Shown piece by piece: positions 1-64,000 of a stretch of 64,000 nt of DNA. Below the pieces are notes generated by a model. The model was not told where the DNA came from. It was given only the letters and a program-made list of their open reading frames with translations, and searched no databases. Positions within the stretch are counted from its first letter, which is position 1, and every line of letters begins with the position of its first letter. The DNA comes from Flavobacterium tructae (GTDB lineage Bacteria > Bacteroidota > Bacteroidia > Flavobacteriales > Flavobacteriaceae), in assembly GCF_002217475.1 (NCBI RefSeq), contig NZ_MUHH01000017.1:234950-298949 (forward strand), given 5' to 3'. Both the position numbers and the translations under genes were made by a program.

Positions 1-2
1 CA

Positions 3-1049
3 ATCGTAATCATAATCGCATCTCTGGGCGTGATTGGATATATCTTAAATAAAAATAAGAAAGAGAACAAGGAAAAGACAGATATCGTAGCAGAGAAAAA
101 TGCTGCAGTTTCCGTAAAAGTATCTCCGGTTAAAACAGAAGAAGTTTCACTTGATTTCGTAGCAAACGGAAACTTCCAACCAACCCAGCAATTGACATTT
201 TCTGCTGAGAAATCAGGAAAAGTAATCAGTGTTCTGGCTAAAGAAGGAGACTATGTAAGAGTTGGTCAAACTTTATTAACAATGAGAGGAGACGTTATTA
301 ATGTTGATGCTCAGACTGCAGAAGCGGCTTATCAAAATGCAAAATCAGATTACATGAGATATGAGAATGCTTATAAAACCGGAGGAGTAACTAAGCAGCA
401 AGTAGACCAGGCAAAATTAGCTTTAACCAATGCACAGTCTCATTTGACACAAGCAAAAATCAATGTTGGTGATACCAGAGTAAAAGCTCCGATTAGCGGT
501 TTTATCAATAAAAAATACATCGAGCCGGGATCTATCTTAACCGGAATGCCTGCAACAGCTTTGTTTGATATTGTTAACGTTTCTAAATTAAAATTAGTAG
601 TTACCGTAAACGAAAATCAGGTAGCGAGTTTAAAAACAGGAGATCATATTAACGTAACAGCAAGTGTTTATCCGGATAAAAACTTCTCTGGAAAAATTAC
701 TTTCATTGCTGCGAAAGCGGATGAATCTTTGAACTTCCCGGTTGAAATCGAAATTACAAATAACGTAAACAACGACCTGAAAGCAGGTATGTACGGAACG
801 GCAAACTTTGCATCGAAACAACAAAAACAAAACCTTATGGTTGTACCTAGAAATGCATTCGTAGGAAGTGTGAGCAGTAACCAAATTTTCGTAGTAGAAA
901 AAGGTATTGCAAAATTAAGAAAAGTAACTGCCGGAAGAATTTTGGGTGATAAAGTAGAAATTATCAACGGATTAACTGATGGAGAAACTGTAATTGTAAC
1001 GGGTCAAATCAACCTGCAAGACGGTAACACAGTAGAAATTATTAAATAA
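3..1049 (+). CDS. RND efflux periplasmic adaptor subunit (5' end outside window)
   Basis: Membrane-fusion protein that links an inner-membrane RND pump to an outer-membrane channel. The frame is open from base 3 and already encodes the hydrophobic anchor (IVIIIASLGVIGYIL), so the true start lies upstream of the window; the GTG at 30 falls inside this anchor and is not a convincing start. After the anchor come a lipoyl/barrel-sandwich half (GKVISVLAKEGDYVRVGQTL), a coiled-coil hairpin (about residues 85-145 counted from base 30), the second lipoyl half (RVKAPISGFINKKYIEPG), a beta-barrel and a membrane-proximal domain ending DGNTVEIIK. The RND permease gene follows 92 bases downstream, which fixes its role. 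The substrate cannot be told from the sequence. Confidence 0.93.
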   Translation: MVIIIASLGVIGYILNKNKKENKEKTDIVAEKNAAVSVKVSPVKTEEVSLDFVANGNFQPTQQLTFSAEKSGKVISVLAKEGDYVRVGQTLLTMRGDVINVDAQTAEAAYQNAKSDYMRYENAYKTGGVTKQQVDQAKLALTNAQSHLTQAKINVGDTRVKAPISGFINKKYIEPGSILTGMPATALFDIVNVSKLKLVVTVNENQVASLKTGDHINVTASVYPDKNFSGKITFIAAKADESLNFPVEIEITNNVNNDLKAGMYGTANFASKQQKQNLMVVPRNAFVGSVSSNQIFVVEKGIAKLRKVTAGRILGDKVEIINGLTDGETVIVTGQINLQDGNTVEIIK

Positions 1050-1055
1050 TTGTAC

Positions 1056-1132
1056 CGCTTTAAGCCTTACGCCGTAAGCTTTAAGCCTTTAATAAGAGCC
1101 TAAAGCCTATAGCGTATAGCCTACAGCCTAAA
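1056..1132. repeat. Intergenic AAGCCT/TAAAGCC repeat cluster
   Basis: The gap between the adaptor and the permease is filled with iterations of short units such as TTTAAGCCT, CTAAAGCCTA and TATAGCCTACAGCC, partly self-complementary. The same kind of sequence, in the other orientation, fills the leuC-leuD gap near 55.5 kb. This is an interspersed flavobacterial-type repeat rather than a coding stretch. Confidence 0.7.
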
Positions 1133-1141
1133 ATAACATAT

Positions 1142-4100
1142 ATGAAATTAGCCGAAATATCCATCACACGTCCGTCGTTGGTAATTGTACTCTTTACAAT
1201 TCTAACATTAGGTGGACTGTTCAGCTACAGCCAGTTAGGTTATGAGCTGATCCCGAAATTTGAACAAAACGTTATTACCATTTCTACCATATATCCGGGA
1301 GCTTCTCCAAGTGAGGTAGAAAACACAGTAACCAAGAAAATTGAAGATGCGATCGCATCTTTAGAGAATGTTAAGAAAATTGATTCGAAATCGTATGAGA
1401 GTTTATCTATCGTTTCGATTACTCTAACATCTGAAGCAAAAGTCGATTTCTCTCTGAATGATGCACAGCGAAAAATAAACGCGATTATTAGTGATTTACC
1501 GGAAGATGTAAAAACACCGGCACTAACCAAATTCTCGCTAAGTGATTTACCAATCATGACGCTTGGTGCCAACGGAAAAATGGACGAGGCAGAATTTTAT
1601 GACTTAATTGACAAAAAAATTGCTCCTATCTTATCCCGTGTGCAAGGTGTGGCTCAGGTAAATATTATTGGTGGTTCAGAGCGTGAAATTCAGGTAAACC
1701 TTGATGCCTTAAAAATGCAGGGGTACGGATTATCTGTTCCACAGGTACAACAAAACATTTTGACTTCGAATCTGGATTTCCCAACAGGGAACATCCAGAC
1801 TCGTGATCAGAAAATATTAATTCGTTTAGCAGGTAAATATAAAAGTGTTGAAGAATTAAGAAACCTCGTAGTTTCTTCTCAAAACGGAATCCAGGTTCGT
1901 TTAAAAGATATTGCCGATGTACAGGATACTCAGAAGATCGCTGAAAAAATATCACGTGTAGATCAGAAAAGTGCGATCGTTTTGCAAATTGTAAAGCAAT
2001 CAGATGCAAATGCGGTTGCGGTAAGTGAGCATTTATTAAAGACAATTGCGACTCTTGAAAAAGATTATAAAGCAAACCAGTTAAAGCTGGAAGTAGCAAA
2101 GGATAGTACCGTTTTTACTTTAGAGGCGGCAGACTCTGTAGTACACGATTTATTAATTGCGGTAGTTCTGGTAGCTTTCGTAATGTTGTTCTTCCTTCAT
2201 AGTATCAGAAACTCACTGATTGTAATGGTGTCGATTCCGGCCTCTTTGATTGCTACTTTTATCGGTATTTATTTAATGGGATACACCCTGAATTTAATGA
2301 GTTTATTAGGATTATCTCTTGTAGTTGGTATTCTGGTGGATGATGCGATTGTGGTACTGGAGAACATCTACAGACACATGGAAATGGGTAAAAGCCGAAT
2401 TCGTGCTTCGTATGACGGAACAGCAGAAATTGGTGGAACTGTAACTTCGATTACTTTGGTAATTGTGGTGGTATTCCTTCCAATTGCGATGAGCTCCGGG
2501 TTAGTTTCTAATATTATTACACAATTTTGTGTGACGGTAATTATTTCAACGATGTTGTCGCTTTTAGCTTCTTTTACCATCATTCCTTGGTTGTCTTCTC
2601 GTTATGGTAAATTAGAGCATATTGAAGGAAAGAATTTATTTGGAAGAATTATTCTTGGTTTCGAAAGTTATTTAACACGTTTTACGGACTGGGTTTCTCA
2701 CTTATTAACCTGGTGTCTGGATCATTATATTAAAACATTTGCAGTAGTAATTGTATTGTTCTTTGCTTCAACAATTGGTTTAATGGCAGGAGGTTTCATC
2801 GGAGGAGAGTTCTTTGCTTCTTCTGATAGTGGGGAGTTTTTAGTTCAAATCGAAATGCCGAAAGACGCTTCGTTAGAGCAAACCAACTTCATGACTCAGA
2901 AAGCAGAAGCTTATTTGAAAGCACAGGAATATGTTCACAGTCAGATTACAACAGTAGGACAAACCAGTGAGGGTTTTGGAGCATCGCAGGCAACGGCTTA
3001 CAAAGCGGAGATCGACGTAAAAATGATCGAACAAAAAGATCGTACGGATGATGCTAACGTTTACGCAGCAAAAATCAAACGAAAGTTAGAAAAAGTATTA
3101 GTTGGTGCTAAAGTAAAAACCGTTCCGGTAGGTATCTTAGGAACAGCCGAAGATGCTACATTAGGATTGATCGTAACAGGTCCGTCAACAGAAAGTGCTA
3201 TGGCATTTGCTAAATTGGCAGAAGCAGAATTACGCACGATTCCGGGAACAACAGAGATTAAATTAACGGTTGAGGACGGAAACCCGGAGATCAACGTTAA
3301 GGTAGATCGTGATAAAATGGCCGCATTAGGGCTAACACTTCAAACCGTTGGTTTAACCATGCAGACTGCTTTTAGTGGAAATACAGACGGTAAATACAGA
3401 GCTGGTGAATACGAATACGATATCAACATCAGATACAATGCATTCGACAGAAAAAGTATTACTGACGTTAGCAATCTGATTTTTATTAATGCAGCAGGTC
3501 AACAAATTAAATTGTCTCAATTTGCAGACATTACAGAAGGTTCAGGACCTAGCCAGTTAGAGCGAAGAGATAAATCGGCTTCTGTAACGGTAAAAGGACA
3601 AAACGTTGGGGTACCATCTGGAACAATTGTTCAGCAATGGCAAGTGAAATTAGACAAACTGAAAAAACCAGCCGGTGTAAACTACATCTGGGGTGGTGAC
3701 CAGGAGAACCAATCAGAAGGATTTGGTACTTTAGGAATCGCTTTATTGGCCGCTATTATCTTGGTTTACCTGGTAATGGTTGGACTTTATGACAGTTTTG
3801 TTCACCCGTTCGTAGTATTATTTGCTATCCCGCTTTCGTTTATCGGTGCGATGTTAGCCCTGGCTTTGACCAACAACTCATTGAACATATTTACGATTCT
3901 GGGGATCATCATGTTGATCGGTCTGGTGTGTAAGAATGCGATTATGTTGGTCGATTATACGAACCAGAGAAGAGCGGCAGGGGAATCTATTCGTACCGCA
4001 TTAATCCAGGCCAACCACGCTCGTTTGCGTCCAATTTTGATGACAACCATTGCGATGGTATTCGGTATGTTCCCAATTGCATTAGCATCAGGAGCAGGAG

Positions 4101-4318
4101 CTGAGTGGAAAAACGGTTTGGCATGGGTAATTATCGGAGGATTAATTTCGTCTTTATTTCTTACCTTAATTGTGGTTCCGGTTATCTATAATATCATGGA
4201 GAAAATTATTCATAAATTCTCTAAAGGAGAAAAAATCAACTACGAAGCTGAAATGTTCGCGGATTATACGCCAACAGAATTAAGCGAAGATGGTTTTAAT
4301 CCTAAACATACTCATTAA
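1142..4318 (+). CDS. Efflux RND transporter permease (AcrB/HAE1-like)
   Basis: Proton-driven inner-membrane pump of 1058 residues, the usual length for the family. The N-terminus MKLAEISITRPSLVIVLF is the typical first helix. Two repeats each contain a large periplasmic loop followed by a bundle of helices. The transmembrane motif VGILVDDAIVVLENI (about residues 398-412) carries the paired aspartates used for proton relay, and the second half has the matching LIGLVCKNAIMLVDYTN helix. The acidic and aromatic residues favour the HAE (drug/lipophile) group over heavy-metal CzcA pumps, but the substrate is not known. It forms an operon with the adaptor upstream; no outer-membrane TolC partner is visible in the window and it may lie before base 1. 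A strong terminator follows. Confidence 0.95.
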   Translation: MKLAEISITRPSLVIVLFTILTLGGLFSYSQLGYELIPKFEQNVITISTIYPGASPSEVENTVTKKIEDAIASLENVKKIDSKSYESLSIVSITLTSEAKVDFSLNDAQRKINAIISDLPEDVKTPALTKFSLSDLPIMTLGANGKMDEAEFYDLIDKKIAPILSRVQGVAQVNIIGGSEREIQVNLDALKMQGYGLSVPQVQQNILTSNLDFPTGNIQTRDQKILIRLAGKYKSVEELRNLVVSSQNGIQVRLKDIADVQDTQKIAEKISRVDQKSAIVLQIVKQSDANAVAVSEHLLKTIATLEKDYKANQLKLEVAKDSTVFTLEAADSVVHDLLIAVVLVAFVMLFFLHSIRNSLIVMVSIPASLIATFIGIYLMGYTLNLMSLLGLSLVVGILVDDAIVVLENIYRHMEMGKSRIRASYDGTAEIGGTVTSITLVIVVVFLPIAMSSGLVSNIITQFCVTVIISTMLSLLASFTIIPWLSSRYGKLEHIEGKNLFGRIILGFESYLTRFTDWVSHLLTWCLDHYIKTFAVVIVLFFASTIGLMAGGFIGGEFFASSDSGEFLVQIEMPKDASLEQTNFMTQKAEAYLKAQEYVHSQITTVGQTSEGFGASQATAYKAEIDVKMIEQKDRTDDANVYAAKIKRKLEKVLVGAKVKTVPVGILGTAEDATLGLIVTGPSTESAMAFAKLAEAELRTIPGTTEIKLTVEDGNPEINVKVDRDKMAALGLTLQTVGLTMQTAFSGNTDGKYRAGEYEYDINIRYNAFDRKSITDVSNLIFINAAGQQIKLSQFADITEGSGPSQLERRDKSASVTVKGQNVGVPSGTIVQQWQVKLDKLKKPAGVNYIWGGDQENQSEGFGTLGIALLAAIILVYLVMVGLYDSFVHPFVVLFAIPLSFIGAMLALALTNNSLNIFTILGIIMLIGLVCKNAIMLVDYTNQRRAAGESIRTALIQANHARLRPILMTTIAMVFGMFPIALASGAGAEWKNGLAWVIIGGLISSLFLTLIVVPVIYNIMEKIIHKFSKGEKINYEAEMFADYTPTELSEDGFNPKHTH

Positions 4319-4385
4319 GATTTAAAATCTTAATAAAGAAATTCCAAATTCCAATCCCGACACTTCGGGAGGAACTGGTAAAAAT

Positions 4386-4422
4386 AAAATCCCAAATTCC
4401 GAAAGGAGTTTGGGATTTTTTT
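4386..4422 (+). terminator. Rho-independent terminator after the RND operon
   Basis: The stem AATCCCAAATTCC pairs with GGAGTTTGGGATT across a GAAA loop and is followed by a run of T. The stem is built from the AATTCCAAATTCC-type repeat that also occurs near 25.1 kb and 49.0 kb. Confidence 0.85.
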
Positions 4423-4522
4423 ATGGTTTAAATTTAGATAAGTTGTTGGGTGTGATTTATATAGAATTGGTTTCTATGGGTTAAAAATAAATACTTTTAA
4501 TAGCTTAAAATTATACATTTTG

Positions 4523-5359
4523 TTAAATAAGAACTTTTTTGATGTGCTGGCTTTCTATAGCCGAGTGTATTTTTGTTGAGATCTCGTTATAATCAGGGTT
4601 GTAGTTGTCCCATATTTTCCAGACATCGTCCCTTTTTTTGATGAAATAAGTCTGTCTGTTCACCTTATTCAGGACAATCGTAGTAACGTCATTTTCGTTT
4701 TTCCACTCCAGATTCCAAAACTCCTTCACCGTAAGAATAGCGATATTTTCTTCGATACTTGAAATCTTAAAATCATAAAGCTCAAAATTAGACCGGTTAT
4801 CTTCACAGTTTAAATGATATTTTAAAGTCGAATAATTTTCAAAAAGATCCTTAATCCTTTTTGCGAAAGGTCCTTCTTTGAATACAAAATCGCATAATCC
4901 ATCCATACTAACGACAGGTAATTTTTGTAAAGAATTAAACTCTTCCTGACAATAATCGCTAATCAGTTTTTCAAAAAAGGCACCCGATTCCATTTTATTT
5001 TCAGACTCTAAAGTTTTTACAGCGTCTGTCGCTTCATCATTCAGAAAATGGTTTAAAGAAGGATAGCCAATAAAGATAGCCAGTTTGTCCAGACTCTTTA
5101 AAAACCGCAAATCAGAGTTTTTGGTTTTAGAAGAGTCATTGGTGAAAATCCTTTGCAAGGTCATGCTCGAGATCGAACATCCAAGCTCATTTCTTTTGGA
5201 GCCCTGCATAAATTCCGATTTCTCTAAAACATCAGAGATTATTTCCGAAAGGATAATGTAGTGCGCTCTTTTCCAGTCTGTAACACCGGAGAGTGTACTG
5301 TTTTGTATGATTGGATGTGATTGTATGCCCTTTATTAATTTTTCTATTATGATTTCCAT
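4523..5359 (-). CDS. Hypothetical protein
   Basis: A 278-residue soluble protein with no signal peptide or membrane segment; I do not recognise the family with certainty. The middle of the N-terminal half (about residues 60-105, containing ISSMTLQRIF and LDKLAIFIGYPSLNHFL) resembles short helical segments found at the start of many Bacteroidota regulatory or sensor proteins. The C-terminal third (YDFKISSIEENIAILTVKEFWNLEW ... DDVWKIWDNY, split here) looks like a small alpha+beta NTF2-like fold with tryptophan-rich strands; that fold call is inference. It stands alone, divergent from the C1 protease gene and convergent with the efflux operon. Confidence 0.7.
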   Translation of the reverse strand: MEIIIEKLIKGIQSHPIIQNSTLSGVTDWKRAHYIILSEIISDVLEKSEFMQGSKRNELGCSISSMTLQRIFTNDSSKTKNSDLRFLKSLDKLAIFIGYPSLNHFLNDEATDAVKTLESENKMESGAFFEKLISDYCQEEFNSLQKLPVVSMDGLCDFVFKEGPFAKRIKDLFENYSTLKYHLNCEDNRSNFELYDFKISSIEENIAILTVKEFWNLEWKNENDVTTIVLNKVNRQTYFIKKRDDVWKIWDNYNPDYNEISTKIHSAIESQHIKKVLI

Positions 5360-5433
5360 AGGCGAATTTTTTAATAATTGACGTTCGTTTTGACGATAAT
5401 TAAATACAATTCCTGTTAATTAAATCCTGATTA

Positions 5434-5441
5434 TAGATTTG
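5434..5441 (+). promoter_or_regulatory. Possible -7 element (TAGATTTG) upstream of the C1 protease gene
   Basis: TAGATTTG matches the Bacteroidota -7 consensus TAnnTTTG. No exact TTG lies at the expected distance upstream (only CTG), so support is weak. It would give a leader of about 110 bases. Confidence 0.3.
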
Positions 5442-5557
5442 TGTGTAAGATAAGTTATTGTTGTGATCTTTTTAGTGTTAATGTTCTGCTAAAATTAATA
5501 ATAAATTCGTTAAATAATTTAACAAATTAAAAATTAACAACAAAACCCAAAAGAATT

Positions 5558-6526
5558 ATGAAAAAACTATTTACCAAATTTTCGATTAAAAAACTGGCAC
5601 TTGTACTGCTGGCATTGCTTGCCTTGTACTCTTGTGAAAAAGGAAGTGACCAGGCTGATGCCGTTGCTCAGGGCAAATTAATGGACGGTAATGTCGATCT
5701 TTTAGACAAAGGAAGATACGGACTTGCTCAGATGCCGGATGCCTATTTAAAGAGTATTGAATTTTTAACTCCCGTTGATTATCGTGCGAGAATTGCTGAG
5801 TTACGACCAGATTTAGTGACAAGCACCCAAAAAATGTCTTTGACTGCTAAAGTTGCGGCCGCAAAAAACTTACCGACTCCACCGGTTGGAGATCAGGGAA
5901 GCGAAGGTTCCTGCGTAGGCTGGGGAGTGGGTTATGCGGCACACAGTATCGCCAGATATCTTAATAATTCAGTACATCAAAGCAATTGGAGTGGGGCTTC
6001 AAGAAGTGCAGCCTATATTTACAATCAGATAAAACTGGGGAATTGCGGAGCAGGTTCTTACCCGAATGATGCCATGAATTTGATCAAAAATCAGGGAGAA
6101 TGTTCAGAGGTTCAAATGCCTTACATTGCCGGAGGATGTAATACTCAGCCTTCAGCTCAGCAAAAAACATGGGCTGCCGCCAGAAAAACGGGAGGATGGT
6201 TTAATGTGAATCCAAGAAGTACAGCTGATATCAAGTATTATCTGAATCAAAATTATGCCGTTGCAGTGTGTTTTGATGTCAATCAGAGTTTTTATGATAT
6301 TCGTAATAACAACCATGTGTGGTCCAGTCTTTACGGAAGCAGACAAGGAGGTCACTGTGTTTGTATCGTAGGATATGATGATGCTACAGGACTTTTTAAA
6401 GTACAAAATTCATGGGGACCTGGATGGGGACGCAGTGGGTTCTTTTATGTAACGTACAACAATATTGCTAACGGAGCCTTCAATTGGGCAGGATGTATTA
6501 TTCCAAATCCGGGAGCGAATTCTTAG
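5558..6526 (+). CDS. Papain-like (C1 family) cysteine peptidase lipoprotein
   Basis: A 322-residue lipoprotein. The N-terminus MKKLFTKFSIKKLALVLLALL ends in the lipobox LYSC with lipidated Cys26. The mature part has a propeptide-like stretch (about 40-100) and then a papain fold: QGSEGSCVGW places the catalytic cysteine at 119 with the oxyanion glutamine at 113, GGHCVCIVGYDD gives the histidine at 266, and QNSWGPGWG gives the asparagine at 284. All key residues are present, so it should be active, probably on the cell surface or in the periplasm. It is monocistronic and ends at a strong hairpin. Six extra cysteines in the domain could form disulfides. Confidence 0.92.
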   Translation: MKKLFTKFSIKKLALVLLALLALYSCEKGSDQADAVAQGKLMDGNVDLLDKGRYGLAQMPDAYLKSIEFLTPVDYRARIAELRPDLVTSTQKMSLTAKVAAAKNLPTPPVGDQGSEGSCVGWGVGYAAHSIARYLNNSVHQSNWSGASRSAAYIYNQIKLGNCGAGSYPNDAMNLIKNQGECSEVQMPYIAGGCNTQPSAQQKTWAAARKTGGWFNVNPRSTADIKYYLNQNYAVAVCFDVNQSFYDIRNNNHVWSSLYGSRQGGHCVCIVGYDDATGLFKVQNSWGPGWGRSGFFYVTYNNIANGAFNWAGCIIPNPGANS

Positions 6527-6548
6527 TCATACAATTAACTCAATCAAA

Positions 6549-6588
6549 AAAAGGAGATGGTCTAATTTTAGACCGTCTCCTTTTGTTT
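6549..6588. terminator. Bidirectional terminator between C1 protease and SprB-repeat gene
   Basis: AAAAGGAGATGGTCT pairs with AGACCGTCTCCTTTT (one G-T wobble) around a short AT loop. A-rich and T-rich flanks let it serve both converging genes. Confidence 0.85.
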
Positions 6589-6616
6589 TATAGAAAGTGA
6601 TGAGCTTTTTGTGACT

Positions 6617-9600
6617 TTATTTCTTCACTATTTTAACAGTTTTGATTTGTCCTTCAGCTTTTACTTTAAGGAAATAGAACCCTGCCGCTACATTCGATAA
6701 ATCAATTTCAGATTGTGTATGGTTTATTCTCTTCGTTAAAATAGTCTTTCCGGAAACCGAGATTAATTCAATCTCATCAATAGCCGAACTGTTCTGTATC
6801 GATAAGTTGTGTTGAACAGGGTTTGGATAAAATCTGAAATCCGGTAGCGCAAAATCCGGTGTTGAAAGCGATCCGTTTACTTTTGCCGTAACCGCAAGAC
6901 GTTCTGTACTTTCGACTCCGTCTATGGTTTGAGAGGCATAATACGTAACTCCGTCAACTAAAACAGTGGTCAATGGCAAAGAAGTTTCAGAAGTTTTACT
7001 CGTTTTACCTGTTGAAAGGCCTTTAGTGCTGTACCATTTTATGTTCTGACCTTCGATAACAAGATCTCCTAAAGTTTGGCCAGGTTTAAAATCGACAGTT
7101 ATTGTATTTTTGCCTTCTATTAAAGGCGCAGGAGGATCTATGGTAACATGGATTAATGCAATACATCCCATAACATCTCTTGCAGCTACCTGATATATCC
7201 CGTAGTTGAAAACTGTAAAAGTATTGCTTGACTGAAAAGTATTTAAATCTAATGAATATTGATAAGGAGTAGTGCCACCGGTTGCTGTAACCGTTATATT
7301 TTTATTGTAGACAGTTGCTGAAACCGCTATAGGAATTGGTGCTTGCAACATTAAAGTGGTTGTTACGGTACAATTATTAGTATCTCTTACAGTTATGGTG
7401 TAAACACCGGCATTTAAATTCACAAAATTATTACTGGTCTGGTAAGGACTTCCATTTATGGAATAAGTATAGGGAGCCTGTCCTCCTATAGCATTTGCCA
7501 TGATTGCTCCGTTTGAAACGCAGGATACTGAGGAAGTAACTACAGTAGTAAGATGTAATGGATTTGGAGCTACAACTGTTGTTACAAAAGTATATAGGGC
7601 ATTATTAGCATCACGCACTTTTATGCTATAGCTGCCCGGAGAAACTGTAAAAGTATTGGAATGGTTATAAGTTACACCATTATCCATTGAATATTGATAA
7701 GGGAAGATGCCTCCCGATGCCGTTACGGTTATTGTTCCCATTGGATTATTACAATCTGGCTGAATAACAGTAGCTACAGCTGAAAGCGGACTAGGAGCCA
7801 GAATAGTTAGTTGTGTTTGTGTTGAAGAACAGCCTTTAGCATCTTTAACAATCACACTATAGGTTCCGGGAGCCAGATTATTAAAGGTATTTGCGCTTTG
7901 CGCCGGAACTATGATTGTATTATTGCTGTTCAAAAGGGTGTAAGTATAAGGAGCTGTTCCTCTGATCGCATTTACGATTAGAGCTCCGTCATTACTGGTT
8001 GCGGTTGTTGCATTTGTAATAATTAATGTACTTTCAGGAGTAGTACGGGGGGCTATCGTAGCGTTTACTGTTGCGATACAGCCATTGCTGTCTTTGGCCT
8101 TTAAGGTATATGTTCCGGGAGCTAAAGTGAAGGTATTCGCTGCTGAAAATGTATTAGATTCATTAAAAGAATAGGTGTAAGGCGGTTGTCCTCCGATTGC
8201 TGTAATGGTTGCGATATCAAAATCGTTACAATTTTGAGCCTGATTAATGACTACAGTTGCCACGAAAGAAACTGGTGGTACTATAGTGAATACTGTACTG
8301 AAGCTGCATCCGTTTGCATCTCTGACTTCCAGAATATAATTTCCGGGATTTATACCCGTATAGAAAGAACTAGATTGAAAAGGAAGACCGTTTAAGGAAT
8401 ACTGATACGGAACTGTACCGCCAACGCCATTAATGATTACATCACTTACAGGAGAAGAGCAATTTGTAATTGGCGTATGAGTGACTGTCGCTGTTAAAAG
8501 AACAGGCTGTTCCAGCGTTATAGCATTTACAAGTGCAGTACAATTTAAAGCATCTTTTACCAGAACAGAGTAAGTCCCTGCAATTAAATTAGTAAAAACA
8601 GGATTGGAAGTATAGGTAACTCCATTGTCTATCGAATATTGATAAGATCCGTTACCTCCTGAAGCGACAACGTTTATAGTACCATTACTAATACAATCTA
8701 TTGTTTTGGTAATAGTTGCTACGGCAGTTAAAGGGTTTGCAGGACTTATAACAGCAGTTATGGCAGCTGTAGCAGCTTGTGAATCTTTAACTTTCATTAG
8801 ATAACTTCCTGCAATAAGATTATTAAAAACATTTGAGGAAGTATAATTATTTCCGTTGTCTATCGAATATTCATAAGGTGGCGTTCCTCCGGTTGCAGTA
8901 ACAATAATTGTTCCGTTAGAATTATTACAGTCCATAGGAGTTATTACAGCTGAAGCGGAAAGAACAGGTGACTGAGAAATTTCTAAATAATCTGATTGAA
9001 AATAACATCCGTTTGCATCTATAGTTCGAACCGTATAAATTCCTGCAGGAAGATTATTAAAAGTATTAGAGTTCTGAAGATCTGCCACAACTACATGATT
9101 CCTTTCTAAAGAGTACCTGTAAGGCGGTGTTCCACCTGTTGCGAATGCAGTAATCGAGTTACCATTAACAGCAAGTGTTGCTTGTATTAAAGTAGGTTCT
9201 GATAATGTGACAGATACAGTAGCCTGACAGCCATTTTTATCTAAAACACGTAGGGTGTGAGTTCCCGGACTAACATTCCTAAAAGTATCATCAGTTTGTA
9301 ATGGATCATTATCAAGAGCATAGGTATAGGGTGCCTGTCCCTGAGTTACATTTACTTTTACTACACCTTCACTGGAACCATTACAACTTATTGCTGAGAT
9401 AATCTGTGCTGAAGCCAATACTGGTTTTGCGCTTGAAATTGTAATCGAAGCAGTAGTTCGAAAATTATTTGAATCCCGAACGGTTACCAGATAATTCCCG
9501 GCATTTAAATTAGAAAAGACATTTGAATTTACAAAATTCTCCGGATTCGACATAGAATATTGATAAGGAGCGGAGCCTCCGGTTGACGTTACCGTTATTG

Positions 9601-11794
9601 TACTTTTTAAATCCGTACAGGTGATTGGAGTTGAAGTAGCTACTGCAGTAAATGGAGCCGATTCAGAAATAATGATATTAGAGAACAGCACCTGACCGCC
9701 TTGTGCGTCTGATACTATTATGTCGTAAGAACCATTGATCAGGTTTGTAAATACATTGGACTGAGTTGTCGTTAATGGAGATCCGGTCGACTTTTGCAGC
9801 CTATAACTATAAGGTGTGATACCCCCACTGGTAGTAATCGTAACAGTACCTTTGTCGACTACATAAGACGAAACAAGTGGGGTAGGCTCTACTACTGTTA
9901 TAGGAATACTTACCGTACATTTATTAGGGTCTTTTATAGAAATAGTGTGATTACCATAAGTTACCATTCCAAAAATTCTCGAATCCTGATAACTACCTCC
10001 ATCAAGGGCGTATTGATATTTTCCATAACCACCACTTGCATTAACGGTTACAGTTCTGTAATAATAGGTAATTTCGGCAGTTATCGGAGTAGGATCTTCT
10101 AATACTACTGTTGTCGAAACAATACAGCCGTTTGAATCTTTTGCAGATAATACATAATTCCCTGCTGTTAAATTTTCAAAAAGGTTATTAGAAGAATAAG
10201 GCCCTCCGTTTATTGAAAAAAGAATAGGCGATTTTCCGTTATTGGTCCCCACTAATATGGAACCATTAGAATCTCCGTGACACAATATACTTTTATAAGT
10301 TGTGTTTATTACGGGTATTTTTATTGGATCTATAATTGCAGTTGCCGTAACTACAGCGTTTTGTGCATCAAGAACTTTTACATTGTAAGTTCCGGCACTT
10401 AAATTAGAAAATACATTAGAACTGCTATACGTATTTCCGTTGTCTATTGAGTATTGATAAGGAGCTGAACCTCCCGAAGCATTTACTGTTATAGTTCCGG
10501 TTGACATAGAACATGTAACAGGAGATATGTCTAAGACTGCTGATAAAGGCGTGGTTTTTTTAAGAATAGAAATATTGGTTTGCGATGCACTACAATTAGT
10601 GGCATCGTTCACCAGGACACCATAAGTTCCTGATTTCAAACCTTGGAAAACATTTGATGATTGGTAAGGTTTAAGAGGATTACCGGCATTATCGGTTAGG
10701 GTATACGTATAAGGTTTAAGGGCTCCATTGGCCGTTACGGTTATAGTACCGTCATTATCATCGTTAGTTGTAGGATCTGTTTTTGCTGTTGTTATGGAAA
10801 GAGGTACAAGTTCGGCTATCGTGACATTAGCATAACGCACCACATTTTGGACATCCTTTACTTCAAAAACATAATCTCCTGCAGCAAGGTTCGAAAAAAC
10901 ATTCATAGGTTGATAAGGACCTTTATTGACTGCGTAAACGTACGGAGCATTTCCTCCAGCTGCAAAAACACTAACTCTAGCCTTCTCAATACAGTCAATA
11001 GGTTTTAGTATCTGGGTTCCCAAAGTCAGTGGATAATAAACATTCACCGATTCTGATGCTACACAACCCTGAGCATCTTTTACGCTAAAAGTGTAGGATC
11101 CGACAGGCATATTTGAAAAAACATAACTCGTTTGATAATTGATTCCGTCCGAAGAATATTGATATGGAGATGTTCCTCCTGAGGCACTAACCACTACCGT
11201 TTGATTTTCAGTAAATAGTTTTACTGTCAAAGCAGAAGGTTCGGTTATCTGAAAAGTATAAAGCATCGATTGACAGCCTATGGCATCTTTTACAGCAATG
11301 GTATGTGTATCTGCTGACAAGTCCCTAAAAGTACCTATGGGATTACCATTATAAACGGTAAAAGGTCTTCCATCCAGACTATAAGCATAAGGTGTTTTGC
11401 CTCCTGACGGAGCTACAGTTAAAATACCGTTATTTTGTCCTTTACAACTTGCGGGTATTGTAAGAGGTGTAAAATTGATCTGATCGTATATTTTTAGATT
11501 AAAATAGTTTGTTGTAACCGTTCCTTTATTGTCTATTCTGGCAAAAATAGTCGTAGACGGTGCCGTACTATTGTAGGAGGCTGGCTGTGCAATTGCGTTT
11601 GTATTAGCCGCAGCATCCTGAGCGCTAAGATGATAACTAAGCGTAGTTTCTACCGGATTTAAGTTACCAAGTAAAGCAGATTGATTGAGCGTTAAGTTAA
11701 ACTGGGTATCCCCGTAACAATGCTCAATATCACTGACCTGAGCATAAAAATAATTAGAAAACAGTAAAATAAAAAAAAGTAGAGTTTTTTTCAT
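6617..11794 (-). CDS. Giant SprB-repeat surface protein with T9SS type A sorting domain
   Basis: About 1725 residues. The start is placed at the ATG at 11794 because it opens directly into a signal peptide (MKKTLLFFILLFSNYFYAQ); an upstream in-frame ATG at 11824 would add ten residues before it. The body has 19 tandem SprB-type repeats of roughly 75-80 residues, each with a GG-x-x-PYQYS core, an S/N-x-x-F-x-N-L-x-AG-x-Y turn and a VxDxxxC segment. It ends with an Ig-like segment (NIKWYSTKG ... YYASQTIDG) and a T9SS type A domain (FYPNPVQHNLSI ... GFYFLKVKAEGQIKTVKIVKK). The product is therefore exported by type IX secretion and anchored or released outside. SprB itself is a gliding adhesin in Flavobacterium johnsoniae; whether this protein works in gliding, adhesion or defence is unknown. 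It is the last gene of the minus-strand CHAT cluster. Confidence 0.93.
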   Translation of the reverse strand: MKKTLLFFILLFSNYFYAQVSDIEHCYGDTQFNLTLNQSALLGNLNPVETTLSYHLSAQDAAANTNAIAQPASYNSTAPSTTIFARIDNKGTVTTNYFNLKIYDQINFTPLTIPASCKGQNNGILTVAPSGGKTPYAYSLDGRPFTVYNGNPIGTFRDLSADTHTIAVKDAIGCQSMLYTFQITEPSALTVKLFTENQTVVVSASGGTSPYQYSSDGINYQTSYVFSNMPVGSYTFSVKDAQGCVASESVNVYYPLTLGTQILKPIDCIEKARVSVFAAGGNAPYVYAVNKGPYQPMNVFSNLAAGDYVFEVKDVQNVVRYANVTIAELVPLSITTAKTDPTTNDDNDGTITVTANGALKPYTYTLTDNAGNPLKPYQSSNVFQGLKSGTYGVLVNDATNCSASQTNISILKKTTPLSAVLDISPVTCSMSTGTITVNASGGSAPYQYSIDNGNTYSSSNVFSNLSAGTYNVKVLDAQNAVVTATAIIDPIKIPVINTTYKSILCHGDSNGSILVGTNNGKSPILFSINGGPYSSNNLFENLTAGNYVLSAKDSNGCIVSTTVVLEDPTPITAEITYYYRTVTVNASGGYGKYQYALDGGSYQDSRIFGMVTYGNHTISIKDPNKCTVSIPITVVEPTPLVSSYVVDKGTVTITTSGGITPYSYRLQKSTGSPLTTTQSNVFTNLINGSYDIIVSDAQGGQVLFSNIIISESAPFTAVATSTPITCTDLKSTITVTSTGGSAPYQYSMSNPENFVNSNVFSNLNAGNYLVTVRDSNNFRTTASITISSAKPVLASAQIISAISCNGSSEGVVKVNVTQGQAPYTYALDNDPLQTDDTFRNVSPGTHTLRVLDKNGCQATVSVTLSEPTLIQATLAVNGNSITAFATGGTPPYRYSLERNHVVVADLQNSNTFNNLPAGIYTVRTIDANGCYFQSDYLEISQSPVLSASAVITPMDCNNSNGTIIVTATGGTPPYEYSIDNGNNYTSSNVFNNLIAGSYLMKVKDSQAATAAITAVISPANPLTAVATITKTIDCISNGTINVVASGGNGSYQYSIDNGVTYTSNPVFTNLIAGTYSVLVKDALNCTALVNAITLEQPVLLTATVTHTPITNCSSPVSDVIINGVGGTVPYQYSLNGLPFQSSSFYTGINPGNYILEVRDANGCSFSTVFTIVPPVSFVATVVINQAQNCNDFDIATITAIGGQPPYTYSFNESNTFSAANTFTLAPGTYTLKAKDSNGCIATVNATIAPRTTPESTLIITNATTATSNDGALIVNAIRGTAPYTYTLLNSNNTIIVPAQSANTFNNLAPGTYSVIVKDAKGCSSTQTQLTILAPSPLSAVATVIQPDCNNPMGTITVTASGGIFPYQYSMDNGVTYNHSNTFTVSPGSYSIKVRDANNALYTFVTTVVAPNPLHLTTVVTSSVSCVSNGAIMANAIGGQAPYTYSINGSPYQTSNNFVNLNAGVYTITVRDTNNCTVTTTLMLQAPIPIAVSATVYNKNITVTATGGTTPYQYSLDLNTFQSSNTFTVFNYGIYQVAARDVMGCIALIHVTIDPPAPLIEGKNTITVDFKPGQTLGDLVIEGQNIKWYSTKGLSTGKTSKTSETSLPLTTVLVDGVTYYASQTIDGVESTERLAVTAKVNGSLSTPDFALPDFRFYPNPVQHNLSIQNSSAIDEIELISVSGKTILTKRINHTQSEIDLSNVAAGFYFLKVKAEGQIKTVKIVKK

Positions 11795-11821
11795 ACGTAT
11801 CGGTTTGTTAAAATAGGCAAA

Positions 11822-11829
11822 CAAATATA
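11822..11829 (-). promoter_or_regulatory. Possible -7 element (TATATTTG) for the SprB-repeat gene
   Basis: On the minus strand TATATTTG fits TAnnTTTG and lies 27 bases before the chosen start. No TTG sits at the right spacing. If real, the gene can be transcribed separately from the retropepsin gene. Confidence 0.35.
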
Positions 11830-11888
11830 TACAAAAAACAGATTAAAAATCCCGGTATTGAGATTTGGAATTTAAAATTTGTAATCGA

Positions 11889-12326
11889 TTATTTTAAATA
11901 CAAATAATGGTTGTAATAATCGATAATTGCTTTGCCTTCAAGCAGAATATCTGCACCAATAATACCATGAACAGGTTTTGCTTTGTAAGACTCCAAAGCT
12001 TCATTTACATGAGAGAGATCAAAAATAACCAGACTAAAATCGTGGTTTTTCCAACTTCCGAGCTGTAGGCGATTGTGCTTTGAAATTTGGGTTAACATAC
12101 CCGTTCCTCCGGCACCCGAAGCTTTGGTTTTAGACTTTTTTGCAGTCAGTTCAAAACGTTCAATACTTTCAAATCCTACACAGGAATTAGAGGCACCGGT
12201 ATCTAAAATAAAATTTCCCGAAACATCGTTGATTTTTGCCTTAATCAATAAATGCTGCGTTTTGGTAACCTTGAATTTTATTTTTCTGTATTTCTCTTTT
12301 TTGAGAACCTCGTGAAGATTTTCCAT
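11889..12326 (-). CDS. Retropepsin-like aspartic protease
   Basis: A 145-residue protein with the catalytic motif FILDTGASNSCVG (Asp42, Thr43, Gly44), a glycine-rich flap region (KASGAGGTGML) and the second hydrophobic-hydrophobic-Gly element VHGIIGADIL. Only one DTG is present, so as in retropepsins an active enzyme would have to be a homodimer. There is no signal peptide or membrane segment, which puts it in the cytoplasm unless it is carried by a partner. Its first 49 bases overlap the end of the CHAT protease gene in another frame, indicating translational coupling with it. The substrate is unknown. Confidence 0.88.
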   Translation of the reverse strand: MENLHEVLKKEKYRKIKFKVTKTQHLLIKAKINDVSGNFILDTGASNSCVGFESIERFELTAKKSKTKASGAGGTGMLTQISKHNRLQLGSWKNHDFSLVIFDLSHVNEALESYKAKPVHGIIGADILLEGKAIIDYYNHYLYLK

Positions 12327-14941
12327 TTTCGATTATGATTGAAAACCAAAAATAAACCAATTACCCCCAATAAACTAATGATATAAAAGATATAATTTGT
12401 CGATTGTTTCTCTGTTTGGATAGCACCATAGTATACAAAAGAACTCCAGTAATACGGAGATTTTTTAGCATTCGAAATGGACTTGTCCTGTAAAAAAGCA
12501 CGTTTAGCATTCGTATTGGCCTCCGCATAGGATTGTCCTTTTTTGATGTTTTCATAAAAATCGGTCATAAAAACAGAGGTCGTATAATCGTTGACTTTCC
12601 ATAACGAAAACAATAAATTCTGAGCTCCTGCAAATTGAAATCCTCTGGCCACACTCATGGCACCTTCGCCTTTGTACAATTTACCGATTCCGGTTTCGCA
12701 GGCGCTCAAAATTACTAAATCAGGATTGACATTCAGATTGTATAATTCAGAATATAAAATTTCCTGATCGTAAAATTTAATGCTGGCAGGAGTTTCAATA
12801 TCACCCGAAGAAGCGTGAGTGCTCAAGTGTAAAATCGAATAATGGTTCGTATCATTCTTAAAATTAGAAAATGTTGCTTCTGAATTTTCCAGATATTTCC
12901 CCTTAAAATTACTTCTGATAGCCTCTAGTTCCTTTTTAGAATAACGCAATTCAAAAGAAGTATTTTCAAAAACCGGAAAAACACCCAAAATAGTATTTTC
13001 TGAATTTGAAACCGGGTTAGGGTTCAGATACAGGTTTGCTGAAGTAGCATAAGCAATCCTGAAATCATTCAGTAAATAATGCATCTTGGCAAAATTGGTG
13101 GTTTTTGAGTCCTTTGTAATCAAAGCCTCAAAAGGCAAGAAGTTTAAAATGCCATCGGGAACAATGATGAGGTTTTGGTAAATAGTATTTCGTGGCATTT
13201 GCAATAAATCGTATATTTTTTTGCCATAGTAGCTGTATCCCCAAATATCGTTTGTAATAGCGGCTGAGGTATTAAAATAGTTTATAAATGTTATAATACT
13301 CAGCATGGCTGTAGGTGCCGTATCGAGACGATGGAGACTGATTCGGTTGTTCTGTAAGGTGAAATAATACAAATTTTCAGCTCCCATAAAGTAGTACACC
13401 ATCACCGCTTTGTCTTTTTCCAATTTCGAAAACAAGGTCTTTAGGTCACTGATTTTAGGAAGTAAATCCGGGTTTTTAGATCGAATTTGCTTTAGAGAGA
13501 GCATAACTTCGTTCTGTTTTTTGATTGCTTGGTTGATGTTCGCAATATTAGCCAGACTGCCCTTTTGCTGTTCTTTTACAATAACATTGTTTAAATTTTG
13601 AAGCTGCACTAAAAGTGATTTCTCTTCTGTAGTTGCCTTTTTGATATTCGATTGATAACTTTTTAAAACCCCTGATTTTGTTTTTTCGGCCAATTGAAAA
13701 GCGCTCTCCAGATATTCTGTTTTGTTTTCCTTTTGAAACAAACGATCATAAATCAAAAGACATTTTTCGGTACGATTTCGGGAACGAATCTGGCTGATTA
13801 TCCTGGAGTTTTCGTAAAGAGTAATGTTCATCAATACTTCTTCGATATGAAGCGAAAGTTCGTAAGATTCCAATGCTTTTTTAAGCTGATTTTGACTCAG
13901 GAAAAGCTGAGCCTGTAAATCGAGTGCATCAATTAAAACCGTTTCGGCATACAATTGATTTTGATTTGGAAGAACATTCTGAGGCGGATAATTTGCGATT
14001 AAAAGTTTAAAAACGGCTTTAAGCTGTTCGGTGCTTTCAGCATATTTTCCTTCATCAAAAAGTAATGAGGCTTTTTCATAGTACAGCTTTGCTATTTTTC
14101 GGGCTTGTATATGAGGTGTTTCCAGCAGAAGCTTTTCCGCTTTCGTTAAATAAGAACTGGATGCTTCAAATTGATGTTTTTGCCGATTTAGCATCGCCAG
14201 ATTCCGGTAAGAATTAGATAAAGTCTCAGATTGGTTTTTCTCGCTTTTCAGATAATTTACAGACGACTTAAAAGTGTTTTCAATTTTTTGATACGTCTCA
14301 GGATGCATTAAATTTCCAGTGGAACTCAGCAGGTAATTGTTGCCTAGATTATTTAGTGCGATTCCTTTCTGAGCATTAGACAGTTTCTCCGTTTTCAGGA
14401 TTTGTTCCAATAAATCAATGGCCAGATTGAATTTACCTGAGCTCTGATAGACATTGGATAAATTCAGGATTGCAGCAAATTTTTGCTTTTGGGCATCCGG
14501 ATAATTTGGAGCAGTGTTAACAATAAAGAAATACTGCTTTATGGTATTTTCCGCACTGTCATAGTCGCCTAAAACGGTATATAAATTGCCTAAGGGTTTC
14601 AGGCAGTATTCGATAATATCGTAATCTGAAAGTTTGTTTTTCTGATAAATTTGCCAGGCTTTTTCATAACTCGCAATGGCCTTTTCGGCTTTCCCAAATT
14701 GATTTTCATAATACGCTTTATTGCAGTTTAAAACTACAATCGCCAGTAATTCGTCTTTGGTTTTTGACTTCGGATTTTTCCAGAAAACAGATTCTGTATT
14801 AGTGAGATCTTGTAGCGCTTTGGGGGAAGGGTGAGCAATAAAAGAGTCAATTGCGGTATATATTTGATCTTCCTGATTCTGTCCAAAAACATTCAGATTG
14901 AAAAAAAGGAAGATTGAAACATATAAGCGATATAAGTTCAT
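12278..14941 (-). CDS. TPR-CHAT domain cysteine protease, membrane anchored
   Basis: An 887-residue protein. MNLYRLYVSIFLFFNLNVFGQ is a signal peptide. Residues about 30-400 are TPR-like helical repeats (for example IALNNLGNNYLLSS and LSNSYRNLAMLNRQ), followed by a coiled stretch. A CHAT domain (roughly 570-830) has the histidine motif ILHLSTHASSG and the cysteine motif VILSACETGIG, the caspase-like dyad, plus the common YKGEGAMSVARGF and SLWKVND elements. One transmembrane helix (IFYIISLLGVIGLFLVF) and a basic tail follow. The layout puts TPR and protease domains on the periplasmic side with a short cytoplasmic end. CHAT proteins are separase/caspase relatives; several act in bacterial immunity or regulated proteolysis. 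The aspartic protease gene overlaps its 3' end. The substrate is unknown. Confidence 0.92.
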   Translation of the reverse strand: MNLYRLYVSIFLFFNLNVFGQNQEDQIYTAIDSFIAHPSPKALQDLTNTESVFWKNPKSKTKDELLAIVVLNCNKAYYENQFGKAEKAIASYEKAWQIYQKNKLSDYDIIEYCLKPLGNLYTVLGDYDSAENTIKQYFFIVNTAPNYPDAQKQKFAAILNLSNVYQSSGKFNLAIDLLEQILKTEKLSNAQKGIALNNLGNNYLLSSTGNLMHPETYQKIENTFKSSVNYLKSEKNQSETLSNSYRNLAMLNRQKHQFEASSSYLTKAEKLLLETPHIQARKIAKLYYEKASLLFDEGKYAESTEQLKAVFKLLIANYPPQNVLPNQNQLYAETVLIDALDLQAQLFLSQNQLKKALESYELSLHIEEVLMNITLYENSRIISQIRSRNRTEKCLLIYDRLFQKENKTEYLESAFQLAEKTKSGVLKSYQSNIKKATTEEKSLLVQLQNLNNVIVKEQQKGSLANIANINQAIKKQNEVMLSLKQIRSKNPDLLPKISDLKTLFSKLEKDKAVMVYYFMGAENLYYFTLQNNRISLHRLDTAPTAMLSIITFINYFNTSAAITNDIWGYSYYGKKIYDLLQMPRNTIYQNLIIVPDGILNFLPFEALITKDSKTTNFAKMHYLLNDFRIAYATSANLYLNPNPVSNSENTILGVFPVFENTSFELRYSKKELEAIRSNFKGKYLENSEATFSNFKNDTNHYSILHLSTHASSGDIETPASIKFYDQEILYSELYNLNVNPDLVILSACETGIGKLYKGEGAMSVARGFQFAGAQNLLFSLWKVNDYTTSVFMTDFYENIKKGQSYAEANTNAKRAFLQDKSISNAKKSPYYWSSFVYYGAIQTEKQSTNYIFYIISLLGVIGLFLVFNHNRKWKIFTRFSKKRNTEK

Positions 14942-14970
14942 ATAATAGATGTAATACTACGAGTGTCCGT

Positions 14971-15021
14971 CTGAGCGAAGTCGAAGACCTTTATTGTCAG
15001 GAAGCCTTCGACTTTGCTCAG
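14971..15021. repeat. Inverted repeat CTGAGCGAAGTCGAAG / CTTCGACTTTGCTCAG
   Basis: Two 16-base arms (14971-14986 and 15006-15021) match with one mismatch. The sequence belongs to the CTGAGCGAAGTCGAAG family that recurs between genes in flavobacteria; a fragment of what looks like the same family ends the window (about 63980-64000). It sits between the PKD and CHAT genes and could act as a weak terminator or transcript-end structure. Confidence 0.75.
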
Positions 15022-15050
15022 GGTGACATTCAGTGACGAACAAAAAACAT

Positions 15051-17003
15051 TTAAAACCTCCAAATCCCATAAAACTGAAAATAGTTGAAATTCTGCTCAA
15101 AATTAATCACATAACGCGCGCCAAAACTCGGTCCGATTCTGGCAAATCCGGCTGTTAAATCGAACAAAACTCCGGTTTTTAAATTTCCAAAACCGTTCTT
15201 TATCGAATTGGACTGCGTTCGGGCACTGATTAAAAACTGATCTGTTCCACCTTCAAAGTTTTCAATTTTTTGGATTTGATTTTGTTCTGATGAGATATCA
15301 AAATTGGCCTGAATTCCGGCTCCGACTCCTATATAATTGTTCAGGTTATAGCGAATCAGGACGGGGATTTCCCAGTTTATATTTTTGTTTTCGGTTGTTG
15401 TGGTGGTACGTTGCAATTGCTTCACGCCATTGGCACCTGCCACAGTCTGATCGATCACTGTTAGGCCGCTTTCGTATTTGTTCAGGGCATTAATCCATTC
15501 TGCCTGCCAGTAAAAACGATACGATTTAAAAGGCGAAATAGTGGCACCCACAAAATAACTCGTTGATTTTTCCAGATCAGGATACAAGTTATAACCGGCT
15601 TTTGCTCCAATTGAAATTCCGGGAAGGAATCGGGTTGTGGCGTAGTTGGTGATGATGGGTTCGTTTTTATCAAAAATAATAGCAGTTCGGCTTCGGGTTT
15701 TTACCTTATGAAAGTCCTCACCAAACTTCATCGAATACTTTACAAAACCTTTTGTACTGTCTTTTTCGTGCACGTTTTTTTGTTCGCTTCCTGGTAAGTA
15801 AATGTTTTTGAAGGTAAAAAAGATTTGATTCTTTTTGATAATGGTATCCAGACAGCTTGTCGTTGGAACTTCATCTTTTGGACAGATGGGACATTTGGGG
15901 TATAGGTCTTCGATCTGGAAGGTTTTTTTATCGAACATATCCGGAATATCAGTTTCAAGTCTAATCATTCGGGCTGGGCCTTCACCGTTGTTTTGAAAAC
16001 GTGTTTTAAAATTTACTCTTTTAAAACGAACCAGTCTGTAATTCATAAAACGCCCATTGGATCCCATTTTGTTAGGATCGTGAGACGTTACGATTTCCAT
16101 TTCCAGATTCTTGATTTTATGGTTTTTATAACTTCGGTTCGGAACAAAAATACCGCGCATGGTAACCGTTGCGCTAGTATCTTTGATCATTTCAGGAGTC
16201 GTTTTAAAAGTATAAAAAACATTTCGGGTTTCATTAGGATTGGCATCGTCAAACTCTAAAACCGAAACATTATGATAGGTTTTATGGGCGTCGAGTAAGG
16301 AAGCATCCAGATCTTCTTCGCTGGTTGTATTCCTGTATTTTTTGGCTTTAAAAGAGTTTTCGGCCGAAGCAACATAGTTTTTAGAATCGTCCAGATCGTC
16401 TACAGAAGCAACGGTTTTTTCCTTTACTTCACGCTCGCTGGCGTAGGTTCTGTAATCAACCAGTTCGAAATTATTATTCTTAAATTGCTTCTCGTTATAA
16501 AATAAATACAGTTTTCCGCTGGAAACATAATTCTCCATATTCTGATAACTCACTACGACTACCATTTCCTGTTCCGGAATCGGGTCACAGTTTTTTAAAA
16601 TCGCAAATCCGTTTTGATCGGCTATAGAAGCAATGTCTTTATAATTGGTATCCGTAAGGTCATTTACGGCTACTTTTTTTGGGCGTGTTGCCGGAGGTTT
16701 TCCATTGTCGTAATTGTTGGTTACGGCAAGTCTGGTAGTGTAGGTTCCTTTGTTTTTGTAGACATGTTTTGGTTCGGCTTCCTTGCTGTAATGTCCGTCA
16801 CCGAGTTCCCACAAATAAGAATAACTGGGTTTTGGAGCACCGGCAATGGGAATTAAAGGAGGCGTTTCGGGTTTATAAGTAACCGCATTTCCGTTCTGAA
16901 TGAAAACAATATTGGCCCTTCGGGTTATGGTGTCTTTTACCTTCGTTTGTCCCATTGCAAGAATAGAAAATAGCATCAATAAAATAGACGATAGTGGTTT
17001 CAT
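15051..17003 (-). CDS. PKD-domain protein with predicted C-terminal outer-membrane barrel
   Basis: A 650-residue exported protein. The signal peptide is MKPLSSILLMLFSILAMGQ. A PKD domain lies at about residues 55-105 (YLWELGDGHYSKEAEPKHVY, then GTYTTRLAVTN). The middle, about 110-440, is beta-rich and of unknown family, with a cysteine-containing CPICPKDE stretch. The last 200 residues alternate polar and hydrophobic positions in long strands (GISIGAKAGYNLYP, NINWEIPVLIRYNLNNYIG, GIQANF) and end in the aromatic FYGIWRF, which looks like an outer-membrane beta-signal. I infer an outer-membrane protein that displays a PKD domain. It lies upstream of the CHAT protease gene in the same direction, so the two may cooperate. 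Confidence 0.82.
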   Translation of the reverse strand: MKPLSSILLMLFSILAMGQTKVKDTITRRANIVFIQNGNAVTYKPETPPLIPIAGAPKPSYSYLWELGDGHYSKEAEPKHVYKNKGTYTTRLAVTNNYDNGKPPATRPKKVAVNDLTDTNYKDIASIADQNGFAILKNCDPIPEQEMVVVVSYQNMENYVSSGKLYLFYNEKQFKNNNFELVDYRTYASEREVKEKTVASVDDLDDSKNYVASAENSFKAKKYRNTTSEEDLDASLLDAHKTYHNVSVLEFDDANPNETRNVFYTFKTTPEMIKDTSATVTMRGIFVPNRSYKNHKIKNLEMEIVTSHDPNKMGSNGRFMNYRLVRFKRVNFKTRFQNNGEGPARMIRLETDIPDMFDKKTFQIEDLYPKCPICPKDEVPTTSCLDTIIKKNQIFFTFKNIYLPGSEQKNVHEKDSTKGFVKYSMKFGEDFHKVKTRSRTAIIFDKNEPIITNYATTRFLPGISIGAKAGYNLYPDLEKSTSYFVGATISPFKSYRFYWQAEWINALNKYESGLTVIDQTVAGANGVKQLQRTTTTTENKNINWEIPVLIRYNLNNYIGVGAGIQANFDISSEQNQIQKIENFEGGTDQFLISARTQSNSIKNGFGNLKTGVLFDLTAGFARIGPSFGARYVINFEQNFNYFQFYGIWRF

Positions 17004-17131
17004 AACTAGAGGTTTTTAGCCCTGATGGGAGCGGCATCCTTTTGTCACGGGGTTCGGGACAAAAGATACAGCGGACAGCAGGATTAGCTTCTGAAAAGTA
17101 TCAGAATTGATTTGAAAACTGGATTAAATGT

Positions 17132-17163
17132 AAAAAAAAGTGATGAGCAAATCATCACTTTTT
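17132..17163 (-). terminator. Terminator downstream of the lipoprotein gene
   Basis: AAAAAGTGATGA pairs perfectly with TCATCACTTTTT around GCAAA. Read on the minus strand it is followed by further T residues, so it ends the lipoprotein transcript before the PKD gene. Confidence 0.8.
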
Positions 17164-17183
17164 CTTAAAAAGTATTTTGTAAC

Positions 17184-18167
17184 TTACTGAATAGCATTGA
17201 TTGCGGCTACTAATTGTGCTTCAGTTCCCACTGTTGTTTCCCCCAGTGTAAAGGTGTACACATCATTTGCAGCAACAGTTACCGCTTTAATTGCATATCG
17301 CCATTGGCCATTGTCTTCGGTTACAAAAATCACATGACATTTTAAGCCAATTGGAATTTGTCCGTAGTGCTCGCTAAACAATCCGGCAGGAGTATAAGTA
17401 TCTAATTTTGCAAGCGCATTAGTGCCTTCACCATCATAAGACAAATAAACTGCGCTATTATTATTATCGTAACCGTCAGGAGCATCAACCAAAAGAGTAG
17501 TTTTCGGTCTTGGGTCACTGTAAAAACGGTCAACGTTTGTCCATCCAAAATTACCAAAAGTCACAAAGTAATTGGTTCCTTCGCCCTGAACGCCGCCTTT
17601 ACCACCGGTTCCGTCAGCATTTGGTTTAGGCTGTTCCCATGCCAGTTCCCCTTTCTCATCAATCTTACCGACCCATAAAGTCATGGCATTGTCGACACCA
17701 TCTGTTAAAGCCGCAGGTACAATTAAATTCATAGAACAGGAACTTTTAAGTTCAACGCCGCCCTGAGTAGCTCTGATAAAAAATTCTCCACCGGAAATCA
17801 ATAAGTTTTTCTTTCCGTCAGGCATAACCCCCATAGTAGGTTTGTTGGTAACCAACATAGTTCCTTTGTCAAAAAGTTCGATGTACTCAATTGCAACTGC
17901 CCCCGTTACCGCAACTCCATTTTTGGTAAGACAATCCCCGTTGATACTTAATTTTACTCCTTTAGCCGAAGTTAAAGTTACCACACCGGTTCCGGCAGTG
18001 ATGGTAAAGTTCTGTGTGTTTTTCTTCACCCCTTGTTCACTTATGCTTTTGAAAGCAGAAGCCGAGGGTGGCAAAATAAGAGCATCATCGCTGTCGCTAT
18101 TGTCGCAGCTTACAAAACTCATTGCCAGTAAAAATAAAAGTCCGATTTTTTTAAAATGTGTGTTCAT
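17184..18167 (-). CDS. Hypothetical lipoprotein
   Basis: A 327-residue protein starting MNTHFKKIGLLFLLAMSFVSC, a clear lipobox with Cys21, followed by the acidic DNSDSDD that in flavobacteria fits surface export of lipoproteins. The rest is beta-rich without a family I can name. One segment (VVTLTSAKGVKLSINGDCL ... GAVAIEYIELFDKGTML) resembles bacterial surface proteins with a domain placed before a glycine-rich linker (ADGTGGKGGVQGEG). It is the first minus-strand gene with a long product facing the sigma-factor operon and may be one of its targets, which is inference from position. Confidence 0.78.
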   Translation of the reverse strand: MNTHFKKIGLLFLLAMSFVSCDNSDSDDALILPPSASAFKSISEQGVKKNTQNFTITAGTGVVTLTSAKGVKLSINGDCLTKNGVAVTGAVAIEYIELFDKGTMLVTNKPTMGVMPDGKKNLLISGGEFFIRATQGGVELKSSCSMNLIVPAALTDGVDNAMTLWVGKIDEKGELAWEQPKPNADGTGGKGGVQGEGTNYFVTFGNFGWTNVDRFYSDPRPKTTLLVDAPDGYDNNNSAVYLSYDGEGTNALAKLDTYTPAGLFSEHYGQIPIGLKCHVIFVTEDNGQWRYAIKAVTVAANDVYTFTLGETTVGTEAQLVAAINAIQ

Positions 18168-18289
18168 GATTTCTAGTTTTTTATAAATCTGTCCTGATGA
18201 TCAGGTGGTTTTCAGATTTCGGTTGTTAATTATATTGCTATATCAATTTGGGTTTGATATTGTTACCCCTGTTTTTGTTTTTTCTGAGT

Positions 18290-18589
18290 TTATTCTGAAA
18301 GACACCTGTCTTCAAATAAATTGCCGTCTTCATCTACAGCAACAAGAATGCTTGTCTTTCGTGAAAGCGTTATTGAAAAATAGATCCATACTGTAATCCA
18401 GAGTCCGAATGTGATACAGGTCAGAAAGAGGTGCAACGGATGATTGATTGCTTTTGGTTTTTTGGATAAAACCACATACGGGAGCTTTTCATTATGCTCC
18501 ACAACCACAAATCCATTTCGTGTTTTGGCAGAAATCATCTGATGAAATTGATCCAAACTCTTTTGGTTTACAAATTGATAGGTTTCCAT
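18290..18589 (-). CDS. Small membrane protein of unknown function
   Basis: A 99-residue protein. A basic, soluble N-terminal half (FVVVEHNEKLPYVVLSKKPK) resembles short domains found before a single membrane segment in Bacteroidota. It is followed by one or two hydrophobic helices (LHLFLTCITFGLWITVWIYF) and a short acidic tail. The start codon and the transmembrane segment make it believable as a gene. It is divergent from the ECF sigma-factor gene with 149 bases between starts. Confidence 0.65.
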   Translation of the reverse strand: METYQFVNQKSLDQFHQMISAKTRNGFVVVEHNEKLPYVVLSKKPKAINHPLHLFLTCITFGLWITVWIYFSITLSRKTSILVAVDEDGNLFEDRCLSE

Positions 18590-18738
18590 TTTTCTGATTT
18601 TTTGATGGTTTTTAGATTCTTCTCTAAGACTATTTTAGGAGTTCTTTGTTATTACATCAACTTGATTTGTTAATTGTTACCTTATGACATGAAATTTATT
18701 TCCAATTGTTTTTTAAATTAGCTACAAAATGATTCTTT

Positions 18739-19323
18739 ATGGTTAAGAATAAAATTCATCCCGATCAAATGTATATTGATGGTATTGCTGCAAATAACTC
18801 CGCAGTCATTCAAAGCATTTACAAAAAATTCGTTCCCAAGGTGGTCATGTTTGTCATGAACAATTCGGGAGATAAAGAACATGCTCAGGATGTGGTTCAG
18901 GAAGTCATGATTTTACTTTTTAATCAGGCCAAAGCGAAAACACTACAACTGACTTGTCCTTTTGACGCTTACTTTTTTTTATTGTGCAAAAGGAAATGGC
19001 TTAACGAACTTAAAAAAACATCCAATAAAGGGGTAACAATTAATGAGGATGCAGTATCTATGAATGAATCTGCACTGGAATTAATTGGTCAAACCGAAGA
19101 ATTTGATGAAAGACAGCAGCTCTTTGATGCCATGTTTCAAAAATTAGGAGACAAATGTCAGGAGTTGTTAAAACTAAGTTTCACCACCAAAACGATGGAA
19201 GAAGTTGCAGCGAAACTCAACGTGACTTATGGGTATGTTCGTAAGAAAAAATCGTTGTGCGTAGGGCAATTGACACAATGGATTCAGGAAGCCGGGAATT
19301 TTAAATCGTTAAAAAATAATTAG
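18739..19323 (+). CDS. ECF-type RNA polymerase sigma factor
   Basis: A 194-residue sigma-70 family protein with only regions 2 and 4. Region 2 is at about 15-85 (DKEHAQDVVQEVMILLFNQA holds the usual acidic core-binding helix). Region 4 is at about 130-185 (LGDKCQELLKLSFTTKTMEEVA then NVTYGYVRKKKSLC as the DNA-recognition helix). Two bases separate its stop from the next gene, a single-pass protein suited to be its anti-sigma partner. The targets are unknown; the divergent small gene and the CHAT/SprB cluster beyond are the obvious local candidates. Confidence 0.92.
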   Translation: MVKNKIHPDQMYIDGIAANNSAVIQSIYKKFVPKVVMFVMNNSGDKEHAQDVVQEVMILLFNQAKAKTLQLTCPFDAYFFLLCKRKWLNELKKTSNKGVTINEDAVSMNESALELIGQTEEFDERQQLFDAMFQKLGDKCQELLKLSFTTKTMEEVAAKLNVTYGYVRKKKSLCVGQLTQWIQEAGNFKSLKNN

Positions 19324-19325
19324 TC

Positions 19326-20051
19326 ATGAACGAAGAACGTTACATATTATTCGATCAATATCTTCAGGGAGAAATGACTGTTGAGGAAAAAAATAGTTTT
19401 GAGAAACAATTGTCTGAGGATCATGAACTGGCTTCAGCCTTTGAAACTTTCAAAGAAGTGCAGTTACAGCTCAAAAGTAAATTTGAACACGAAAGAGAGA
19501 GAGAAGCCTTTACGGCAAATCTGACGGAGATTTCAGAGAAACATTTTAATGCCAACAAGCCTAAAGTGGTCCAAATGCGACCTTGGTATTTCGCAGCAGC
19601 GGCATCGATTGTTATTTTATTCGGACTGTTCTTTTTTGATTACAATCAGAATCCTGATTTTGAAGATTTTAATCATCCCGAAACCGCTTCTTTTGTCGAA
19701 CGTGGGGATGCGGATGAAACTTTAAAGCAAGCAGAAAAAGCATTCAACGAAAAGAATTATGAACTGGCAATTCCGTTTTTTGAGGAAATTTTAAAAGAGA
19801 ATAAAACACCTGAAATACAATATTTTTACGGGGTTTCTTTACTGGAAGAAAGTGATTATAAAGAAGCAGAAGCAGTTTTTAATGAACTAAAATCAGGTAC
19901 TTCAGCTTACAAAGAAAAAGCCAAATGGAGTCTGGCATTGTCCAAATTAAAACAGAAAGATTACAATGCCTGCAGAGAAATTCTGCAGACCATTTCTCAG
20001 GATTATGAAAACTATGACGATGTTCAGGAGTTGCTGGACGAGTTAGATTGA
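19326..20051 (+). CDS. Single-pass membrane protein with TPRs, candidate anti-sigma factor
   Basis: 241 residues. The first about 85 residues are cytoplasmic and resemble the short helical anti-sigma-type start found after ECF genes (LFDQYLQGEMTVEEKNSFEKQ). One transmembrane helix follows (PWYFAAAASIVILFGLFFFDY, about 90-110). The periplasmic part (about 125-241) has three TPR-like units (LKQAEKAFNEKNYELAIPFF, YFYGVSLLEESDYKEAEAVF and SLALSKLKQKDYNACREIL). Two bases separate it from the sigma gene, so the pair is co-transcribed. A periplasmic TPR could bind a partner such as the TPR-CHAT protein and pass a signal to the sigma factor; this is inference. Confidence 0.82.
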   Translation: MNEERYILFDQYLQGEMTVEEKNSFEKQLSEDHELASAFETFKEVQLQLKSKFEHEREREAFTANLTEISEKHFNANKPKVVQMRPWYFAAAASIVILFGLFFFDYNQNPDFEDFNHPETASFVERGDADETLKQAEKAFNEKNYELAIPFFEEILKENKTPEIQYFYGVSLLEESDYKEAEAVFNELKSGTSAYKEKAKWSLALSKLKQKDYNACREILQTISQDYENYDDVQELLDELD

Positions 20052-20086
20052 TTGTTTATTTAAAAGGGTAAAATTATTATACTTTC

Positions 20087-20121
20087 AAACCCGACAGGTT
20101 TTTAAAACCTGTCGGGTTTGT
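20087..20121. terminator. CCCGACAGGTTTT hairpin after the sigma operon
   Basis: AAACCCGACAGGTTTT pairs perfectly with AAAACCTGTCGGGTTT and has T-rich flanks. It is one of three copies of this hairpin family in the window (also 21.9 kb and 54.8 kb), so it is both a repeat and a likely terminator. Confidence 0.8.
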
Positions 20122-20242
20122 TTATATAAAAAGGGTTTTTATGTAAAGCCGTAAACGAATCCGGATTTTTAGTCTTACATTCGGCTATTTTTTTTCAGAA
20201 AAATTTACCAAAAAACTATTTCAACCTAACCGGATTATTTAC

Positions 20243-21898
20243 ATGAACAAAATTACTTTAGTTTTTCTTATTGTATGCACTCAAACGATCTTTGGCTATG
20301 CCAAAATCACAGAAACCGAAAAGCTTGCTGCGACCTGCAAAGTTTGGGGATTCTTAAAATATTATCATCCTGCAGTGGCCAGTGGGAAAATAAACTGGGA
20401 TGAAAAACTTTTTGAAGTTTTGCCTAAAATTGAAAAAGCACAGACCAAAGAAGAATTTTCTGCCACAATCGAAAAATGGATTGAAAGTCTGGGAGAAGTA
20501 TCTGCGAATACACCGGCGGCTCCTGATTCAAAAACAGACTATTTTTATAAAAATTTAAATTTAGAATGGACGCAAAAAGGCAAACTGTTCACCAAAAGCC
20601 TTTCTCAAAAATTGAAATTTATTACAGAGAATAGATTTCAGGGTGTAAATCATTTTGTAAATCAAGAGGGTAAAAATGTTCGTTTGCAGTTTGTTAATGA
20701 ACCAGTCTATACTGACTTTAAATGGACAGATAAAAATTTACGTCTTTTGGCACTATTTCGTTTTTGGAATTACACAGAATACTTTTTTCCATATAAATAT
20801 GTAATGGATCAGAATTGGGATGAAGCGCTTACGGAAATTCTTCCTCATATTGAAGCTCCGGCTTCCGAAAAAGAATTTTTACTGGCAATGCGTGAAATAT
20901 CGATAAAACTTAATGACACCCATGCCGGGACTATTAGTCCGGATATGGTTAAATATTTGGGTGGAGAGAAATATACTGCTTTTACTCCTAAATTTATAGA
21001 TGATAAAGCTGTAATTGTCGCTGTAGCAAATGATTCTTTAGCCAAAATAGACGACTTAAGAATTGGCGATATTATAACGAAAGTTGATGGGAGGACAGTG
21101 GAACAACAATTAGCAGAGCTTTCAAAGTATACTCAGGGATCTAATAAAGCCGCAGCAACTCAAGTGGGAGGTTTTATTATGTTTACAGGAAATACAGATG
21201 ATTTAGAAATTGAATTCATTAGAGATAATACAGCATCAGTAAAGAAAATACATCGCTACCCAAACGAAAAAATTAAAAGATCGCCTCCCAAAAAAACTGC
21301 AAAATGGGAAATTCTGGCAGATAATATTGGCTATGTAAGAATGAGTAAAGTGTCAAAAGAGGAAGTTGCAACGATGATGGAGGAATTAAAGAGGACACAA
21401 GCGATTATTTTTGAAGCCAGAAGCAGACCAGCCTATACCGATTTTTTAGTCAGCGAATATCTAAATCCGGAACGAAGACCCATTTTGACATTGCTTCAAC
21501 AGGACTTAAGTTATCCTGGTCGTTATTATTTTAGGAATGATATGGAAGAATGTGGTAAAAGTAATCCGGATTATTATAAAGGTAAAGTAATTGTTTTGGT
21601 AGGTTCAGGAACTCATAGTTTTGGAGAGCAAACCGTAATGAGCCTGCAGACAGCACCAAATGTTACAATAGTAGGTACTCAGACATCGGGCTCCGATGGA
21701 CCAAATTATGAATTTAATATTATCAACGGATTTGATTCTTCTTTTACTTCAATGGGGGTTTTTTATCCAAATAAAAAAGAAACACAGCGTATTGGGATTG
21801 TTCCGGATATTAAAGTGATCCCAACTATTTTGGGCGCTCAAAAAGGTAAAGACGAAGTTCTGGATCGCGCTTTACTGTTTGTTAAAACAGGGAAATAA
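20243..21898 (+). CDS. S41 family peptidase with PDZ domain
   Basis: A 551-residue exported protease of the tail-specific/CtpA family. The signal peptide is MNKITLVFLIVCTQTIFGYA. An N-terminal helical region with KVWGFLKYYHP and, later, LLALFRFWNYTEYFFPYKY is typical of Bacteroidota S41 proteins. A PDZ-like segment lies at about 240-330 (VAVANDSLAKIDDLRIGDII). The peptidase domain covers about 355-540 (ILADNIGYVRMS and KVIVLVGSGTHSFGEQTVM, where the serine in THSFGEQ is at the expected nucleophile position). It stands alone between two copies of the CCCGACAGG hairpin. The role is probably periplasmic protein turnover. Confidence 0.9.
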   Translation: MNKITLVFLIVCTQTIFGYAKITETEKLAATCKVWGFLKYYHPAVASGKINWDEKLFEVLPKIEKAQTKEEFSATIEKWIESLGEVSANTPAAPDSKTDYFYKNLNLEWTQKGKLFTKSLSQKLKFITENRFQGVNHFVNQEGKNVRLQFVNEPVYTDFKWTDKNLRLLALFRFWNYTEYFFPYKYVMDQNWDEALTEILPHIEAPASEKEFLLAMREISIKLNDTHAGTISPDMVKYLGGEKYTAFTPKFIDDKAVIVAVANDSLAKIDDLRIGDIITKVDGRTVEQQLAELSKYTQGSNKAAATQVGGFIMFTGNTDDLEIEFIRDNTASVKKIHRYPNEKIKRSPPKKTAKWEILADNIGYVRMSKVSKEEVATMMEELKRTQAIIFEARSRPAYTDFLVSEYLNPERRPILTLLQQDLSYPGRYYFRNDMEECGKSNPDYYKGKVIVLVGSGTHSFGEQTVMSLQTAPNVTIVGTQTSGSDGPNYEFNIINGFDSSFTSMGVFYPNKKETQRIGIVPDIKVIPTILGAQKGKDEVLDRALLFVKTGK

Positions 21899-21919
21899 CT
21901 AACTATTTTATAATTATTC

Positions 21920-21955
21920 AAACCCGACAGGTTTTTAAAAACCTGTCGGGTTTAC
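21920..21955. terminator. CCCGACAGGTTTTT hairpin after the S41 peptidase gene
   Basis: A perfect stem of AAACCCGACAGGTTTTT with AAAAACCTGTCGGGTTT, nearly identical to the copy at 20087. The two copies flank the peptidase gene on both sides. Confidence 0.8.
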
Positions 21956-22093
21956 TTTTAGAAAAAATCCGTTTTTATCTGCGTTTTTACGAAGTGAATC
22001 CGTAAAAGTCCGCGTGCTATTTTTCCTCATTTCATTCAAATTGGGAAAGTTTTTAATATTATCGTAATTTTGGGCCATTAAAAATTATAACAA

Positions 22094-22873
22094 TTGAATT
22101 TGAAGCCCATAATTACCGATACACATACACATTTATATTCTGAAGAATTTGATCAGGACCGCGACGAGATGATGCAAAGAGCGATAAATGCCGGAGTAAC
22201 CCGTTTTTTTATTCCTGCAATTGATGCCGCTGCCACACAGTCGATGTACGATCTGGAGCAAAATTATCCGGATTATGTATACTTGATGATGGGGTTGCAT
22301 CCTACCTATGTGAAAGACAATTACGAAGAAGAGTTAAAGCATGTAGAAACGGAGCTGGCCAAACGAAAGTTTTACGCTGTGGGGGAAATTGGAATCGATT
22401 TGTATTGGGATAAAACGCATTTAAAAGAGCAGCAAATTGCTTTTAAAAGACAAATTCAACTGGCAAAACAATACAAATTGCCTATTGTAATTCATTGTCG
22501 TGAGGCTTTTGACGAAATCTTTGAAGTACTGGAAGAGGAAAAATCAGCGGATTTATTTGGAATTTTCCATTGCTTTTCAGGAACATACGAGCAGGCACTT
22601 CAGGCGCTGTCTTACAATATGAAGCTGGGAATTGGTGGAGTAGTAACTTTCAAGAACGGAAAAATCGATCAGTTTCTAAATCAGATCGATTTGAAACATA
22701 TCGTTCTGGAAACCGATTCTCCTTATTTAGCACCAATTCCGTATCGCGGAAAGCGAAATGAAAGCAGTTATCTGGTAAATGTTATTACCAAATTAACGGA
22801 TATATACGACGTCTCAGAGGAAGAAATTGCAGAACGAACCACTCAGAATTCTAAAGACGTTTTTGGGATTTAA
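22094..22873 (+). CDS. TatD family metal-dependent hydrolase
   Basis: A 259-residue TIM-barrel hydrolase of the TatD DNase group. Metal ligands are visible in order: ITDTHTHLYS (HxH), GEIGIDLYWD (Glu), PIVIHCREAFDE (His), GIFHCFSGTYEQA (His) and VLETDSPYLAP (Asp). The start is TTG at 22094: an in-frame stop lies six bases upstream, and the next ATG would remove the HxH metal site. It precedes an acyltransferase and an asparaginase gene in the same direction. TatD proteins are 3'-5' exonucleases or quality-control hydrolases; the in vivo substrate here is unknown. Confidence 0.93.
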   Translation: MNLKPIITDTHTHLYSEEFDQDRDEMMQRAINAGVTRFFIPAIDAAATQSMYDLEQNYPDYVYLMMGLHPTYVKDNYEEELKHVETELAKRKFYAVGEIGIDLYWDKTHLKEQQIAFKRQIQLAKQYKLPIVIHCREAFDEIFEVLEEEKSADLFGIFHCFSGTYEQALQALSYNMKLGIGGVVTFKNGKIDQFLNQIDLKHIVLETDSPYLAPIPYRGKRNESSYLVNVITKLTDIYDVSEEEIAERTTQNSKDVFGI

Positions 22874-22937
22874 CCCGTACCTTACAATAGTTTAATTTTT
22901 TTTTTGTTCTTTTGCCCACTTAATACCAATATAAATA

Positions 22938-24074
22938 ATGCAGAGATTTGATGCCATTCGACCGTTTTATGATTCTGAAATAAATGAAGCACTTCATGAT
23001 GTGGTCAATCATCCGATGATGAAAACCATGATGAACTTTACTTTTCCGGAAGTAGCAGATGAGGTTTGGAAAGAGCAGCTAAAAAAGACACATTCTATTC
23101 GTGATTTTCAATGCAATTTTATTTATAACACCATACAAAAAGTTTTAGAGAAAAGTTCTGAAGGTCTTACTACTTCAGGATTTGAAAAACTGGAAAAAAA
23201 CACCTCTTATTTATTTATCTCTAATCACAGAGATATATTATTAGATACCACTTTATTGAACGTTTGTCTTTTTGAGCACGGATTAGTGATGACGGCATCT
23301 GCCATTGGAGACAATCTGGTAAAAAAAGCATTCCTGAGTACTTTGGCAAAATTAAATCGAAACTTTTTGGTTCTAAGAGGTTTATCGCCAAGAGAAATGC
23401 TGCAGAGTTCTAAATTATTATCAGAATATATAGGGCAATTATTGCTTCGTGAGAATCGTTCGGTTTGGATTGCACAGAGAGAAGGCCGTACCAAAGACGG
23501 AAACGATGAAACCAATCCGGGAGTTTTAAAAATGATCGGAATGGGATCTGATGAGCCTAATCTAATGGATTATTTTAAGAAATTAAAAATTGTTCCCGTG
23601 TCCATTTCATACGAATACGATCCAACAGATGTTCTGAAGATGCCACAGTTAATGGCAGAAGCCAATAATGAGGTTTATGTTAAAGACAAAAACGAAGATT
23701 TCATGAATATCCTGAGTGGTATCATGGGAACTAAAAAAAGAATACATATTTCGGTTGGAGATGTTTTAGATACAGAAATCGATCAGATTGTAGCTGAAAA
23801 TGACAATGTCAACAAACAAGTACAGGCCTTGGCCCAGATTATTGACGATTCGGTTTTGAAAAATTATCAATTATGGCCAACTAATTTTATTGCTTACGAT
23901 ATTTTAAACGAGACCAATAAGTTTGCGCACTTGTACAAAGAAAGCGAAAAATCGTTGTTCGAGCGTCGTTTAGAAATGCGTATCGGAAGTGATAACCCAG
24001 TAACAAGACAAGGATTTTTGGCCATGTACGCTAATCCGGTTGTTAATAAATTAAAATATCAGGATGTCATCTAA
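22938..24074 (+). CDS. Phospholipid/glycerol acyltransferase family protein
   Basis: A 378-residue cytoplasmic or peripheral membrane enzyme with PlsC-type motifs: the catalytic SNHRDILLDTTLL (His and Asp of HxxxxD, about residues 95-102), FLVLRGLSPREML, and the phosphate-binding IAQREGRTKDGNDETNPG. It likely transfers an acyl chain to a glycerophosphate-type acceptor. The length exceeds the usual PlsC (about 240) because of a C-terminal extension. Its 3' end overlaps the asparaginase start by 11 bases, so the two are translationally coupled. The exact acceptor is unknown. Confidence 0.88.
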   Translation: MQRFDAIRPFYDSEINEALHDVVNHPMMKTMMNFTFPEVADEVWKEQLKKTHSIRDFQCNFIYNTIQKVLEKSSEGLTTSGFEKLEKNTSYLFISNHRDILLDTTLLNVCLFEHGLVMTASAIGDNLVKKAFLSTLAKLNRNFLVLRGLSPREMLQSSKLLSEYIGQLLLRENRSVWIAQREGRTKDGNDETNPGVLKMIGMGSDEPNLMDYFKKLKIVPVSISYEYDPTDVLKMPQLMAEANNEVYVKDKNEDFMNILSGIMGTKKRIHISVGDVLDTEIDQIVAENDNVNKQVQALAQIIDDSVLKNYQLWPTNFIAYDILNETNKFAHLYKESEKSLFERRLEMRIGSDNPVTRQGFLAMYANPVVNKLKYQDVI

Positions 24075-25095
24075 ACCAAAAATACTACTAATCTATACCG
24101 GTGGAACTATCGGTATGAGTAAAGATTTTGAGACAGGCGCGCTCAAAGCGTTCAACTTTGGTAAATTATTACAAAAGATACCTGAAATCAAGCAATTAGA
24201 CTGCGATATTGAAACGGTTTCGTTTGAAGAGCCGATTGATTCCTCAAATATGAATCCTCAAGAGTGGACGAAAATTGCCGCTATTATTGAAGAAAATTAT
24301 ATTGCTTACGACGGGTTTGTGGTACTTCATGGTTCAGATACCATGTCATATTCTGCTTCGGCATTGAGTTTTATGTTGGAGAATTTGGCAAAACCGGTAG
24401 TATTTACAGGTTCCCAGCTTCCGATAGGAGACTTGCGTACCGATGCTAAAGAAAACCTGATTACAGCTATTCAGATTGCTTCACTTCAGGAAAACGGAAA
24501 ACCGGTAATCACTGAGGTTTGTTTGTATTTTGAATATAAACTGTACCGCGGTAACCGAACTTCAAAAGTAAATGCAGAACATTTCAGAGCATTTACAGCA
24601 CCAAACTATCCGGAATTAGTAGAGTCAGGAGTTCATTTAAAGTTGAACACGCATTTATTTCTTCCTGTAAAGACAGACGCAAAACTAATCGTTCATAAAG
24701 AAATGGACAATCATGTTGCAATCATCAAAATGTTCCCTGGAATGAGTGAAGTGGTTTTAGCTTCAATTCTGGCGATTAAAGATCTAAAGGGAATCGTTTT
24801 GGAAACCTACGGTTCGGGTAATGCACCAACAGAAGACTGGTTTTTGGATTTGATTGAGAAAGCAATTCAGTCCGGATTACACATTGTTAACGTGACCCAA
24901 TGTTCAGGTGGAAGCGTCAATATGGGGCAATACGAAACCAGTACTGCTTTAAAATCGCTTGGAGTTATCTCCGGAAAGGACATTACTACGGAAGCAGCCA
25001 TTACAAAATTAATGTACCTGCTGGGGCAAAATATTCCTCAAACTGAATTTAAGGCAATTTTCGAAACAGCTTTACGCGGGGAGATTTCGCTATAA
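24064..25095 (+). CDS. ansA: Type I L-asparaginase
   Basis: 343 residues that convert asparagine to aspartate and ammonia in the cytoplasm (no signal peptide, as in type I). The threonine motif ILLIYTGGTIGMSKD lies at about 8-22 and the second motif VVLHGSDTMSYSASAL at about 86-101, giving both catalytic threonines, the serine-aspartate pair and the lysine in TDAKENLITA. The C-terminal domain has VNVTQCSGGSVNMGQY, common in the type I enzymes. It begins 11 bases before the acyltransferase stop. An inverted repeat follows as terminator. Confidence 0.94.
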   Translation: MSSKPKILLIYTGGTIGMSKDFETGALKAFNFGKLLQKIPEIKQLDCDIETVSFEEPIDSSNMNPQEWTKIAAIIEENYIAYDGFVVLHGSDTMSYSASALSFMLENLAKPVVFTGSQLPIGDLRTDAKENLITAIQIASLQENGKPVITEVCLYFEYKLYRGNRTSKVNAEHFRAFTAPNYPELVESGVHLKLNTHLFLPVKTDAKLIVHKEMDNHVAIIKMFPGMSEVVLASILAIKDLKGIVLETYGSGNAPTEDWFLDLIEKAIQSGLHIVNVTQCSGGSVNMGQYETSTALKSLGVISGKDITTEAAITKLMYLLGQNIPQTEFKAIFETALRGEISL

Positions 25096-25099
25096 AATA

Positions 25100-25155
25100 A
25101 AATTCCAAATTCCAATCGTTTGCTGATTATATCTTCATTTTGGAATTTGGAATTT
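25100..25155. repeat. AATTCCAAATTCCA inverted repeat between convergent genes
   Basis: The left arm at 25100-25114 (AAATTCCAAATTCCA) and the right arm at 25141-25155 (TGGAATTTGGAATTT) are perfect complements, separated by about 26 bases. It lies between the convergent ansA and MFS genes, where it can work as a bidirectional terminator. It belongs to the same repeat family as pieces at 4.34 and 49.0 kb. Confidence 0.8.
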
Positions 25156-25171
25156 CTAAATTTGGAGTTTA

Positions 25172-26404
25172 TCAATTTTTGTAACGAACCTCACAAGTTC
25201 CAAACTCTTCTTCAGAACTCTGTTTTTTGTAATACACATAAACTATTACAGAAAGAATGCAAATAATACCCTGAATTGCCACAGTTTCTCGGGTTCCGAT
25301 AATGTGCGAAACATATCCGATAATCAAACTTCCCACAGGAATCATTCCCTGATATGCCATCAGATAGTAACTAATGCTTCTCGAACGCAGGTGCACAGGG
25401 CTTTGTGTCTGAACGTAAATGTTTATAGACGAGGTTTGTGCCATCATTCCCAGACCGCTCAGAGCCATGCAAATAAGTGCCACAGTCAGACTATTGGAAT
25501 AGGCCAGTACGATAATGCTAAAACCTAATAATAAGCTCGCAGCGATCATTATTTTGCCCATATTGTCTGCTTTTTTAAGATTAGCCAGATAAATAGCAGA
25601 CAGTATCGAACCAATTCCTGCAGCACTTTCAAACCAACTGAAAGTCTGTGCATTTCCGCTAAAAATATCCTTGGCAAAAACAGGCATTAAAGTATTAAAC
25701 GAAATCACAAACAGGCTGCTGCACATTAACATCAGAAGCATTTTGGCCATTTCACTTTCTTTTTTAATATAATCCAGACCTTCAAGAAAGTCATCAACCA
25801 TTTTCATTTTTTCAGTGGCTTTAATATGCGGTGTGATTTTCATCATCAATAAAGAAATCAGAACCGGAATGTAGCTTAAGAAGTTTCCAATAAAACAAAT
25901 GTCCTCACCATAATTGTGCAGAATAATTCCGGCTAAGGCAGGTCCGGCAATTCGGGCGAAATTATTCAGCGTAGAGTTTAAGGCCACTGCATTGGGTAAG
26001 TCTTCTTTATTGTCAACAATATCAATCATCATCGTTTGTCGGCAAGTCATGTCAAAAGAATTGATGATTCCCTGAATTAAACTTAAGGCCAGAATAAAGT
26101 TGATGTTGTATATTTTCAGATAAATTAACAGTGCCAAAGCTCCGGCCTGAAGCATCGCCAAAGATTGCAATAGAATCATAGTGCGGTGTCTGTCGTAACG
26201 GCCAATAATACTTCCGGCCAAGGGAGCCAGAAACAAGGACGGGATCATGCTTAAAAATGTCGCTAATCCCAGTAAGAAAACCGAACCCGTAACGCTGTAA
26301 ATCATCCAGCTTACAGCTGTTTTTTGAAGCCAGGTTCCAATTACAGAAACAGATTGTCCGTAAAAGAACAACTTGAAATTTTTTGATTTTAACGCTTTAA
26401 ACAT
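25172..26404 (-). CDS. MFS transporter
   Basis: A 410-residue protein with about 12 predicted helices, from the drug/siderophore-exporter group of the major facilitator superfamily (motifs WLQKTAVSWMIYSVTGS and the loop 2-3 element GSIIGRYDRHRTMIL; another typical piece is LALSLIQGIINSFDM). It is an exporter by resemblance; the substrate is unknown. It is divergent from a LysR-type regulator with a palindromic element in the gap, so the regulator probably controls it. Confidence 0.9.
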   Translation of the reverse strand: MFKALKSKNFKLFFYGQSVSVIGTWLQKTAVSWMIYSVTGSVFLLGLATFLSMIPSLFLAPLAGSIIGRYDRHRTMILLQSLAMLQAGALALLIYLKIYNINFILALSLIQGIINSFDMTCRQTMMIDIVDNKEDLPNAVALNSTLNNFARIAGPALAGIILHNYGEDICFIGNFLSYIPVLISLLMMKITPHIKATEKMKMVDDFLEGLDYIKKESEMAKMLLMLMCSSLFVISFNTLMPVFAKDIFSGNAQTFSWFESAAGIGSILSAIYLANLKKADNMGKIMIAASLLLGFSIIVLAYSNSLTVALICMALSGLGMMAQTSSINIYVQTQSPVHLRSRSISYYLMAYQGMIPVGSLIIGYVSHIIGTRETVAIQGIICILSVIVYVYYKKQSSEEEFGTCEVRYKN

Positions 26405-26466
26405 GATGCCTGATATTTTTTTACAAAGTTCGGAATTATGATTTCATTAGAAAAATTAATAATTTT

Positions 26467-26491
26467 ACTTATAATAAGTATTTAAACTTAT
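26467..26491. promoter_or_regulatory. Overlapping inverted repeats, candidate LysR operator
   Basis: Three half-sites in a row: ACTTAT (26467-26472), ATAAGT (26474-26479) and ACTTAT (26486-26491). They give one palindrome with 1-base spacing and a second, ATAAGT-N6-ACTTAT, with 6-base spacing that fits the T-N11-A style of LysR sites. It ends four bases before the regulator's start codon, so binding would also repress the regulator itself. Confidence 0.65.
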
Positions 26492-26495
26492 CAAT

Positions 26496-27365
26496 ATGGA
26501 AATTTATCAATTGGAATATTTTATAAAAACCGCTGAGGTACTTCATTTTACCAAAGCGGCCGAGTTGTGTTTTGTAACACAATCGGGCTTATCACAGCAA
26601 ATAAAAAAACTCGAAGAAGAACTCGAGATGCCTTTATTTAAACGGATCGGAAAAAAAGTACAGCTTACCGAAGCCGGTGCTGTTTTCCTGATTCACGCCA
26701 AAAAAGTTATCGAAAATGTAGAAAACGGAAAACAGGCTATTGAAGATTTAAACGAAATGATTGGCGGTGAACTGCGAATTGGCGTAACCTATATCTTCGG
26801 ACTTTTAATTTTGCCGGTTATCAATACGTTCGCCAAACAGTATCCTAACCTGAAAATTGTCGTCGAATACGGCACGACAGAAGCTTTAGAACAAAAATTA
26901 TTGACGAACGAATTGGATTTGGTTTTGGTGATTTCGTCACATGAAATCAATATTCCCGTTGAGAAAGTTCCTTTGTTTACTTCGCAAATGGTATTGGTGG
27001 TTTCAAAAACACATTCTTTGGCAGCTTTAGATAAAATCGCTTTCAAGAAAATAGAGGAAATTCCGCTTGTTTTGCCCGGAAAAGGTTCAAACTCCAGAGA
27101 ATTTGTGGAAGATTTATTTGCCAAAAACAAAATGAGACCCAAGATTTCCATCGAACTGAACTCCATTCACGCCCTGCTGCAAATGGTGCAGGACAGTGAC
27201 TGGGCCACCATAGTGGCAGAGAAAGCCCTAAAAGGCTGGGACGAGCTGAAAGCGATTCAGATTACGGGAGTTCCCACAAAAAGAGAATCGTTTATGCTGA
27301 CTCTTGGAGGCTATCAAAAAAAGGCCGTAAAACTGTTTATGGAAGAATTTAGAAAAAGTATGTAA
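26496..27365 (+). CDS. LysR family transcriptional regulator
   Basis: 289 residues. The N-terminal winged helix is textbook: MEIYQLEYFIKTAEVLHFTK then AAELCFVTQSGLSQQIKKLE, with the recognition helix in SGLSQQIKKLE. The effector-binding domain (about 90-289) begins GGELRIGVTYIFGLLILPVI. It is divergent from the MFS exporter and adjacent to the palindromic element, the classical arrangement of a LysR regulator and its target. The ligand is unknown. Confidence 0.94.
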   Translation: MEIYQLEYFIKTAEVLHFTKAAELCFVTQSGLSQQIKKLEEELEMPLFKRIGKKVQLTEAGAVFLIHAKKVIENVENGKQAIEDLNEMIGGELRIGVTYIFGLLILPVINTFAKQYPNLKIVVEYGTTEALEQKLLTNELDLVLVISSHEINIPVEKVPLFTSQMVLVVSKTHSLAALDKIAFKKIEEIPLVLPGKGSNSREFVEDLFAKNKMRPKISIELNSIHALLQMVQDSDWATIVAEKALKGWDELKAIQITGVPTKRESFMLTLGGYQKKAVKLFMEEFRKSM

Positions 27366-27425
27366 ACTAATATCCGATTTTGTTTTTCTAAGTCATTTTT
27401 TTTTATGTTATTTGCAGACCAATTT

Positions 27426-27512
27426 AGAAAGGTGTCCGAGTGGTTGAAGGAGCTAGCCTGGAAAGCTAGTATATGGGTAACTGTATCGAGGGTTCGAATC
27501 CCTTCCTTTCTG
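27426..27512 (+). tRNA. tRNA-Ser (anticodon GGA)
   Basis: The acceptor stem AGAAAGG pairs with CCTTTCT and is followed by a G discriminator. Anticodon stem GCTAGCC-TGGAAA-GCTAG carries GGA in the loop, and a long variable arm of the class II type follows, with the T-arm GAGGGTTCGAATCCCTT. CCA is not encoded. The length of 87 bases fits serine. Confidence 0.96.
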
Positions 27513-27520
27513 CAAAATTA

Positions 27521-27563
27521 AGAAAGCCGCAATTTCATATAAAAATGAAGTTGCGGCTTTCTC
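27521..27563 (+). terminator. Hairpin downstream of tRNA-Ser
   Basis: AGAAAGCCGCAATTTCAT pairs with ATGAAGTTGCGGCTTTCT with one wobble/mismatch. It begins nine bases after the tRNA end. The T-tract is weak (CTCCTT), so it may be a processing or termination structure. Confidence 0.75.
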
Positions 27564-27653
27564 CTTAGAAAGGATATATCGGAGTGTTTTTTAGATTATT
27601 TTATTAAAGAAATTATTATATATTTGGCCTTTTTTGTTCCCTAAAAAACTAGA

Positions 27654-28016
27654 ATGGATTTACCTCCTTACTCACCAGGATTGCATAAACTGGTTACTTT
27701 ATATGTCGATGAAACTCAGAAACTAACCAATAGTCAGGGCTTTGTTGATGCGACCCATATGATTTTAGAAAAGTATGTTCTGGAGAAGGTAGGTGTAATT
27801 GTGCATAATTTTGATAACAATAGTTTCACCATTTCATTCTGCTTAAAAGAATCTCATATCTGTATACACACTTGGCCAGAATACCATCAGTTAACGTTGG
27901 ATGTTTATTTGTGTAATTATCTGCAGGATAATTCAAAGAAAGTTAGAGATGTTATGGCTGATTATATTAGCTATTTTGAAGGAAAAATTATTAAAGATTT
28001 TGAAATCAACCGATAG
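27654..28016 (+). CDS. speD: S-adenosylmethionine decarboxylase proenzyme (class 1B type)
   Basis: A 120-residue pyruvoyl enzyme that decarboxylates AdoMet to give the aminopropyl donor for polyamine synthesis. The motif LKESHICIHTWPEY places self-cleavage between Glu66 and Ser67, with the proton donor His72 and the catalytic Cys87 in DVYLCNY. The spacing Ser-His 5 and Ser-Cys 20 matches the Thermotoga enzyme. Its length is that of the small bacterial form. It is the first gene of a seven-gene operon that also carries a SpeE-like aminopropyltransferase, so the two enzymes should supply one pathway. Three bases separate it from the DUF4178 gene. Confidence 0.92.
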   Translation: MDLPPYSPGLHKLVTLYVDETQKLTNSQGFVDATHMILEKYVLEKVGVIVHNFDNNSFTISFCLKESHICIHTWPEYHQLTLDVYLCNYLQDNSKKVRDVMADYISYFEGKIIKDFEINR

Positions 28017-28019
28017 GAT

Positions 28020-29252
28020 ATGAAAATTGCTTGTTACGATTGTAATACAGAAACTGAATTAAGAGTTGGTTTTGAGGTTGTGAATTTTGTATGTCCCAAT
28101 TGTCAGAGTTTGTATACTCGTGATAGTGAAGGGATGTTTCGCAGGAGATCTAAGTATAAAACCACACTCAATGATTTCCCATTGGCGATTGGTGATGTTG
28201 GATTTTTAAAAGGAAGTGAGTATAAAGTCACTGGGATCCTGGTAAAAAAAGTTCATCCTGATTACAGATGGACAGAATTTATATTGGAGAACCACGAAAA
28301 CGAGTGTATTTACCTTTCGGTTTCTAACGGACATTGGATTTTACTAACAGAAATGGAAGAGGTTTTTGAGGTAAAAAAGCACCCTTTAATTCTGGAGCAC
28401 AATAACAAAGACTATAATATTTTTGAATATTCAGATGCTGCAATTATAAACGCTCAGGGGTTTTTCGATTTCGAATTGCCTCAGAATAAGAATATTCATT
28501 TAGTGGAGTATATAAGACCACCTTACATGATTTCTGTGGAAAGAATGAATGGAGTTGAAACGGCTTTTTATGGAGAATACATTAAAAAGGAAGAAATAAA
28601 AAAGGCTTTTAAGAATGTTGTACTGGCTTATAAGTTTGGTGTAAACATGGTTCAGCCATCCCGGTTTAACCTTAATAATACAGCAATTATTTTTTGTTGT
28701 ATTGCTGCATTGCTGATAGCAACCAATTGGTTTATCTATAAGGATCAATTTAAACAAAAGGTGTTTTCCAAATCCATAAAATTTGCTGAATTTGATAATA
28801 AAGAAATTACAAGTGATGCTTTTATTCTAAATGGCGGTTCGGCACCGCTGAGTATTACAGTTGCTACAGATGTTGATAATTCTTGGGCAAATCTTAATGT
28901 CGCTTTAGTAAATGAAATGACCAATGATGAAATTTATGCCAATAAAGACATAGAATTTTATCACGGTTATTCTGATGGAGAATCATGGACAGAAGGTGAC
29001 AATATGGAGAAGTTCAATATTTGTGGTGTTAAAGCAGGAAGATATCATCTCTTGATAACCCCAATGAAAGCACCGGAAGATGTCAATAATAGTGAAATGC
29101 GTGTAAATGTAGTTTGGAACGAACCATCAAACAGAAATGTCTGGATGGTAGTTATTGCTATGATTGTCATTTACTTAATAATATGGTTTTTTACGTATAA
29201 TTTTGAAAAAGAGAGATGGGCTGATAGTTCTTATTCTCGTTACGATGAATAA
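28020..29252 (+). CDS. DUF4178 domain membrane protein with zinc-ribbon start
   Basis: 410 residues. The N-terminus has a four-cysteine zinc-ribbon-like knuckle (Cys5, Cys8, Cys25, Cys28; CPNC). The following segment (about 55-120: IGDVGFLKGSEYKVTGILVKK, split here as IGDVGFLKGS and YKVTGILVK, then YLSVSNGHWILL) matches DUF4178. Two transmembrane helices (about 219-240 and 373-395) enclose a beta-rich domain of about 130 residues that would be outside the cytoplasm. Biochemical function is unknown. DUF4178, DUF350 and SpeE-like genes occur together in various bacteria, and this operon keeps that set. Confidence 0.85.
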   Translation: MKIACYDCNTETELRVGFEVVNFVCPNCQSLYTRDSEGMFRRRSKYKTTLNDFPLAIGDVGFLKGSEYKVTGILVKKVHPDYRWTEFILENHENECIYLSVSNGHWILLTEMEEVFEVKKHPLILEHNNKDYNIFEYSDAAIINAQGFFDFELPQNKNIHLVEYIRPPYMISVERMNGVETAFYGEYIKKEEIKKAFKNVVLAYKFGVNMVQPSRFNLNNTAIIFCCIAALLIATNWFIYKDQFKQKVFSKSIKFAEFDNKEITSDAFILNGGSAPLSITVATDVDNSWANLNVALVNEMTNDEIYANKDIEFYHGYSDGESWTEGDNMEKFNICGVKAGRYHLLITPMKAPEDVNNSEMRVNVVWNEPSNRNVWMVVIAMIVIYLIIWFFTYNFEKERWADSSYSRYDE

Positions 29253-29258
29253 ATAGTC

Positions 29259-29438
29259 ATGAAAAAAATTTCGGATTTTATCTATAATAATGCCGCTTCA
29301 TTAGCAATAGGATTTTTTTGCTTTGGAGTTTATCTTTATTTTGCAATTGCGGGAAACCGAATTTGCGATTGCGAAACCACAGAAAATTACAAGTCAACGG
29401 GAAGCCGGACTTCTTATAACCGTTTTTATCACAAATAA
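29259..29438 (+). CDS. Small membrane protein (59 residues)
   Basis: An ATG at 29259 opens a 59-residue frame six bases after the DUF4178 stop and nine bases before the DUF350 gene. It starts MKKISDFIYNNAASLAIGFF, has one hydrophobic helix (about 13-32), then a cysteine pair (ICDCET) and a basic, tyrosine-containing tail. Tight packing between two real genes in the same direction is the main support. I know no family for it. Confidence 0.72.
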   Translation: MKKISDFIYNNAASLAIGFFCFGVYLYFAIAGNRICDCETTENYKSTGSRTSYNRFYHK

Positions 29439-29447
29439 TATTTTACT

Positions 29448-29663
29448 ATGGATTTAATACATGTTCAACCAGTAGTTAATTCAGTTATTTTTTCTTTTTT
29501 AGGAATAATCATTTTATTGGCAGCTTATCTAATTATCGAAAAACTTACGCCGGAAAACACCTGGAAAGAGGTAGGGGAGAAAAATAATGTTGCCGTTGCG
29601 ATTGTTTTGGCCGCATTCATCATCGGGATTTCGATGATCATTAGTGCAGCGATTCATGGGTAA
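29448..29663 (+). CDS. DUF350 domain membrane protein
   Basis: A 71-residue protein with two transmembrane helices (about 12-30 and 46-68) and the DUF350 hallmark ENTWKEVGEKNNVAVAIVLA between them. DUF350 (YjfL-like) proteins are short, paired-helix membrane proteins of unknown function, often beside SpeE-like or PspA-like genes. Its last eight bases overlap the start of the next gene (ATGGGTAA), so translation is coupled. Confidence 0.88.
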   Translation: MDLIHVQPVVNSVIFSFLGIIILLAAYLIIEKLTPENTWKEVGEKNNVAVAIVLAAFIIGISMIISAAIHG

Positions 29664-31176
29664 AAAGTTTCTTAGGTTTGAATTTCTTTTGCTGTTTGCC
29701 GTATTTATTATTGCGACCTGCGGGCTTATCTATGAGCTAGTTGCAGGAACGTTAGCAAGTTATTTATTAGGCGATTCCGTAAAACAATTTTCATTTATTA
29801 TTGGAGTTTACCTGTTTTCGATGGGTATTGGCTCCTTTTTTTCAAAGTTTTTTCACAAAAACTTGCTCAATACATTTGTCGAAATCGAGATTTTGGTGGG
29901 TTTGATTGGCGGCCTGAGTTCGGTAGTTTTATTTCTATTGTTCGAAAGTGTTGAATCCTTTCAATTCATATTGTACCTGTTCGTTTTTGTAACGGGTTTT
30001 TTGGTTGGGTTAGAGATTCCGCTTTTAATGAATATTTTAAAAGACAAAGTCGAATTTAAGGACTTGGTTTCTAATGTATTTACATTTGATTATATTGGGG
30101 CCCTGCTGGCTTCGATACTTTTTCCTTTGGTTTTAGTTCCAAAATTAGGGATAATGGGAACTTCTCTTTTCTTTGGAATGATCAATGTCAGCATAGCCAT
30201 TGTGTTGTGCTTTTTGCTTACCAAAGAACTAAAAAAGCCTTATTTCTTAAAAGTAAAAGCTATTTTTTCATTTATCGTTTTACTTACGGTTTTTATTTTT
30301 TCGGATGTAATTTTATCTTATTCAGAAGGAAAACTATATGGTGAGAATATAATTTATACCAACACAACTCCGTATCAGCGTATTGTTTTAACGCACAATA
30401 AAAGTGATTACAGGTTATATTTAAACAACAATCTTCAGTTTAGTTCTGTAGATGAATACCGGTATCATGAAGCCTTAGTTCATCCGGCAATGTCAATGGC
30501 AAAAGCGGTAAAAAATGTTCTGGTTTTAGGAGGAGGTGATGGATTGGCAGTTCGGGAAATCCTGAAATACAAAGAGGTTCAAAAAGTAACTTTAGTCGAT
30601 CTGGACGAAGGGATGACCAGACTTTTTAAAACTAATAAAGTATTGACGAAGTTCAATCAAAATTCACTAAACAATCCGAAAGTTACAGTTATAAATACGG
30701 ATGCTTATATCTGGGCAAAAAGTTGTCAGGAGAAGTTTGACGTTGCAATTATAGATTTCCCCGATCCATCAAATTATAGCTTAGGAAAGTTATATTCTTT
30801 GAATTTTTATCAAACGATAAAAGGAATTTTAAAACCTAATGCGGCAGTTGTCATTCAGACGACCTCACCCTATTTTGCGCCTAAGTCATTCTGGTGTATC
30901 AATAAAACAGTAATGCAGGTTTTTCCTCAGGTTGATGCTTATCATGCCTATGTTCCTTCGTTTGGAGAATGGGGATATACAATTGCAATCAATGGTTTTG
31001 GATCCGGTTTTAACGAAGTGAATAGAAAAAGTCCCGGATTGAAATTCTACAATTACCAGTTTGACAGATTTAATTATTTTACCAACGATATGATTTCAAA
31101 TGAAATAGAAATTAATCGTTTGGATAACCAGATTTTAGTACGCTATTTTGATGAAGAATGGGGAAAATTGCAATAA
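29656..31176 (+). CDS. Membrane-anchored SpeE-like aminopropyltransferase
   Basis: 506 residues from the ATG at 29656; an upstream in-frame GTG at 29644 is less likely. The N-terminal about 220 residues form six or seven transmembrane helices (for example LLLFAVFIIATCGLIYELVA). The C-terminal half is a spermidine-synthase fold: the substrate loop SVDEYRYHEALVHPAM, the nucleotide-binding NVLVLGGGDGLAVREIL (about 285-301), and VAIIDFPDPSNY with the catalytic aspartate. It would transfer an aminopropyl group from decarboxylated AdoMet, made by the speD product of this operon. Fusion to a membrane part suggests the acceptor is in or at the membrane; the acceptor is unknown. Confidence 0.88.
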   Translation: MGKKFLRFEFLLLFAVFIIATCGLIYELVAGTLASYLLGDSVKQFSFIIGVYLFSMGIGSFFSKFFHKNLLNTFVEIEILVGLIGGLSSVVLFLLFESVESFQFILYLFVFVTGFLVGLEIPLLMNILKDKVEFKDLVSNVFTFDYIGALLASILFPLVLVPKLGIMGTSLFFGMINVSIAIVLCFLLTKELKKPYFLKVKAIFSFIVLLTVFIFSDVILSYSEGKLYGENIIYTNTTPYQRIVLTHNKSDYRLYLNNNLQFSSVDEYRYHEALVHPAMSMAKAVKNVLVLGGGDGLAVREILKYKEVQKVTLVDLDEGMTRLFKTNKVLTKFNQNSLNNPKVTVINTDAYIWAKSCQEKFDVAIIDFPDPSNYSLGKLYSLNFYQTIKGILKPNAAVVIQTTSPYFAPKSFWCINKTVMQVFPQVDAYHAYVPSFGEWGYTIAINGFGSGFNEVNRKSPGLKFYNYQFDRFNYFTNDMISNEIEINRLDNQILVRYFDEEWGKLQ

Positions 31177-32779
31177 AGGAAGGCGAAATTTCGTAAAAGG
31201 AATCACAGCATCTTTGCTCTTAATTCCTTTTATACAATTTTGTTCTGATAAAATAGCAGTCCTGATGATTCGGTTATCAGGAACAAATCATCTTTTAGGA
31301 CATCGCTTGTGGATAAAAGATTTTCCGAAACCGAAAGAACAAATAAAAATACCTTATTTAATTATTGGTGGTGGAATATCAGGTTTGAGTGCCGCACGAC
31401 AGTTTCATAAAAAGGGAGTCTCTGATTTTTTATTGATTGAAATGGCAGATCATTTAGGAGGAAACTCTTCAAATGGTCAAAATAAATATTCTAAGTACCC
31501 TCTGGGAGCACATTATTTGCCTCTTCCAAATTTTGAAGATAAAGAGCTTCTTGGTTTTCTTGAAGAAGAAAAGATTATTTTGAGTTATGATAAAAAAGGG
31601 CTTCCGGTTTTTGATGAATTGCAACTGACTTTTGCACCGGATGAAAGGTTGTTTTATAAAAACAATTGGCAGGAAGGAGTTGTTCCAAAGGAAGGAAATT
31701 CAGAAGAAGAACATAAAGAGTTTCAACGATTTTTCAGAGAAATGGATGTTTTTAGAAGTGCAAAAGGAGAAGATCAAAAATACTTATTTGATATTCCAAT
31801 ACATCTTTCTTCTAAAGATCAAGAAACAAGAGCATTAGATAAAATTACTATGCAGCAATGGTTTGAGAAGAATAATTTTAAATCAAAACCCCTGTTTAAT
31901 TATATTGATTATTGCTGTAAAGATGATTTTGGTTTAGGAATTACTTTTGTATCGGCTTGGGCAGGAATTCATTATTTTGCAGGACGAAAACAAGATGCAG
32001 CTGCAGAAAAATCCGATAGCGTTTTAACCTGGCCGGAAGGAAATGCCAGATTAGCACATCATCTTAAAAAATACACAGCACAAAAAACGCTCAAAAATCA
32101 TTTGGTTTATGAGGTGAAAATCGAAAAAGACAAGGTTATTGTCCAAGCATTTGATGATGTTAATAAGTCTTCAATAGAAATAATAGCGGATAGCGTTATC
32201 ATGGCAACGCCGCAATTTGTAAATCAATACCTCATTAAAGATCGTAAACAATTTACAAAACAGTTTCACTACACACCATGGCTTTTGGCGACTTTAGTTG
32301 TAAACAATTTGGCTGATAATTTAAGTTTCCCTCTTTCGTGGGATAATGTGATTTATGAAGCAAAAGGTCTCGGTTACGTTTATGCACAGCACCAAACACT
32401 AAATCAGATTCAGGACAAAAAAGTGATTACATATTATTACAGTTTCTCATCTGCAGATCTAAAGAAAACACGTAAAGAAATCTACAAAAAAGACAAAGAA
32501 TATTGGAAACAGGTCGTTTTTAATGACTTGAAAATTGCCCATCCAGATATTGAAAATGATACTGAAGAAATGGAAATTTTCTTATTAGGGCATGGAATGA
32601 TTTCGCCGGTGCCTGATTTTATTTTTGGAGAAGTAAAGAATAAAGCTTCACAAAGTATTGAAAATCAAATCTACTTTGCTCATTCTGATTTGTCGGGGAT
32701 TTCAATTTTTGAAGAAGCTTTTCACCAAGGAATTAATGCCGTAAATAAACTTTTAGATGGAACAGCCCTGGATTCATAA
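31151..32779 (+). CDS. FAD-dependent amine-oxidase-like oxidoreductase with Tat signal
   Basis: 542 residues from the ATG at 31151; the start overlaps the SpeE-like gene by 26 bases. The N-terminus GRRNFVKGITASLLLIPFI is a twin-arginine signal, so the folded flavoprotein goes across the inner membrane. The FAD-binding motif YLIIGGGISGLSAARQF is at about 68-85, with LIEMADHLGGNS as the second dinucleotide element. The C-terminus has GISIFEEAFHQGINAVNKLL, as in NAD(P)/FAD amine-oxidase-like proteins. The reaction is likely oxidation of an amine or related group, perhaps the aminopropylated product of its neighbour; that link is inference. Confidence 0.83.
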   Translation: MKNGENCNKGRRNFVKGITASLLLIPFIQFCSDKIAVLMIRLSGTNHLLGHRLWIKDFPKPKEQIKIPYLIIGGGISGLSAARQFHKKGVSDFLLIEMADHLGGNSSNGQNKYSKYPLGAHYLPLPNFEDKELLGFLEEEKIILSYDKKGLPVFDELQLTFAPDERLFYKNNWQEGVVPKEGNSEEEHKEFQRFFREMDVFRSAKGEDQKYLFDIPIHLSSKDQETRALDKITMQQWFEKNNFKSKPLFNYIDYCCKDDFGLGITFVSAWAGIHYFAGRKQDAAAEKSDSVLTWPEGNARLAHHLKKYTAQKTLKNHLVYEVKIEKDKVIVQAFDDVNKSSIEIIADSVIMATPQFVNQYLIKDRKQFTKQFHYTPWLLATLVVNNLADNLSFPLSWDNVIYEAKGLGYVYAQHQTLNQIQDKKVITYYYSFSSADLKKTRKEIYKKDKEYWKQVVFNDLKIAHPDIENDTEEMEIFLLGHGMISPVPDFIFGEVKNKASQSIENQIYFAHSDLSGISIFEEAFHQGINAVNKLLDGTALDS

Positions 32780-33779
32780 AGCAAAAACAGATTCATTGTT
32801 AATCATTGGACCGTCATTTTTTGTGCTGGCCATTATTTTGGTTTTTCAGGATTATATCACTTCAATTGAAAATAATTATTCGTTTTATACCTGGCTTTTT
32901 CTAATTGTATTTATTGACGTGGCACATGTTTATGCAACTTTATTTAAAACCTATTTTGTAAAAGAAGAATTTCTGAAAGACAAGAAGAGATTGATTCTTT
33001 TACCTGTTATTTGCTTCGTTACAGGAATGGTTTTATTTTCTTTTGGGAGTTTAATTTTTTGGTCTTTTTTGGCCTATGTAGCTGTTTTTCATTTTATTCG
33101 ACAGCAATATGGGTTTATGCGATTATATGCTCGTAATGAAGTCAAAACAAAGACCTCCGTCTGGATTGATAATCTGGCAATTTATGCTGCTACGATTTAC
33201 CCAATGCTATTTTGGTTTTTTTCACCCGAAAGAAAATTCAATTGGTTTGTTGAAAATGAATTCTTTCGTTTTGAAAATAAAGCCATTTTAGAAACTTTGT
33301 TTTGGTTTTATATTGCCATTCTACTCGTCTATGTTATTCGTACTGTTATTGTTTCGGTAAAAAATAAGTTTTTTAATATTCCTAAAAACAGCATTATTTT
33401 TGGAACTGCACTTTCATGGTATTTTGGGATTGTTTACTTCAACGATGATCTTATTTTCACCTTGCTAAATGTAGTTTCACACGGAATTCCTTATATGGCT
33501 CTGGTTTACTTTAAAGAAATTGATGGAAAGGGGGGAAAAGAAATAGGTATTCTGACTTATTTAAAGAGATACAATGGCGTTTTAATTTACATAGGGATAT
33601 TAGTAGTAATTGCTTTTTCAGAAGAGTTTCTTTGGGAGTTTTTTGTTTGGAATGAAAATATTGCAGTAAGCACCAGCTTCGATTTTTCGGGATGGCAATT
33701 CCTATTAGTGCCTCTTTTGAGTGTACCTCAATTTACACATTACATTTTAGATGGTTTTATCTGGAAGACTAAAAAATAA
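32757..33779 (+). CDS. Multi-pass membrane protein of unknown function
   Basis: 340 residues, about nine predicted helices rich in Phe and Trp. The start ATG overlaps the end of the FAD gene by 23 bases. Conserved-looking polar features inside the helices are DVAHVYATLFKTYF, FHFIRQQYGFMRLY and VSHGIPYMALVYFKE. Histidines near membrane faces recall heme or metal sites in integral enzymes, but I cannot name a family. It closes the SpeD/SpeE operon and is followed by a hairpin terminator. Confidence 0.8.
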   Translation: MEQPWIHKAKTDSLLIIGPSFFVLAIILVFQDYITSIENNYSFYTWLFLIVFIDVAHVYATLFKTYFVKEEFLKDKKRLILLPVICFVTGMVLFSFGSLIFWSFLAYVAVFHFIRQQYGFMRLYARNEVKTKTSVWIDNLAIYAATIYPMLFWFFSPERKFNWFVENEFFRFENKAILETLFWFYIAILLVYVIRTVIVSVKNKFFNIPKNSIIFGTALSWYFGIVYFNDDLIFTLLNVVSHGIPYMALVYFKEIDGKGGKEIGILTYLKRYNGVLIYIGILVVIAFSEEFLWEFFVWNENIAVSTSFDFSGWQFLLVPLLSVPQFTHYILDGFIWKTKK

Positions 33780-33806
33780 ATTAAATCTGAATATCAAATA
33801 AATTAA

Positions 33807-33846
33807 AAAACGGCTTGTGAAATTTTATTCACATGCCGTTTTTTAA
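33807..33846 (+). terminator. Terminator of the polyamine operon
   Basis: AAAAAACGGC-T-TGTGAA pairs with TTCACA-T-GCCGTTTTTT with a single T-T mismatch. The A-rich left flank also lets it serve the converging GNAT gene. Confidence 0.85.
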
Positions 33847-33869
33847 TATAAGTCTATCTATATGGTGTG

Positions 33870-34376
33870 TTACAGCTTAATCTCAAACAAACTAAAAGAG
33901 CCTTCTTTATAATGTTCCGGTAATTCACTTGTCCATTCGATGGTGCTAATTCCTTTATAGTTAAAGCCACAACTGGTGTAATACTTATTTATCCTTTCGT
34001 TACCGCTATGCGTATCAAGTCTGATGTATGATTTGTTATTCTCGCGAGCATATATTTTTGCCCATTCGATGATTTTTTTAACATACGACTTTCCTCTGAA
34101 TTTTGGGTTCGTAGCAATACGATGAAGGTAGATGGCAGGATCGGCGCTGGCTTCTTTCCAGATAATCAAATCGTTAAAAGTAAGCACAAAGGTACAGGCA
34201 ATCTCGTCTCCTTCTTTGATGATGAAATGACGATTCTCGGCAATTTCTTTTTCTATCAGAGTCCTTTCAAAACCTCTCCAGCTTTTGTTGTTGACCGTTT
34301 TTTGATAAGAGGTAGCTTCATTATAAAGATCAAAAACGGCATCGATATCTTCGTTTGTAGTTTTAAAAAATTTCAT
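33870..34376 (-). CDS. GNAT family N-acetyltransferase
   Basis: 168 residues. The acetyl-CoA-binding signature is in IYLHRIATNPKFRGKSYVKK (motif A, R/Q-x-x-G-x-G/S) followed by NNKSYIRLDTHSGNERINKYY and CGFNYKG at the end. It is similar to small cytoplasmic acetyltransferases of unknown acceptor. The gene is alone and convergent with the polyamine operon. Confidence 0.9.
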   Translation of the reverse strand: MKFFKTTNEDIDAVFDLYNEATSYQKTVNNKSWRGFERTLIEKEIAENRHFIIKEGDEIACTFVLTFNDLIIWKEASADPAIYLHRIATNPKFRGKSYVKKIIEWAKIYARENNKSYIRLDTHSGNERINKYYTSCGFNYKGISTIEWTSELPEHYKEGSFSLFEIKL

Positions 34377-34456
34377 TATTGGGCGGTATACTGTAGATTA
34401 ATGAATCCCTCAAAGGTAAATCTTTAAGAAGCGTAAAGTCCCATGAAATATCAGTT

Positions 34457-35416
34457 TTAACTTTTTGTGTCAGTATTCAGCCATACCACATTTTGTTCGG
34501 ATTGATGCTCCTGACCAATAATATCCCGATATAATTCTGGTCTTCTTGCTTTTATGTAACGGTTTCCGCCAGCCTGAAGGCATTTTTCAGGAGTTAATAG
34601 TGCAGTTACAAAAGAGTCTTCAAAAGAGCTGCATTCAGAAAGAATATCCCCAAAAGGATCAATAATCATTGAACAGCCATTTTTCAGTTGATCATCGTCC
34701 ATTCCAATTGGATTCGAGAATACGGCATAAATAGCGTTGTCATAGGCTCTTGCAGGAAGCCATTTCATAAGCCAGTCTCTGCCCTTCATTCCTTCAAATT
34801 CCAGTCGGAGAGAAGTAGGATCAGACTCACGGTTTTCCCACAGCTGTGGAGCAACAAATCCGGCACCCGGTCGGGTAGAAGGAGTACACATCGTAACGTG
34901 AGGCATAAAAATAATCTGGGCACCTAAAAGAGTGGTAGCGCGAACATTCTCAATAATATTGTTGTCGTAACAAATTAGAATACCACATTTCCATCCTTTA
35001 ATCTCAAAGATACAGTATTGGTCGCCCGGAGTAAGGTGTGGATTTATAAACGGATGCAATTTTCGGTATTTGGCAACCAAACCATTTTCGTCTACGCACA
35101 CATAAGCTTTAAATAAGTTATCGTCTTCGTCTTTCTCAAAAAGCCCCGCCAGAATCACGATATTATGGTTTCGCGCAATTTCAGTTAATTTCAGAATACT
35201 TTCTCCACTTAGAATTAATTCTGCCAGGTTCAGCATTTGTTCTTTTGATAGATGTCGGGCAAAAGTATAGCCTGTTACAGAACACTCGTGAAAGGAGATA
35301 ACATCGCAGCCCTGACTTGCTGCCTGTTGTGAAAGTTTTTCAATTACGGATAAGTTATAGCTTTTGTCGCCGCTTTTGTTCTCGAACTGAGCAGTGGCTA
35401 TTTTTAAATTTTTCAT
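34457..35416 (-). CDS. Carbon-nitrogen hydrolase (nitrilase superfamily)
   Basis: 319 residues with the complete Glu-Lys-Cys triad: Glu44 in SFHECSVTGY, Lys119 in KYRKLHPF, and Cys149 in CGILICYDNN. No signal peptide is present. It probably hydrolyses an amide or nitrile; the specific substrate (carbamoylputrescine, omega-amide or other) cannot be told. It is divergent from nothing and followed upstream by an AraC-type regulator in the same direction, which may control it. Confidence 0.9.
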   Translation of the reverse strand: MKNLKIATAQFENKSGDKSYNLSVIEKLSQQAASQGCDVISFHECSVTGYTFARHLSKEQMLNLAELILSGESILKLTEIARNHNIVILAGLFEKDEDDNLFKAYVCVDENGLVAKYRKLHPFINPHLTPGDQYCIFEIKGWKCGILICYDNNIIENVRATTLLGAQIIFMPHVTMCTPSTRPGAGFVAPQLWENRESDPTSLRLEFEGMKGRDWLMKWLPARAYDNAIYAVFSNPIGMDDDQLKNGCSMIIDPFGDILSECSSFEDSFVTALLTPEKCLQAGGNRYIKARRPELYRDIIGQEHQSEQNVVWLNTDTKS

Positions 35417-35485
35417 AATGCTTACTATTGATTAGAGACAAAGGTAGCATCGGTACTATTCTGAAAATTGTACAAAACCGACATT

Positions 35486-36313
35486 TTAAAGAAGAATAGG
35501 CGGAACAGTTTTGATGAGATTATTGGTTAATTTTCCGGTATTGTTTAAGTATTCTTTTGGAGTGATTCCGGTGTGTTTTTTGAATTCCTTTATCAGATGA
35601 GACTGATCCGAAAAACCAGCATTGTAGCTAATGTTTGTGAGATTTATATCGACAGACTTCTCTTTTAGTAGTTTTAAGAAATAATGCAGTTTGATAATAT
35701 TTCCAAATTTCTTCGGATTTAATCCGATGCACTCTTTGAACTTTCTTTCCAGATGACGTTCCGTATAACCTGTAAATTTAGCCAGTTGGTTTACATTAAA
35801 ACTCCCTTTATGTGCGGTAATAAAACGAAGCGAACTTTCAATAATTAATTGGGAAGAAGCTGTTTTATCGGAAATATAAGTGCCGAAAAAATGATTGAGA
35901 AGTTCAACTTTCTCTGAGATCGTGTAGTTTTCGCACAGCTGCTCCTGAAGAATTAAACCCTCTCTGTTAAAAATAGTATCAATAGAAACAATAGAGTCGA
36001 GAAATTCATAAGCCGGAATGCCCAACAATTGATGAATCCCGTTAGGCTGAAAAACAACAATTATAAGAGTGATTTCCTGGTTGGAATAAATGTCTTTAAA
36101 TCCCGTAAGTTGTCCATACAAAAAAGAATCCGGCAAGAAGCTTTGAACTTCTTGATGGTTTAGATCAGAGGTAAGATTGCCTTTTAAAGAAAACACAATA
36201 CCGGTATTACCATCCGAAAACAGGCGAAGCTTTTGTTGGGATACTTCTTTGGTATCTAAAAAAAGATAATGTTTAATGTAAGGTGCTAATTCTACTGATG
36301 GTGAAATCTGCAT
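35486..36313 (-). CDS. AraC family transcriptional regulator
   Basis: 275 residues. The C-terminal about 100 residues hold two helix-turn-helix units: FNVNQLAKFTGYTERHLERK and FSDQSHLIKEFKKHTGITPKEY, the normal AraC signature. The N-terminal domain (about 1-150, beginning PSVELAPYIKHYLFLDT) is like DUF6597-type sensing domains of this group. It is in line with the nitrilase gene 70 bases downstream. Confidence 0.92.
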   Translation of the reverse strand: MQISPSVELAPYIKHYLFLDTKEVSQQKLRLFSDGNTGIVFSLKGNLTSDLNHQEVQSFLPDSFLYGQLTGFKDIYSNQEITLIIVVFQPNGIHQLLGIPAYEFLDSIVSIDTIFNREGLILQEQLCENYTISEKVELLNHFFGTYISDKTASSQLIIESSLRFITAHKGSFNVNQLAKFTGYTERHLERKFKECIGLNPKKFGNIIKLHYFLKLLKEKSVDINLTNISYNAGFSDQSHLIKEFKKHTGITPKEYLNNTGKLTNNLIKTVPPILL

Positions 36314-36445
36314 TGTTTAAAAGATTATGGACTGCAGTCAATTGTTGCTGCTTCTTCAAAAGTCAATTGTATGAGATCATTTTTGATTTGTGAAGAATAA
36401 CTTTTGATAAAATTAAGGATATTTTTCCAATTAAGATTTTAAATA

Positions 36446-37177
36446 TTAGTTCTGTAAAGCTACTTTCACCAGCGGTAAAATACGTTCTGTAAATAAAGTA
36501 TAAGCTTTGGCAGAAGGATGTAAGCCATCTGCGGCCACCAAATCAGGATTATCAAGACCTTTACGGGAAATATCGGTTATCGAAACAAAAACAATATTAT
36601 TGAGTTTGCAGTAGCTTTCAGCAAAGGAATTGTATTGATTGATTTCGCTTGAAATTCTTTCGCCTTCTCCCTCCATTTGTATTTTGCCAAAAGGAGTATA
36701 AGCATAATCAGGAATAGAGATAACAATTACCCTTTTTTTATTCCCTTTTGCTAAAACAATTGCTTTTTCTACGAGTTCCGGAAATTCCTTTTCGTAGATC
36801 GAAAAGCTTTTTCCCTGATACTGATTGTTAACCCCGATAAGAAGTGTGACTAAATCATAGTTAGGATCCGGATTTTGGGTGTTTATTGCCGAAATTAAAT
36901 TAGTGGTAGTCCATCCGGTGGTCGCAATAATCTTTAAAGAAAAGCTGGCTTGCGGATAAATTGCCGTTAAACTCGATTTTAACTGTTCAGGAAATCCGCA
37001 CGTTTCGCATACGCTTTGTCCGATGGTGTAGCTGTCTCCTAAAGCCAAATATTTTATGGAGCCCAAAAGAGGTGTAATTGGAAAAGTAGATATTTCCGAA
37101 GAGGTTTCGTCAGAACTACAGCTTAGCAGGAATATAGAAAGGATAACAAGAACTATTTGTTTGAAATGCAGTTTCAT
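36446..37177 (-). CDS. SGNH/GDSL hydrolase lipoprotein
   Basis: A 243-residue lipoprotein with the lipobox LLSC (Cys20). The SGNH blocks are visible: LALGDSYTIGQ with Ser49, IGVNNQYQG as block III, and DGLHPSAKAY with Asp217 and His220 as block V. It is an esterase or lipase of the cell envelope; the substrate is unknown. Confidence 0.9.
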   Translation of the reverse strand: MKLHFKQIVLVILSIFLLSCSSDETSSEISTFPITPLLGSIKYLALGDSYTIGQSVCETCGFPEQLKSSLTAIYPQASFSLKIIATTGWTTTNLISAINTQNPDPNYDLVTLLIGVNNQYQGKSFSIYEKEFPELVEKAIVLAKGNKKRVIVISIPDYAYTPFGKIQMEGEGERISSEINQYNSFAESYCKLNNIVFVSITDISRKGLDNPDLVAADGLHPSAKAYTLFTERILPLVKVALQN

Positions 37178-37244
37178 AATTTTGACAAATTAATTTTCGG
37201 TTCATTTTAAACAAATAGTTACGTTAAATAACTTGTTTCGGTTT

Positions 37245-38027
37245 TTAGACCATTTCAGTCTTCATTAGAATTTCTTCTTCAATAGCATTCCAAAGTCCGA
37301 TACGTTTTTCTAATGCCAAAATCGAAATTTCTTCCACTTCTTTCCATTTTTGAGCATCATCTTCACACAAATCAGTGATCATTTGCATCGCCATTGGTCC
37401 GTGTTCATCGGCATCCAATTCGATATGTCTTTCAAAATAGTATAAAAGTTTACTTAGATCCGTTTCAGGAAGATTCTTCTGGAAGTTTTTCAGGATTGCG
37501 GTAAACATACTCGGAATCAAATCTTCTCTTCCAAAAGTAAATGCTGCAGCAATTTGATGAGGCTTTCCTTCTTCAATTACTCTAAAAGTAAAGTCCAGGA
37601 AAGCTTTTGTATCAGGATGTAAGGAACTTTGTTTTATGGCAACAAAAATGTTATGCAAGGAGTTTACTTCGGCTAAAAAGTGGTTGATTCCGCTTGTATC
37701 GGCACCACAATCTTCCATAGCTTCAATATACATTTCATAGTGACTTTGTCTTTTTCCATCAATACTTAAATCGGTTTCTTCTGCCAAAACGATTTCATTG
37801 ATTAAGTATCTTGTTTCAGGATTTTTTGTCGCGAACCAAGGAGTAGAAGTACAGGTAAGTTTAGATTGTAATGCTTTTAATAAGGACATAAAATCCCAAA
37901 CAGCGAAAACATGAGTTTCTAAAAAACGATGTAAGTCATCGATATTTTGGATTTTATTGTATAAGGAGTGTTGTAGAAGTTGATCTTTTTGGGGTTGAAT
38001 GCTATTGTTTATAGTTTCAATATTCAT
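37245..38027 (-). CDS. DUF3050 domain protein (heme-oxygenase-like fold)
   Basis: 260 residues, all helical, soluble. The start MNIETINNSIQPQKDQLLQH and the blocks RFLETHVFAVWDFMSLLKAL and ERHIELDADEHGPMAMQMI match DUF3050, whose fold is like heme oxygenase and TenA proteins. The conserved His, Glu and Asp residues (for example HVFAVWD and HIELDADEHGP) could bind a di-metal centre, as in related oxygenases. The reaction is unknown. Confidence 0.85.
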   Translation of the reverse strand: MNIETINNSIQPQKDQLLQHSLYNKIQNIDDLHRFLETHVFAVWDFMSLLKALQSKLTCTSTPWFATKNPETRYLINEIVLAEETDLSIDGKRQSHYEMYIEAMEDCGADTSGINHFLAEVNSLHNIFVAIKQSSLHPDTKAFLDFTFRVIEEGKPHQIAAAFTFGREDLIPSMFTAILKNFQKNLPETDLSKLLYYFERHIELDADEHGPMAMQMITDLCEDDAQKWKEVEEISILALEKRIGLWNAIEEEILMKTEMV

Positions 38028-38050
38028 TTTCGAATTTTTTATGCAAATAT

Positions 38051-38080
38051 AAAAAGCTTCCCGTTAAGAAGAAGCTTTTT
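38051..38080 (-). terminator. Terminator after the acyl-CoA dehydrogenase gene
   Basis: AAAAAGCTTC (38051-38060) pairs with GAAGCTTTTT (38071-38080). Read on the minus strand it lies 35 bases after the dehydrogenase stop and before the DUF3050 start. Confidence 0.78.
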
Positions 38081-38114
38081 GTATTGGTTTTGTATATATT
38101 TTAATAAATATTCA

Positions 38115-39293
38115 TTATTTAAATGCTGGAATTCCAGTTACATCCATACCCGTTATTAGTAAATGAATGTCGTGAGTTCCTTCATAAGTAATAACACTTT
38201 CGAGATTCATCATGTGACGCATGATCGAATATTCGCCTGTAATACCCATTCCGCCCAGCATTTGTCTGGCTTCACGTGCGATATGTATGGCCATATCGAC
38301 ATTGTTGCGTTTTGCCATTGAGATTTGTGTGGTTGTAGCTCTTCCTTCGTTGCGTAAAACACCCAGGCGCCAGGTTAATAACTGTGCTTTTGTGATTTCG
38401 GTAATCATTTCAGCTAGTTTTTTCTGTTGCAATTGCGTTCCTCCGATAGGTTTCCCAAATTGAATTCTTTCTTTAGAATAACGTAAAGCAGTATCGTAGC
38501 AATCCATTGCAGCTCCAATAGCTCCCCAGGCAATTCCGTATCGTGCAGAATCTAAGCATCCAAGAGGTGCACCAAGACCGGATTTGTTAGGTAATAAGTT
38601 TTCTTTAGGAACTTTAACATTATCAAAGATTAGTTCTCCCGTTGAAGAGGCACGCAAAGACCATTTATTATGTGTCTCAGGAGTTGTAAAGCCTTCCATT
38701 CCGCGTTCAACGATCAAACCGTGAATTCTTCCTTCCTCATTTTTTGCCCAAACAATTGCGATATCGGCAAAAGGAGCGTTAGAAATCCACATTTTGGCAC
38801 CATTTAAAAGATAATGATCTCCCATATCTTTAAAATTAGTGATCATGCTTCCGGGGTCAGAACCGTGATCAGGCTCAGTCAAACCAAAGCATCCCATGAA
38901 TTCTCCTGTAGCCAGTTTTGGTAAATATTTCATTCGCTGTTCTTCGTTTCCATATTTCCAGATCGGATACATTACCAGGGAAGACTGAACGGATGAAGTC
39001 GATCGAACACCGGAATCTCCGCGTTCTATCTCCTGCATGATTAAACCGTAAGAAATCTGATCCAGACCCGCACCTCCGTATTCTACCGGAATATACGGTC
39101 CGAAACCACCGATTTCGCCGAGTCCTTTTATAATTTGTGTAGGGAATGCTGCTTTTTGAGCATATTCTTCTATAATTGGGGAAACTTCTCTCTTGACCCA
39201 GGCTCGCGCCGATTCTCGAACTAGTTTGTGTTCGTCTGTCAATAAGTCATCTAAGTTATAGTAATCTGGTGCTTGAAATAGGTCTGGTTTCAT
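38115..39293 (-). CDS. Acyl-CoA dehydrogenase, glutaryl-CoA dehydrogenase-like
   Basis: 392 residues. The FAD-enzyme fold is clear: FGLTEPDHGSDPGSM and AKMWISNAPFADIAIVWAK are flavin/substrate segments, and QMLGGMGITGEYSIMRHMMN is the C-terminal signature. The catalytic base is Glu371 in TYEGTHDIH, the position used by glutaryl-CoA dehydrogenase rather than by short-chain enzymes, and the LGCLDSARYGIAWGA element is also typical of that group. It likely converts glutaryl-CoA to crotonyl-CoA in lysine/tryptophan breakdown. Confidence 0.9.
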   Translation of the reverse strand: MKPDLFQAPDYYNLDDLLTDEHKLVRESARAWVKREVSPIIEEYAQKAAFPTQIIKGLGEIGGFGPYIPVEYGGAGLDQISYGLIMQEIERGDSGVRSTSSVQSSLVMYPIWKYGNEEQRMKYLPKLATGEFMGCFGLTEPDHGSDPGSMITNFKDMGDHYLLNGAKMWISNAPFADIAIVWAKNEEGRIHGLIVERGMEGFTTPETHNKWSLRASSTGELIFDNVKVPKENLLPNKSGLGAPLGCLDSARYGIAWGAIGAAMDCYDTALRYSKERIQFGKPIGGTQLQQKKLAEMITEITKAQLLTWRLGVLRNEGRATTTQISMAKRNNVDMAIHIAREARQMLGGMGITGEYSIMRHMMNLESVITYEGTHDIHLLITGMDVTGIPAFK

Positions 39294-39312
39294 TTTTGAT
39301 AGTTTTATAATA

Positions 39313-39339
39313 CAAATCTACGCAATAAAAATATAACAA
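39313..39339 (-). promoter_or_regulatory. Candidate promoter of the acyl-CoA dehydrogenase gene
   Basis: On the minus strand TTG (39337-39339), a 16-base spacer and TAGATTTG (39313-39320) resemble the Bacteroidota TTG-N17-23-TAnnTTTG promoter, one base short in the spacer. It is 20 bases before the start codon. Confidence 0.5.
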
Positions 39340-39458
39340 AATACGGTTAAATTGTTATATTTTTATAAATAGCAAAGAGGGAAAATAGTATAAACACGAA
39401 TTAATTTTAGTTTATTGTGAATTTATAAGCTATTTTTGAGATTCAAAAAACGAATTGA

Positions 39459-41201
39459 ATGAGGCTGATCATCTCTTTTATACTCTTTTTTGTTGTAAAT
39501 GTCGCTGTTTCTCAGGAGAAAAAGGATTTTACGGAACAAGAGTACTTAATATTACAAGACAAAATTCGACTAACGGCAAATGCTAATGTTGACAGTTCGA
39601 TCGTATATGCTAATCAGCTGGCAAGATCTAATAACAATAAACATCTGGCTTTTGCAAATGCTGCATTGTCTTATTTGATTCAGTTAAAAGGAAATGCAGT
39701 AAAATCTAAGGAAAAATACCAGTTAGCCTTAAATTACTTAGACAAAATGCCGGATGATAAAGAAAAAACTCAACTTCGGTCTTATTTGTATAATTATGCC
39801 GGATTATCAGAATGGAAAAGAGAGAATTACAGTGATGCGATCGAAAATTACCAACAAGGAATAAAACTCTCTATAAAGATTGGGGATATTATTCAAATTG
39901 TTAAGTTTAAGAGTAATATCGCGGCTATAAATGTTGCTGTAGGTAATTATCGATTAGCGATTAAGGATTTGCGGAGTCTCAATGATTTTGTGGATAAAAA
40001 CCAGAGCGTTTATACCAAGCAGCAGTATCTTAATAATAAGAGTAACATCAATCTTAGTCTGGCAGGATCATATGAAAGCTTTTATATGAAAGATCCTAAA
40101 AAGAAGGTTTTGCTTGACTCTGCGGAGTATTTCTACCAAAAAACCATTAGCTATTCTCAAAATTTTCCGGACAATAAGATTGTAGCGAAATTAAGTTTAG
40201 GGAATATTTACGGTGAGCTGAAAGAATATAAAAATGCCGAAAAAACGTATTACGACATCATCTTTCTGGCCAATCAAAATAATATGCAGGAAATCTTATG
40301 TACTACTAATTATAATTTAGGAGACTTGTATTATAATACCAAAAAGTATGATAAGGCATTAGTGTTTTTTAAAAAATCAGATTCTATTGGCGAGCTAACT
40401 AAAACCAATCAGGTAGATCATCTGAAGTCAAATTATTATCAGGCAAAGATTTATAACATACTAAAAGAACCAGAACTGGCTTATAAACATTCAAAAATTT
40501 ACCTTGATAATTACGAAAAGTCAGAATCAAAATTAAATGATGAGATTCTGGAAGTAAATTATAAACTTGGAGTAGGAGATTTGACCAGTGAGATGGTTAC
40601 CATTCAGGAGAAGTATAAATACGACGTTTTTCTGAATAAAGCGCTGAAAGTATTTTATGTTGTTATATTTATAGGTATCGTATTCTTGCTGATAAAAAAC
40701 ATACGGGATAAAAATAAAGCACATAAAAAAATGAATGCTTTAATAGAAGAGTTTAAAGCTAATTTAGAGAAGAAAAACGACCCTGAACCAGAGATTGCTG
40801 TTCTGGAGTCTGAGGAGTTACAACTTAAGAAAGAGAATGTCAATTTAAGTATTGATGAGGCAAAAGAGAATAAAATAGTAGAAAAATTGCTGGCTTTAGA
40901 AAGTAAACAGGAATTTTTGCATGCCGATTTTACTTTGCCTTATGTGGCTAAGAAGATAAAAACAAATACAACCTATTTGTCTTATGTGGTAAACAAACGA
41001 TTCGGTAAGTCTTTTGGTGAATATTCGAATGAGTTGAAAATTAATTATGTTATTAATGAAATGATCACGAACCATATGTATCGTAAATATTCAACTCAGG
41101 CGATAGCAGAAAGTGTAGGTTTCAAAAATGCAGTGTCTTTTGCTAAATCATTTCGCAAAAGAACTGGAGTGTCTCCAGCTCAGTTTGCGAATAATATTTA
41201 A
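39459..41201 (+). CDS. TPR sensor with transmembrane helix and AraC-type DNA-binding domain
   Basis: 580 residues. MRLIISFILFFVVNVAVSQ is a signal peptide. Residues about 25-385 form TPR-like repeats (YNYAGLSEWKRENYSDAIENY, split as YNYAGLSEW and ENYSDAIENY; NLGDLYYNTKKYDKALVFF). One transmembrane helix lies at about 392-412 (VFYVVIFIGIVFLLI), then a linker, and an AraC HTH domain at the C-terminus (about 480-580: ADFTLPYVAKKIKTNTTYLS and AIAESVGFKNAVSFAKSFRK). It reads as a one-component receptor with a periplasmic TPR and a cytoplasmic DNA-binding end. It sits directly beside the tandem peptide genes (stop at 41201, peptide stop at 41221, convergent), so it is the natural candidate to regulate them or to sense their product. 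Confidence 0.9.
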   Translation: MRLIISFILFFVVNVAVSQEKKDFTEQEYLILQDKIRLTANANVDSSIVYANQLARSNNNKHLAFANAALSYLIQLKGNAVKSKEKYQLALNYLDKMPDDKEKTQLRSYLYNYAGLSEWKRENYSDAIENYQQGIKLSIKIGDIIQIVKFKSNIAAINVAVGNYRLAIKDLRSLNDFVDKNQSVYTKQQYLNNKSNINLSLAGSYESFYMKDPKKKVLLDSAEYFYQKTISYSQNFPDNKIVAKLSLGNIYGELKEYKNAEKTYYDIIFLANQNNMQEILCTTNYNLGDLYYNTKKYDKALVFFKKSDSIGELTKTNQVDHLKSNYYQAKIYNILKEPELAYKHSKIYLDNYEKSESKLNDEILEVNYKLGVGDLTSEMVTIQEKYKYDVFLNKALKVFYVVIFIGIVFLLIKNIRDKNKAHKKMNALIEEFKANLEKKNDPEPEIAVLESEELQLKKENVNLSIDEAKENKIVEKLLALESKQEFLHADFTLPYVAKKIKTNTTYLSYVVNKRFGKSFGEYSNELKINYVINEMITNHMYRKYSTQAIAESVGFKNAVSFAKSFRKRTGVSPAQFANNI

Positions 41202-41220
41202 AAAGTTTCTTAGATTTTTA

Positions 41221-41355
41221 TTAAGGAATTTCGTCAGTGCTTCCTTTACCATTCCCTCTGGAAGGGTCACCGTCACCTCCGAAAATTGTTTGTTGCTCTT
41301 TTCTTGATAATTTTTCGTTTCCAAAATCTTCGAATTTTATTTTTTTAGTTTTCAT
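41221..41355 (-). CDS. Double-glycine leader peptide A (44 residues)
   Basis: Translated on the minus strand it starts MKTKKIKFEDF, continues with the leader LSRKEQQTIFGG, and ends with the 17-residue core DGDPSRGNGKGSTDEIP. The double glycine at 26-27 is the expected cut site for a C39 peptidase. It is the most diverged member of five tandem genes and the last in their order of transcription, and its start lies two bases from the stop of the upstream neighbour. No cysteine is present, so the product would be linear unless modified in another way. Confidence 0.85.
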   Translation of the reverse strand: MKTKKIKFEDFGNEKLSRKEQQTIFGGDGDPSRGNGKGSTDEIP

Positions 41356-41357
41356 TG

Positions 41358-41495
41358 TTATAGGTTTATTAGTTGTGTAGATCCGTTGCCATTTCCTCTA
41401 TTACTATCGTTGTCACCTCCACGAACCGTTTTTTGTTCTTTTTTTGAAAGTGTATTGCTTGTAAAATCTTCGAAATTTAATTTTTTATTTTCCAT
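41358..41495 (-). CDS. Double-glycine leader peptide B (45 residues)
   Basis: The leader begins MENKKLNFEDF and ends LSKKEQKTVRGG; the core is DNDSNRGNGNGSTQLINL. Compared with C to E the GDP is lost and the tail is changed (GNGNGS then TQLINL). The glycines at 26-27 line up with the other four. The leader is nearly that of C and D, showing recent duplication followed by divergence of the core. Confidence 0.85.
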   Translation of the reverse strand: MENKKLNFEDFTSNTLSKKEQKTVRGGDNDSNRGNGNGSTQLINL

Positions 41496-41515
41496 TTTTA
41501 GTAGATCTTTAATGA

Positions 41516-41668
41516 TTAATTAGATCCCTTTCCATTTCCTCTACTTGGATCACCGGTAATTGTATCGATGGGAGTATTAGAATCGTCACCTCCACGAACC
41601 GTTTTTTGTTCTTTTTTTGAAAGTGTATTGCTTTTGAAATTTTCGAAGTTTAATTTTTTATTTTTCAT
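41516..41668 (-). CDS. Double-glycine leader peptide C (50 residues)
   Basis: MKNKKLNFENF with SNTLSKKEQKTVRGG form the 27-residue leader; the 23-residue core is DDSNTPIDTITGDPSRGNGK followed by GSN. The leader is identical in amino acids to that of peptide D and the core differs from D at only three positions, so C and D are a very recent duplication. An AT-rich spacer of 20-21 bases separates the genes. Confidence 0.88.
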   Translation of the reverse strand: MKNKKLNFENFKSNTLSKKEQKTVRGGDDSNTPIDTITGDPSRGNGKGSN

Positions 41669-41689
41669 GATTTGATTTTTTTTAAATGA

Positions 41690-41842
41690 TTAATTAGATC
41701 CTTTTCCATTTCCTCTACTTGGATCACCAGTAATTGTCTCGATAGGAGTAGTAGGATCGTCACCTCCACGAACCGTTTTTTGTTCTTTTTTTGAAAGTGT
41801 ATTGCTTTTGAAATTTTCGAAGTTTAATTTTTTATTTTTCAT
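41690..41842 (-). CDS. Double-glycine leader peptide D (50 residues)
   Basis: It has the same leader as C (MKNKKLNFENF ... KKEQKTVRGG) and the core DDPTTPIETITGDPSRGNGK followed by GSN. The change from C is SN to PT and Asp to Glu, all in the variable part before the constant GDPSRGNGKGSN end. This fits selection on the C-terminal part. Confidence 0.88.
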   Translation of the reverse strand: MKNKKLNFENFKSNTLSKKEQKTVRGGDDPTTPIETITGDPSRGNGKGSN

Positions 41843-41862
41843 AATTTGATTTTTTTAAATGA

Positions 41863-42000
41863 TTAATTAGACCCTTTTCCATTCCCTCTACTTGGGTCAC
41901 CTGGAATATTAGATTCGTCTCCTCCCTGAACCGTTTTTTGTTCTTTTTTTGACAGTTTTTCAGATTGAAAATCTTCGAATTTTTGTGCTCGATTTGTCAT
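41863..42000 (-). CDS. Double-glycine leader peptide E (45 residues), first gene of the array
   Basis: The leader MTNRAQKFEDFQSEKL runs into SKKEQKTVQGG, with the core DESNIPGDPSRGNGKGSN. It is the most upstream gene of the five in the order of transcription and carries a different N-terminus from B to D. A TAnnTTTG element lies 30 bases before its ATG. The cut site (GG at 26-27) and the GDPSRGNGKGSN end are conserved. Confidence 0.87.
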   Translation of the reverse strand: MTNRAQKFEDFQSEKLSKKEQKTVQGGDESNIPGDPSRGNGKGSN

Positions 42001-42029
42001 GTTTGTTTGTATTAGGATTATTGATATAT

Positions 42030-42037
42030 CAAAACTA
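42030..42037 (-). promoter_or_regulatory. Candidate -7 element (TAGTTTTG) of the peptide array
   Basis: Read on the minus strand the sequence is TAGTTTTG, a match to TAnnTTTG, and lies 30 bases before the first peptide start. No clear TTG at -33 is present. Gaps of 2-21 bases between the five genes suggest one transcript from here. Confidence 0.5.
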
Positions 42038-42259
42038 TGCAAAAAGGAAAACGCTTAATCGAGAATGGGGTTTTTGGGGTTTTTGATAAATCATTTCAAG
42101 ATCAAAATACTGATAATCAACAAGTTGCTGTTTTATTCAGACTGATATAATTTATAAATTGTATGTAGTATAATTAATAAAATGTGTACTACTAGCGTTT
42201 TTTTCTCAACAAAAACAACAATCTTTGCAGTGTAATTATGATTTTAAAGACTCGAAAAG

Positions 42260-43822
42260 ATGTTAAAGCTTGTCCAAAAATTTCTACAAATAAACAAGTA
42301 CTCGGAGATTAAAAATGAGTTTAAAGATTTGTTCCTTTCTCATCCAAATTATCCTAGTTTGTTTGCGATAACAGATTCTCTGGATTTACTGTCTGTAGAG
42401 AATGCTGCGATAAGAGTTCCGAAAGAGCAAATAGTAGATTTGCCTTCAAATTTTTTGGCTTATTTCAAAGAGGAGTTAATATTAGTGGAAAAGGCAAAGA
42501 ATTTTGTTCGAATCAATACGATGAAAAAAGGAAGTCAGAAAATGGCTTATGAAAAGTTTTTATTAGACTGGAATGGAGTTATAGTTGCAATTGAACCAAA
42601 CAATGTTATAGCAAGAGACAGAATAAAAGTTGAATTCAGCTGGTTGAAATATGGTTTGCCGCTTTTGTTGGTAGTTGGATTGTCATTTTTTTACAATACA
42701 TACAATTTATTTAGCCTTGTTTTTTTAACAACATCAATTTTAGGATTCATTGTAAGTGTTTTCATTGTTCAGGAAAAACTGGGATTTAAGAATAGTATCA
42801 TTTCAAAACTTTGCAATTTTAGTTCTAACTCTTCCTGTAGCTCTGTAATCAATAGTAAAGAGGGTAATGAAAGTAAGTGGATTAGCTTTCCGGACTTGCC
42901 ACTAATGTTTTTTGGAGCCAGTTTGATTGCAATTTTGGTAAAACCATTGGAGTCTTCGATTTTCATAGGTTTTTTAAGCTTATTAGCGATACCGGTTATT
43001 GTGTCTTCTATTTGGATTCAAAAATTTGAAATTCAAAGATGGTGTGTAATGTGCTTAGTGGTGTCTTCTTTGATTTTTGTGCAAAGTGCTATATGGTTTG
43101 CATCAGATTTGTTTACGTTGAGTTTTAGTTTTGCCGAAATTTTTCCATTCTTGTTCTCATTGGCACTTCTTGTTCCTATTTGGGCAGTTTTGAAAACAAT
43201 TATAAAAAACATCTTAGGTACCGAAAGTTCACTTAAAGAGATGAAAAAGTTTAAAAGAAATTACTCTTTATTGAACTTCTTGTCTAAAAAAGTGCCTCAC
43301 ATAAATGGACTTGATGATCTGAGAGGATTGCATTTTGGAAATAGAAATGCGGCCGTTAAGTTATCAGTAATCATCAGCCCTAGTTGTGGACATTGTCATA
43401 AAACATTTCAGGAGGCGTTTGATTTAGTGTTGAGATTTCCGGATAAGATACACTTGAATGTGTTGTTTAATGTAAATCCTGAGAATGCCGAAAATCCATA
43501 TAAAGTGGTAGTTGAAAGACTTTTAACAATAAACAGATCTACACCGGGAAAAACAGTTGAGGCTATTTCAGACTGGCATATTAAAAATATGAGTCTTAAG
43601 AAATGGTTGAAAAAATGGACTGTTGATTCTGTAAGTATGATGATAACGCAGGAAATAAACAAGCAATATGAATGGTGTTCTAAAAACGATTTTAATTACA
43701 CACCCGTTAAGATTGTAAATGATAAAATTTTTCCGGCAGAATATGAATTAGGAGAGTTAAAATACTTTTTAAACGATTATATCGAAGAGAAAGAAGAGGT
43801 TGTTTTAGAAAAAACAGCATAA
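42260..43822 (+). CDS. Degenerate-C39 / VKOR / thioredoxin fusion (disulfide-forming protein)
   Basis: 520 residues, three parts. Residues 1-about 115 look like a C39 peptidase domain (LSHPNYPSLFAITDSLDLL, LPSNFLAYF, FLLDWNGVIVAIEP) but have no cysteine before residue 185, so it is catalytically dead. A VKOR domain with five or six membrane helices (about 130-315) has the loop cysteines Cys185 and Cys193 and the active-site pair Cys262/Cys265 in RWCVMC. The C-terminal thioredoxin/DsbA-like domain has the pair Cys376/Cys379 in SPSCGHCHKTF. VKOR oxidises quinone-linked disulfides and hands oxidising power to the thioredoxin part. It lies next to a six-cysteine secreted peptide, 85 bases upstream of it, so its natural substrate is likely that peptide. 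Confidence 0.9.
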   Translation: MLKLVQKFLQINKYSEIKNEFKDLFLSHPNYPSLFAITDSLDLLSVENAAIRVPKEQIVDLPSNFLAYFKEELILVEKAKNFVRINTMKKGSQKMAYEKFLLDWNGVIVAIEPNNVIARDRIKVEFSWLKYGLPLLLVVGLSFFYNTYNLFSLVFLTTSILGFIVSVFIVQEKLGFKNSIISKLCNFSSNSSCSSVINSKEGNESKWISFPDLPLMFFGASLIAILVKPLESSIFIGFLSLLAIPVIVSSIWIQKFEIQRWCVMCLVVSSLIFVQSAIWFASDLFTLSFSFAEIFPFLFSLALLVPIWAVLKTIIKNILGTESSLKEMKKFKRNYSLLNFLSKKVPHINGLDDLRGLHFGNRNAAVKLSVIISPSCGHCHKTFQEAFDLVLRFPDKIHLNVLFNVNPENAENPYKVVVERLLTINRSTPGKTVEAISDWHIKNMSLKKWLKKWTVDSVSMMITQEINKQYEWCSKNDFNYTPVKIVNDKIFPAEYELGELKYFLNDYIEEKEEVVLEKTA

Positions 43823-43907
43823 TATCTGAAAATAGTTACAACAGACAGAAGCTTCAACTGTCTTAAAATGATTGAAGTATGAGTCCAAAAAACAAAAGCC
43901 TTTAGTT

Positions 43908-44105
43908 ATGTTAAAAATCATTTTAAACTTAGAAGGTGCTCAAGAGCTAAGTGCGTTCGAGCAAAAAAGCATGGTAGGAGGACAGCCAATTAATCCGCCT
44001 AAAAGATGTTGCGTTTGTCCGGGTAGAGGTTCGTCTACTCTTGTAACGTGTGATTCGATTTGTTCGAATGGTACAATACCGGCAGTGCTTGAGGATTGTT
44101 TGTAG
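43908..44105 (+). CDS. Cysteine-rich double-glycine leader peptide (65 residues)
   Basis: The start is the ATG at 43908; an earlier in-frame TTG at 43872 would add 12 residues and shift the leader away from its usual length. The leader MLKIILNLEGAQELSAFEQK then SMVGG ends in GG at 24-25. The core of 40 residues starts QPINPPKRCCVCPGRG and has six cysteines: CCVC, then CDSIC, then one near the C-terminus (EDCL). This predicts up to three disulfides. It lies between the VKOR-thioredoxin gene and the C39-ABC exporter gene, which fits an exported, oxidised peptide. No lanthionine or radical-SAM enzyme is near. The class (bacteriocin, signal or other) is unknown. Confidence 0.85.
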   Translation: MLKIILNLEGAQELSAFEQKSMVGGQPINPPKRCCVCPGRGSSTLVTCDSICSNGTIPAVLEDCL

Positions 44106-44460
44106 TCTTACTCTAATGAGGAGCATTTAATGTAAGAAGGAGGCTAAAGAAATCTTCACATTTACAGAATGTTTCGAAATTGAAGTATATAAGACAAGGT
44201 AAAATGACTTTGGTCGTTTTTGATATTAATTTTTTAGCGTTTTAATAGAAGTACGAAATAGCCTTTTTTAGAATTTAGTCATGTTTTTTTTAATTTGTAG
44301 GCGCTCGATCGTGGAACATTGAGCAAATTTCCCCACATTGATGATTGGTGTAGGGATTCTTAGGAAATTGGTCACTGAGTTGATTTTAATTGGTTAGGGT
44401 TAACCAGTGCCATGTCCTAAAGAAATTGTATTTCTAATAGATATGTTTTTAAATACTCTA

Positions 44461-44494
44461 ACAGAGAAGATTTATTTCTTCTCTGTTTTTTTTT
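44461..44494 (+). terminator. Terminator downstream of the cysteine-rich peptide gene
   Basis: ACAGAGAAGA (44461-44470) pairs with TCTTCTCTGT (44477-44486), followed by eight T. It is about 355 bases beyond the peptide stop. Confidence 0.85.
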
Positions 44495-44686
44495 GGATTA
44501 ATCCGTCGCTTTGTAATGAACTTAATGAAATCATTTATATGGATTGATTGTTAGGGCGGTAAAGGATAGAGGTAGGATTTTTAAATGGTCTGGTAGCCTT
44601 AAACCCGACAAGAAAAATTCTTGTAAAATCCTTTTTTTAGGATCATTGTTGTTTTTTAACTATAAATCAGAAGGAAAAACAAATAA

Positions 44687-44721
44687 TTGCGATTTTTTGG
44701 CGGATAAATATTATATTTTTG
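44687..44721 (+). promoter_or_regulatory. Candidate promoter of the C39-ABC/HlyD genes
   Basis: TTG (44687-44689), 24 bases, then TATTTTTG (44714-44721) fit the Bacteroidota TTG/TAnnTTTG promoter with a spacer one base long. It lies 55 bases before the TTG start codon. Confidence 0.5.
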
Positions 44722-44775
44722 TAAGGCAGATAATGGTAAGATTGTTTGTGCATAAATGATTAACCCTAAATTAAA

Positions 44776-46968
44776 TTGAAAAAATTCACCAATTATAAGC
44801 AGGCCGATTATAAAGATTGTGGGCCGACGTGTTTAAAAATAATAGCGAAACATTACGGCAAAACAATTAACATTCAGGAGTTGAGAGACATCAGTGAAAC
44901 AACTCGTGAAGGAAGTAATTTGCTTTTTTTGAGTGATGCGGCCGAGAAAATTGGCTTTAGAACTTTAGGGGTAAAATTAAATCTCGAACGATTAGAAGAG
45001 GCTCCGCTTCCTTGTGTTTTACATTGGAACAAAAATCATTACGTAGTACTTTACAAAATTAAAAGAAATACCTACTATATTTCGGATCCTGCTTTTGGCT
45101 TGATCGAATATAATAAAGAAGATTTTATTAAATTCTGGATCGGAAACAATGCGGATGAATCTACTCAGGAAGGAATTGCATTATTGATTGAAGCGACTCC
45201 TAAATTCTTTCAATCTGATTTTGATAAAGAAGACAATCACGGACTCGGATTTGGATTGTTGGCACAATACGTGCTTCGGTACAGGTCGTTTCTAATACAA
45301 TTAAGTATAGGATTATTGGCCAGTAGTTTATTGCAGCTTATTTTCCCGTTTTTAACCCAAAGTATTGTCGATGTCGGGATTCAAAATCAGAACATTCATT
45401 TTATTTACCTGATTCTTTTTGCTCAATTGTTCCTTTTTGCCGGAAGGACAGGTTTGGAACTTATCAGAAGCTGGATTTTGTTACATCTTTCTACCCGAAT
45501 CAACATTTCTCTTATTTCGGATTTCTTTATTAAACTAATGAATCTGCCCATTTCGTTTTTCGATGTACGAATGACTGGTGACATCATGCAGCGTATTAAT
45601 GACCATCGCAGAATTGAACAAATTTTGACAACATCATCTTTGAATGTCTTATTTTCTGTGATCAATATGTTTGTGATGGGAGGTGTCTTAGCTTACTTTA
45701 ATCTGAAGATCTTTCTAGTGTTTTTTGCGGGCAGTTTGCTTTATTTTGGGTGGATTACTTTGTTCTTAAAACGAAGAGAAGTACTCGATTACAAGCGTTT
45801 TGCAGAGGTTTCCAGTGAGCAAAACAAAGTAATGGAGCTTATCAACGGAATGCAGGAAATAAAGCTTCATAATGCCGAAAAACAAAAACGATGGGGATGG
45901 GAATACATACAGGCAAGGCTTTTTAGAGTTTCAATAAAGGGGCTGGTTTTAGAGCAAACACAAACTATAGGTTCTTCTGTAATCAATGAATTAAAAAATA
46001 TCTTTATTATATTCCTATCGGCAAAACTAGTAATTGATGGTTCTATTACACTGGGGATGATGCTGGCAATTAGTTCGATAGTAGGGAGTTTAAACGGGCC
46101 AATTACGCAGCTTATAGAATTCGTCAGGGAGCTTCAGGATGCGAAGATATCATTGGCCAGATTATCTGAAATTCATGAGAAAGAAGACGAAACGCAGCAA
46201 GAAGTCTATCAGACGAGTGATGTTCCTTTTGATTCAGATATTGATATTAATAACCTTTCCTATCGCTATTTAGGTTCTGATATTCCCGTTCTGGAAGATC
46301 TGACGCTGAAAATCCCGGCCAATAAAGTAACAGCAATAGTTGGAGTCAGCGGAAGCGGTAAAACAACTTTAATGAAGCTCTTATTGAAATTCTATGAACC
46401 TGAAAAAGGGGAGATAACCATCGGAAATGCGCAATTGAAAAATATTTCGCAAAAAGCATGGAGATCCAATATCGGAGCTGTTATGCAGGAAGGGTTTATT
46501 TTTAGTGATACCATTGCGAACAATATTGCAATTGGTGTCGATAAAGTAGATAAAGAACGTTTGGTCTATGCTGCTGATGTAGCCAACATAAAAGAATACA
46601 TTTCAGGTTTACCGTTAGGATACAATACAAAAATTGGCGCCGAAGGACTTGGGATGAGTAGCGGACAAAAGCAACGTTTGTTAATAGCAAGAGCAGTATA
46701 TAAAAACCCGGAAGTTTTGTTTTTTGATGAAGCTACATCGGCATTGGATGCGAATAATGAAAAAGAAATAATGCAAAAACTGGATATTTTCTTCAAAGAT
46801 AAAACAGTTGTGGTTATTGCCCATCGCTTAAGTACTGTGATGAATGCGGATCAAATTGTGGTTTTAGATAAAGGAAAAATTATCGAAATTGGCAGTCATT
46901 CTGTTTTGGTAGAGCAAAAAGGAAATTATTTTGAACTGGTTAAGAATCAATTGCAATTAGGAAATTAA
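44776..46968 (+). CDS. C39 peptidase-containing ABC exporter (PCAT)
   Basis: 730 residues. The C39 domain (about 1-140) has YKQADYKDCGPTCLKI with catalytic Cys15, the histidine in LHWNKNHYVVLYK and the aspartate in ISDPAFG, so it should cut after double glycine. The membrane domain is about 155-445. The ATPase has Walker A VGVSGSGKTTL (about 522), signature MSSGQKQRLLIAR (about 626, MSSGQ in place of LSGGQ), Walker B VLFFDEATSALD and H-loop IAHRLST. The start is TTG at 44776: an in-frame stop at 44767 excludes any upstream ATG, and MKKF-x-x-YKQ is the normal beginning. It exports and trims the GG-leader peptides nearby. The HlyD partner gene follows after three bases. Confidence 0.95.
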   Translation: MKKFTNYKQADYKDCGPTCLKIIAKHYGKTINIQELRDISETTREGSNLLFLSDAAEKIGFRTLGVKLNLERLEEAPLPCVLHWNKNHYVVLYKIKRNTYYISDPAFGLIEYNKEDFIKFWIGNNADESTQEGIALLIEATPKFFQSDFDKEDNHGLGFGLLAQYVLRYRSFLIQLSIGLLASSLLQLIFPFLTQSIVDVGIQNQNIHFIYLILFAQLFLFAGRTGLELIRSWILLHLSTRINISLISDFFIKLMNLPISFFDVRMTGDIMQRINDHRRIEQILTTSSLNVLFSVINMFVMGGVLAYFNLKIFLVFFAGSLLYFGWITLFLKRREVLDYKRFAEVSSEQNKVMELINGMQEIKLHNAEKQKRWGWEYIQARLFRVSIKGLVLEQTQTIGSSVINELKNIFIIFLSAKLVIDGSITLGMMLAISSIVGSLNGPITQLIEFVRELQDAKISLARLSEIHEKEDETQQEVYQTSDVPFDSDIDINNLSYRYLGSDIPVLEDLTLKIPANKVTAIVGVSGSGKTTLMKLLLKFYEPEKGEITIGNAQLKNISQKAWRSNIGAVMQEGFIFSDTIANNIAIGVDKVDKERLVYAADVANIKEYISGLPLGYNTKIGAEGLGMSSGQKQRLLIARAVYKNPEVLFFDEATSALDANNEKEIMQKLDIFFKDKTVVVIAHRLSTVMNADQIVVLDKGKIIEIGSHSVLVEQKGNYFELVKNQLQLGN

Positions 46969-46971
46969 AAC

Positions 46972-48264
46972 ATGGCAGAAGATACTACATTTGAACTAAG
47001 AAGTGAAGAAGTTCAGGACATTCTCACTAAGGTACCACATTGGATGATTCGTTGGGGGACTGTTTTGATATTCGTTATTATTACGATGCTTTTTTTCGTG
47101 TCCTGGTTTATCAAATATCCTGACGTTGTTGCGACTCAAATTGTAATTACAACCAATATTCCCCCAGAGAAGATCGTTTCGAAATCATCGGGTCGTATTG
47201 AGGCAATTTTAGTAAAAGACAAATCGATTGTTTCAAAAAACAGCACACTTGCTGTTATTGAAAATACCGCTAATTATAAAGATGTTTTTTTGTTGAAAAA
47301 AATCGTTGACGAATATAATATCAATGATTCCAGGAAAGCCTTTCCTTTCGAACTGTTGAAAAATACTCAGTTAGGAGAGATTGAAAGTGCTTTTGCCGTT
47401 TTTCAAAAAGACTATCAGGCAGAACAACTGAATAAGAATTTGCAGCCTTTTGAAGTAGAAAACCGGGCACAGGTTTCTGAAAAAGTTCAGATTAAAGACC
47501 GATTGGAAATTTTACAGCAGCAAAAAGTGATTAATGAAAGTGAATTGCAGCTTCAGAAAAATGAAATGGCGAGATTTGAAACCTTATTCAATAAAGGAAT
47601 CATTTCTGCACAGGAAATGGAAGCTAAAAAACTGGGGTATCTCCAGGCGCAAAAAAATTATAAAACCCTTTTGTCTTCCATTTCTCAGTTAAAGTCGGCT
47701 TTGATTACTAATTCTAAATTAAGTCAGAACTCACAAATCAGTGGGACTAAAGAAGAAGTTACTTTAGGAAGAAATATGGCGCAGTCTTTTTATCAGCTTA
47801 AAAAAGTAATAAAAGACTGGGAGCTGGCCTATGCTTTAAAATCATCGGTGAGTGGGGTGGTTACTTTTTTGCAGGTTTGGACAGAGAATCAAACGATCAA
47901 TACTGGGGATAACGTCTTTTCGATTATTCCGGATACCAAAAATGGTTTTGTAGGTAAGGTAAAAGCACCGGCATTGAATTCAGGGAAAATAAAAGTAGGT
48001 CAGATAGTGAACATCAGATTAGCGAATTTTCCCGACAGAGAATTTGGAGTGTTAAGAGGAAAGATCCAAAATATTTCTTTAGTTCCGGATAAAGATGGAA
48101 ATTTATTGTTGGATGTAGCGCTTCCCAACGGATTGGAAACGTCCTATAAAAAGCAAATCGTTTTTCAGCAGGAAATGAAAGGAAGTGCCGAGATTGTGAC
48201 CGAAGATTTACGTCTAATCGAGAGAATTTTATATCAGTTTAAAAGCCTTTTTGAGCAGGTTTAA
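46972..48264 (+). CDS. HlyD family secretion adaptor
   Basis: 430 residues; the inner-membrane helix is at about 26-47 (GTVLIFVIITMLFFVSWFI). The beta-barrel/lipoyl part begins RIEAILVKDKSIVSKNSTLA and is followed by a long coiled coil (about 150-250), the second lipoyl half SSVSGVVTFLQVWTENQTIN and the C-terminal domain. It connects the C39-ABC exporter to an outer-membrane channel; no TolC-like gene is in the locus. Its stop overlaps the stop of the convergent methyltransferase gene by four bases. Confidence 0.92.
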   Translation: MAEDTTFELRSEEVQDILTKVPHWMIRWGTVLIFVIITMLFFVSWFIKYPDVVATQIVITTNIPPEKIVSKSSGRIEAILVKDKSIVSKNSTLAVIENTANYKDVFLLKKIVDEYNINDSRKAFPFELLKNTQLGEIESAFAVFQKDYQAEQLNKNLQPFEVENRAQVSEKVQIKDRLEILQQQKVINESELQLQKNEMARFETLFNKGIISAQEMEAKKLGYLQAQKNYKTLLSSISQLKSALITNSKLSQNSQISGTKEEVTLGRNMAQSFYQLKKVIKDWELAYALKSSVSGVVTFLQVWTENQTINTGDNVFSIIPDTKNGFVGKVKAPALNSGKIKVGQIVNIRLANFPDREFGVLRGKIQNISLVPDKDGNLLLDVALPNGLETSYKKQIVFQQEMKGSAEIVTEDLRLIERILYQFKSLFEQV

Positions 48265-48968
48265 AATTTTAAATAAAAATCTTTAGTAAGATCAATATAC
48301 TGAGGAGTATAAACGTGTCGGTCAATTTCTATTGTTAATTCATCAACTTCAGGTTGTGAGGTTTCGTTACGGCTAAAAGCCAAAAGACTACGCTTTACAA
48401 CAGCTGTAGGAGTGCCTTTTACCCGTGTAATTTTGACAGGGTATAATTCGGATTCTTTGGCTAAGGCAATAAATTTTTCTTCTTCTTTAAAAGGAAGAAT
48501 TATGGCAAGTATTCCATTTTCAGATAAAAGTAAATCAGCTGCTTCGACTAATTCTTCAAAAGGCATTGCGTCCTGAAAGCGTGCTAAATCCCGTTGCTCG
48601 TTTTCGCTTTTATAATCTTCAGCATAAAAGGGTGGATTCGAAACAATCAGATCATATTCGTCTTCCGGTTCTTCTATAAATTCATCCAAACCTGCATGGA
48701 AACAAAATAAACGGTCTCCCCAAGGCGAGTTTTCAAAATTCTCTACTGCTTCTTCATAAGCATCTTCGTCAATTTCAAGCGCGTCAATTTGCTCTGCATT
48801 TGTTCTTTGTGCCAGCATTAAAGCAATAATCCCAGTTCCGGCGCCAATGTCTAAAACACTAAATGGATTGTGATTTATAGGTGCCCAAGCACCCAGTAAA
48901 ACACCATCAGTGCCAACTTTCATAGCGGTTTTGTCTTGTAGAACTGAAAATTGTTTGAATTGAAACAT
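48261..48968 (-). CDS. trmN: tRNA1(Val) (adenine(37)-N6)-methyltransferase
   Basis: 236 residues from the ATG at 48968; an upstream in-frame ATG at 49034 would add 22 residues that do not resemble the family, and MFQFKQFSVLQDKTAMKVGT is the family's usual start. The AdoMet motif is VLDIGAGTGIIALML and the N6-adenine motif is DLIVSNPPFYAED. It methylates A37 of tRNA1(Val). It converges with the HlyD gene; the two stop codons overlap (48261-48264). Confidence 0.92.
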   Translation of the reverse strand: MFQFKQFSVLQDKTAMKVGTDGVLLGAWAPINHNPFSVLDIGAGTGIIALMLAQRTNAEQIDALEIDEDAYEEAVENFENSPWGDRLFCFHAGLDEFIEEPEDEYDLIVSNPPFYAEDYKSENEQRDLARFQDAMPFEELVEAADLLLSENGILAIILPFKEEEKFIALAKESELYPVKITRVKGTPTAVVKRSLLAFSRNETSQPEVDELTIEIDRHVYTPQYIDLTKDFYLKF

Positions 48969-49101
48969 AAATAAATTTGAATGATTTGAACTCCAAAGAA
49001 TAGAAGAAGAAATTCCAATAGTAGGAAATTCCAAATTCCAATTGCAAAATGGAATGAATTAATATTTTAGGGAGTAAAAATAAGATTAAAATATCAATTT
49101 G

Positions 49102-49452
49102 TTATTTTGAAGTTTTGGTAATTATTACAGATAAAATCTTTCTTAATTCTTCTATTTCGTATAATAGAGATTGAGATGAGATATTTTGATCTGGATTTAA
49201 ATCATTCAGTAATTGTAACCAGAATTTAGATTCTTTCGCTTCTTTTCTGGTGATTTTAAGGCGAAATAAAAAATCTTTGTCTCCTAGCTTTTCATTTGCT
49301 TCAATATAATTAGCGCCAACTGATCCGGATGATCTTATAAGTTGCTTTCCATCTTCAATGTTGGAAAGAGTTTTCGGTAGATTTCTAATGTATATGCGGC
49401 ATTCTTTTGCAAAGAGAAGTGTTCTTTCTTCTAGATTATATGGTTTTGACAT
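49102..49452 (-). CDS. Four-helix-bundle protein (S23/IVP family)
   Basis: 116 residues, all helical: YNLEERTLLFAKECRIYIRN, IRSSGSVGANYIEANEKLGD, FLFRLKITRKEAKESKFWLQ and EIEELRKILSVIITKT. This matches the 23S rRNA intervening-sequence-type four-helix-bundle family found in many Bacteroidota genomes. The function is not known, and the gene is not within an rRNA here. Confidence 0.88.
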   Translation of the reverse strand: MSKPYNLEERTLLFAKECRIYIRNLPKTLSNIEDGKQLIRSSGSVGANYIEANEKLGDKDFLFRLKITRKEAKESKFWLQLLNDLNPDQNISSQSLLYEIEELRKILSVIITKTSK

Positions 49453-49619
49453 GAGTTACTAGTTATTAGATAACAAAAAACAGAACTATAAAAATAGAAT
49501 AAAAATTAAAATAAATAAGTTTTTTCTTTCAAAAAAATATCGATGTGCTAAAATTTTATATTTAGTACTTTAGTATTTTATATTGGAGTTTGGGATTTAA
49601 AAAATTGGAAATTCTCATT

Positions 49620-50144
49620 TTAGAGATACATCTCCACTAAACCTTCAGGAAGATTCATGATAACCTTTTTGTTTTCACGGTCTATTTTTACAAGGAATTG
49701 ATCGATCATCGGAATTAACATTTCGACTTCGCCATTCAAAACTTCAAAAAGAGGTTGTGCTGTCGTATCATTTACGGCAGCTATTTTTCCAAAAATACCT
49801 AAACGCTGGTCTTCGATTTCAAAACCGATTACTTCGTGGAAATAAAATTTGTTGCCGGAAAGTTTTGGCAACATAGTTAAAGGAAGATAAATCGCATTAC
49901 CAACAAGGGCATCAGCATCTTCTTCTGTGTTTACATCTTCAAAACGAATTCTAAGAAAGTCGTTTTTGTGCAAAGAACTTGTTTCAATAAAAAAAGGAAC
50001 CAAGTGTTTGTTGCATTCAACAAACACTGATTCCAGATTTTCGTATAACTCAGGTTCGTCCGTGTCTAAATAAGCCAGAACTTCACCTTTGAAACTAAAT
50101 TTTTTAGCGATTTTACCTAAATAAAAACATTCTTCTTTACGCAT
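49620..50144 (-). CDS. rimM: Ribosome maturation factor RimM
   Basis: 174 residues with the RimM N-terminal barrel (FYLGKIAKKFSFKGEVLAYL) and the PRC-barrel-like C-terminus (YFHEVIGFEIEDQRLGIFGK ... LIPMIDQFLVKID). It assists 30S maturation near S19. It follows rpsP in the same direction 15 bases downstream, the usual pairing. Confidence 0.95.
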   Translation of the reverse strand: MRKEECFYLGKIAKKFSFKGEVLAYLDTDEPELYENLESVFVECNKHLVPFFIETSSLHKNDFLRIRFEDVNTEEDADALVGNAIYLPLTMLPKLSGNKFYFHEVIGFEIEDQRLGIFGKIAAVNDTTAQPLFEVLNGEVEMLIPMIDQFLVKIDRENKKVIMNLPEGLVEMYL

Positions 50145-50159
50145 TCTCGCCAGCTAAAA

Positions 50160-50726
50160 TTATGCTTCAGTTGTTTCGTTATTCTCTTCAGTAGCAGTTT
50201 CTTCAGTTGAAGCTTCAACTTCAGCAACTTCTTCTGTAGCCTCAGCAGCAGTAGCAGCAGCAATTGCGTCAGCTTCAGCTTGAGCAGCAGCAGCTAAACG
50301 TTTAGCATTAACTTCTTGTTCTGCTTTTAAAGCTTTAGCTTTAACATCAGCTTGCGCTTTTGATAAACCATCTTTTTTAGCATCAACTTTTCCAGCTTTA
50401 GCTTCTAACCAAGCAGCTAATTTAGCGTCAGCTTGCTCTTGAGTTAAAGCTCCTTTACGGATACCTCCATCAAGGTGGTGTTTCAATAAAGCACCTTTGT
50501 AAGAAAGAATTGCTCTAGCAGTATCAGTTGGTTGAGCACCATTGTGTAACCATTTAACTGCACTATCAAGGTTTAAGTCGATAGTTGCCGGGTTTGTGTT
50601 TGGATTGTAAGTACCGATTTTCTCTAAGTATTTACCATCTCTTTTTGAGCGTGCATCTGCAGCTACAACCCAGTAAAAAGGTTTTCCTTTTTTACCGTGT
50701 CTTTGTAATCTAATTTTTACTGACAT
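50160..50726 (-). CDS. rpsP: 30S ribosomal protein S16 with long Ala/Glu tail
   Basis: 188 residues against about 80-90 for E. coli S16. The first about 80 are a normal S16 (VKIRLQRHGKKGKPFYWVVA, DARSKRDGKYLEKIGTYNPN). The remainder is a low-complexity helical extension rich in Ala, Glu, Lys (QADVKAKALKAEQEVNAKRL, then EATEEVAEVEASTEE). Such tails are known in S16 of Bacteroidota. It begins an rpsP-rimM operon. Confidence 0.95.
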   Translation of the reverse strand: MSVKIRLQRHGKKGKPFYWVVAADARSKRDGKYLEKIGTYNPNTNPATIDLNLDSAVKWLHNGAQPTDTARAILSYKGALLKHHLDGGIRKGALTQEQADAKLAAWLEAKAGKVDAKKDGLSKAQADVKAKALKAEQEVNAKRLAAAAQAEADAIAAATAAEATEEVAEVEASTEETATEENNETTEA

Positions 50727-50775
50727 AATCGTATGATTAAATTTTGAGGTACTCGACCCCTGTTAATTAAGGGCG

Positions 50776-50783
50776 CAAAGATA
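50776..50783 (-). promoter_or_regulatory. Possible -7 element (TATCTTTG) for rpsP
   Basis: On the minus strand TATCTTTG fits TAnnTTTG, 50 bases before the rpsP start. No matching TTG was found at the expected distance. Confidence 0.4.
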
Positions 50784-50923
50784 TAATTTTTTTATGAATT
50801 ATACGTTCGAAATCATATTAAATGCATTTCAGGTGTATTTCTGAGGCATTTATGTCCTTTTTAACTTCATTTTTTAAATAATTGTCTTAATTGAGGTTAT
50901 TTTTGCCTCAAATTTACTGTGAT

Positions 50924-51406
50924 ATGAAAAAAATAATTTCTTTAGTATTACTACTTTTTATTGTTTCTGCTTGTTCTGAAGATATAAAATTTAATAATCC
51001 GGCCTTCCAAAGCTTAAAAGAAAACGTGTTTTGGCGTGCTACAACCTATAATGCCTATAATTCTGTGAGTGGCGGTATTGTTATTGAGGGTGATTTGGGA
51101 TTTGAGAAAGTAGTTTTAAAAGTTCCGAATACAGGAGTGCAGACTTATGCTCTTGGACGTGACAATATCACGACTGCAAATTACTCTAATATGCAGCCGT
51201 CGCAATCCTACAGTTTCTCTACCGGTACGGATAGGGGGGATGGGTTAATCGTGATTACTGAGTTTAATGCCGAGAATAAAACAATTTCAGGAACCTTTAA
51301 GTTTAACGCTCTGAACGAGGATCAAAAAGATACTGAAAAGCCAAAAATTAGTTTTACCGAAGGGGTTTTTTATAAAATTCCAATTTCGGCGACCTCTGAG
51401 AATTAG
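50924..51406 (+). CDS. DUF6252-like lipoprotein
   Basis: 160 residues from the ATG at 50924 (an earlier ATG at 50891 adds 11 residues that are not a signal). MKKIISLVLLLFIVSAC gives the lipobox, with Cys17. The rest (FNNPAFQSLKENVFWRATTY, then GGIVIEGDLGFEKVVLKVPN, and the end TFKFNALNEDQKDTEKPKIS) fits the flavobacterial DUF6252 family of small beta-rich lipoproteins. The function is unknown. Confidence 0.82.
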   Translation: MKKIISLVLLLFIVSACSEDIKFNNPAFQSLKENVFWRATTYNAYNSVSGGIVIEGDLGFEKVVLKVPNTGVQTYALGRDNITTANYSNMQPSQSYSFSTGTDRGDGLIVITEFNAENKTISGTFKFNALNEDQKDTEKPKISFTEGVFYKIPISATSEN

Positions 51407-51540
51407 AAATTTAATTTGCCATAGTTTGGTTTTATTGATATCTGTTTTTTTAAATCAAAATAAAAACATAAATAAACTAATATATAGTAGATTACAGAAA
51501 AATAAAGTTACATTTGCTACATTATTATAAATAAGTACAT

Positions 51541-51891
51541 ATGAACATTTTTGTTGGAAGCCTTCCATTCAGTATTGAGGAAGCAGATTTAAGAGAGTCT
51601 TTCGAGGCTTACGGAGCAGTAGATTCAGTTAAAATTATTACTGATAAATTTACTGGAAGAAGCAAAGGATTTGGTTTCGTTGAGATGCCAAACGACAGCG
51701 AGGCTCAAAAAGCAATTGATGAATTGAACGGAGCTACTGTTCAAGGTCGTACAATTGTTGTTAATAAATCTGAACCAAAACCTGAAGGTGAAAGAAGAAG
51801 CTTCAATAACAACCGTGGAGGTGATTCTCGCGGAGGTTACGGAAACAACCGTGGTGGAAATGACCGTGGTGGTAACAGAGGAGGATATTAA
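51541..51891 (+). CDS. RRM-domain RNA-binding protein with RGG tail
   Basis: 116 residues. One RRM at about 1-78: RNP2 IFVGSL (3-8) and RNP1 KGFGFVEM (42-49), with aromatic residues in the right places. The tail from about 85 is Arg/Gly/Asn-rich (NNRGGDSRGGYGNNRGGND and so on), like the cold-shock-type RNA-binding proteins of cyanobacteria and Bacteroidota. It probably binds mRNA as a chaperone. The gene stands alone and ends at a strong terminator. Confidence 0.93.
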   Translation: MNIFVGSLPFSIEEADLRESFEAYGAVDSVKIITDKFTGRSKGFGFVEMPNDSEAQKAIDELNGATVQGRTIVVNKSEPKPEGERRSFNNNRGGDSRGGYGNNRGGNDRGGNRGGY

Positions 51892-51910
51892 TATTTTTTT
51901 CTAAATATAT

Positions 51911-51944
51911 AAAAGGGATCAACGCAAGTTGATCCCTTTTTTTT
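51911..51944 (+). terminator. Terminator of the RRM protein gene
   Basis: AAAAGGGATCAAC pairs perfectly with GTTGATCCCTTTT around GCAA and runs into further T. Confidence 0.9.
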
Positions 51945-52006
51945 GTTTCAGGTTTCAAGTTTCAGGTTGTTGGAACATGAAACAAAATAAACTTGAAACC
52001 TGAAAC
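51945..52006. repeat. TTTCAGGTTTCAAGTTT inverted repeat after leuB
   Basis: An 18-base left arm (51945-51962) and right arm (51989-52006) are perfect complements. The right arm touches the leuB stop codon. It can end the leu transcript; the sequence is a repeat family common in flavobacterial intergenic DNA. Confidence 0.8.
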
Positions 52007-53070
52007 TAAAATAAGTTAGCTACAAGCCAGTCTCCAACTTCACTGGTTTTATAAGCTTTAGTGCCTTTTGGAGCCAGGTCTTCGGTAACAATTCCCTGTT
52101 CTAAGGATTGATTTACAACTGCTCTAATGGCTTCGGCTTCGTCTTTTAATCCAAAAGCATCTTCAAACATCATGGCAGCTGATAAAATAGTAGCCAGCGG
52201 ATTTGCGATATTCAATCCTGTAGCTTGTGGGTAAGATCCATGAATTGGTTCGTAAAGAGAAGTGTGTTCTCCAACAGAAGCAGAAGGCATTAATCCCATA
52301 GAGCCCGAGATTACAGAAGCCTCATCAGTTAAAATATCTCCAAATAAATTTTCGGTAATTAGAACATCATAAGAATTAGGCCATTGAACCAATCGCATGG
52401 CAACGGCATCTACAAACTCGTAAGATACCGTAACTTCCGGATAGTCTTTTTCCATTGCCTGTACTGTTTCTCTCCATAAACGCGAAGTTTCCAGAACGTT
52501 CGCCTTGTCAACACAGCATAATTTTTTGCTGCGGGTCATGGCCAGTTCAAAGCCTTTTTTTGCCAGACGTTGTACTTCAGCTCTGGTATAAACACAATTG
52601 TCAAATGCTGTGTCACCATTATCTTTTCTTCCTTTTTCCCCAAAGTAAATCCCTCCTGTCAATTCTCTTAAGAAAACCAGATCAGTACCTTCGATTCTTT
52701 CTCTTTTTAAAGGAGAATTATCAATTAAGGATGGAAAAGTGAAGGTTGGGCGTACATTCGCAAACAATCCTAATTTTTTGCGCATGAGCAATAAACCCTG
52801 TTCCGGACGTACCGGTGCACTTGGATCATTATCGTATTTTGGATGACCGATTGCACCAAATAAAACAGCATCGGCTTTCATGCATATTTCGTGAGTTTCA
52901 TCAGGATAAGGAACTCCAACGGCGTCAATTGCGCATGCTCCGGTTAAGGCCGGTGTCCATGTTATTTCGTGATTGAATTTTTTTGCAATAGCATCAGATA
53001 CTTTTACCGCTTCGTTTATTACCTCAGGACCAATTCCGTCTCCTGCTAAAAGGGCTATGTTTAATTTCAT
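52006..53070 (-). CDS. leuB: 3-isopropylmalate dehydrogenase
   Basis: 354 residues; oxidises and decarboxylates 3-isopropylmalate (and, if citramalate is made, the methylmalate analogue) with NAD. Motifs are LNIALLAGDGIGPEVINEAV, FLRELTGGIYFG, VDKANVLETSRLWRE and LFGDILTDEASVISGSMGLM, plus GSYPQATGLNIANPLA for the nucleotide site. It is the last gene of the leuC-leuD-cimA-leuB operon. The gap to the synthase upstream holds a TTCTAAG repeat. Confidence 0.95.
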   Translation of the reverse strand: MKLNIALLAGDGIGPEVINEAVKVSDAIAKKFNHEITWTPALTGACAIDAVGVPYPDETHEICMKADAVLFGAIGHPKYDNDPSAPVRPEQGLLLMRKKLGLFANVRPTFTFPSLIDNSPLKRERIEGTDLVFLRELTGGIYFGEKGRKDNGDTAFDNCVYTRAEVQRLAKKGFELAMTRSKKLCCVDKANVLETSRLWRETVQAMEKDYPEVTVSYEFVDAVAMRLVQWPNSYDVLITENLFGDILTDEASVISGSMGLMPSASVGEHTSLYEPIHGSYPQATGLNIANPLATILSAAMMFEDAFGLKDEAEAIRAVVNQSLEQGIVTEDLAPKGTKAYKTSEVGDWLVANLF

Positions 53071-53085
53071 TCTATGTGTGTTATT

Positions 53086-53250
53086 TAAGGTTCTAAGATT
53101 CTGAGTTGCTAAGGTTCTAAGATTTTTTCTAATTAGCGAATTTAGTAACTTGACGTTGTTGTTTTTGTTGTTGTTTGTTTTCAGGTTCTGAGTTGCTTGA
53201 ATTCTGGTTTTTTTTCTCAGTACCCTAGAATCTTAGCAACTTAGCACCTT
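53086..53250. repeat. AAGGTTCTAAGATTCTGAGTTG repeat region between cimA-like gene and leuB
   Basis: A direct repeat of AAGGTTCTAAGATT at 53086 and near 53111, an internal copy of TTCTGAGTTGC at about 53185, and an inverted partner (CTAGAATCTTAGCAACTTAGC) near 53225-53246. The whole gap between the synthase and leuB is this repeat family. Confidence 0.7.
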
Positions 53251-53253
53251 TTA

Positions 53254-54774
53254 TCAAGTAACTATATTAAGCATTTTTTGAGTGGCTATAATCGCTGCAA
53301 CGGTCTGGTCAGAATCTAATCCTCTCGTTTTAAATTCTTTTCCGTTGTTGACCCAGGTGATGATGGTTTCACACAAAGCATCAGAGCTGCTTCCGGGAGG
53401 GATTCGTACGGCATAGTCAATTAATTTGGGAAGTGTTAGTTTTTTGTTTTTATAAATTTTGGATAATGCATTCATAAAAGCGTCAAACTGACCGTCACCC
53501 TGAGCATTTTCTTCGATAATTTCATCGCCGAATTTTAAGCATAAAGTTGTTGACGGGCGCATTCCTTTTGAGTGAACTAATATATAGGATTCAATTTTTA
53601 TTCTTTCTTCATAAGTATGGCTGTCCAGAACATCAGAAATAATGTACGGAAGATCTTCTTTGGTTACTGTCTCTTTTTTGTCTCCCAGTTCGATGATTCT
53701 TTGTGTGACCAATTTCAAATCTTCCTGATTCAATTTTAAGCCTAATTCCTGAAGATTCTTTTCGATATTGGCTTTTCCCGACGTTTTTCCTAAAGCATAT
53801 TTTCGTTTTCTTCCAAAGCGTTCCGGAAGTAAATCATTAAAATACAGATTGTTTTTATTGTCTCCGTCGGCATGAATTCCGGCAGTTTGCGTGAAAACAT
53901 TGTCTCCCACAATCGGTTTGTTGGCAGGGATTCTGTAGCCAGTAAAAGTTTCTACCAGTTTACTTACGGTATACAAAGAAGTTTCCTTAATGTTGATGCT
54001 TACTTCAGGCAGGTAATCGTTTATCACGGCCACTGTGCTTTCTAAGGGCGCATTTCCTGCACGTTCACCCATTCCGTTTACGGTTACATGAAGTCCGTTG
54101 ATACCGGCTTTTATGGCTTCCATAACATTGGCAACGCTTAGGTCGTAGTCGTTATGAGCATGGAAATCAAAATGAATTTTAGGATATCGGGCTCTGATTT
54201 TTGAAATAAACTCAAAAGTCAGAGATGGAATTAGCACACCCAAAGTATCCGGAAGCAAAATTCGTTTAACAGGCTGTGTGGAGAGAAAATCCAGAAATTG
54301 AAAAACATAGTCAGGAGAATTTCGCATTCCGTTACTCCAGTCTTCCAGGTAAACATTGGTTTCAATATCATTCGCCCGAGCTAAACTGATGATGTGTGCG
54401 ATTTCAGAAAAGTGCTGTTCAGGTGTTTTTTTTAATTGATGAGTAAGATGATTTAGGGAGCCTTTGGTCAATAAATTTTGAACTCTTGCACCAGCTTTTT
54501 TCATCCATTCTATCGAAACGCCGCCATCTACAAAGGCAAGAACTTCAATACGATTGATGTATTCTTTTTCGGTTGCCCAGGTAGTAATGCCTTTTACGGC
54601 CTGAAATTCTCCTTCGCTTACACGTGCAGAGGCAATTTCGATTCGGTCAATATTTAATTCCTCCAACAGTAATTGTGCAATGGTCAGTTTTTCTGCAGCA
54701 GAAAATGATACTCCCGAGGTTTGTTCACCATCACGAAGTGTCGTATCCATTATTTCAATTTTTCTTTTTTCCAT
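53254..54774 (-). CDS. cimA: Citramalate synthase-like / 2-isopropylmalate synthase family enzyme
   Basis: About 506 residues from the ATG at 54774 (an upstream ATG adds nine). DTTLRDGEQTSGVSFS and FHAHNDYDLSVANVME give the metal and acyl-CoA aldol site; a C-terminal regulatory LeuA domain follows (about 390-506). The blocks DRIEIASARVSEGE, NLLTKGSLNHL, YLEDWSNGMRNSPDY, RILLPDTLGVL and VNGMGERAGNAPLES are, from memory, close to Leptospira citramalate synthase, whose pyruvate pocket uses the Leu/Leu/Tyr positions that these blocks retain. Ordinary LeuA reads differently here. The likely reaction is pyruvate plus acetyl-CoA to (R)-citramalate, the entry to threonine-independent isoleucine synthesis. 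It could still be an isopropylmalate synthase, so the symbol is provisional. Confidence 0.72.
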   Translation of the reverse strand: MEKRKIEIMDTTLRDGEQTSGVSFSAAEKLTIAQLLLEELNIDRIEIASARVSEGEFQAVKGITTWATEKEYINRIEVLAFVDGGVSIEWMKKAGARVQNLLTKGSLNHLTHQLKKTPEQHFSEIAHIISLARANDIETNVYLEDWSNGMRNSPDYVFQFLDFLSTQPVKRILLPDTLGVLIPSLTFEFISKIRARYPKIHFDFHAHNDYDLSVANVMEAIKAGINGLHVTVNGMGERAGNAPLESTVAVINDYLPEVSINIKETSLYTVSKLVETFTGYRIPANKPIVGDNVFTQTAGIHADGDNKNNLYFNDLLPERFGRKRKYALGKTSGKANIEKNLQELGLKLNQEDLKLVTQRIIELGDKKETVTKEDLPYIISDVLDSHTYEERIKIESYILVHSKGMRPSTTLCLKFGDEIIEENAQGDGQFDAFMNALSKIYKNKKLTLPKLIDYAVRIPPGSSSDALCETIITWVNNGKEFKTRGLDSDQTVAAIIATQKMLNIVT

Positions 54775-54841
54775 ATTGATTTTCCAAATTCCTTTATACA
54801 AATAGATTGTTGTTGTGTTGTCTGGTTTTGTTTAAGTTATA

Positions 54842-54877
54842 AGACCCGACAGATTTTAAAAAAAACCTGCCGGGTCT
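54842..54877. repeat. CCCGACAGATTTT hairpin between leuD and cimA-like gene
   Basis: AGACCCGACAGATTTT pairs with AACCTGCCGGGTCT with one wobble. It belongs to the same family as the two terminator-like hairpins near 20.1 and 21.9 kb, but here it lies inside an operon, in the leuD-cimA gap. Confidence 0.75.
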
Positions 54878-54898
54878 CATAGGACTGAACCTGATTTT

Positions 54899-55495
54899 TT
54901 AATAAGGAAGTTTGTCAGCAAAAGCAACAATGTCTTCTTTAATGTTTTGTAAATAATCAATGTCATCAAAGCCATTAATCATGTTGTTCTTTTTGTATCC
55001 GTTAATTGCAAATGATTCCTGCTGGCCTGTCGACAATAAGGTAATCGTTTGATTCGGTAAATTGATTTCCAGTTCTGTTTTAGGATCAGCCTCGATAGCT
55101 TTGAAAATGATTTCGGCAAATTCAGGGCTTACCTGAACCGGAAGAACTCCAATATTTAAGCAGTTTCCTTTGAAGATATCTGCAAAGAAGCTTGAAACGA
55201 CAGCTCTGAAACCGTAATCGTAAACTGCCCAGGCAGCGTGCTCTCTTGAAGATCCTGAACCGAAGTTTTTTCCTCCAACCAGAATTTTTCCGCTATAAGT
55301 TGAATCGTTTAAAACGAAATCAGTTTTTGGAGTATCGTCTCCGTTGTATCTCCAGTCTCTAAACAAATTGTCTCCAAAACCTTCACGTTTTGTAGCTTTT
55401 AGAAAACGAGCCGGAATGATTTGATCGGTGTCTACGTTTTCAATTGGCAGTGGCACCGCACTGCTGGTAAGTATGTCGAATTTATCGTATGCCAT
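54899..55495 (-). CDS. leuD: 3-isopropylmalate dehydratase small subunit
   Basis: 198 residues. [20 protein letters not shown] and [20 protein letters not shown] are the small-subunit signatures; [14 protein letters not shown] is also typical. Together with LeuC it isomerises isopropylmalate (and citramalate). It is second in the operon. Confidence 0.96.
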
Positions 55496-55499
55496 TTTT

Positions 55500-55646
55500 T
55501 TCTGCTTTAGGCTGTTTTTCTGCTTTAGGCTATAAGCTGTATGCTTTAAGCTTTTTGCACAGCGTTTGTTTTTTTATTTGCTTCAGGCAGTAAGCCTTTT
55601 TTTATAATCTGATTAAAGCTTAAAGCCTATTGCTTAAAGCTTACAG
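55500..55646. repeat. TGCTTTAGGCT / AAGCCT repeat cluster between leuC and leuD
   Basis: Copies of TCTGCTTTAGGCTGT, GGCTATAAGCTGTATGCTTTAA (given in pieces: GGCTATAAGCTG, TATGCTTTAA) and, toward leuC, the opposite orientation TTAAAGCCTATTGCTTAAAGC. It is the same family as the gap at 1056-1132. Confidence 0.72.
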
Positions 55647-55652
55647 CAAGAA

Positions 55653-57047
55653 TTAAAATAATTCTCTTGGGTCTGTTAGTTTTCCTGTAATAGCAGCTGC
55701 AGCAGCCATAATCGGACTTGCTAATAATGTTCTTGAGCCTGGGCCCTGACGACCTTCAAAATTTCTGTTGGAGGTGCTTACTGCATATTTTCCGGCAGGA
55801 ACTTTATCGTCGTTCATAGCCAGACATGCAGAACAACCAGGTTGACGTAATACAAAACCAGCATCCGTAAGAATGTCTAAAATACCTTCTTCTTTAATTT
55901 GAGCTTCAACAACGTGAGAACCGGGAACTAGCCAAGCCGTTACATTGTCAGCTTTTTTTCTTCCTTTAACAATCTCGGCAAAAGCTCTGAAGTCTTCAAT
56001 ACGCCCATTGGTACAGCTTCCTAGGAAAACATAGTCAATTGGCTTTCCAATCATTACATCGTCTTCTTTAAAGCCCATGTAAGCCAAAGATTTTTTGTAA
56101 GTTTCCTCACCACCTTCAACTTCTTTTGCATTTGGGATATGTTTTGATATACCAATTCCCATTCCCGGGTTAGTACCATAAGTAATCATTGGTTCGATAT
56201 CGGAAGCATTGATGTTCAGTTCGGCATCAAAAACAGCATCAGGATCCGTTTTTAGGGTTTTCCAGTAGGCAACCGCTTTGTCCCATGCTTCTCCTTTTGG
56301 AGTGAATAATCTTCCTTCAAGGAAATCAAAAGTAGTCTGATCCGGAGCGATCATCCCGCCTCGGGCACCCATTTCAATACTTAGGTTACAAACCGTCATA
56401 CGGCCTTCCATGGTCATATTTTCGAAAACATCTCCGGCATATTCAACAAAATAACCGGTTCCGCCTGAAGTCGTTAACTGAGCGATAATGTATAGCGCAA
56501 CATCTTTTGGTCCAACTCCCTTGCTTAACTGACCGTTTACGTTGATACGCATTTTTTTTGGTTTTGGCTGCATAATACATTGCGTAGAAAGAACCATCTC
56601 AACCTCAGAAGTTCCGATACCAAAAGCAATCGCTCCAAAAGCGCCGTGAGTAGAGGTGTGTGAATCTCCGCAAACAATAGTAGCACCTGGCAAAGTAATT
56701 CCGTTTTCAGGACCTACTACGTGTACAATTCCATTTTTAATGTGTCCTAGTCCCCAGTGTGAAATACCGTATTCATTGGCGTTGTCTTCAAGTGCTTTCA
56801 GCTGATTGGCGGACAGAGCATCTTGTACTGGCAGGTGTTGGTTAATAGTTGGAGTATTGTGGTCTGCAGTTGCAAAAGTACGCTCCGGATATAAAACGGA
56901 AACGCCTCTGGCTTTTAATCCTAGAAAAGCAACGGGACTTGTAACTTCGTGAATAAAATGGCGGTCAATAAAAAACACATCTGGTCCATCTTCAATTTTA
57001 CGCACTACATGTGAATCCCATACTTTGTCAAATAATGTCTTACTCAT
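55653..57047 (-). CDS. leuC: 3-isopropylmalate dehydratase large subunit
   Basis: 464 residues. The [4Fe-4S] cysteines are in [13 protein letters not shown] and [11 protein letters not shown] (Cys405, Cys408). Other signatures are the start [12 protein letters not shown] and [20 protein letters not shown]. It is the first gene of the operon and has a full promoter just upstream. Confidence 0.96.
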
Positions 57048-57112
57048 TGTTTTGTTTTTTTAATTGTAATTTCTATAACCACAGCAATTTCTGCTTATAT
57101 ATAATAGGAAAG

Positions 57113-57142
57113 CAAAATTAAAAAAAGCTAAAAAGTGGTCAA
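57113..57142 (-). promoter_or_regulatory. Promoter of the leuC operon
   Basis: On the minus strand TTG (57140-57142), a 19-base spacer and TAATTTTG (57113-57120) match the Bacteroidota TTG-N17-23-TAnnTTTG promoter exactly. A leader of about 58 bases follows; I saw no leucine-rich leader peptide or attenuator. Confidence 0.72.
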
Positions 57143-57651
57143 TTTCAATATTTCATTATATACGATACCCAAACTAAAAATACGAATTGCGATTGGCTTT
57201 TGAAAAATCTGTTTTTGGCCGCAAAAAGAATGGCAGATCAGTATTGTTTTTCTTTCCGAAGTTAATTTCCAGAGTGTAGCTTTGAATTTTAGCAGTTGAT
57301 GAATTTGCCTTGAAATCACCATAAAATATAGGTTTTAGGGTTGAAAAATGTAACAAAATCAACAAAAAAGGCGGTTTTTATTGATTTTGAATTTCTTTTT
57401 AAGTTTTTGGGATTTCAGATAAAAACACTTTTTAAGCGTACTTTGACGCTTTTAGAAGGAATATGTATCTGTGTTTTTTTACTGGAAATAATACGACATC
57501 CAAGAAGCGTATTTTTTTCTTTTTTAGAATGAAATTAAATGAAGAAGTAGAGGATTGCTTGTGGAGAAATTGACAGATAATGACGGGTATCTGACATTTG
57601 CTTTTAAAAGCTAGTGCTAATTTTGAACAATCTAATTTTAAAAATAATGTT
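57143..57651. other. Gap between the leu operon and the DUF417 gene
   Basis: About 500 bases without a gene. Several AT-rich open frames of about 60-80 codons occur on both strands but none has a believable start or composition. I see no repeat, terminator or RNA fold in it that stands out. Confidence 0.5.
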
Positions 57652-58071
57652 ATGAATTTAAATGAATTTGCGTACAAACTGGGAGTTTTGGGGACTGTAA
57701 TTATTTTGCTTTGGGTAGGACTTTTTAAGTTTACAGCGGTGGAAGCCGGAGCGATAAAAGAATTGGTCGAAAATCATTTTGCTATGGGCTGGATGTACAA
57801 AGTAATGTCGGTTCAGCAGGTTTCAAATCTTATTGGGATTTTTGAAGTGTTAACGGGGATTGGTTTACTGGCTTCTTTGTTTTTAAGAAGAATTGGTTTT
57901 TATGCAGGCTTTGCATCAGCGGTTATATTTGTGACCACATTGAGTTTTCTGGCGACCACTCCGGGTGTTTTTAAAATGGTGGAAGGATTTCCTGTAACCG
58001 ATTTTTTTATTTTAAAGGACATTCCGTATTTGGCAATTTCACTGATGGTTTTTGTGAATGGTAAAGAATAA
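57652..58071 (+). CDS. DUF417 family membrane protein (YkgB/RclC-like)
   Basis: 139 residues from the ATG at 57652; the longer reading from 57598 adds 18 residues that lack sense. Four hydrophobic helices: LGVLGTVIILLWVGLFKFTA, LIGIFEVLTGIGLLASLFL, FYAGFASAVIFVTTLSFLAT and IPYLAISLMVFVNG. Features such as LWVGLFKFTAVEAGAI, VENHFAMGWMY and LATTPGVF match DUF417. The E. coli relatives are linked to reactive-chlorine resistance; the role here is unproven. Confidence 0.85.
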   Translation: MNLNEFAYKLGVLGTVIILLWVGLFKFTAVEAGAIKELVENHFAMGWMYKVMSVQQVSNLIGIFEVLTGIGLLASLFLRRIGFYAGFASAVIFVTTLSFLATTPGVFKMVEGFPVTDFFILKDIPYLAISLMVFVNGKE

Positions 58072-58238
58072 AAAATATTGAGAGGTGTTGATAAAAACCT
58101 GCATTCTTTCTCTAAAAAAAAGACTAAATTTGAACTTCCTCAATTTTGTATCTCAACTTTTCTTATGGTTCATATAATCAGTTGTTTATGTGATGCGGAA
58201 CGTAGAATTTGGAATTTTAAATTTGTCTTTTTATACCT

Positions 58239-61200
58239 ATGTACTTAATATTCGATACCGAAACCACCGGATTACCAAAACGATGGGATGCTCCGATAAC
58301 CGATTCTGATAACTGGCCTCGCTGTATTCAGATCGCATGGCAGCTCCATGACGAAATGGGGCAGCTCATAGAGCATCAGGATTATCTGGTTAAGCCTGAC
58401 GGATTTAATATTCCGTACGATGCCGAGCGTATTCACGGAATTTCGACAGAATTGGCTGAAGCCGATGGAATCACGCTGGCCGAGGTCTTGGAGAAATTCA
58501 ATATCGCTTTAAGTAAAACCAAATTTATTGTTGGTCAGAACTTAGGTTTCGACGTTAATATCATGGGAGCTGAATTCCATAGAATGGGAGTCGATTCTCC
58601 TATGGGCTCGATGCCGGTTCTGGATACTTGTACAGAAGTTACCGCTTCGTTGTTAAAACTTCCGGGTGGACGTGGAGGAAGATTCAAATTGCCAACGTTA
58701 ACAGAATTACACGAATATCTTTTTAATAAACCTTTTGCAGAAGCCCACAACGCAACTGCCGACGTTGAGGCAACTACGCGTTGTTTTCTGGAGTTAATCA
58801 GAAGAGAGGTTTTTACCAAAGAAGAACTGGATGTTCCAAAGGATTATTTTAAGGAATTCCAAAGTAGAAATCCACAGGAGTTTCCGTTAATCGGATTAAA
58901 ACACATCAATTTAAAGGCTGCTTCTGACAAGATTAGAGAGCAGTTAAAGGCTTTAGAGTCTGTTGGACAAGAACCTACCATTTCGCATTCAGACAGAGAA
59001 GATTTTAAAGCTGCAAAATATGCGCATTTGCACAATCATACACAGTTTTCGGTACTTCAATCTACTATCGGAATTGGAAATATTGTTTCGGCTGCAGCCA
59101 AAAACGGAATGCCGTCCGTGGCTATGACGGATACCGGAAACATGATGGGGGCTTTCCATTTTGTGAGCGCCGTTATGAACCATAATAAAGCAGCTTCAGG
59201 AAAAAATAAAGCTTTGGTTGAAGCTGGAGAAGAACCGACTGAAACCGAAGTAAAACCAATTGTAGGCTGTGAATTTAATATCTGTGAAAATCACTTAGAC
59301 AAAAGCAAAAAAGATAATGGTTATCAAGTTGTTTTACTGGCTAAAAATAAAGCAGGTTATCACAATTTGGCCAAAATGGCTTCGATTGCCTATACGGATG
59401 GTTTTTATTATGTTCCGAGAATTGACCGTGCCATTGTAGAGCAATACAAAGGTGATATCATGGTTTTGTCCGGGAATTTATACGGAGAAATTCCGAGTAA
59501 AATTCTGAACATTGGAGAAAATCAAGCCGAAGAAGCTTTGATTTGGTGGAAAGAACAATTTGGTGAAGATTTCTATCTGGAAGTAATGCGCCACAATCAG
59601 GAAGATGAGAATCGTGTCAACAAAACGCTGATTGAGTTTTCTAAAAAACACGATGTAAAGTTAATTGCTACTAACAATACTTATTATTTAAATAAAGAAG
59701 ACGCCAATGCACACGACATTCTATTGTGTGTAAAAGACGGTGAAAAGCAGGCAACACCAATTGGCCGTGGGCGAGGTTACCGCTACGGACTTCCAAATCA
59801 GGAATATTATTTCAAGTCGCAAGAGGAGATGAAAAAACTCTTTGCCGATTTGCCGGAAGCCATTATCAATATTCAGGAAATTATTGATAAGGTTGAAGGA
59901 TATTCGCTTTATCGTGATGTATTGCTTCCTAAATTTGATATTCCAGAAGAATTTGTTGATCCGGAAGATGAAAAGGATAATGGTGTTCGTGGTGAAAATG
60001 CTTACTTGCGAGACCTTACAATGCGAGGAGCCGAAAGAAGATATGGCGTAATAACCGAATCGATTCAGGAACGTTTGGATTTTGAATTATTAACGATTTC
60101 AAATTCAGGATATCCGGGTTACTTTTTGATCGTACAGGATTTCATTGCCGAGGCCAGAAAAATGGACGTATCGGTAGGTCCCGGCCGTGGATCTGCAGCT
60201 GGTTCAGCCGTTGCGTATTGTCTCGGAATTACGAACATTGACCCCATTAAATACGATTTACTTTTTGAGCGTTTCCTAAATCCTGACCGTGTATCGATGC
60301 CCGATATTGATATCGACTTTGATGACGAGGGGCGTGGACGTGTAATGGATTATGTAATCAACAAATACGGTCAAAAACAGGTGGCACAGATTATCACGTA
60401 TGGTAAAATGGCAACCAAATCGGCAATTCGTGATACGGCGCGTGTACTGGATTTGCCATTATTTGAAGCCGATAGAATTGCAAAACTGATTCCGGGAATG
60501 ATGCCCTCAAAATGGAATTTGGCACGTTTTATTTCTGAGAGTGAAGACGAGGTCAAAAAAGCACTTCGTTCGGACGAATTTGATAATGTAAAAGAGTTAA
60601 TCGCTATTGCCAATGAAGATGATTTGGCGGGAGAAACCATTCAGCAGGCAAAAATCCTTGAAGGATCGATGCGTAATACCGGTATTCACGCCTGTGGGGT
60701 AATCATTACACCTTCGGATATTACGAATTATGTTCCTGTTACCACCGCAAAAGATTCGGATTTATATGTAACTCAGTTTGATAACTCGGTTGCAGAAAGT
60801 GCCGGATTGCTGAAAATGGACTTCTTGGGTCTGAAGACCCTTACACTGATAAAAGATACCGTAAAACTGGTAAAATACAGAACGAACATTGATCTGGATC
60901 CTGATACTTTTCCGATTGATGACGAAGAAACGTATGCGCTTTTCCAAAGAGGTGAAACGGTTGGAATCTTCCAATACGAGTCGCCTGGGATGCAGAAATA
61001 CATGAAAGATCTAAAGCCAACGGTTTTTGGGGATTTAATTGCCATGAACGCATTGTATCGTCCGGGACCTTTGGAGTATATTCCGTCTTTCGTTCGAAGA
61101 AAAAATGGTGACGAGGAAATCAAATACGATTTGGATGCCTGTGCCGAATATTTATCAGAAACCTACGGAATTACAGTTTATCAGGAGCAGGTAATGCTTT

Positions 61201-62768
61201 TGTCTCAGTCTTTGGCAGGATTTACAAAGGGTGAGGCCGACGTTTTGCGTAAAGCGATGGGTAAGAAACAAAAAGACGTACTGGATAAAATGAAGCCGAA
61301 GTTTGTGGAACAAGCAGCGCAAAAAGGCCATGATGCAAAAGTTTTGGAGAAAATCTGGAAAGACTGGGAAGCCTTTGCGAGTTACGCCTTCAACAAATCA
61401 CACTCGACTTGTTATGCCTGGATTGCTTACCAAACGGCTTATTTGAAAGCACATTATCCGGCAGAGTATATGGCTGCGGTACTTTCGAATAATATGAACG
61501 ATATCAAACAGGTTTCCTTCTTTATGGAAGAATGTAAACGTATGGGCTTACAGGTTTTGGGGCCGGACGTAAATGAATCGTACTATAAATTTACTGTTAA
61601 TGATGATTATGCCGTTCGTTTTGGAATGGGAGCAATCAAAGGGGTAGGTTCCGGAGCCGTAGAGACAATTGTAGAAAATAGAAAAGACGGAAGATATAAA
61701 TCGATTTTTGACTTGGCCAAGCGAATTGATTTGCGTGCCGCTAACAAAAAAGCGATTGAAAATTTAGCATTAGCAGGGGGGTTTGATTCTTTTGAAGGAA
61801 CAACCAGGGCACAATATTTCCACGATGAGGGAGATGGAATTACATTCTACGAAAAAGCGATGCGTTACGGATCGAAGTTTCAGGAAAATGAAAACTCCTC
61901 ACAGGTAAGTTTGTTCGGAGAAACCAGCGAAGTACAGATTGCTGAACCTGTCGTACCTCCTTGTGAAGACTGGAGTACCATGGAAAAACTGGCAAAGGAA
62001 AAAGAAGTAGTTGGAATCTATATTTCAGGACATCCTTTGGACGATTTCAGATTTGAGATGAAATATTTCTGTAATAACAAATTGGAATCCTTGAAAAGTA
62101 TGAACGAGTTTGTGGGTAAAAATCTGAATTTTGCCGGAATCATAAACAATGTTCAGCACCGTGTGGCTAAAAACGGAAAGGGCTGGGCTGTATTTAACTT
62201 AGAGGGGTATGATGAAAGTTATGAGTTCAAGATTTTTGGGGAAGAGTATTTAAAATTCCGCCATTTCTTAATTCAGAATAATTTTGCTTTCATCAAAATA
62301 TTGATAAAAGACGGTTGGGTAAATCATGACACCGGTAAGAAATCGGATCCAAGAATGCAATTTGTTGAAATCAGACAATTGCAGGACATTTTGGAAGCTT
62401 TTGCCAAAAAGCTGATTTTGCTGTTAAACATAAAAGACCTTCAGACAGATTTTATTCATAGGTTAAGCCATTTGTTTAGTGAGAATAAAGGAGACAATTC
62501 AGTGACTTTTGAGATCATGGAATTGGAAAAAGTAAAGAGATTGGTTGAGGTAGAAACGCCAAAAGATTTTGAAGAATCTACTTTTGAAGAAGAAAATGAC
62601 AGGGAAGATGATGGAATAGAGGAAACAAAGATTCAGGAAGTAAATGAAGTTGAGGAAATTAAGGTTGTAAACAAATTAACGATGCCAAGCCGCAGGTTAA
62701 AAATAAAAATCTCAACAGAGCTATTGATAGAATTGGAAAAAATGCAGGTGAATTTTAAGTTAAATTAG
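58239..62768 (+). CDS. dnaE: DNA polymerase III alpha subunit with fused DnaQ-type exonuclease
   Basis: 1509 residues. Residues 1-about 190 are a DEDDh exonuclease: YLIFDTETTGLP (Asp6, Glu8), GQNLGFDVNIMG and HNATADVEATTRC. The PHP domain starts near 265 (YAHLHNHTQFSVLQSTIGIG). The palm has GPGRGSAAGSAVAYCLG and the catalytic aspartates MPDIDIDFDDEGR near 687; VYQEQVMLLSQSLAGFTKGE and SYAFNKSHSTCYAWIAYQTAYL are further DnaE signatures. The C-terminal OB fold follows, and then an acidic low-complexity tail (ESTFEEENDREDDG). The fusion of proofreading and synthesis activities is normal in Bacteroidota. The 5' leader has a TAAATTTG element at 58218-58225. Confidence 0.96.
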   Translation: MYLIFDTETTGLPKRWDAPITDSDNWPRCIQIAWQLHDEMGQLIEHQDYLVKPDGFNIPYDAERIHGISTELAEADGITLAEVLEKFNIALSKTKFIVGQNLGFDVNIMGAEFHRMGVDSPMGSMPVLDTCTEVTASLLKLPGGRGGRFKLPTLTELHEYLFNKPFAEAHNATADVEATTRCFLELIRREVFTKEELDVPKDYFKEFQSRNPQEFPLIGLKHINLKAASDKIREQLKALESVGQEPTISHSDREDFKAAKYAHLHNHTQFSVLQSTIGIGNIVSAAAKNGMPSVAMTDTGNMMGAFHFVSAVMNHNKAASGKNKALVEAGEEPTETEVKPIVGCEFNICENHLDKSKKDNGYQVVLLAKNKAGYHNLAKMASIAYTDGFYYVPRIDRAIVEQYKGDIMVLSGNLYGEIPSKILNIGENQAEEALIWWKEQFGEDFYLEVMRHNQEDENRVNKTLIEFSKKHDVKLIATNNTYYLNKEDANAHDILLCVKDGEKQATPIGRGRGYRYGLPNQEYYFKSQEEMKKLFADLPEAIINIQEIIDKVEGYSLYRDVLLPKFDIPEEFVDPEDEKDNGVRGENAYLRDLTMRGAERRYGVITESIQERLDFELLTISNSGYPGYFLIVQDFIAEARKMDVSVGPGRGSAAGSAVAYCLGITNIDPIKYDLLFERFLNPDRVSMPDIDIDFDDEGRGRVMDYVINKYGQKQVAQIITYGKMATKSAIRDTARVLDLPLFEADRIAKLIPGMMPSKWNLARFISESEDEVKKALRSDEFDNVKELIAIANEDDLAGETIQQAKILEGSMRNTGIHACGVIITPSDITNYVPVTTAKDSDLYVTQFDNSVAESAGLLKMDFLGLKTLTLIKDTVKLVKYRTNIDLDPDTFPIDDEETYALFQRGETVGIFQYESPGMQKYMKDLKPTVFGDLIAMNALYRPGPLEYIPSFVRRKNGDEEIKYDLDACAEYLSETYGITVYQEQVMLLSQSLAGFTKGEADVLRKAMGKKQKDVLDKMKPKFVEQAAQKGHDAKVLEKIWKDWEAFASYAFNKSHSTCYAWIAYQTAYLKAHYPAEYMAAVLSNNMNDIKQVSFFMEECKRMGLQVLGPDVNESYYKFTVNDDYAVRFGMGAIKGVGSGAVETIVENRKDGRYKSIFDLAKRIDLRAANKKAIENLALAGGFDSFEGTTRAQYFHDEGDGITFYEKAMRYGSKFQENENSSQVSLFGETSEVQIAEPVVPPCEDWSTMEKLAKEKEVVGIYISGHPLDDFRFEMKYFCNNKLESLKSMNEFVGKNLNFAGIINNVQHRVAKNGKGWAVFNLEGYDESYEFKIFGEEYLKFRHFLIQNNFAFIKILIKDGWVNHDTGKKSDPRMQFVEIRQLQDILEAFAKKLILLLNIKDLQTDFIHRLSHLFSENKGDNSVTFEIMELEKVKRLVEVETPKDFEESTFEEENDREDDGIEETKIQEVNEVEEIKVVNKLTMPSRRLKIKISTELLIELEKMQVNFKLN

Positions 62769-62914
62769 ATTTTAACAGTTAAAATTTAAAAGAATGTATT
62801 TTTTTTACGTTAAAATTATGCATGCATAATAGTTTTTTAGTAATATTGCTCAAAATTACAACGATTTCGTTCCAAGTCTAACAACGCAAACCAGAAGATT
62901 ATGTTAAAATAATC

Positions 62915-62922
62915 TATGTTTG
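62915..62922 (+). promoter_or_regulatory. Possible -7 element (TATGTTTG) for the OM barrel gene
   Basis: A fit to TAnnTTTG, 24 bases before the ATG. The TTG box at the usual distance is missing. Confidence 0.4.
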
Positions 62923-62945
62923 TAAAAATTAATTAAATCAAAATT

Positions 62946-63914
62946 ATGAAAAAGAACCTATTTTTATTAGGGTTATTAGTTTGCTCTATGGCCACAATGG
63001 CGCAAACAGAAAAAGCAGATAAACCGGAAAGCTGGTATTTTAAATTGGGTGCATCTTACTTCAACCAAACTGCTTCTACAGAATTTCCTGTCGTTGGAGG
63101 TCAATTGCCAAACAGAGATGTTTATGCAGGTACTTTAGCAAATAATAAATTGGCATCTAGAGAAAGTGTTACTGGGTCTTTTGGACAAGGTTTCAGAAGT
63201 GGAATTACTGCAGGTTATAGATTCTCAGCACGTTTAGGAGTTGAGATGTCAGCTAACTACTATGTAAGTAATGAAAAAACCATGTCACAAACGACTAACA
63301 GACTTATTTCATATAATCCAGCTACTAGTCCGGCAGCTACTTATGTAAGTTTTACAGCGAATGGAGAAATTAAAGCTTTTGATTTAGCACCAGCAATCGT
63401 GATGTTTTTAGGAGAAGCTCATGGTTTTGAACCATACACTAAAGTAGGAGTTATTGTTCCTGTTCATGGTACATTGGATATTAAAACGGATAGACAGTAT
63501 ACGACGTTTGTAGGAGCTAATCAAGTTGCTTCAACAAATGCTTTCTCAAAAGATGTAGTTAAACCAAATCCAACAATCGGATTTATGGCATCTTTAGGTA
63601 CCTCTTATAAATTAGGGAAACATATTTCTGCTTTCGCAGAATTGGAATACCGTAACTTTACAGTACACGGAAAGACTAAAGAAACTACAATATATACTGA
63701 AAATGGTGTAGATAAATTAAATGAAACAACTGCTTTCAGAGCTGCTTCATATTCTGCAACTCATACTAAATATGTAGATCGTTTAGACGGAAACTCTAAT
63801 AATAAGGAGTATAATCCATCAGGCTACGATTCTACTAAACCAATGAACGAATTAAGTTCTTATGTTGGAATTTCAGGTTTAGGATTGACTTTAGGTCTTA
63901 AATACAGCTTATAA
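62946..63914 (+). CDS. Outer-membrane beta-barrel protein
   Basis: 322 residues. MKKNLFLLGLLVCSMATMAQ is a signal peptide. The rest is a series of amphipathic strands (SWYFKLGASYFNQTAS, GITAGYRFSARLGVEMSANY, NPTIGFMASLGTSYKLGKHI, SAFAELEYRNFTVHGKTKET), ending SGLGLTLGLKYSL, the usual outer-membrane beta-barrel close. It is likely an OmpA/OprF-N-terminal-like barrel. No export partner is visible; the ligand or role is unknown. Confidence 0.88.
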   Translation: MKKNLFLLGLLVCSMATMAQTEKADKPESWYFKLGASYFNQTASTEFPVVGGQLPNRDVYAGTLANNKLASRESVTGSFGQGFRSGITAGYRFSARLGVEMSANYYVSNEKTMSQTTNRLISYNPATSPAATYVSFTANGEIKAFDLAPAIVMFLGEAHGFEPYTKVGVIVPVHGTLDIKTDRQYTTFVGANQVASTNAFSKDVVKPNPTIGFMASLGTSYKLGKHISAFAELEYRNFTVHGKTKETTIYTENGVDKLNETTAFRAASYSATHTKYVDRLDGNSNNKEYNPSGYDSTKPMNELSSYVGISGLGLTLGLKYSL

Positions 63915-63937
63915 TTTTATATAGTTTTAGTTTTTAG

Positions 63938-63975
63938 AAAAAGAGGATATTCATTTCGAATATCCTCTTTTTTTG
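63938..63975 (+). terminator. Terminator of the OM barrel gene
   Basis: AAAAAGAGGATATTC pairs perfectly with GAATATCCTCTTTTT around ATTTC and continues in T. Confidence 0.9.
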
Positions 63976-63978
63976 TTC

Positions 63979-64000
63979 CCTGTCATTTCGACTGAAAGGA
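63979..64000. repeat. CCTGTCATTTCGACTGAAAGGA repeat fragment at window end
   Basis: CCCTGTCATTTCGACTGAAA fits the flavobacterial TCATTTCGACNGAAGGGAG-type repeat, related in style to the CTGAGCGAAGTCGAAG element at 14971. It runs off the window. Confidence 0.55.

Follow-up and report, generated by a model that had tools for sequence, protein, structure and literature searches.

A candidate peptide-pheromone autoinduction cassette with a predicted transmembrane TPR-AraC regulator in Flavobacterium

Do two unrelated kinds of double-glycine (GG) precursor peptides, encoded next to a single exporter, form one secretion line, or do they have different jobs? This question is raised by positions 39459-48264 of the window analyzed here, a stretch of 64,000 nucleotides from Flavobacterium tructae. 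The locus encodes five linear GG precursors and a single GG precursor with six cysteines, together with a VKOR fusion protein, a C39 peptidase-ABC exporter (C39-ABC), an HlyD-type protein and a TPR-AraC regulator, here called REG; every component listed in the initial annotation is present in the sequence. The ORFs of more than 100 aa are those of REG, the fusion, the ABC and HlyD only, with no histidine kinase or response regulator gene among them. The ORFs of the locus include no radical-SAM or other modifying gene, and no gene for an outer-membrane factor or an importer.

Gene content of the locus and its relatives

REG is encoded on the plus strand (39459-41201; TPR_1 E 1.5e-9). The linear precursors follow on the minus strand: precursor 1 (41221-41355, core DGDPSRGNGKGSTDEIP), precursor 2 (41358-41495, core DNDSNRGNGNGSTQLINL, the most divergent motif of the array), precursor 3 (41516-41668, core DDSNTPIDTITGDPSRGNGKGSN), precursor 4 (41690-41842, core DDPTTPIETITGDPSRGNGKGSN) and the promoter-proximal precursor 5 (41863-42000, core DESNIPGDPSRGNGKGSN), whose start is most likely the ATG at 42000 and not the TTG further upstream that the ORF list gives. 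Precursors 2, 3 and 4 exceed the TIGR04149 cut-off of 25 bits (27.6, 29.0 and 28.9 bits), precursor 1 stays below it (21.8 bits) and precursor 5 has no match; the latter reaches 19.1 bits with NF047798, under the cut-off of 23.5. On the plus strand lie the fusion (42260-43822), the six-cysteine precursor (43908-44105), the exporter (44776-46968; Peptidase_C39 E 1.5e-34) and the HlyD-type membrane fusion protein (46972-48264; HlyD_3 E 2.4e-13; TIGR01843 E 2.6e-23, under its cut-off). With its most likely start, the ATG at 43908, the six-cysteine precursor, the predicted output peptide, has a leader of 25 residues and a core of 40 residues containing the six cysteines.

The leaders of both peptide types are built alike. 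For GG peptides a leader rule of L(-12)...E(-8) is given in PMC6363468. In REG loci 98% of the linear leaders have L or I at -12. Positions -8/-7 read [EQ]Q in 162 of 213 leaders of the linear and 105 of 132 of the Cys-rich type, and roughly 90% of both have K at -6. The shared motif xEQKx(2)GG of the initial annotation is close to this pattern in both types, except that linear leaders have QQK as often as EQK. A common pattern at -12, -8, -7, -6 and GG is compatible with a single processing machine. A codon test of leader pairs within loci gave 1820/1759/2315 by position, i. e. a weak third-position excess and a weak purifying signal. The linear cores (n=247) are short (median 20 aa), polar and rich in G, P, D and N; nine contain one cysteine and none contains two.

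The exporter has the Cys, His and Asp of the C39 catalytic site (DCG at 14-16, HY and DP motifs). The N-terminal domain of the fusion had been described as a degenerate C39, and this is borne out: all seven cysteines (185, 193, 262, 265, 376, 379 and 473) lie outside it, and the structural model matches C39 peptidase domains (ComA, PCAT1), DsbA/ScsC-type thioredoxin folds and VKOR. In profile searches VKOR scored 46.6 bits against a cut-off of 27.5 (E 5e-12), and Peptidase_C39 (18.4 bits) and Thioredoxin_4 (18.8 bits) remained under their cut-offs. C185, C193, C262, C265, C376 and C379, which make up the VKOR cysteines and the CxxC, are invariant in the sequences of 25 relatives. The fusion thus has the conserved cysteines and the thioredoxin-like CxxC partner of a VKOR enzyme, and it is predicted to make the disulfides of the Cys-rich peptides.

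In relatives the linear peptides accompany REG. All 68 named REG loci contain one to six linear GG precursors between the last REG and VKOR, a recurrence which means that these precursors are not chance ORFs. The 19 related loci that have an exporter and/or VKOR but no REG (about 0.31 Mb) yielded no linear peptides; there the same search pattern returned a single cysteine-free match, overlapping an HlyD gene (L148). Linear peptides were also absent at nine loci of remote TPR-AraC paralogues. The filter retained 104 REG genes (97 loci from two overlapping sets, duplicates kept). Of these genes, 93 are directly followed by a convergent GG precursor and two by a degenerate one (GK in L052, CG in L053); the remaining nine are upstream members of tandem REG arrays. 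Since close loci occupy one chromosomal site, locus counts are not independent events. In L057 REG and a peptide, and in L058 REG with linear and Cys-rich peptides, occur without ABC or VKOR within the 18 kb fetched. F. johnsoniae, a genetically tractable species, has the locus in strain CI04 (L183).

The initial annotation regarded the locus as one coherent secretion or signaling system, to be given up if the peptide genes were not conserved near C39-ABC genes in relatives. The arrangement is conserved. Yet the linear peptides track the regulator and not the exporter, which modifies that view: as they follow REG, and as the divergent promoter has a highly conserved predicted operator, the two peptide types likely do different jobs. 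Likely, the linear peptides are the signal and the Cys-rich peptides the output, rather than two products of one secretion line.

The predicted operator and its promoters

Between the peptide array and VKOR, in the divergent promoter region, lies a candidate REG binding site (42146-42188, plus strand). It consists of two 20-bp direct repeats, TATAATTTATAAATTGTATG and TATAATTAATAAAATGTGTA, with a period of 23 bp. Regulators of the AraC/XylS group bind half-sites in direct repeat close to promoters. All 70 close loci have this direct repeat, and in all 70 the 16-bp core shows no mismatch to the consensus. The genome itself contains one exact match and two further places at three mismatches. Across 101 genomes of the genus, the operator was found at one mismatch or less in 19, exactly those whose REG is at least 64% identical. 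Where REG identity is 37-50%, a diverged operator scoring at least 30 was present in 7 of 11 loci (nine places), and none was found in 714 kb of control loci; the sites of the other four (L054, L055, L057 and L058) scored 26-29, which is background level.

On the peptide side, a -7-like box of the form TAnnTTTG lies at 42030-42037 (minus strand, TAGTTTTG) and marks the predicted pheromone promoter. Its distance from the operator edge is 108-109 bp in 66 of 70 loci and 51-52 bp in the other four. On the VKOR side, a relaxed box, [TCA]A[AT]nTTTG, lies exactly 31 bp past the operator end in all 70 loci; here it is AATCTTTG (42220-42227, plus strand), the predicted VKOR promoter. A site that ends 31 bp before a -7-like box adjoins the expected -33 region, a usual place of an activator. 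A scan for sigma-70-type promoters was not informative, with 31 sites against 34 expected.

The exporter seems to be a transcription unit apart from the upstream genes, given a terminator-like hairpin (11-bp stem and T run, 44460-44487, plus strand) between the Cys-rich peptide and the exporter and no operator seen upstream of the ABC gene. A hairpin with a T run occurs in this gap in 53 of 72 relatives, a raw count; the number of hairpin-type sites in the region is not above that in shuffles.

Regulator and peptide motif

REG begins with a hydrophobic signal-like stretch, followed by a TPR superhelix (about 26-356), a hydrophobic segment at about 393-412 and a C-terminal HTH; the signal and membrane segments were judged by eye. 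The HTH_18 score (48.2 bits against a cut-off of 33.6, E 1.4e-12) identifies an AraC/XylS DNA-binding domain. REG is predicted to span the inner membrane as a periplasmic receptor and DNA-binding activator. In the AlphaFold2 model (pLDDT 84.2, pTM 0.60) the superhelix aligns with peptide-bound LGN, Rap and NprR structures. The fold alone is not specific to pheromone receptors, since Foldseek/VIA-align return TPR superhelices in general, with APPBP2 and LGN ranking above Rap and NprR. Asparagines 153 and 286 are conserved in 52 of 52 sequences, 112 in 51 and 325 in 49. The TPR domain evolves fast and the HTH is almost frozen; across loci the mean difference is 0.368 for the TPR domain, 0.116 for the cytoplasmic part and 0.218 for VKOR.

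The peptide copies of a locus share a locus-specific motif, DPSRGNGKGS in the present case; in L156 one precursor even carries it twice. The 72 loci have 62 different majority motifs. Motif identity is 0.85 within and 0.47 between loci, and the adjoining part of the core reaches 0.48 within loci. The motif was more conserved than the spacer in 50 of 55 scored loci and equal in five, with the motif window located by profile, a choice that favors the motif.

If REG recognizes the motif, the two could diverge together. The plain Mantel test was not specific to the motif, as the leader tracks the TPR domain still more strongly (r 0.42). In the non-redundant set the correlation between motif and TPR domain, given VKOR, the cytoplasmic part and the leader, was not significant (r 0.05, p 0.23). 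The plain tests were thus weakened by the leader control, and a half-domain test was used instead. In this post hoc test, with the TPR split at 181/182 picked after the data were seen, the motif correlates with TPR 182-356 when VKOR, the cytoplasmic part, the leader and TPR 22-181 are controlled for (r 0.35, p 0.001; in 29 non-redundant loci r 0.30, p 0.0005). The leader shows the opposite split between the TPR halves, but in a subgroup of 11 loci it also tracks the second half. An attempt to rank single receptor sites by how closely they follow the motif was given up; clade differences dominate the ranking, its top two positions are cytoplasmic and it yields no clear receptor sites in REG.

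The proposed circuit and its alternatives

Taken together, the locus is probably a peptide-pheromone autoinduction cassette. The C39-ABC exporter would cleave and export the linear GG peptides, and the cores may be trimmed further, down to the motif. The linear peptide would enter the periplasm and bind in the TPR groove of REG, most likely at the repeats in residues 182-356. The HTH would bind the direct repeat, and peptide-bound REG would activate, rather than repress, the divergent promoter. As this promoter faces the pheromone array on one side and the VKOR/Cys-rich-peptide genes on the other, positive feedback would result. The output would be disulfide-bonded Cys-rich peptides, possibly antibacterial bacteriocins. 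REG and the linear peptide are likely a species-specific chemical password in Flavobacterium that would induce itself and the Cys-rich peptides. What carries this reading is read from sequence: gene order and its conservation, the pairing of REG with the peptide, the locus-specific motif, the near-invariant repeat at a fixed place and the rates of TPR domain and HTH. It counts against a pheromone that peptides of 12-25 residues would need a return route through the outer membrane. The terminator-like hairpin ahead of the exporter, with no operator seen upstream of ABC, also weighs against the cassette.

Alternatively, the cell may sense itself: the exported linear peptide would report a working exporter from within the producer's own periplasm and so restrict production of Cys-rich peptides to times when their export is possible. 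The predicted periplasmic receptor, the lack of genes for an outer-membrane factor or an importer in the locus and the seemingly separate exporter unit agree with this. However, a private check needs no diversification, and the many majority motifs next to a near-frozen HTH and site better fit specificity between cells. Tandem receptors sharing one peptide gene also speak against self-sensing, which we therefore regard as rather unlikely.

It is less probable still that the linear peptides are antimicrobial or otherwise active products and that REG senses another cue, such as envelope stress or a nutrient. GG leaders are typical of bacteriocins, and in this family TPR-AraC proteins often have no recognizable GG peptides (24 of the 29 loci fetched). 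But the cores are short, polar and Gly/Pro/Asp/Asn-rich, they accompany REG also in a locus with neither exporter nor VKOR (L057), and they were not found in the exporter loci examined that lack REG. There is very little to recommend the same circuit with inverted sign, in which REG represses, or the peptide acts as an antagonist, and peptide binding shuts the promoter. The sign of regulation is not readable from sequence and the operator lies 108-109 bp from the peptide-side box, but on the VKOR side it ends beside the expected -33 region in every close locus. Least credible is that the linear peptides are precursors of radical-SAM-modified RiPPs of the TIGR04149 kind. Three of the five exceed the cut-off of that model, which favors this reading, but the match is to the leader region and the locus has no modifying gene.

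Several known systems invite comparison. RRNPP receptors (Rap-Phr, NprR-NprX, PlcR, PrgX, Rgg) are cytosolic, have N-terminal output domains and sense re-imported peptides. Unlike these, REG has an N-terminal, predicted periplasmic TPR domain (topology by eye) and a C-terminal AraC output rather than an N-terminal HTH or phosphatase, and its partners have GG leaders. In the streptococcal ComC-ComAB-ComDE and BlpC-BlpAB-BlpRH systems, as outlined in PMC5295010, one exporter can serve the pheromone and other GG peptides. The GG-leader pheromone (here with L(-12) and E/Q(-8)), a locus-encoded C39-ABC exporter with catalytic residues, co-regulated bacteriocin-like peptides and a conserved regulator site would be common features. 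The streptococcal systems differ in sensing the pheromone through a histidine kinase and a response regulator, where the present locus has one predicted transmembrane TPR-AraC protein; the host here is Gram-negative, and one to eight copies of the pheromone gene converge on the receptor gene. Bacteroidales RiPP clusters and bacteroidetocins likewise combine GG precursors with C39-ABC exporters in Bacteroidota, and TPR-domain genes, mentioned in connection with pheromone binding, occur in two of nine Bacteroidales clusters (PMC10352776). Those clusters carry rSAM or LanM enzymes, and the pertinent parts of that paper describe neither a paired array of linear peptides nor an operator or a TPR-AraC receptor. 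Membership was set aside for RRNPP (output order, location), histidine-kinase systems (no kinase) and rSAM RiPPs (no rSAM gene). In the open-access literature searched we found no account of a one-component transmembrane TPR-AraC receptor that senses a GG pheromone.

On balance we lean towards a new class of quorum sensing in Flavobacterium, with species-specific GG pheromone arrays, and a one-component transmembrane receptor (periplasmic TPR, cytoplasmic AraC) which, through a single genomic site, would amplify the signal and fire disulfide-bonded peptide weapons. If this is true, Bacteroidota have their own peptide quorum sensing, whose receptor architecture we did not encounter in the open-access literature searched, and peptide sensing by TPR domains, as in the cytosolic receptors of Gram-positive bacteria, is joined to a membrane one-component regulator. 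A large group of unassigned TPR-AraC proteins would become candidate peptide receptors, signaling in an abundant soil and water genus would become accessible with synthetic peptides, and a route would be suggested for switching on cryptic Cys-rich GG peptides to learn their role.

In other genera, REG itself was found in none of 298 further genomes drawn from the family (E 1e-60, four candidates scored per genome). Regions with NF047798 peptides (leader_Chryseo, bacteriocin-like; presumably of Chryseobacterium, going by the model name) were considered as a second home of the REG-peptide pair, but none of 20 regions has a REG-type receptor with a linear partner. Three contain weak TPR-AraC-like matches with no linear peptide adjoining, and one (L250) has a low-Cys GG peptide without a TPR-AraC match. 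Several resemble the present locus in that their Cys-rich GG peptides have a VKOR-type fusion and a C39-ABC exporter in the vicinity. GG peptides with shared tails beside TPR-AraC genes in other genera of Flavobacteriaceae hint at a wider receptor class. As for the fusion, a C39 fold without the catalytic Cys is also present in the CLD of HlyB, which according to PMC6363468 is thought to recruit the substrate; in the present protein its fusion partners are VKOR and a thioredoxin-like domain, not an ABC transporter.

Linear peptides accompany the regulator

The locus starts with REG (39459-41201, plus strand), the TPR-AraC regulator gene, which encodes TPR repeats and a C-terminal AraC-type HTH; the closest named relative, from Flavobacterium sp. 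UGB4466, is 99% identical. On the opposite (minus) strand, from 42000 down to 41221, five small ORFs encode linear peptides with a common GG leader, four of which share the core end DPSRGNGKGS. Beyond this array follow, on the plus strand and in this order, a C39-like/VKOR/thioredoxin fusion, a six-cysteine GG precursor, the C39-ABC exporter and HlyD. The flanking minus-strand genes, named by eye from their translations, are acyl-CoA dehydrogenase-like on the left (38115-39293) and methyltransferase-like on the right (48261-49034).

A strict-pattern precursor was found beside 90 of 104 filter-passing REG genes (97 loci, from two sets overlapping in species), and for five more genes a partner was recognised by eye (GG in three, GK in one, and CG with cysteines in one). 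That leaves nine genes, all at the front of tandem arrays in which the peptide lies beside the last member. Two loci (L057, L058) have REG and its linear peptide without the exporter or the VKOR fusion within 18 kb. No linear peptide was found in 19 REG-less loci with related exporters and/or VKOR fusions, several of them from genomes bearing REG elsewhere; these had Cys-rich peptides or none, and their single cysteine-free pattern match (L148) overlaps HlyD. A similar scan gave no GG precursor around remote TPR-AraC paralogues of the genus (nine loci). Judged by gene neighbourhood, the linear peptides go with REG. In the loci with two or three tandem REG genes (L037/L184, L178, L185, L186, L190, L194, L212, L213) linear peptides stand after the last REG only, and receptors outnumber peptide genes.

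At E 1e-20, REG was matched in 34 of 101 Flavobacterium genomes: near full-length with at least 37% identity in 28, and just partially or remotely (26-39%) in the other six. At the thresholds used, 41 of these genomes gave a match to the exporter and 34 to the VKOR fusion. The REG match in F. frigidimaris (L206:6001-8000) is in two pieces, and the gene may be broken. Annotated names of REG relatives are generic among the 120 of 406 matches listed (helix-turn-helix protein, AraC family, histidine kinase). Each of the 68 named Flavobacterium loci fetched has one to six linear GG precursors, encoded after the last REG copy and on the strand opposite to it, and is adjoined by one and the same acyl-CoA dehydrogenase gene. 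By this common neighbour, the REG locus is chromosomal and passed down by inheritance, not a mobile island that hops.

A locus-specific motif and the TPR domain

Each core of the 72 deduplicated loci that have peptides and a REG at least 60% identical could be assigned a 10-residue motif with the pattern [DEN]Px[KR]..G.G[NS]. Motif identity was 0.85 within versus 0.47 between loci (58 loci with at least two copies), and within-locus identity of the neighbouring core part was 0.48. Of 55 scored loci, 50 had a higher identity for the motif than for that part and five the same, a comparison in which placement by profile favours the motif. The motif was identical in all copies in just 19 of the 58 multi-copy loci, and the majority motif was different in 62 of the 72. 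The flanking residues vary on both sides; thus the receptor either accepts the flanks or sees a motif that has been trimmed free of them. One precursor (L156:7920-8102) has DPSKGDGKGN twice in its core and resembles a repeat-type pheromone precursor.

Across 70 loci, TPR domains differed by a pairwise mean of 0.368, against 0.218 in the VKOR fusion and 0.116 in the cytoplasmic part; mean column entropy was 1.07 bits for TPR versus 0.13 bits for the HTH. By these measures the TPR domain, the predicted input side of REG, is the diversifying part. The distance between motifs correlated with that between TPR domains (r 0.32), also after control for VKOR and the cytoplasmic part (partial r 0.25, p 0.0005). 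Taken alone this correlation is unspecific, because the leader tracks TPR more strongly (r 0.42), and given the leader the test fails in 29 non-redundant loci (r 0.05, p 0.23). With the TPR domain split at a point picked from the same data, the motif tracked REG residues 182-356 (r 0.35, p 0.001; in the 29 non-redundant loci r 0.30, p 0.0005) and not 22-181 (-0.18), whereas the leader showed the reverse (0.43 for 22-181, -0.11 for 182-356). The sign of this result was kept in two VKOR-defined groups (n=11, n=57), in the smaller of which the leader too tracks residues 182-356.

Predicted operator and transcription units

Between the peptide array and the VKOR fusion, TATAATTTATAAATTGTATGTaGTATAATTnATAAAAtGTnTg was present in all 70 loci with both ends available, its core 100-112 bp from the VKOR start. 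This site (42146-42188) consists of direct repeats spaced at a 23-bp period, a layout favoured by AraC-type proteins. The 4.95-Mb F. tructae genome contains one exact site and two more at three mismatches. With at most one mismatch, the 21-bp pattern occurred in 19 of 101 genomes, exactly those with REG of at least 64% identity. Two mismatches added seven unrelated places in six genomes; the reversed control pattern gave five, which makes this level background. Of 11 loci with REG of 37-50% identity, seven have places scoring 30-35 out of 40, nine in total and none farther than about 130 bp upstream of VKOR, and the other four loci reach just 26-29; 48 control loci (714 kb) had none scoring at least 30 and one at 29. 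On the VKOR side, a relaxed pattern finds a -7-like box at exactly 31 bp from the site in all 70 loci; on the peptide side, such a box lies 108-109 bp away in 66 of them. The site is likely a fixed output element of the circuit, the predicted REG operator.

Upstream of the exporter, half-sites score at most 15 of 20 (83 loci), and a terminator-like hairpin, present in 53 of 72 relatives, sets the exporter apart from the upstream genes. The exporter may thus be its own unit. A conserved stretch lies upstream of it (44290-44360, same place in relatives), with GTGGAACATTGA in 31 and TTGATGATTGGT in 33 of 83 loci. Second exporter copies, 81-89% identical to that of the window, occur without REG or linear peptides in L140, L142 and L139; two are accompanied by Cys-rich peptides with another leader type.

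Proposed circuit and further candidates

From gene order and conservation onwards, we infer the following steps. The linear precursors would be cut after GG, exported by the ABC-HlyD machine and reach the periplasm of the producing cell or its neighbours, where the motif would be bound in the TPR groove of REG. The cytoplasmic HTH pair would then turn on the divergent promoter, yielding more pheromone, i. e. positive feedback, together with the VKOR fusion and the Cys-rich peptides. For disulfide formation by its VKOR and thioredoxin domains, the fusion would keep Cys-rich leaders bound to its cysteine-less C39-like domain.

Pheromone receptors with TPR domains are known from the cytosol. The open-access literature searched yielded no description of a GG peptide array paired with a one-component transmembrane TPR-AraC receptor. 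In the excerpt of PMC5295010, streptococcal GG pheromones drive bacteriocins via kinase receptors, whereas the Flavobacterium locus has a predicted one-component transmembrane TPR-AraC receptor; TPR-domain genes are noted near Bacteroidales RiPP clusters in the excerpt of PMC10352776.

In other Flavobacteriaceae genera, a GG-leader peptide is encoded on the same strand, some 80-130 bp downstream, in at least 5 of 29 fetched TPR-AraC relatives (L274, L283, L286, L289, L290). The true number may be higher, since in several loci it was uncertain where the gene ends. A similar tail (STLVC, PTLVT, FSVLC) is shared by four of these five peptides, and such tail-sharing peptides could form a second class of receptor-peptide pairs. 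One REG locus (L054:6648-9136 and on to 15253) encodes about sixteen different Cys-rich GG precursors, many candidate output peptides. In another family's genomes (g240), presumably Chryseobacterium judging from the NF047798 model name only, NF047798 leader peptides number at least 35 in the richest genomes and are mostly Cys-rich in the regions fetched.
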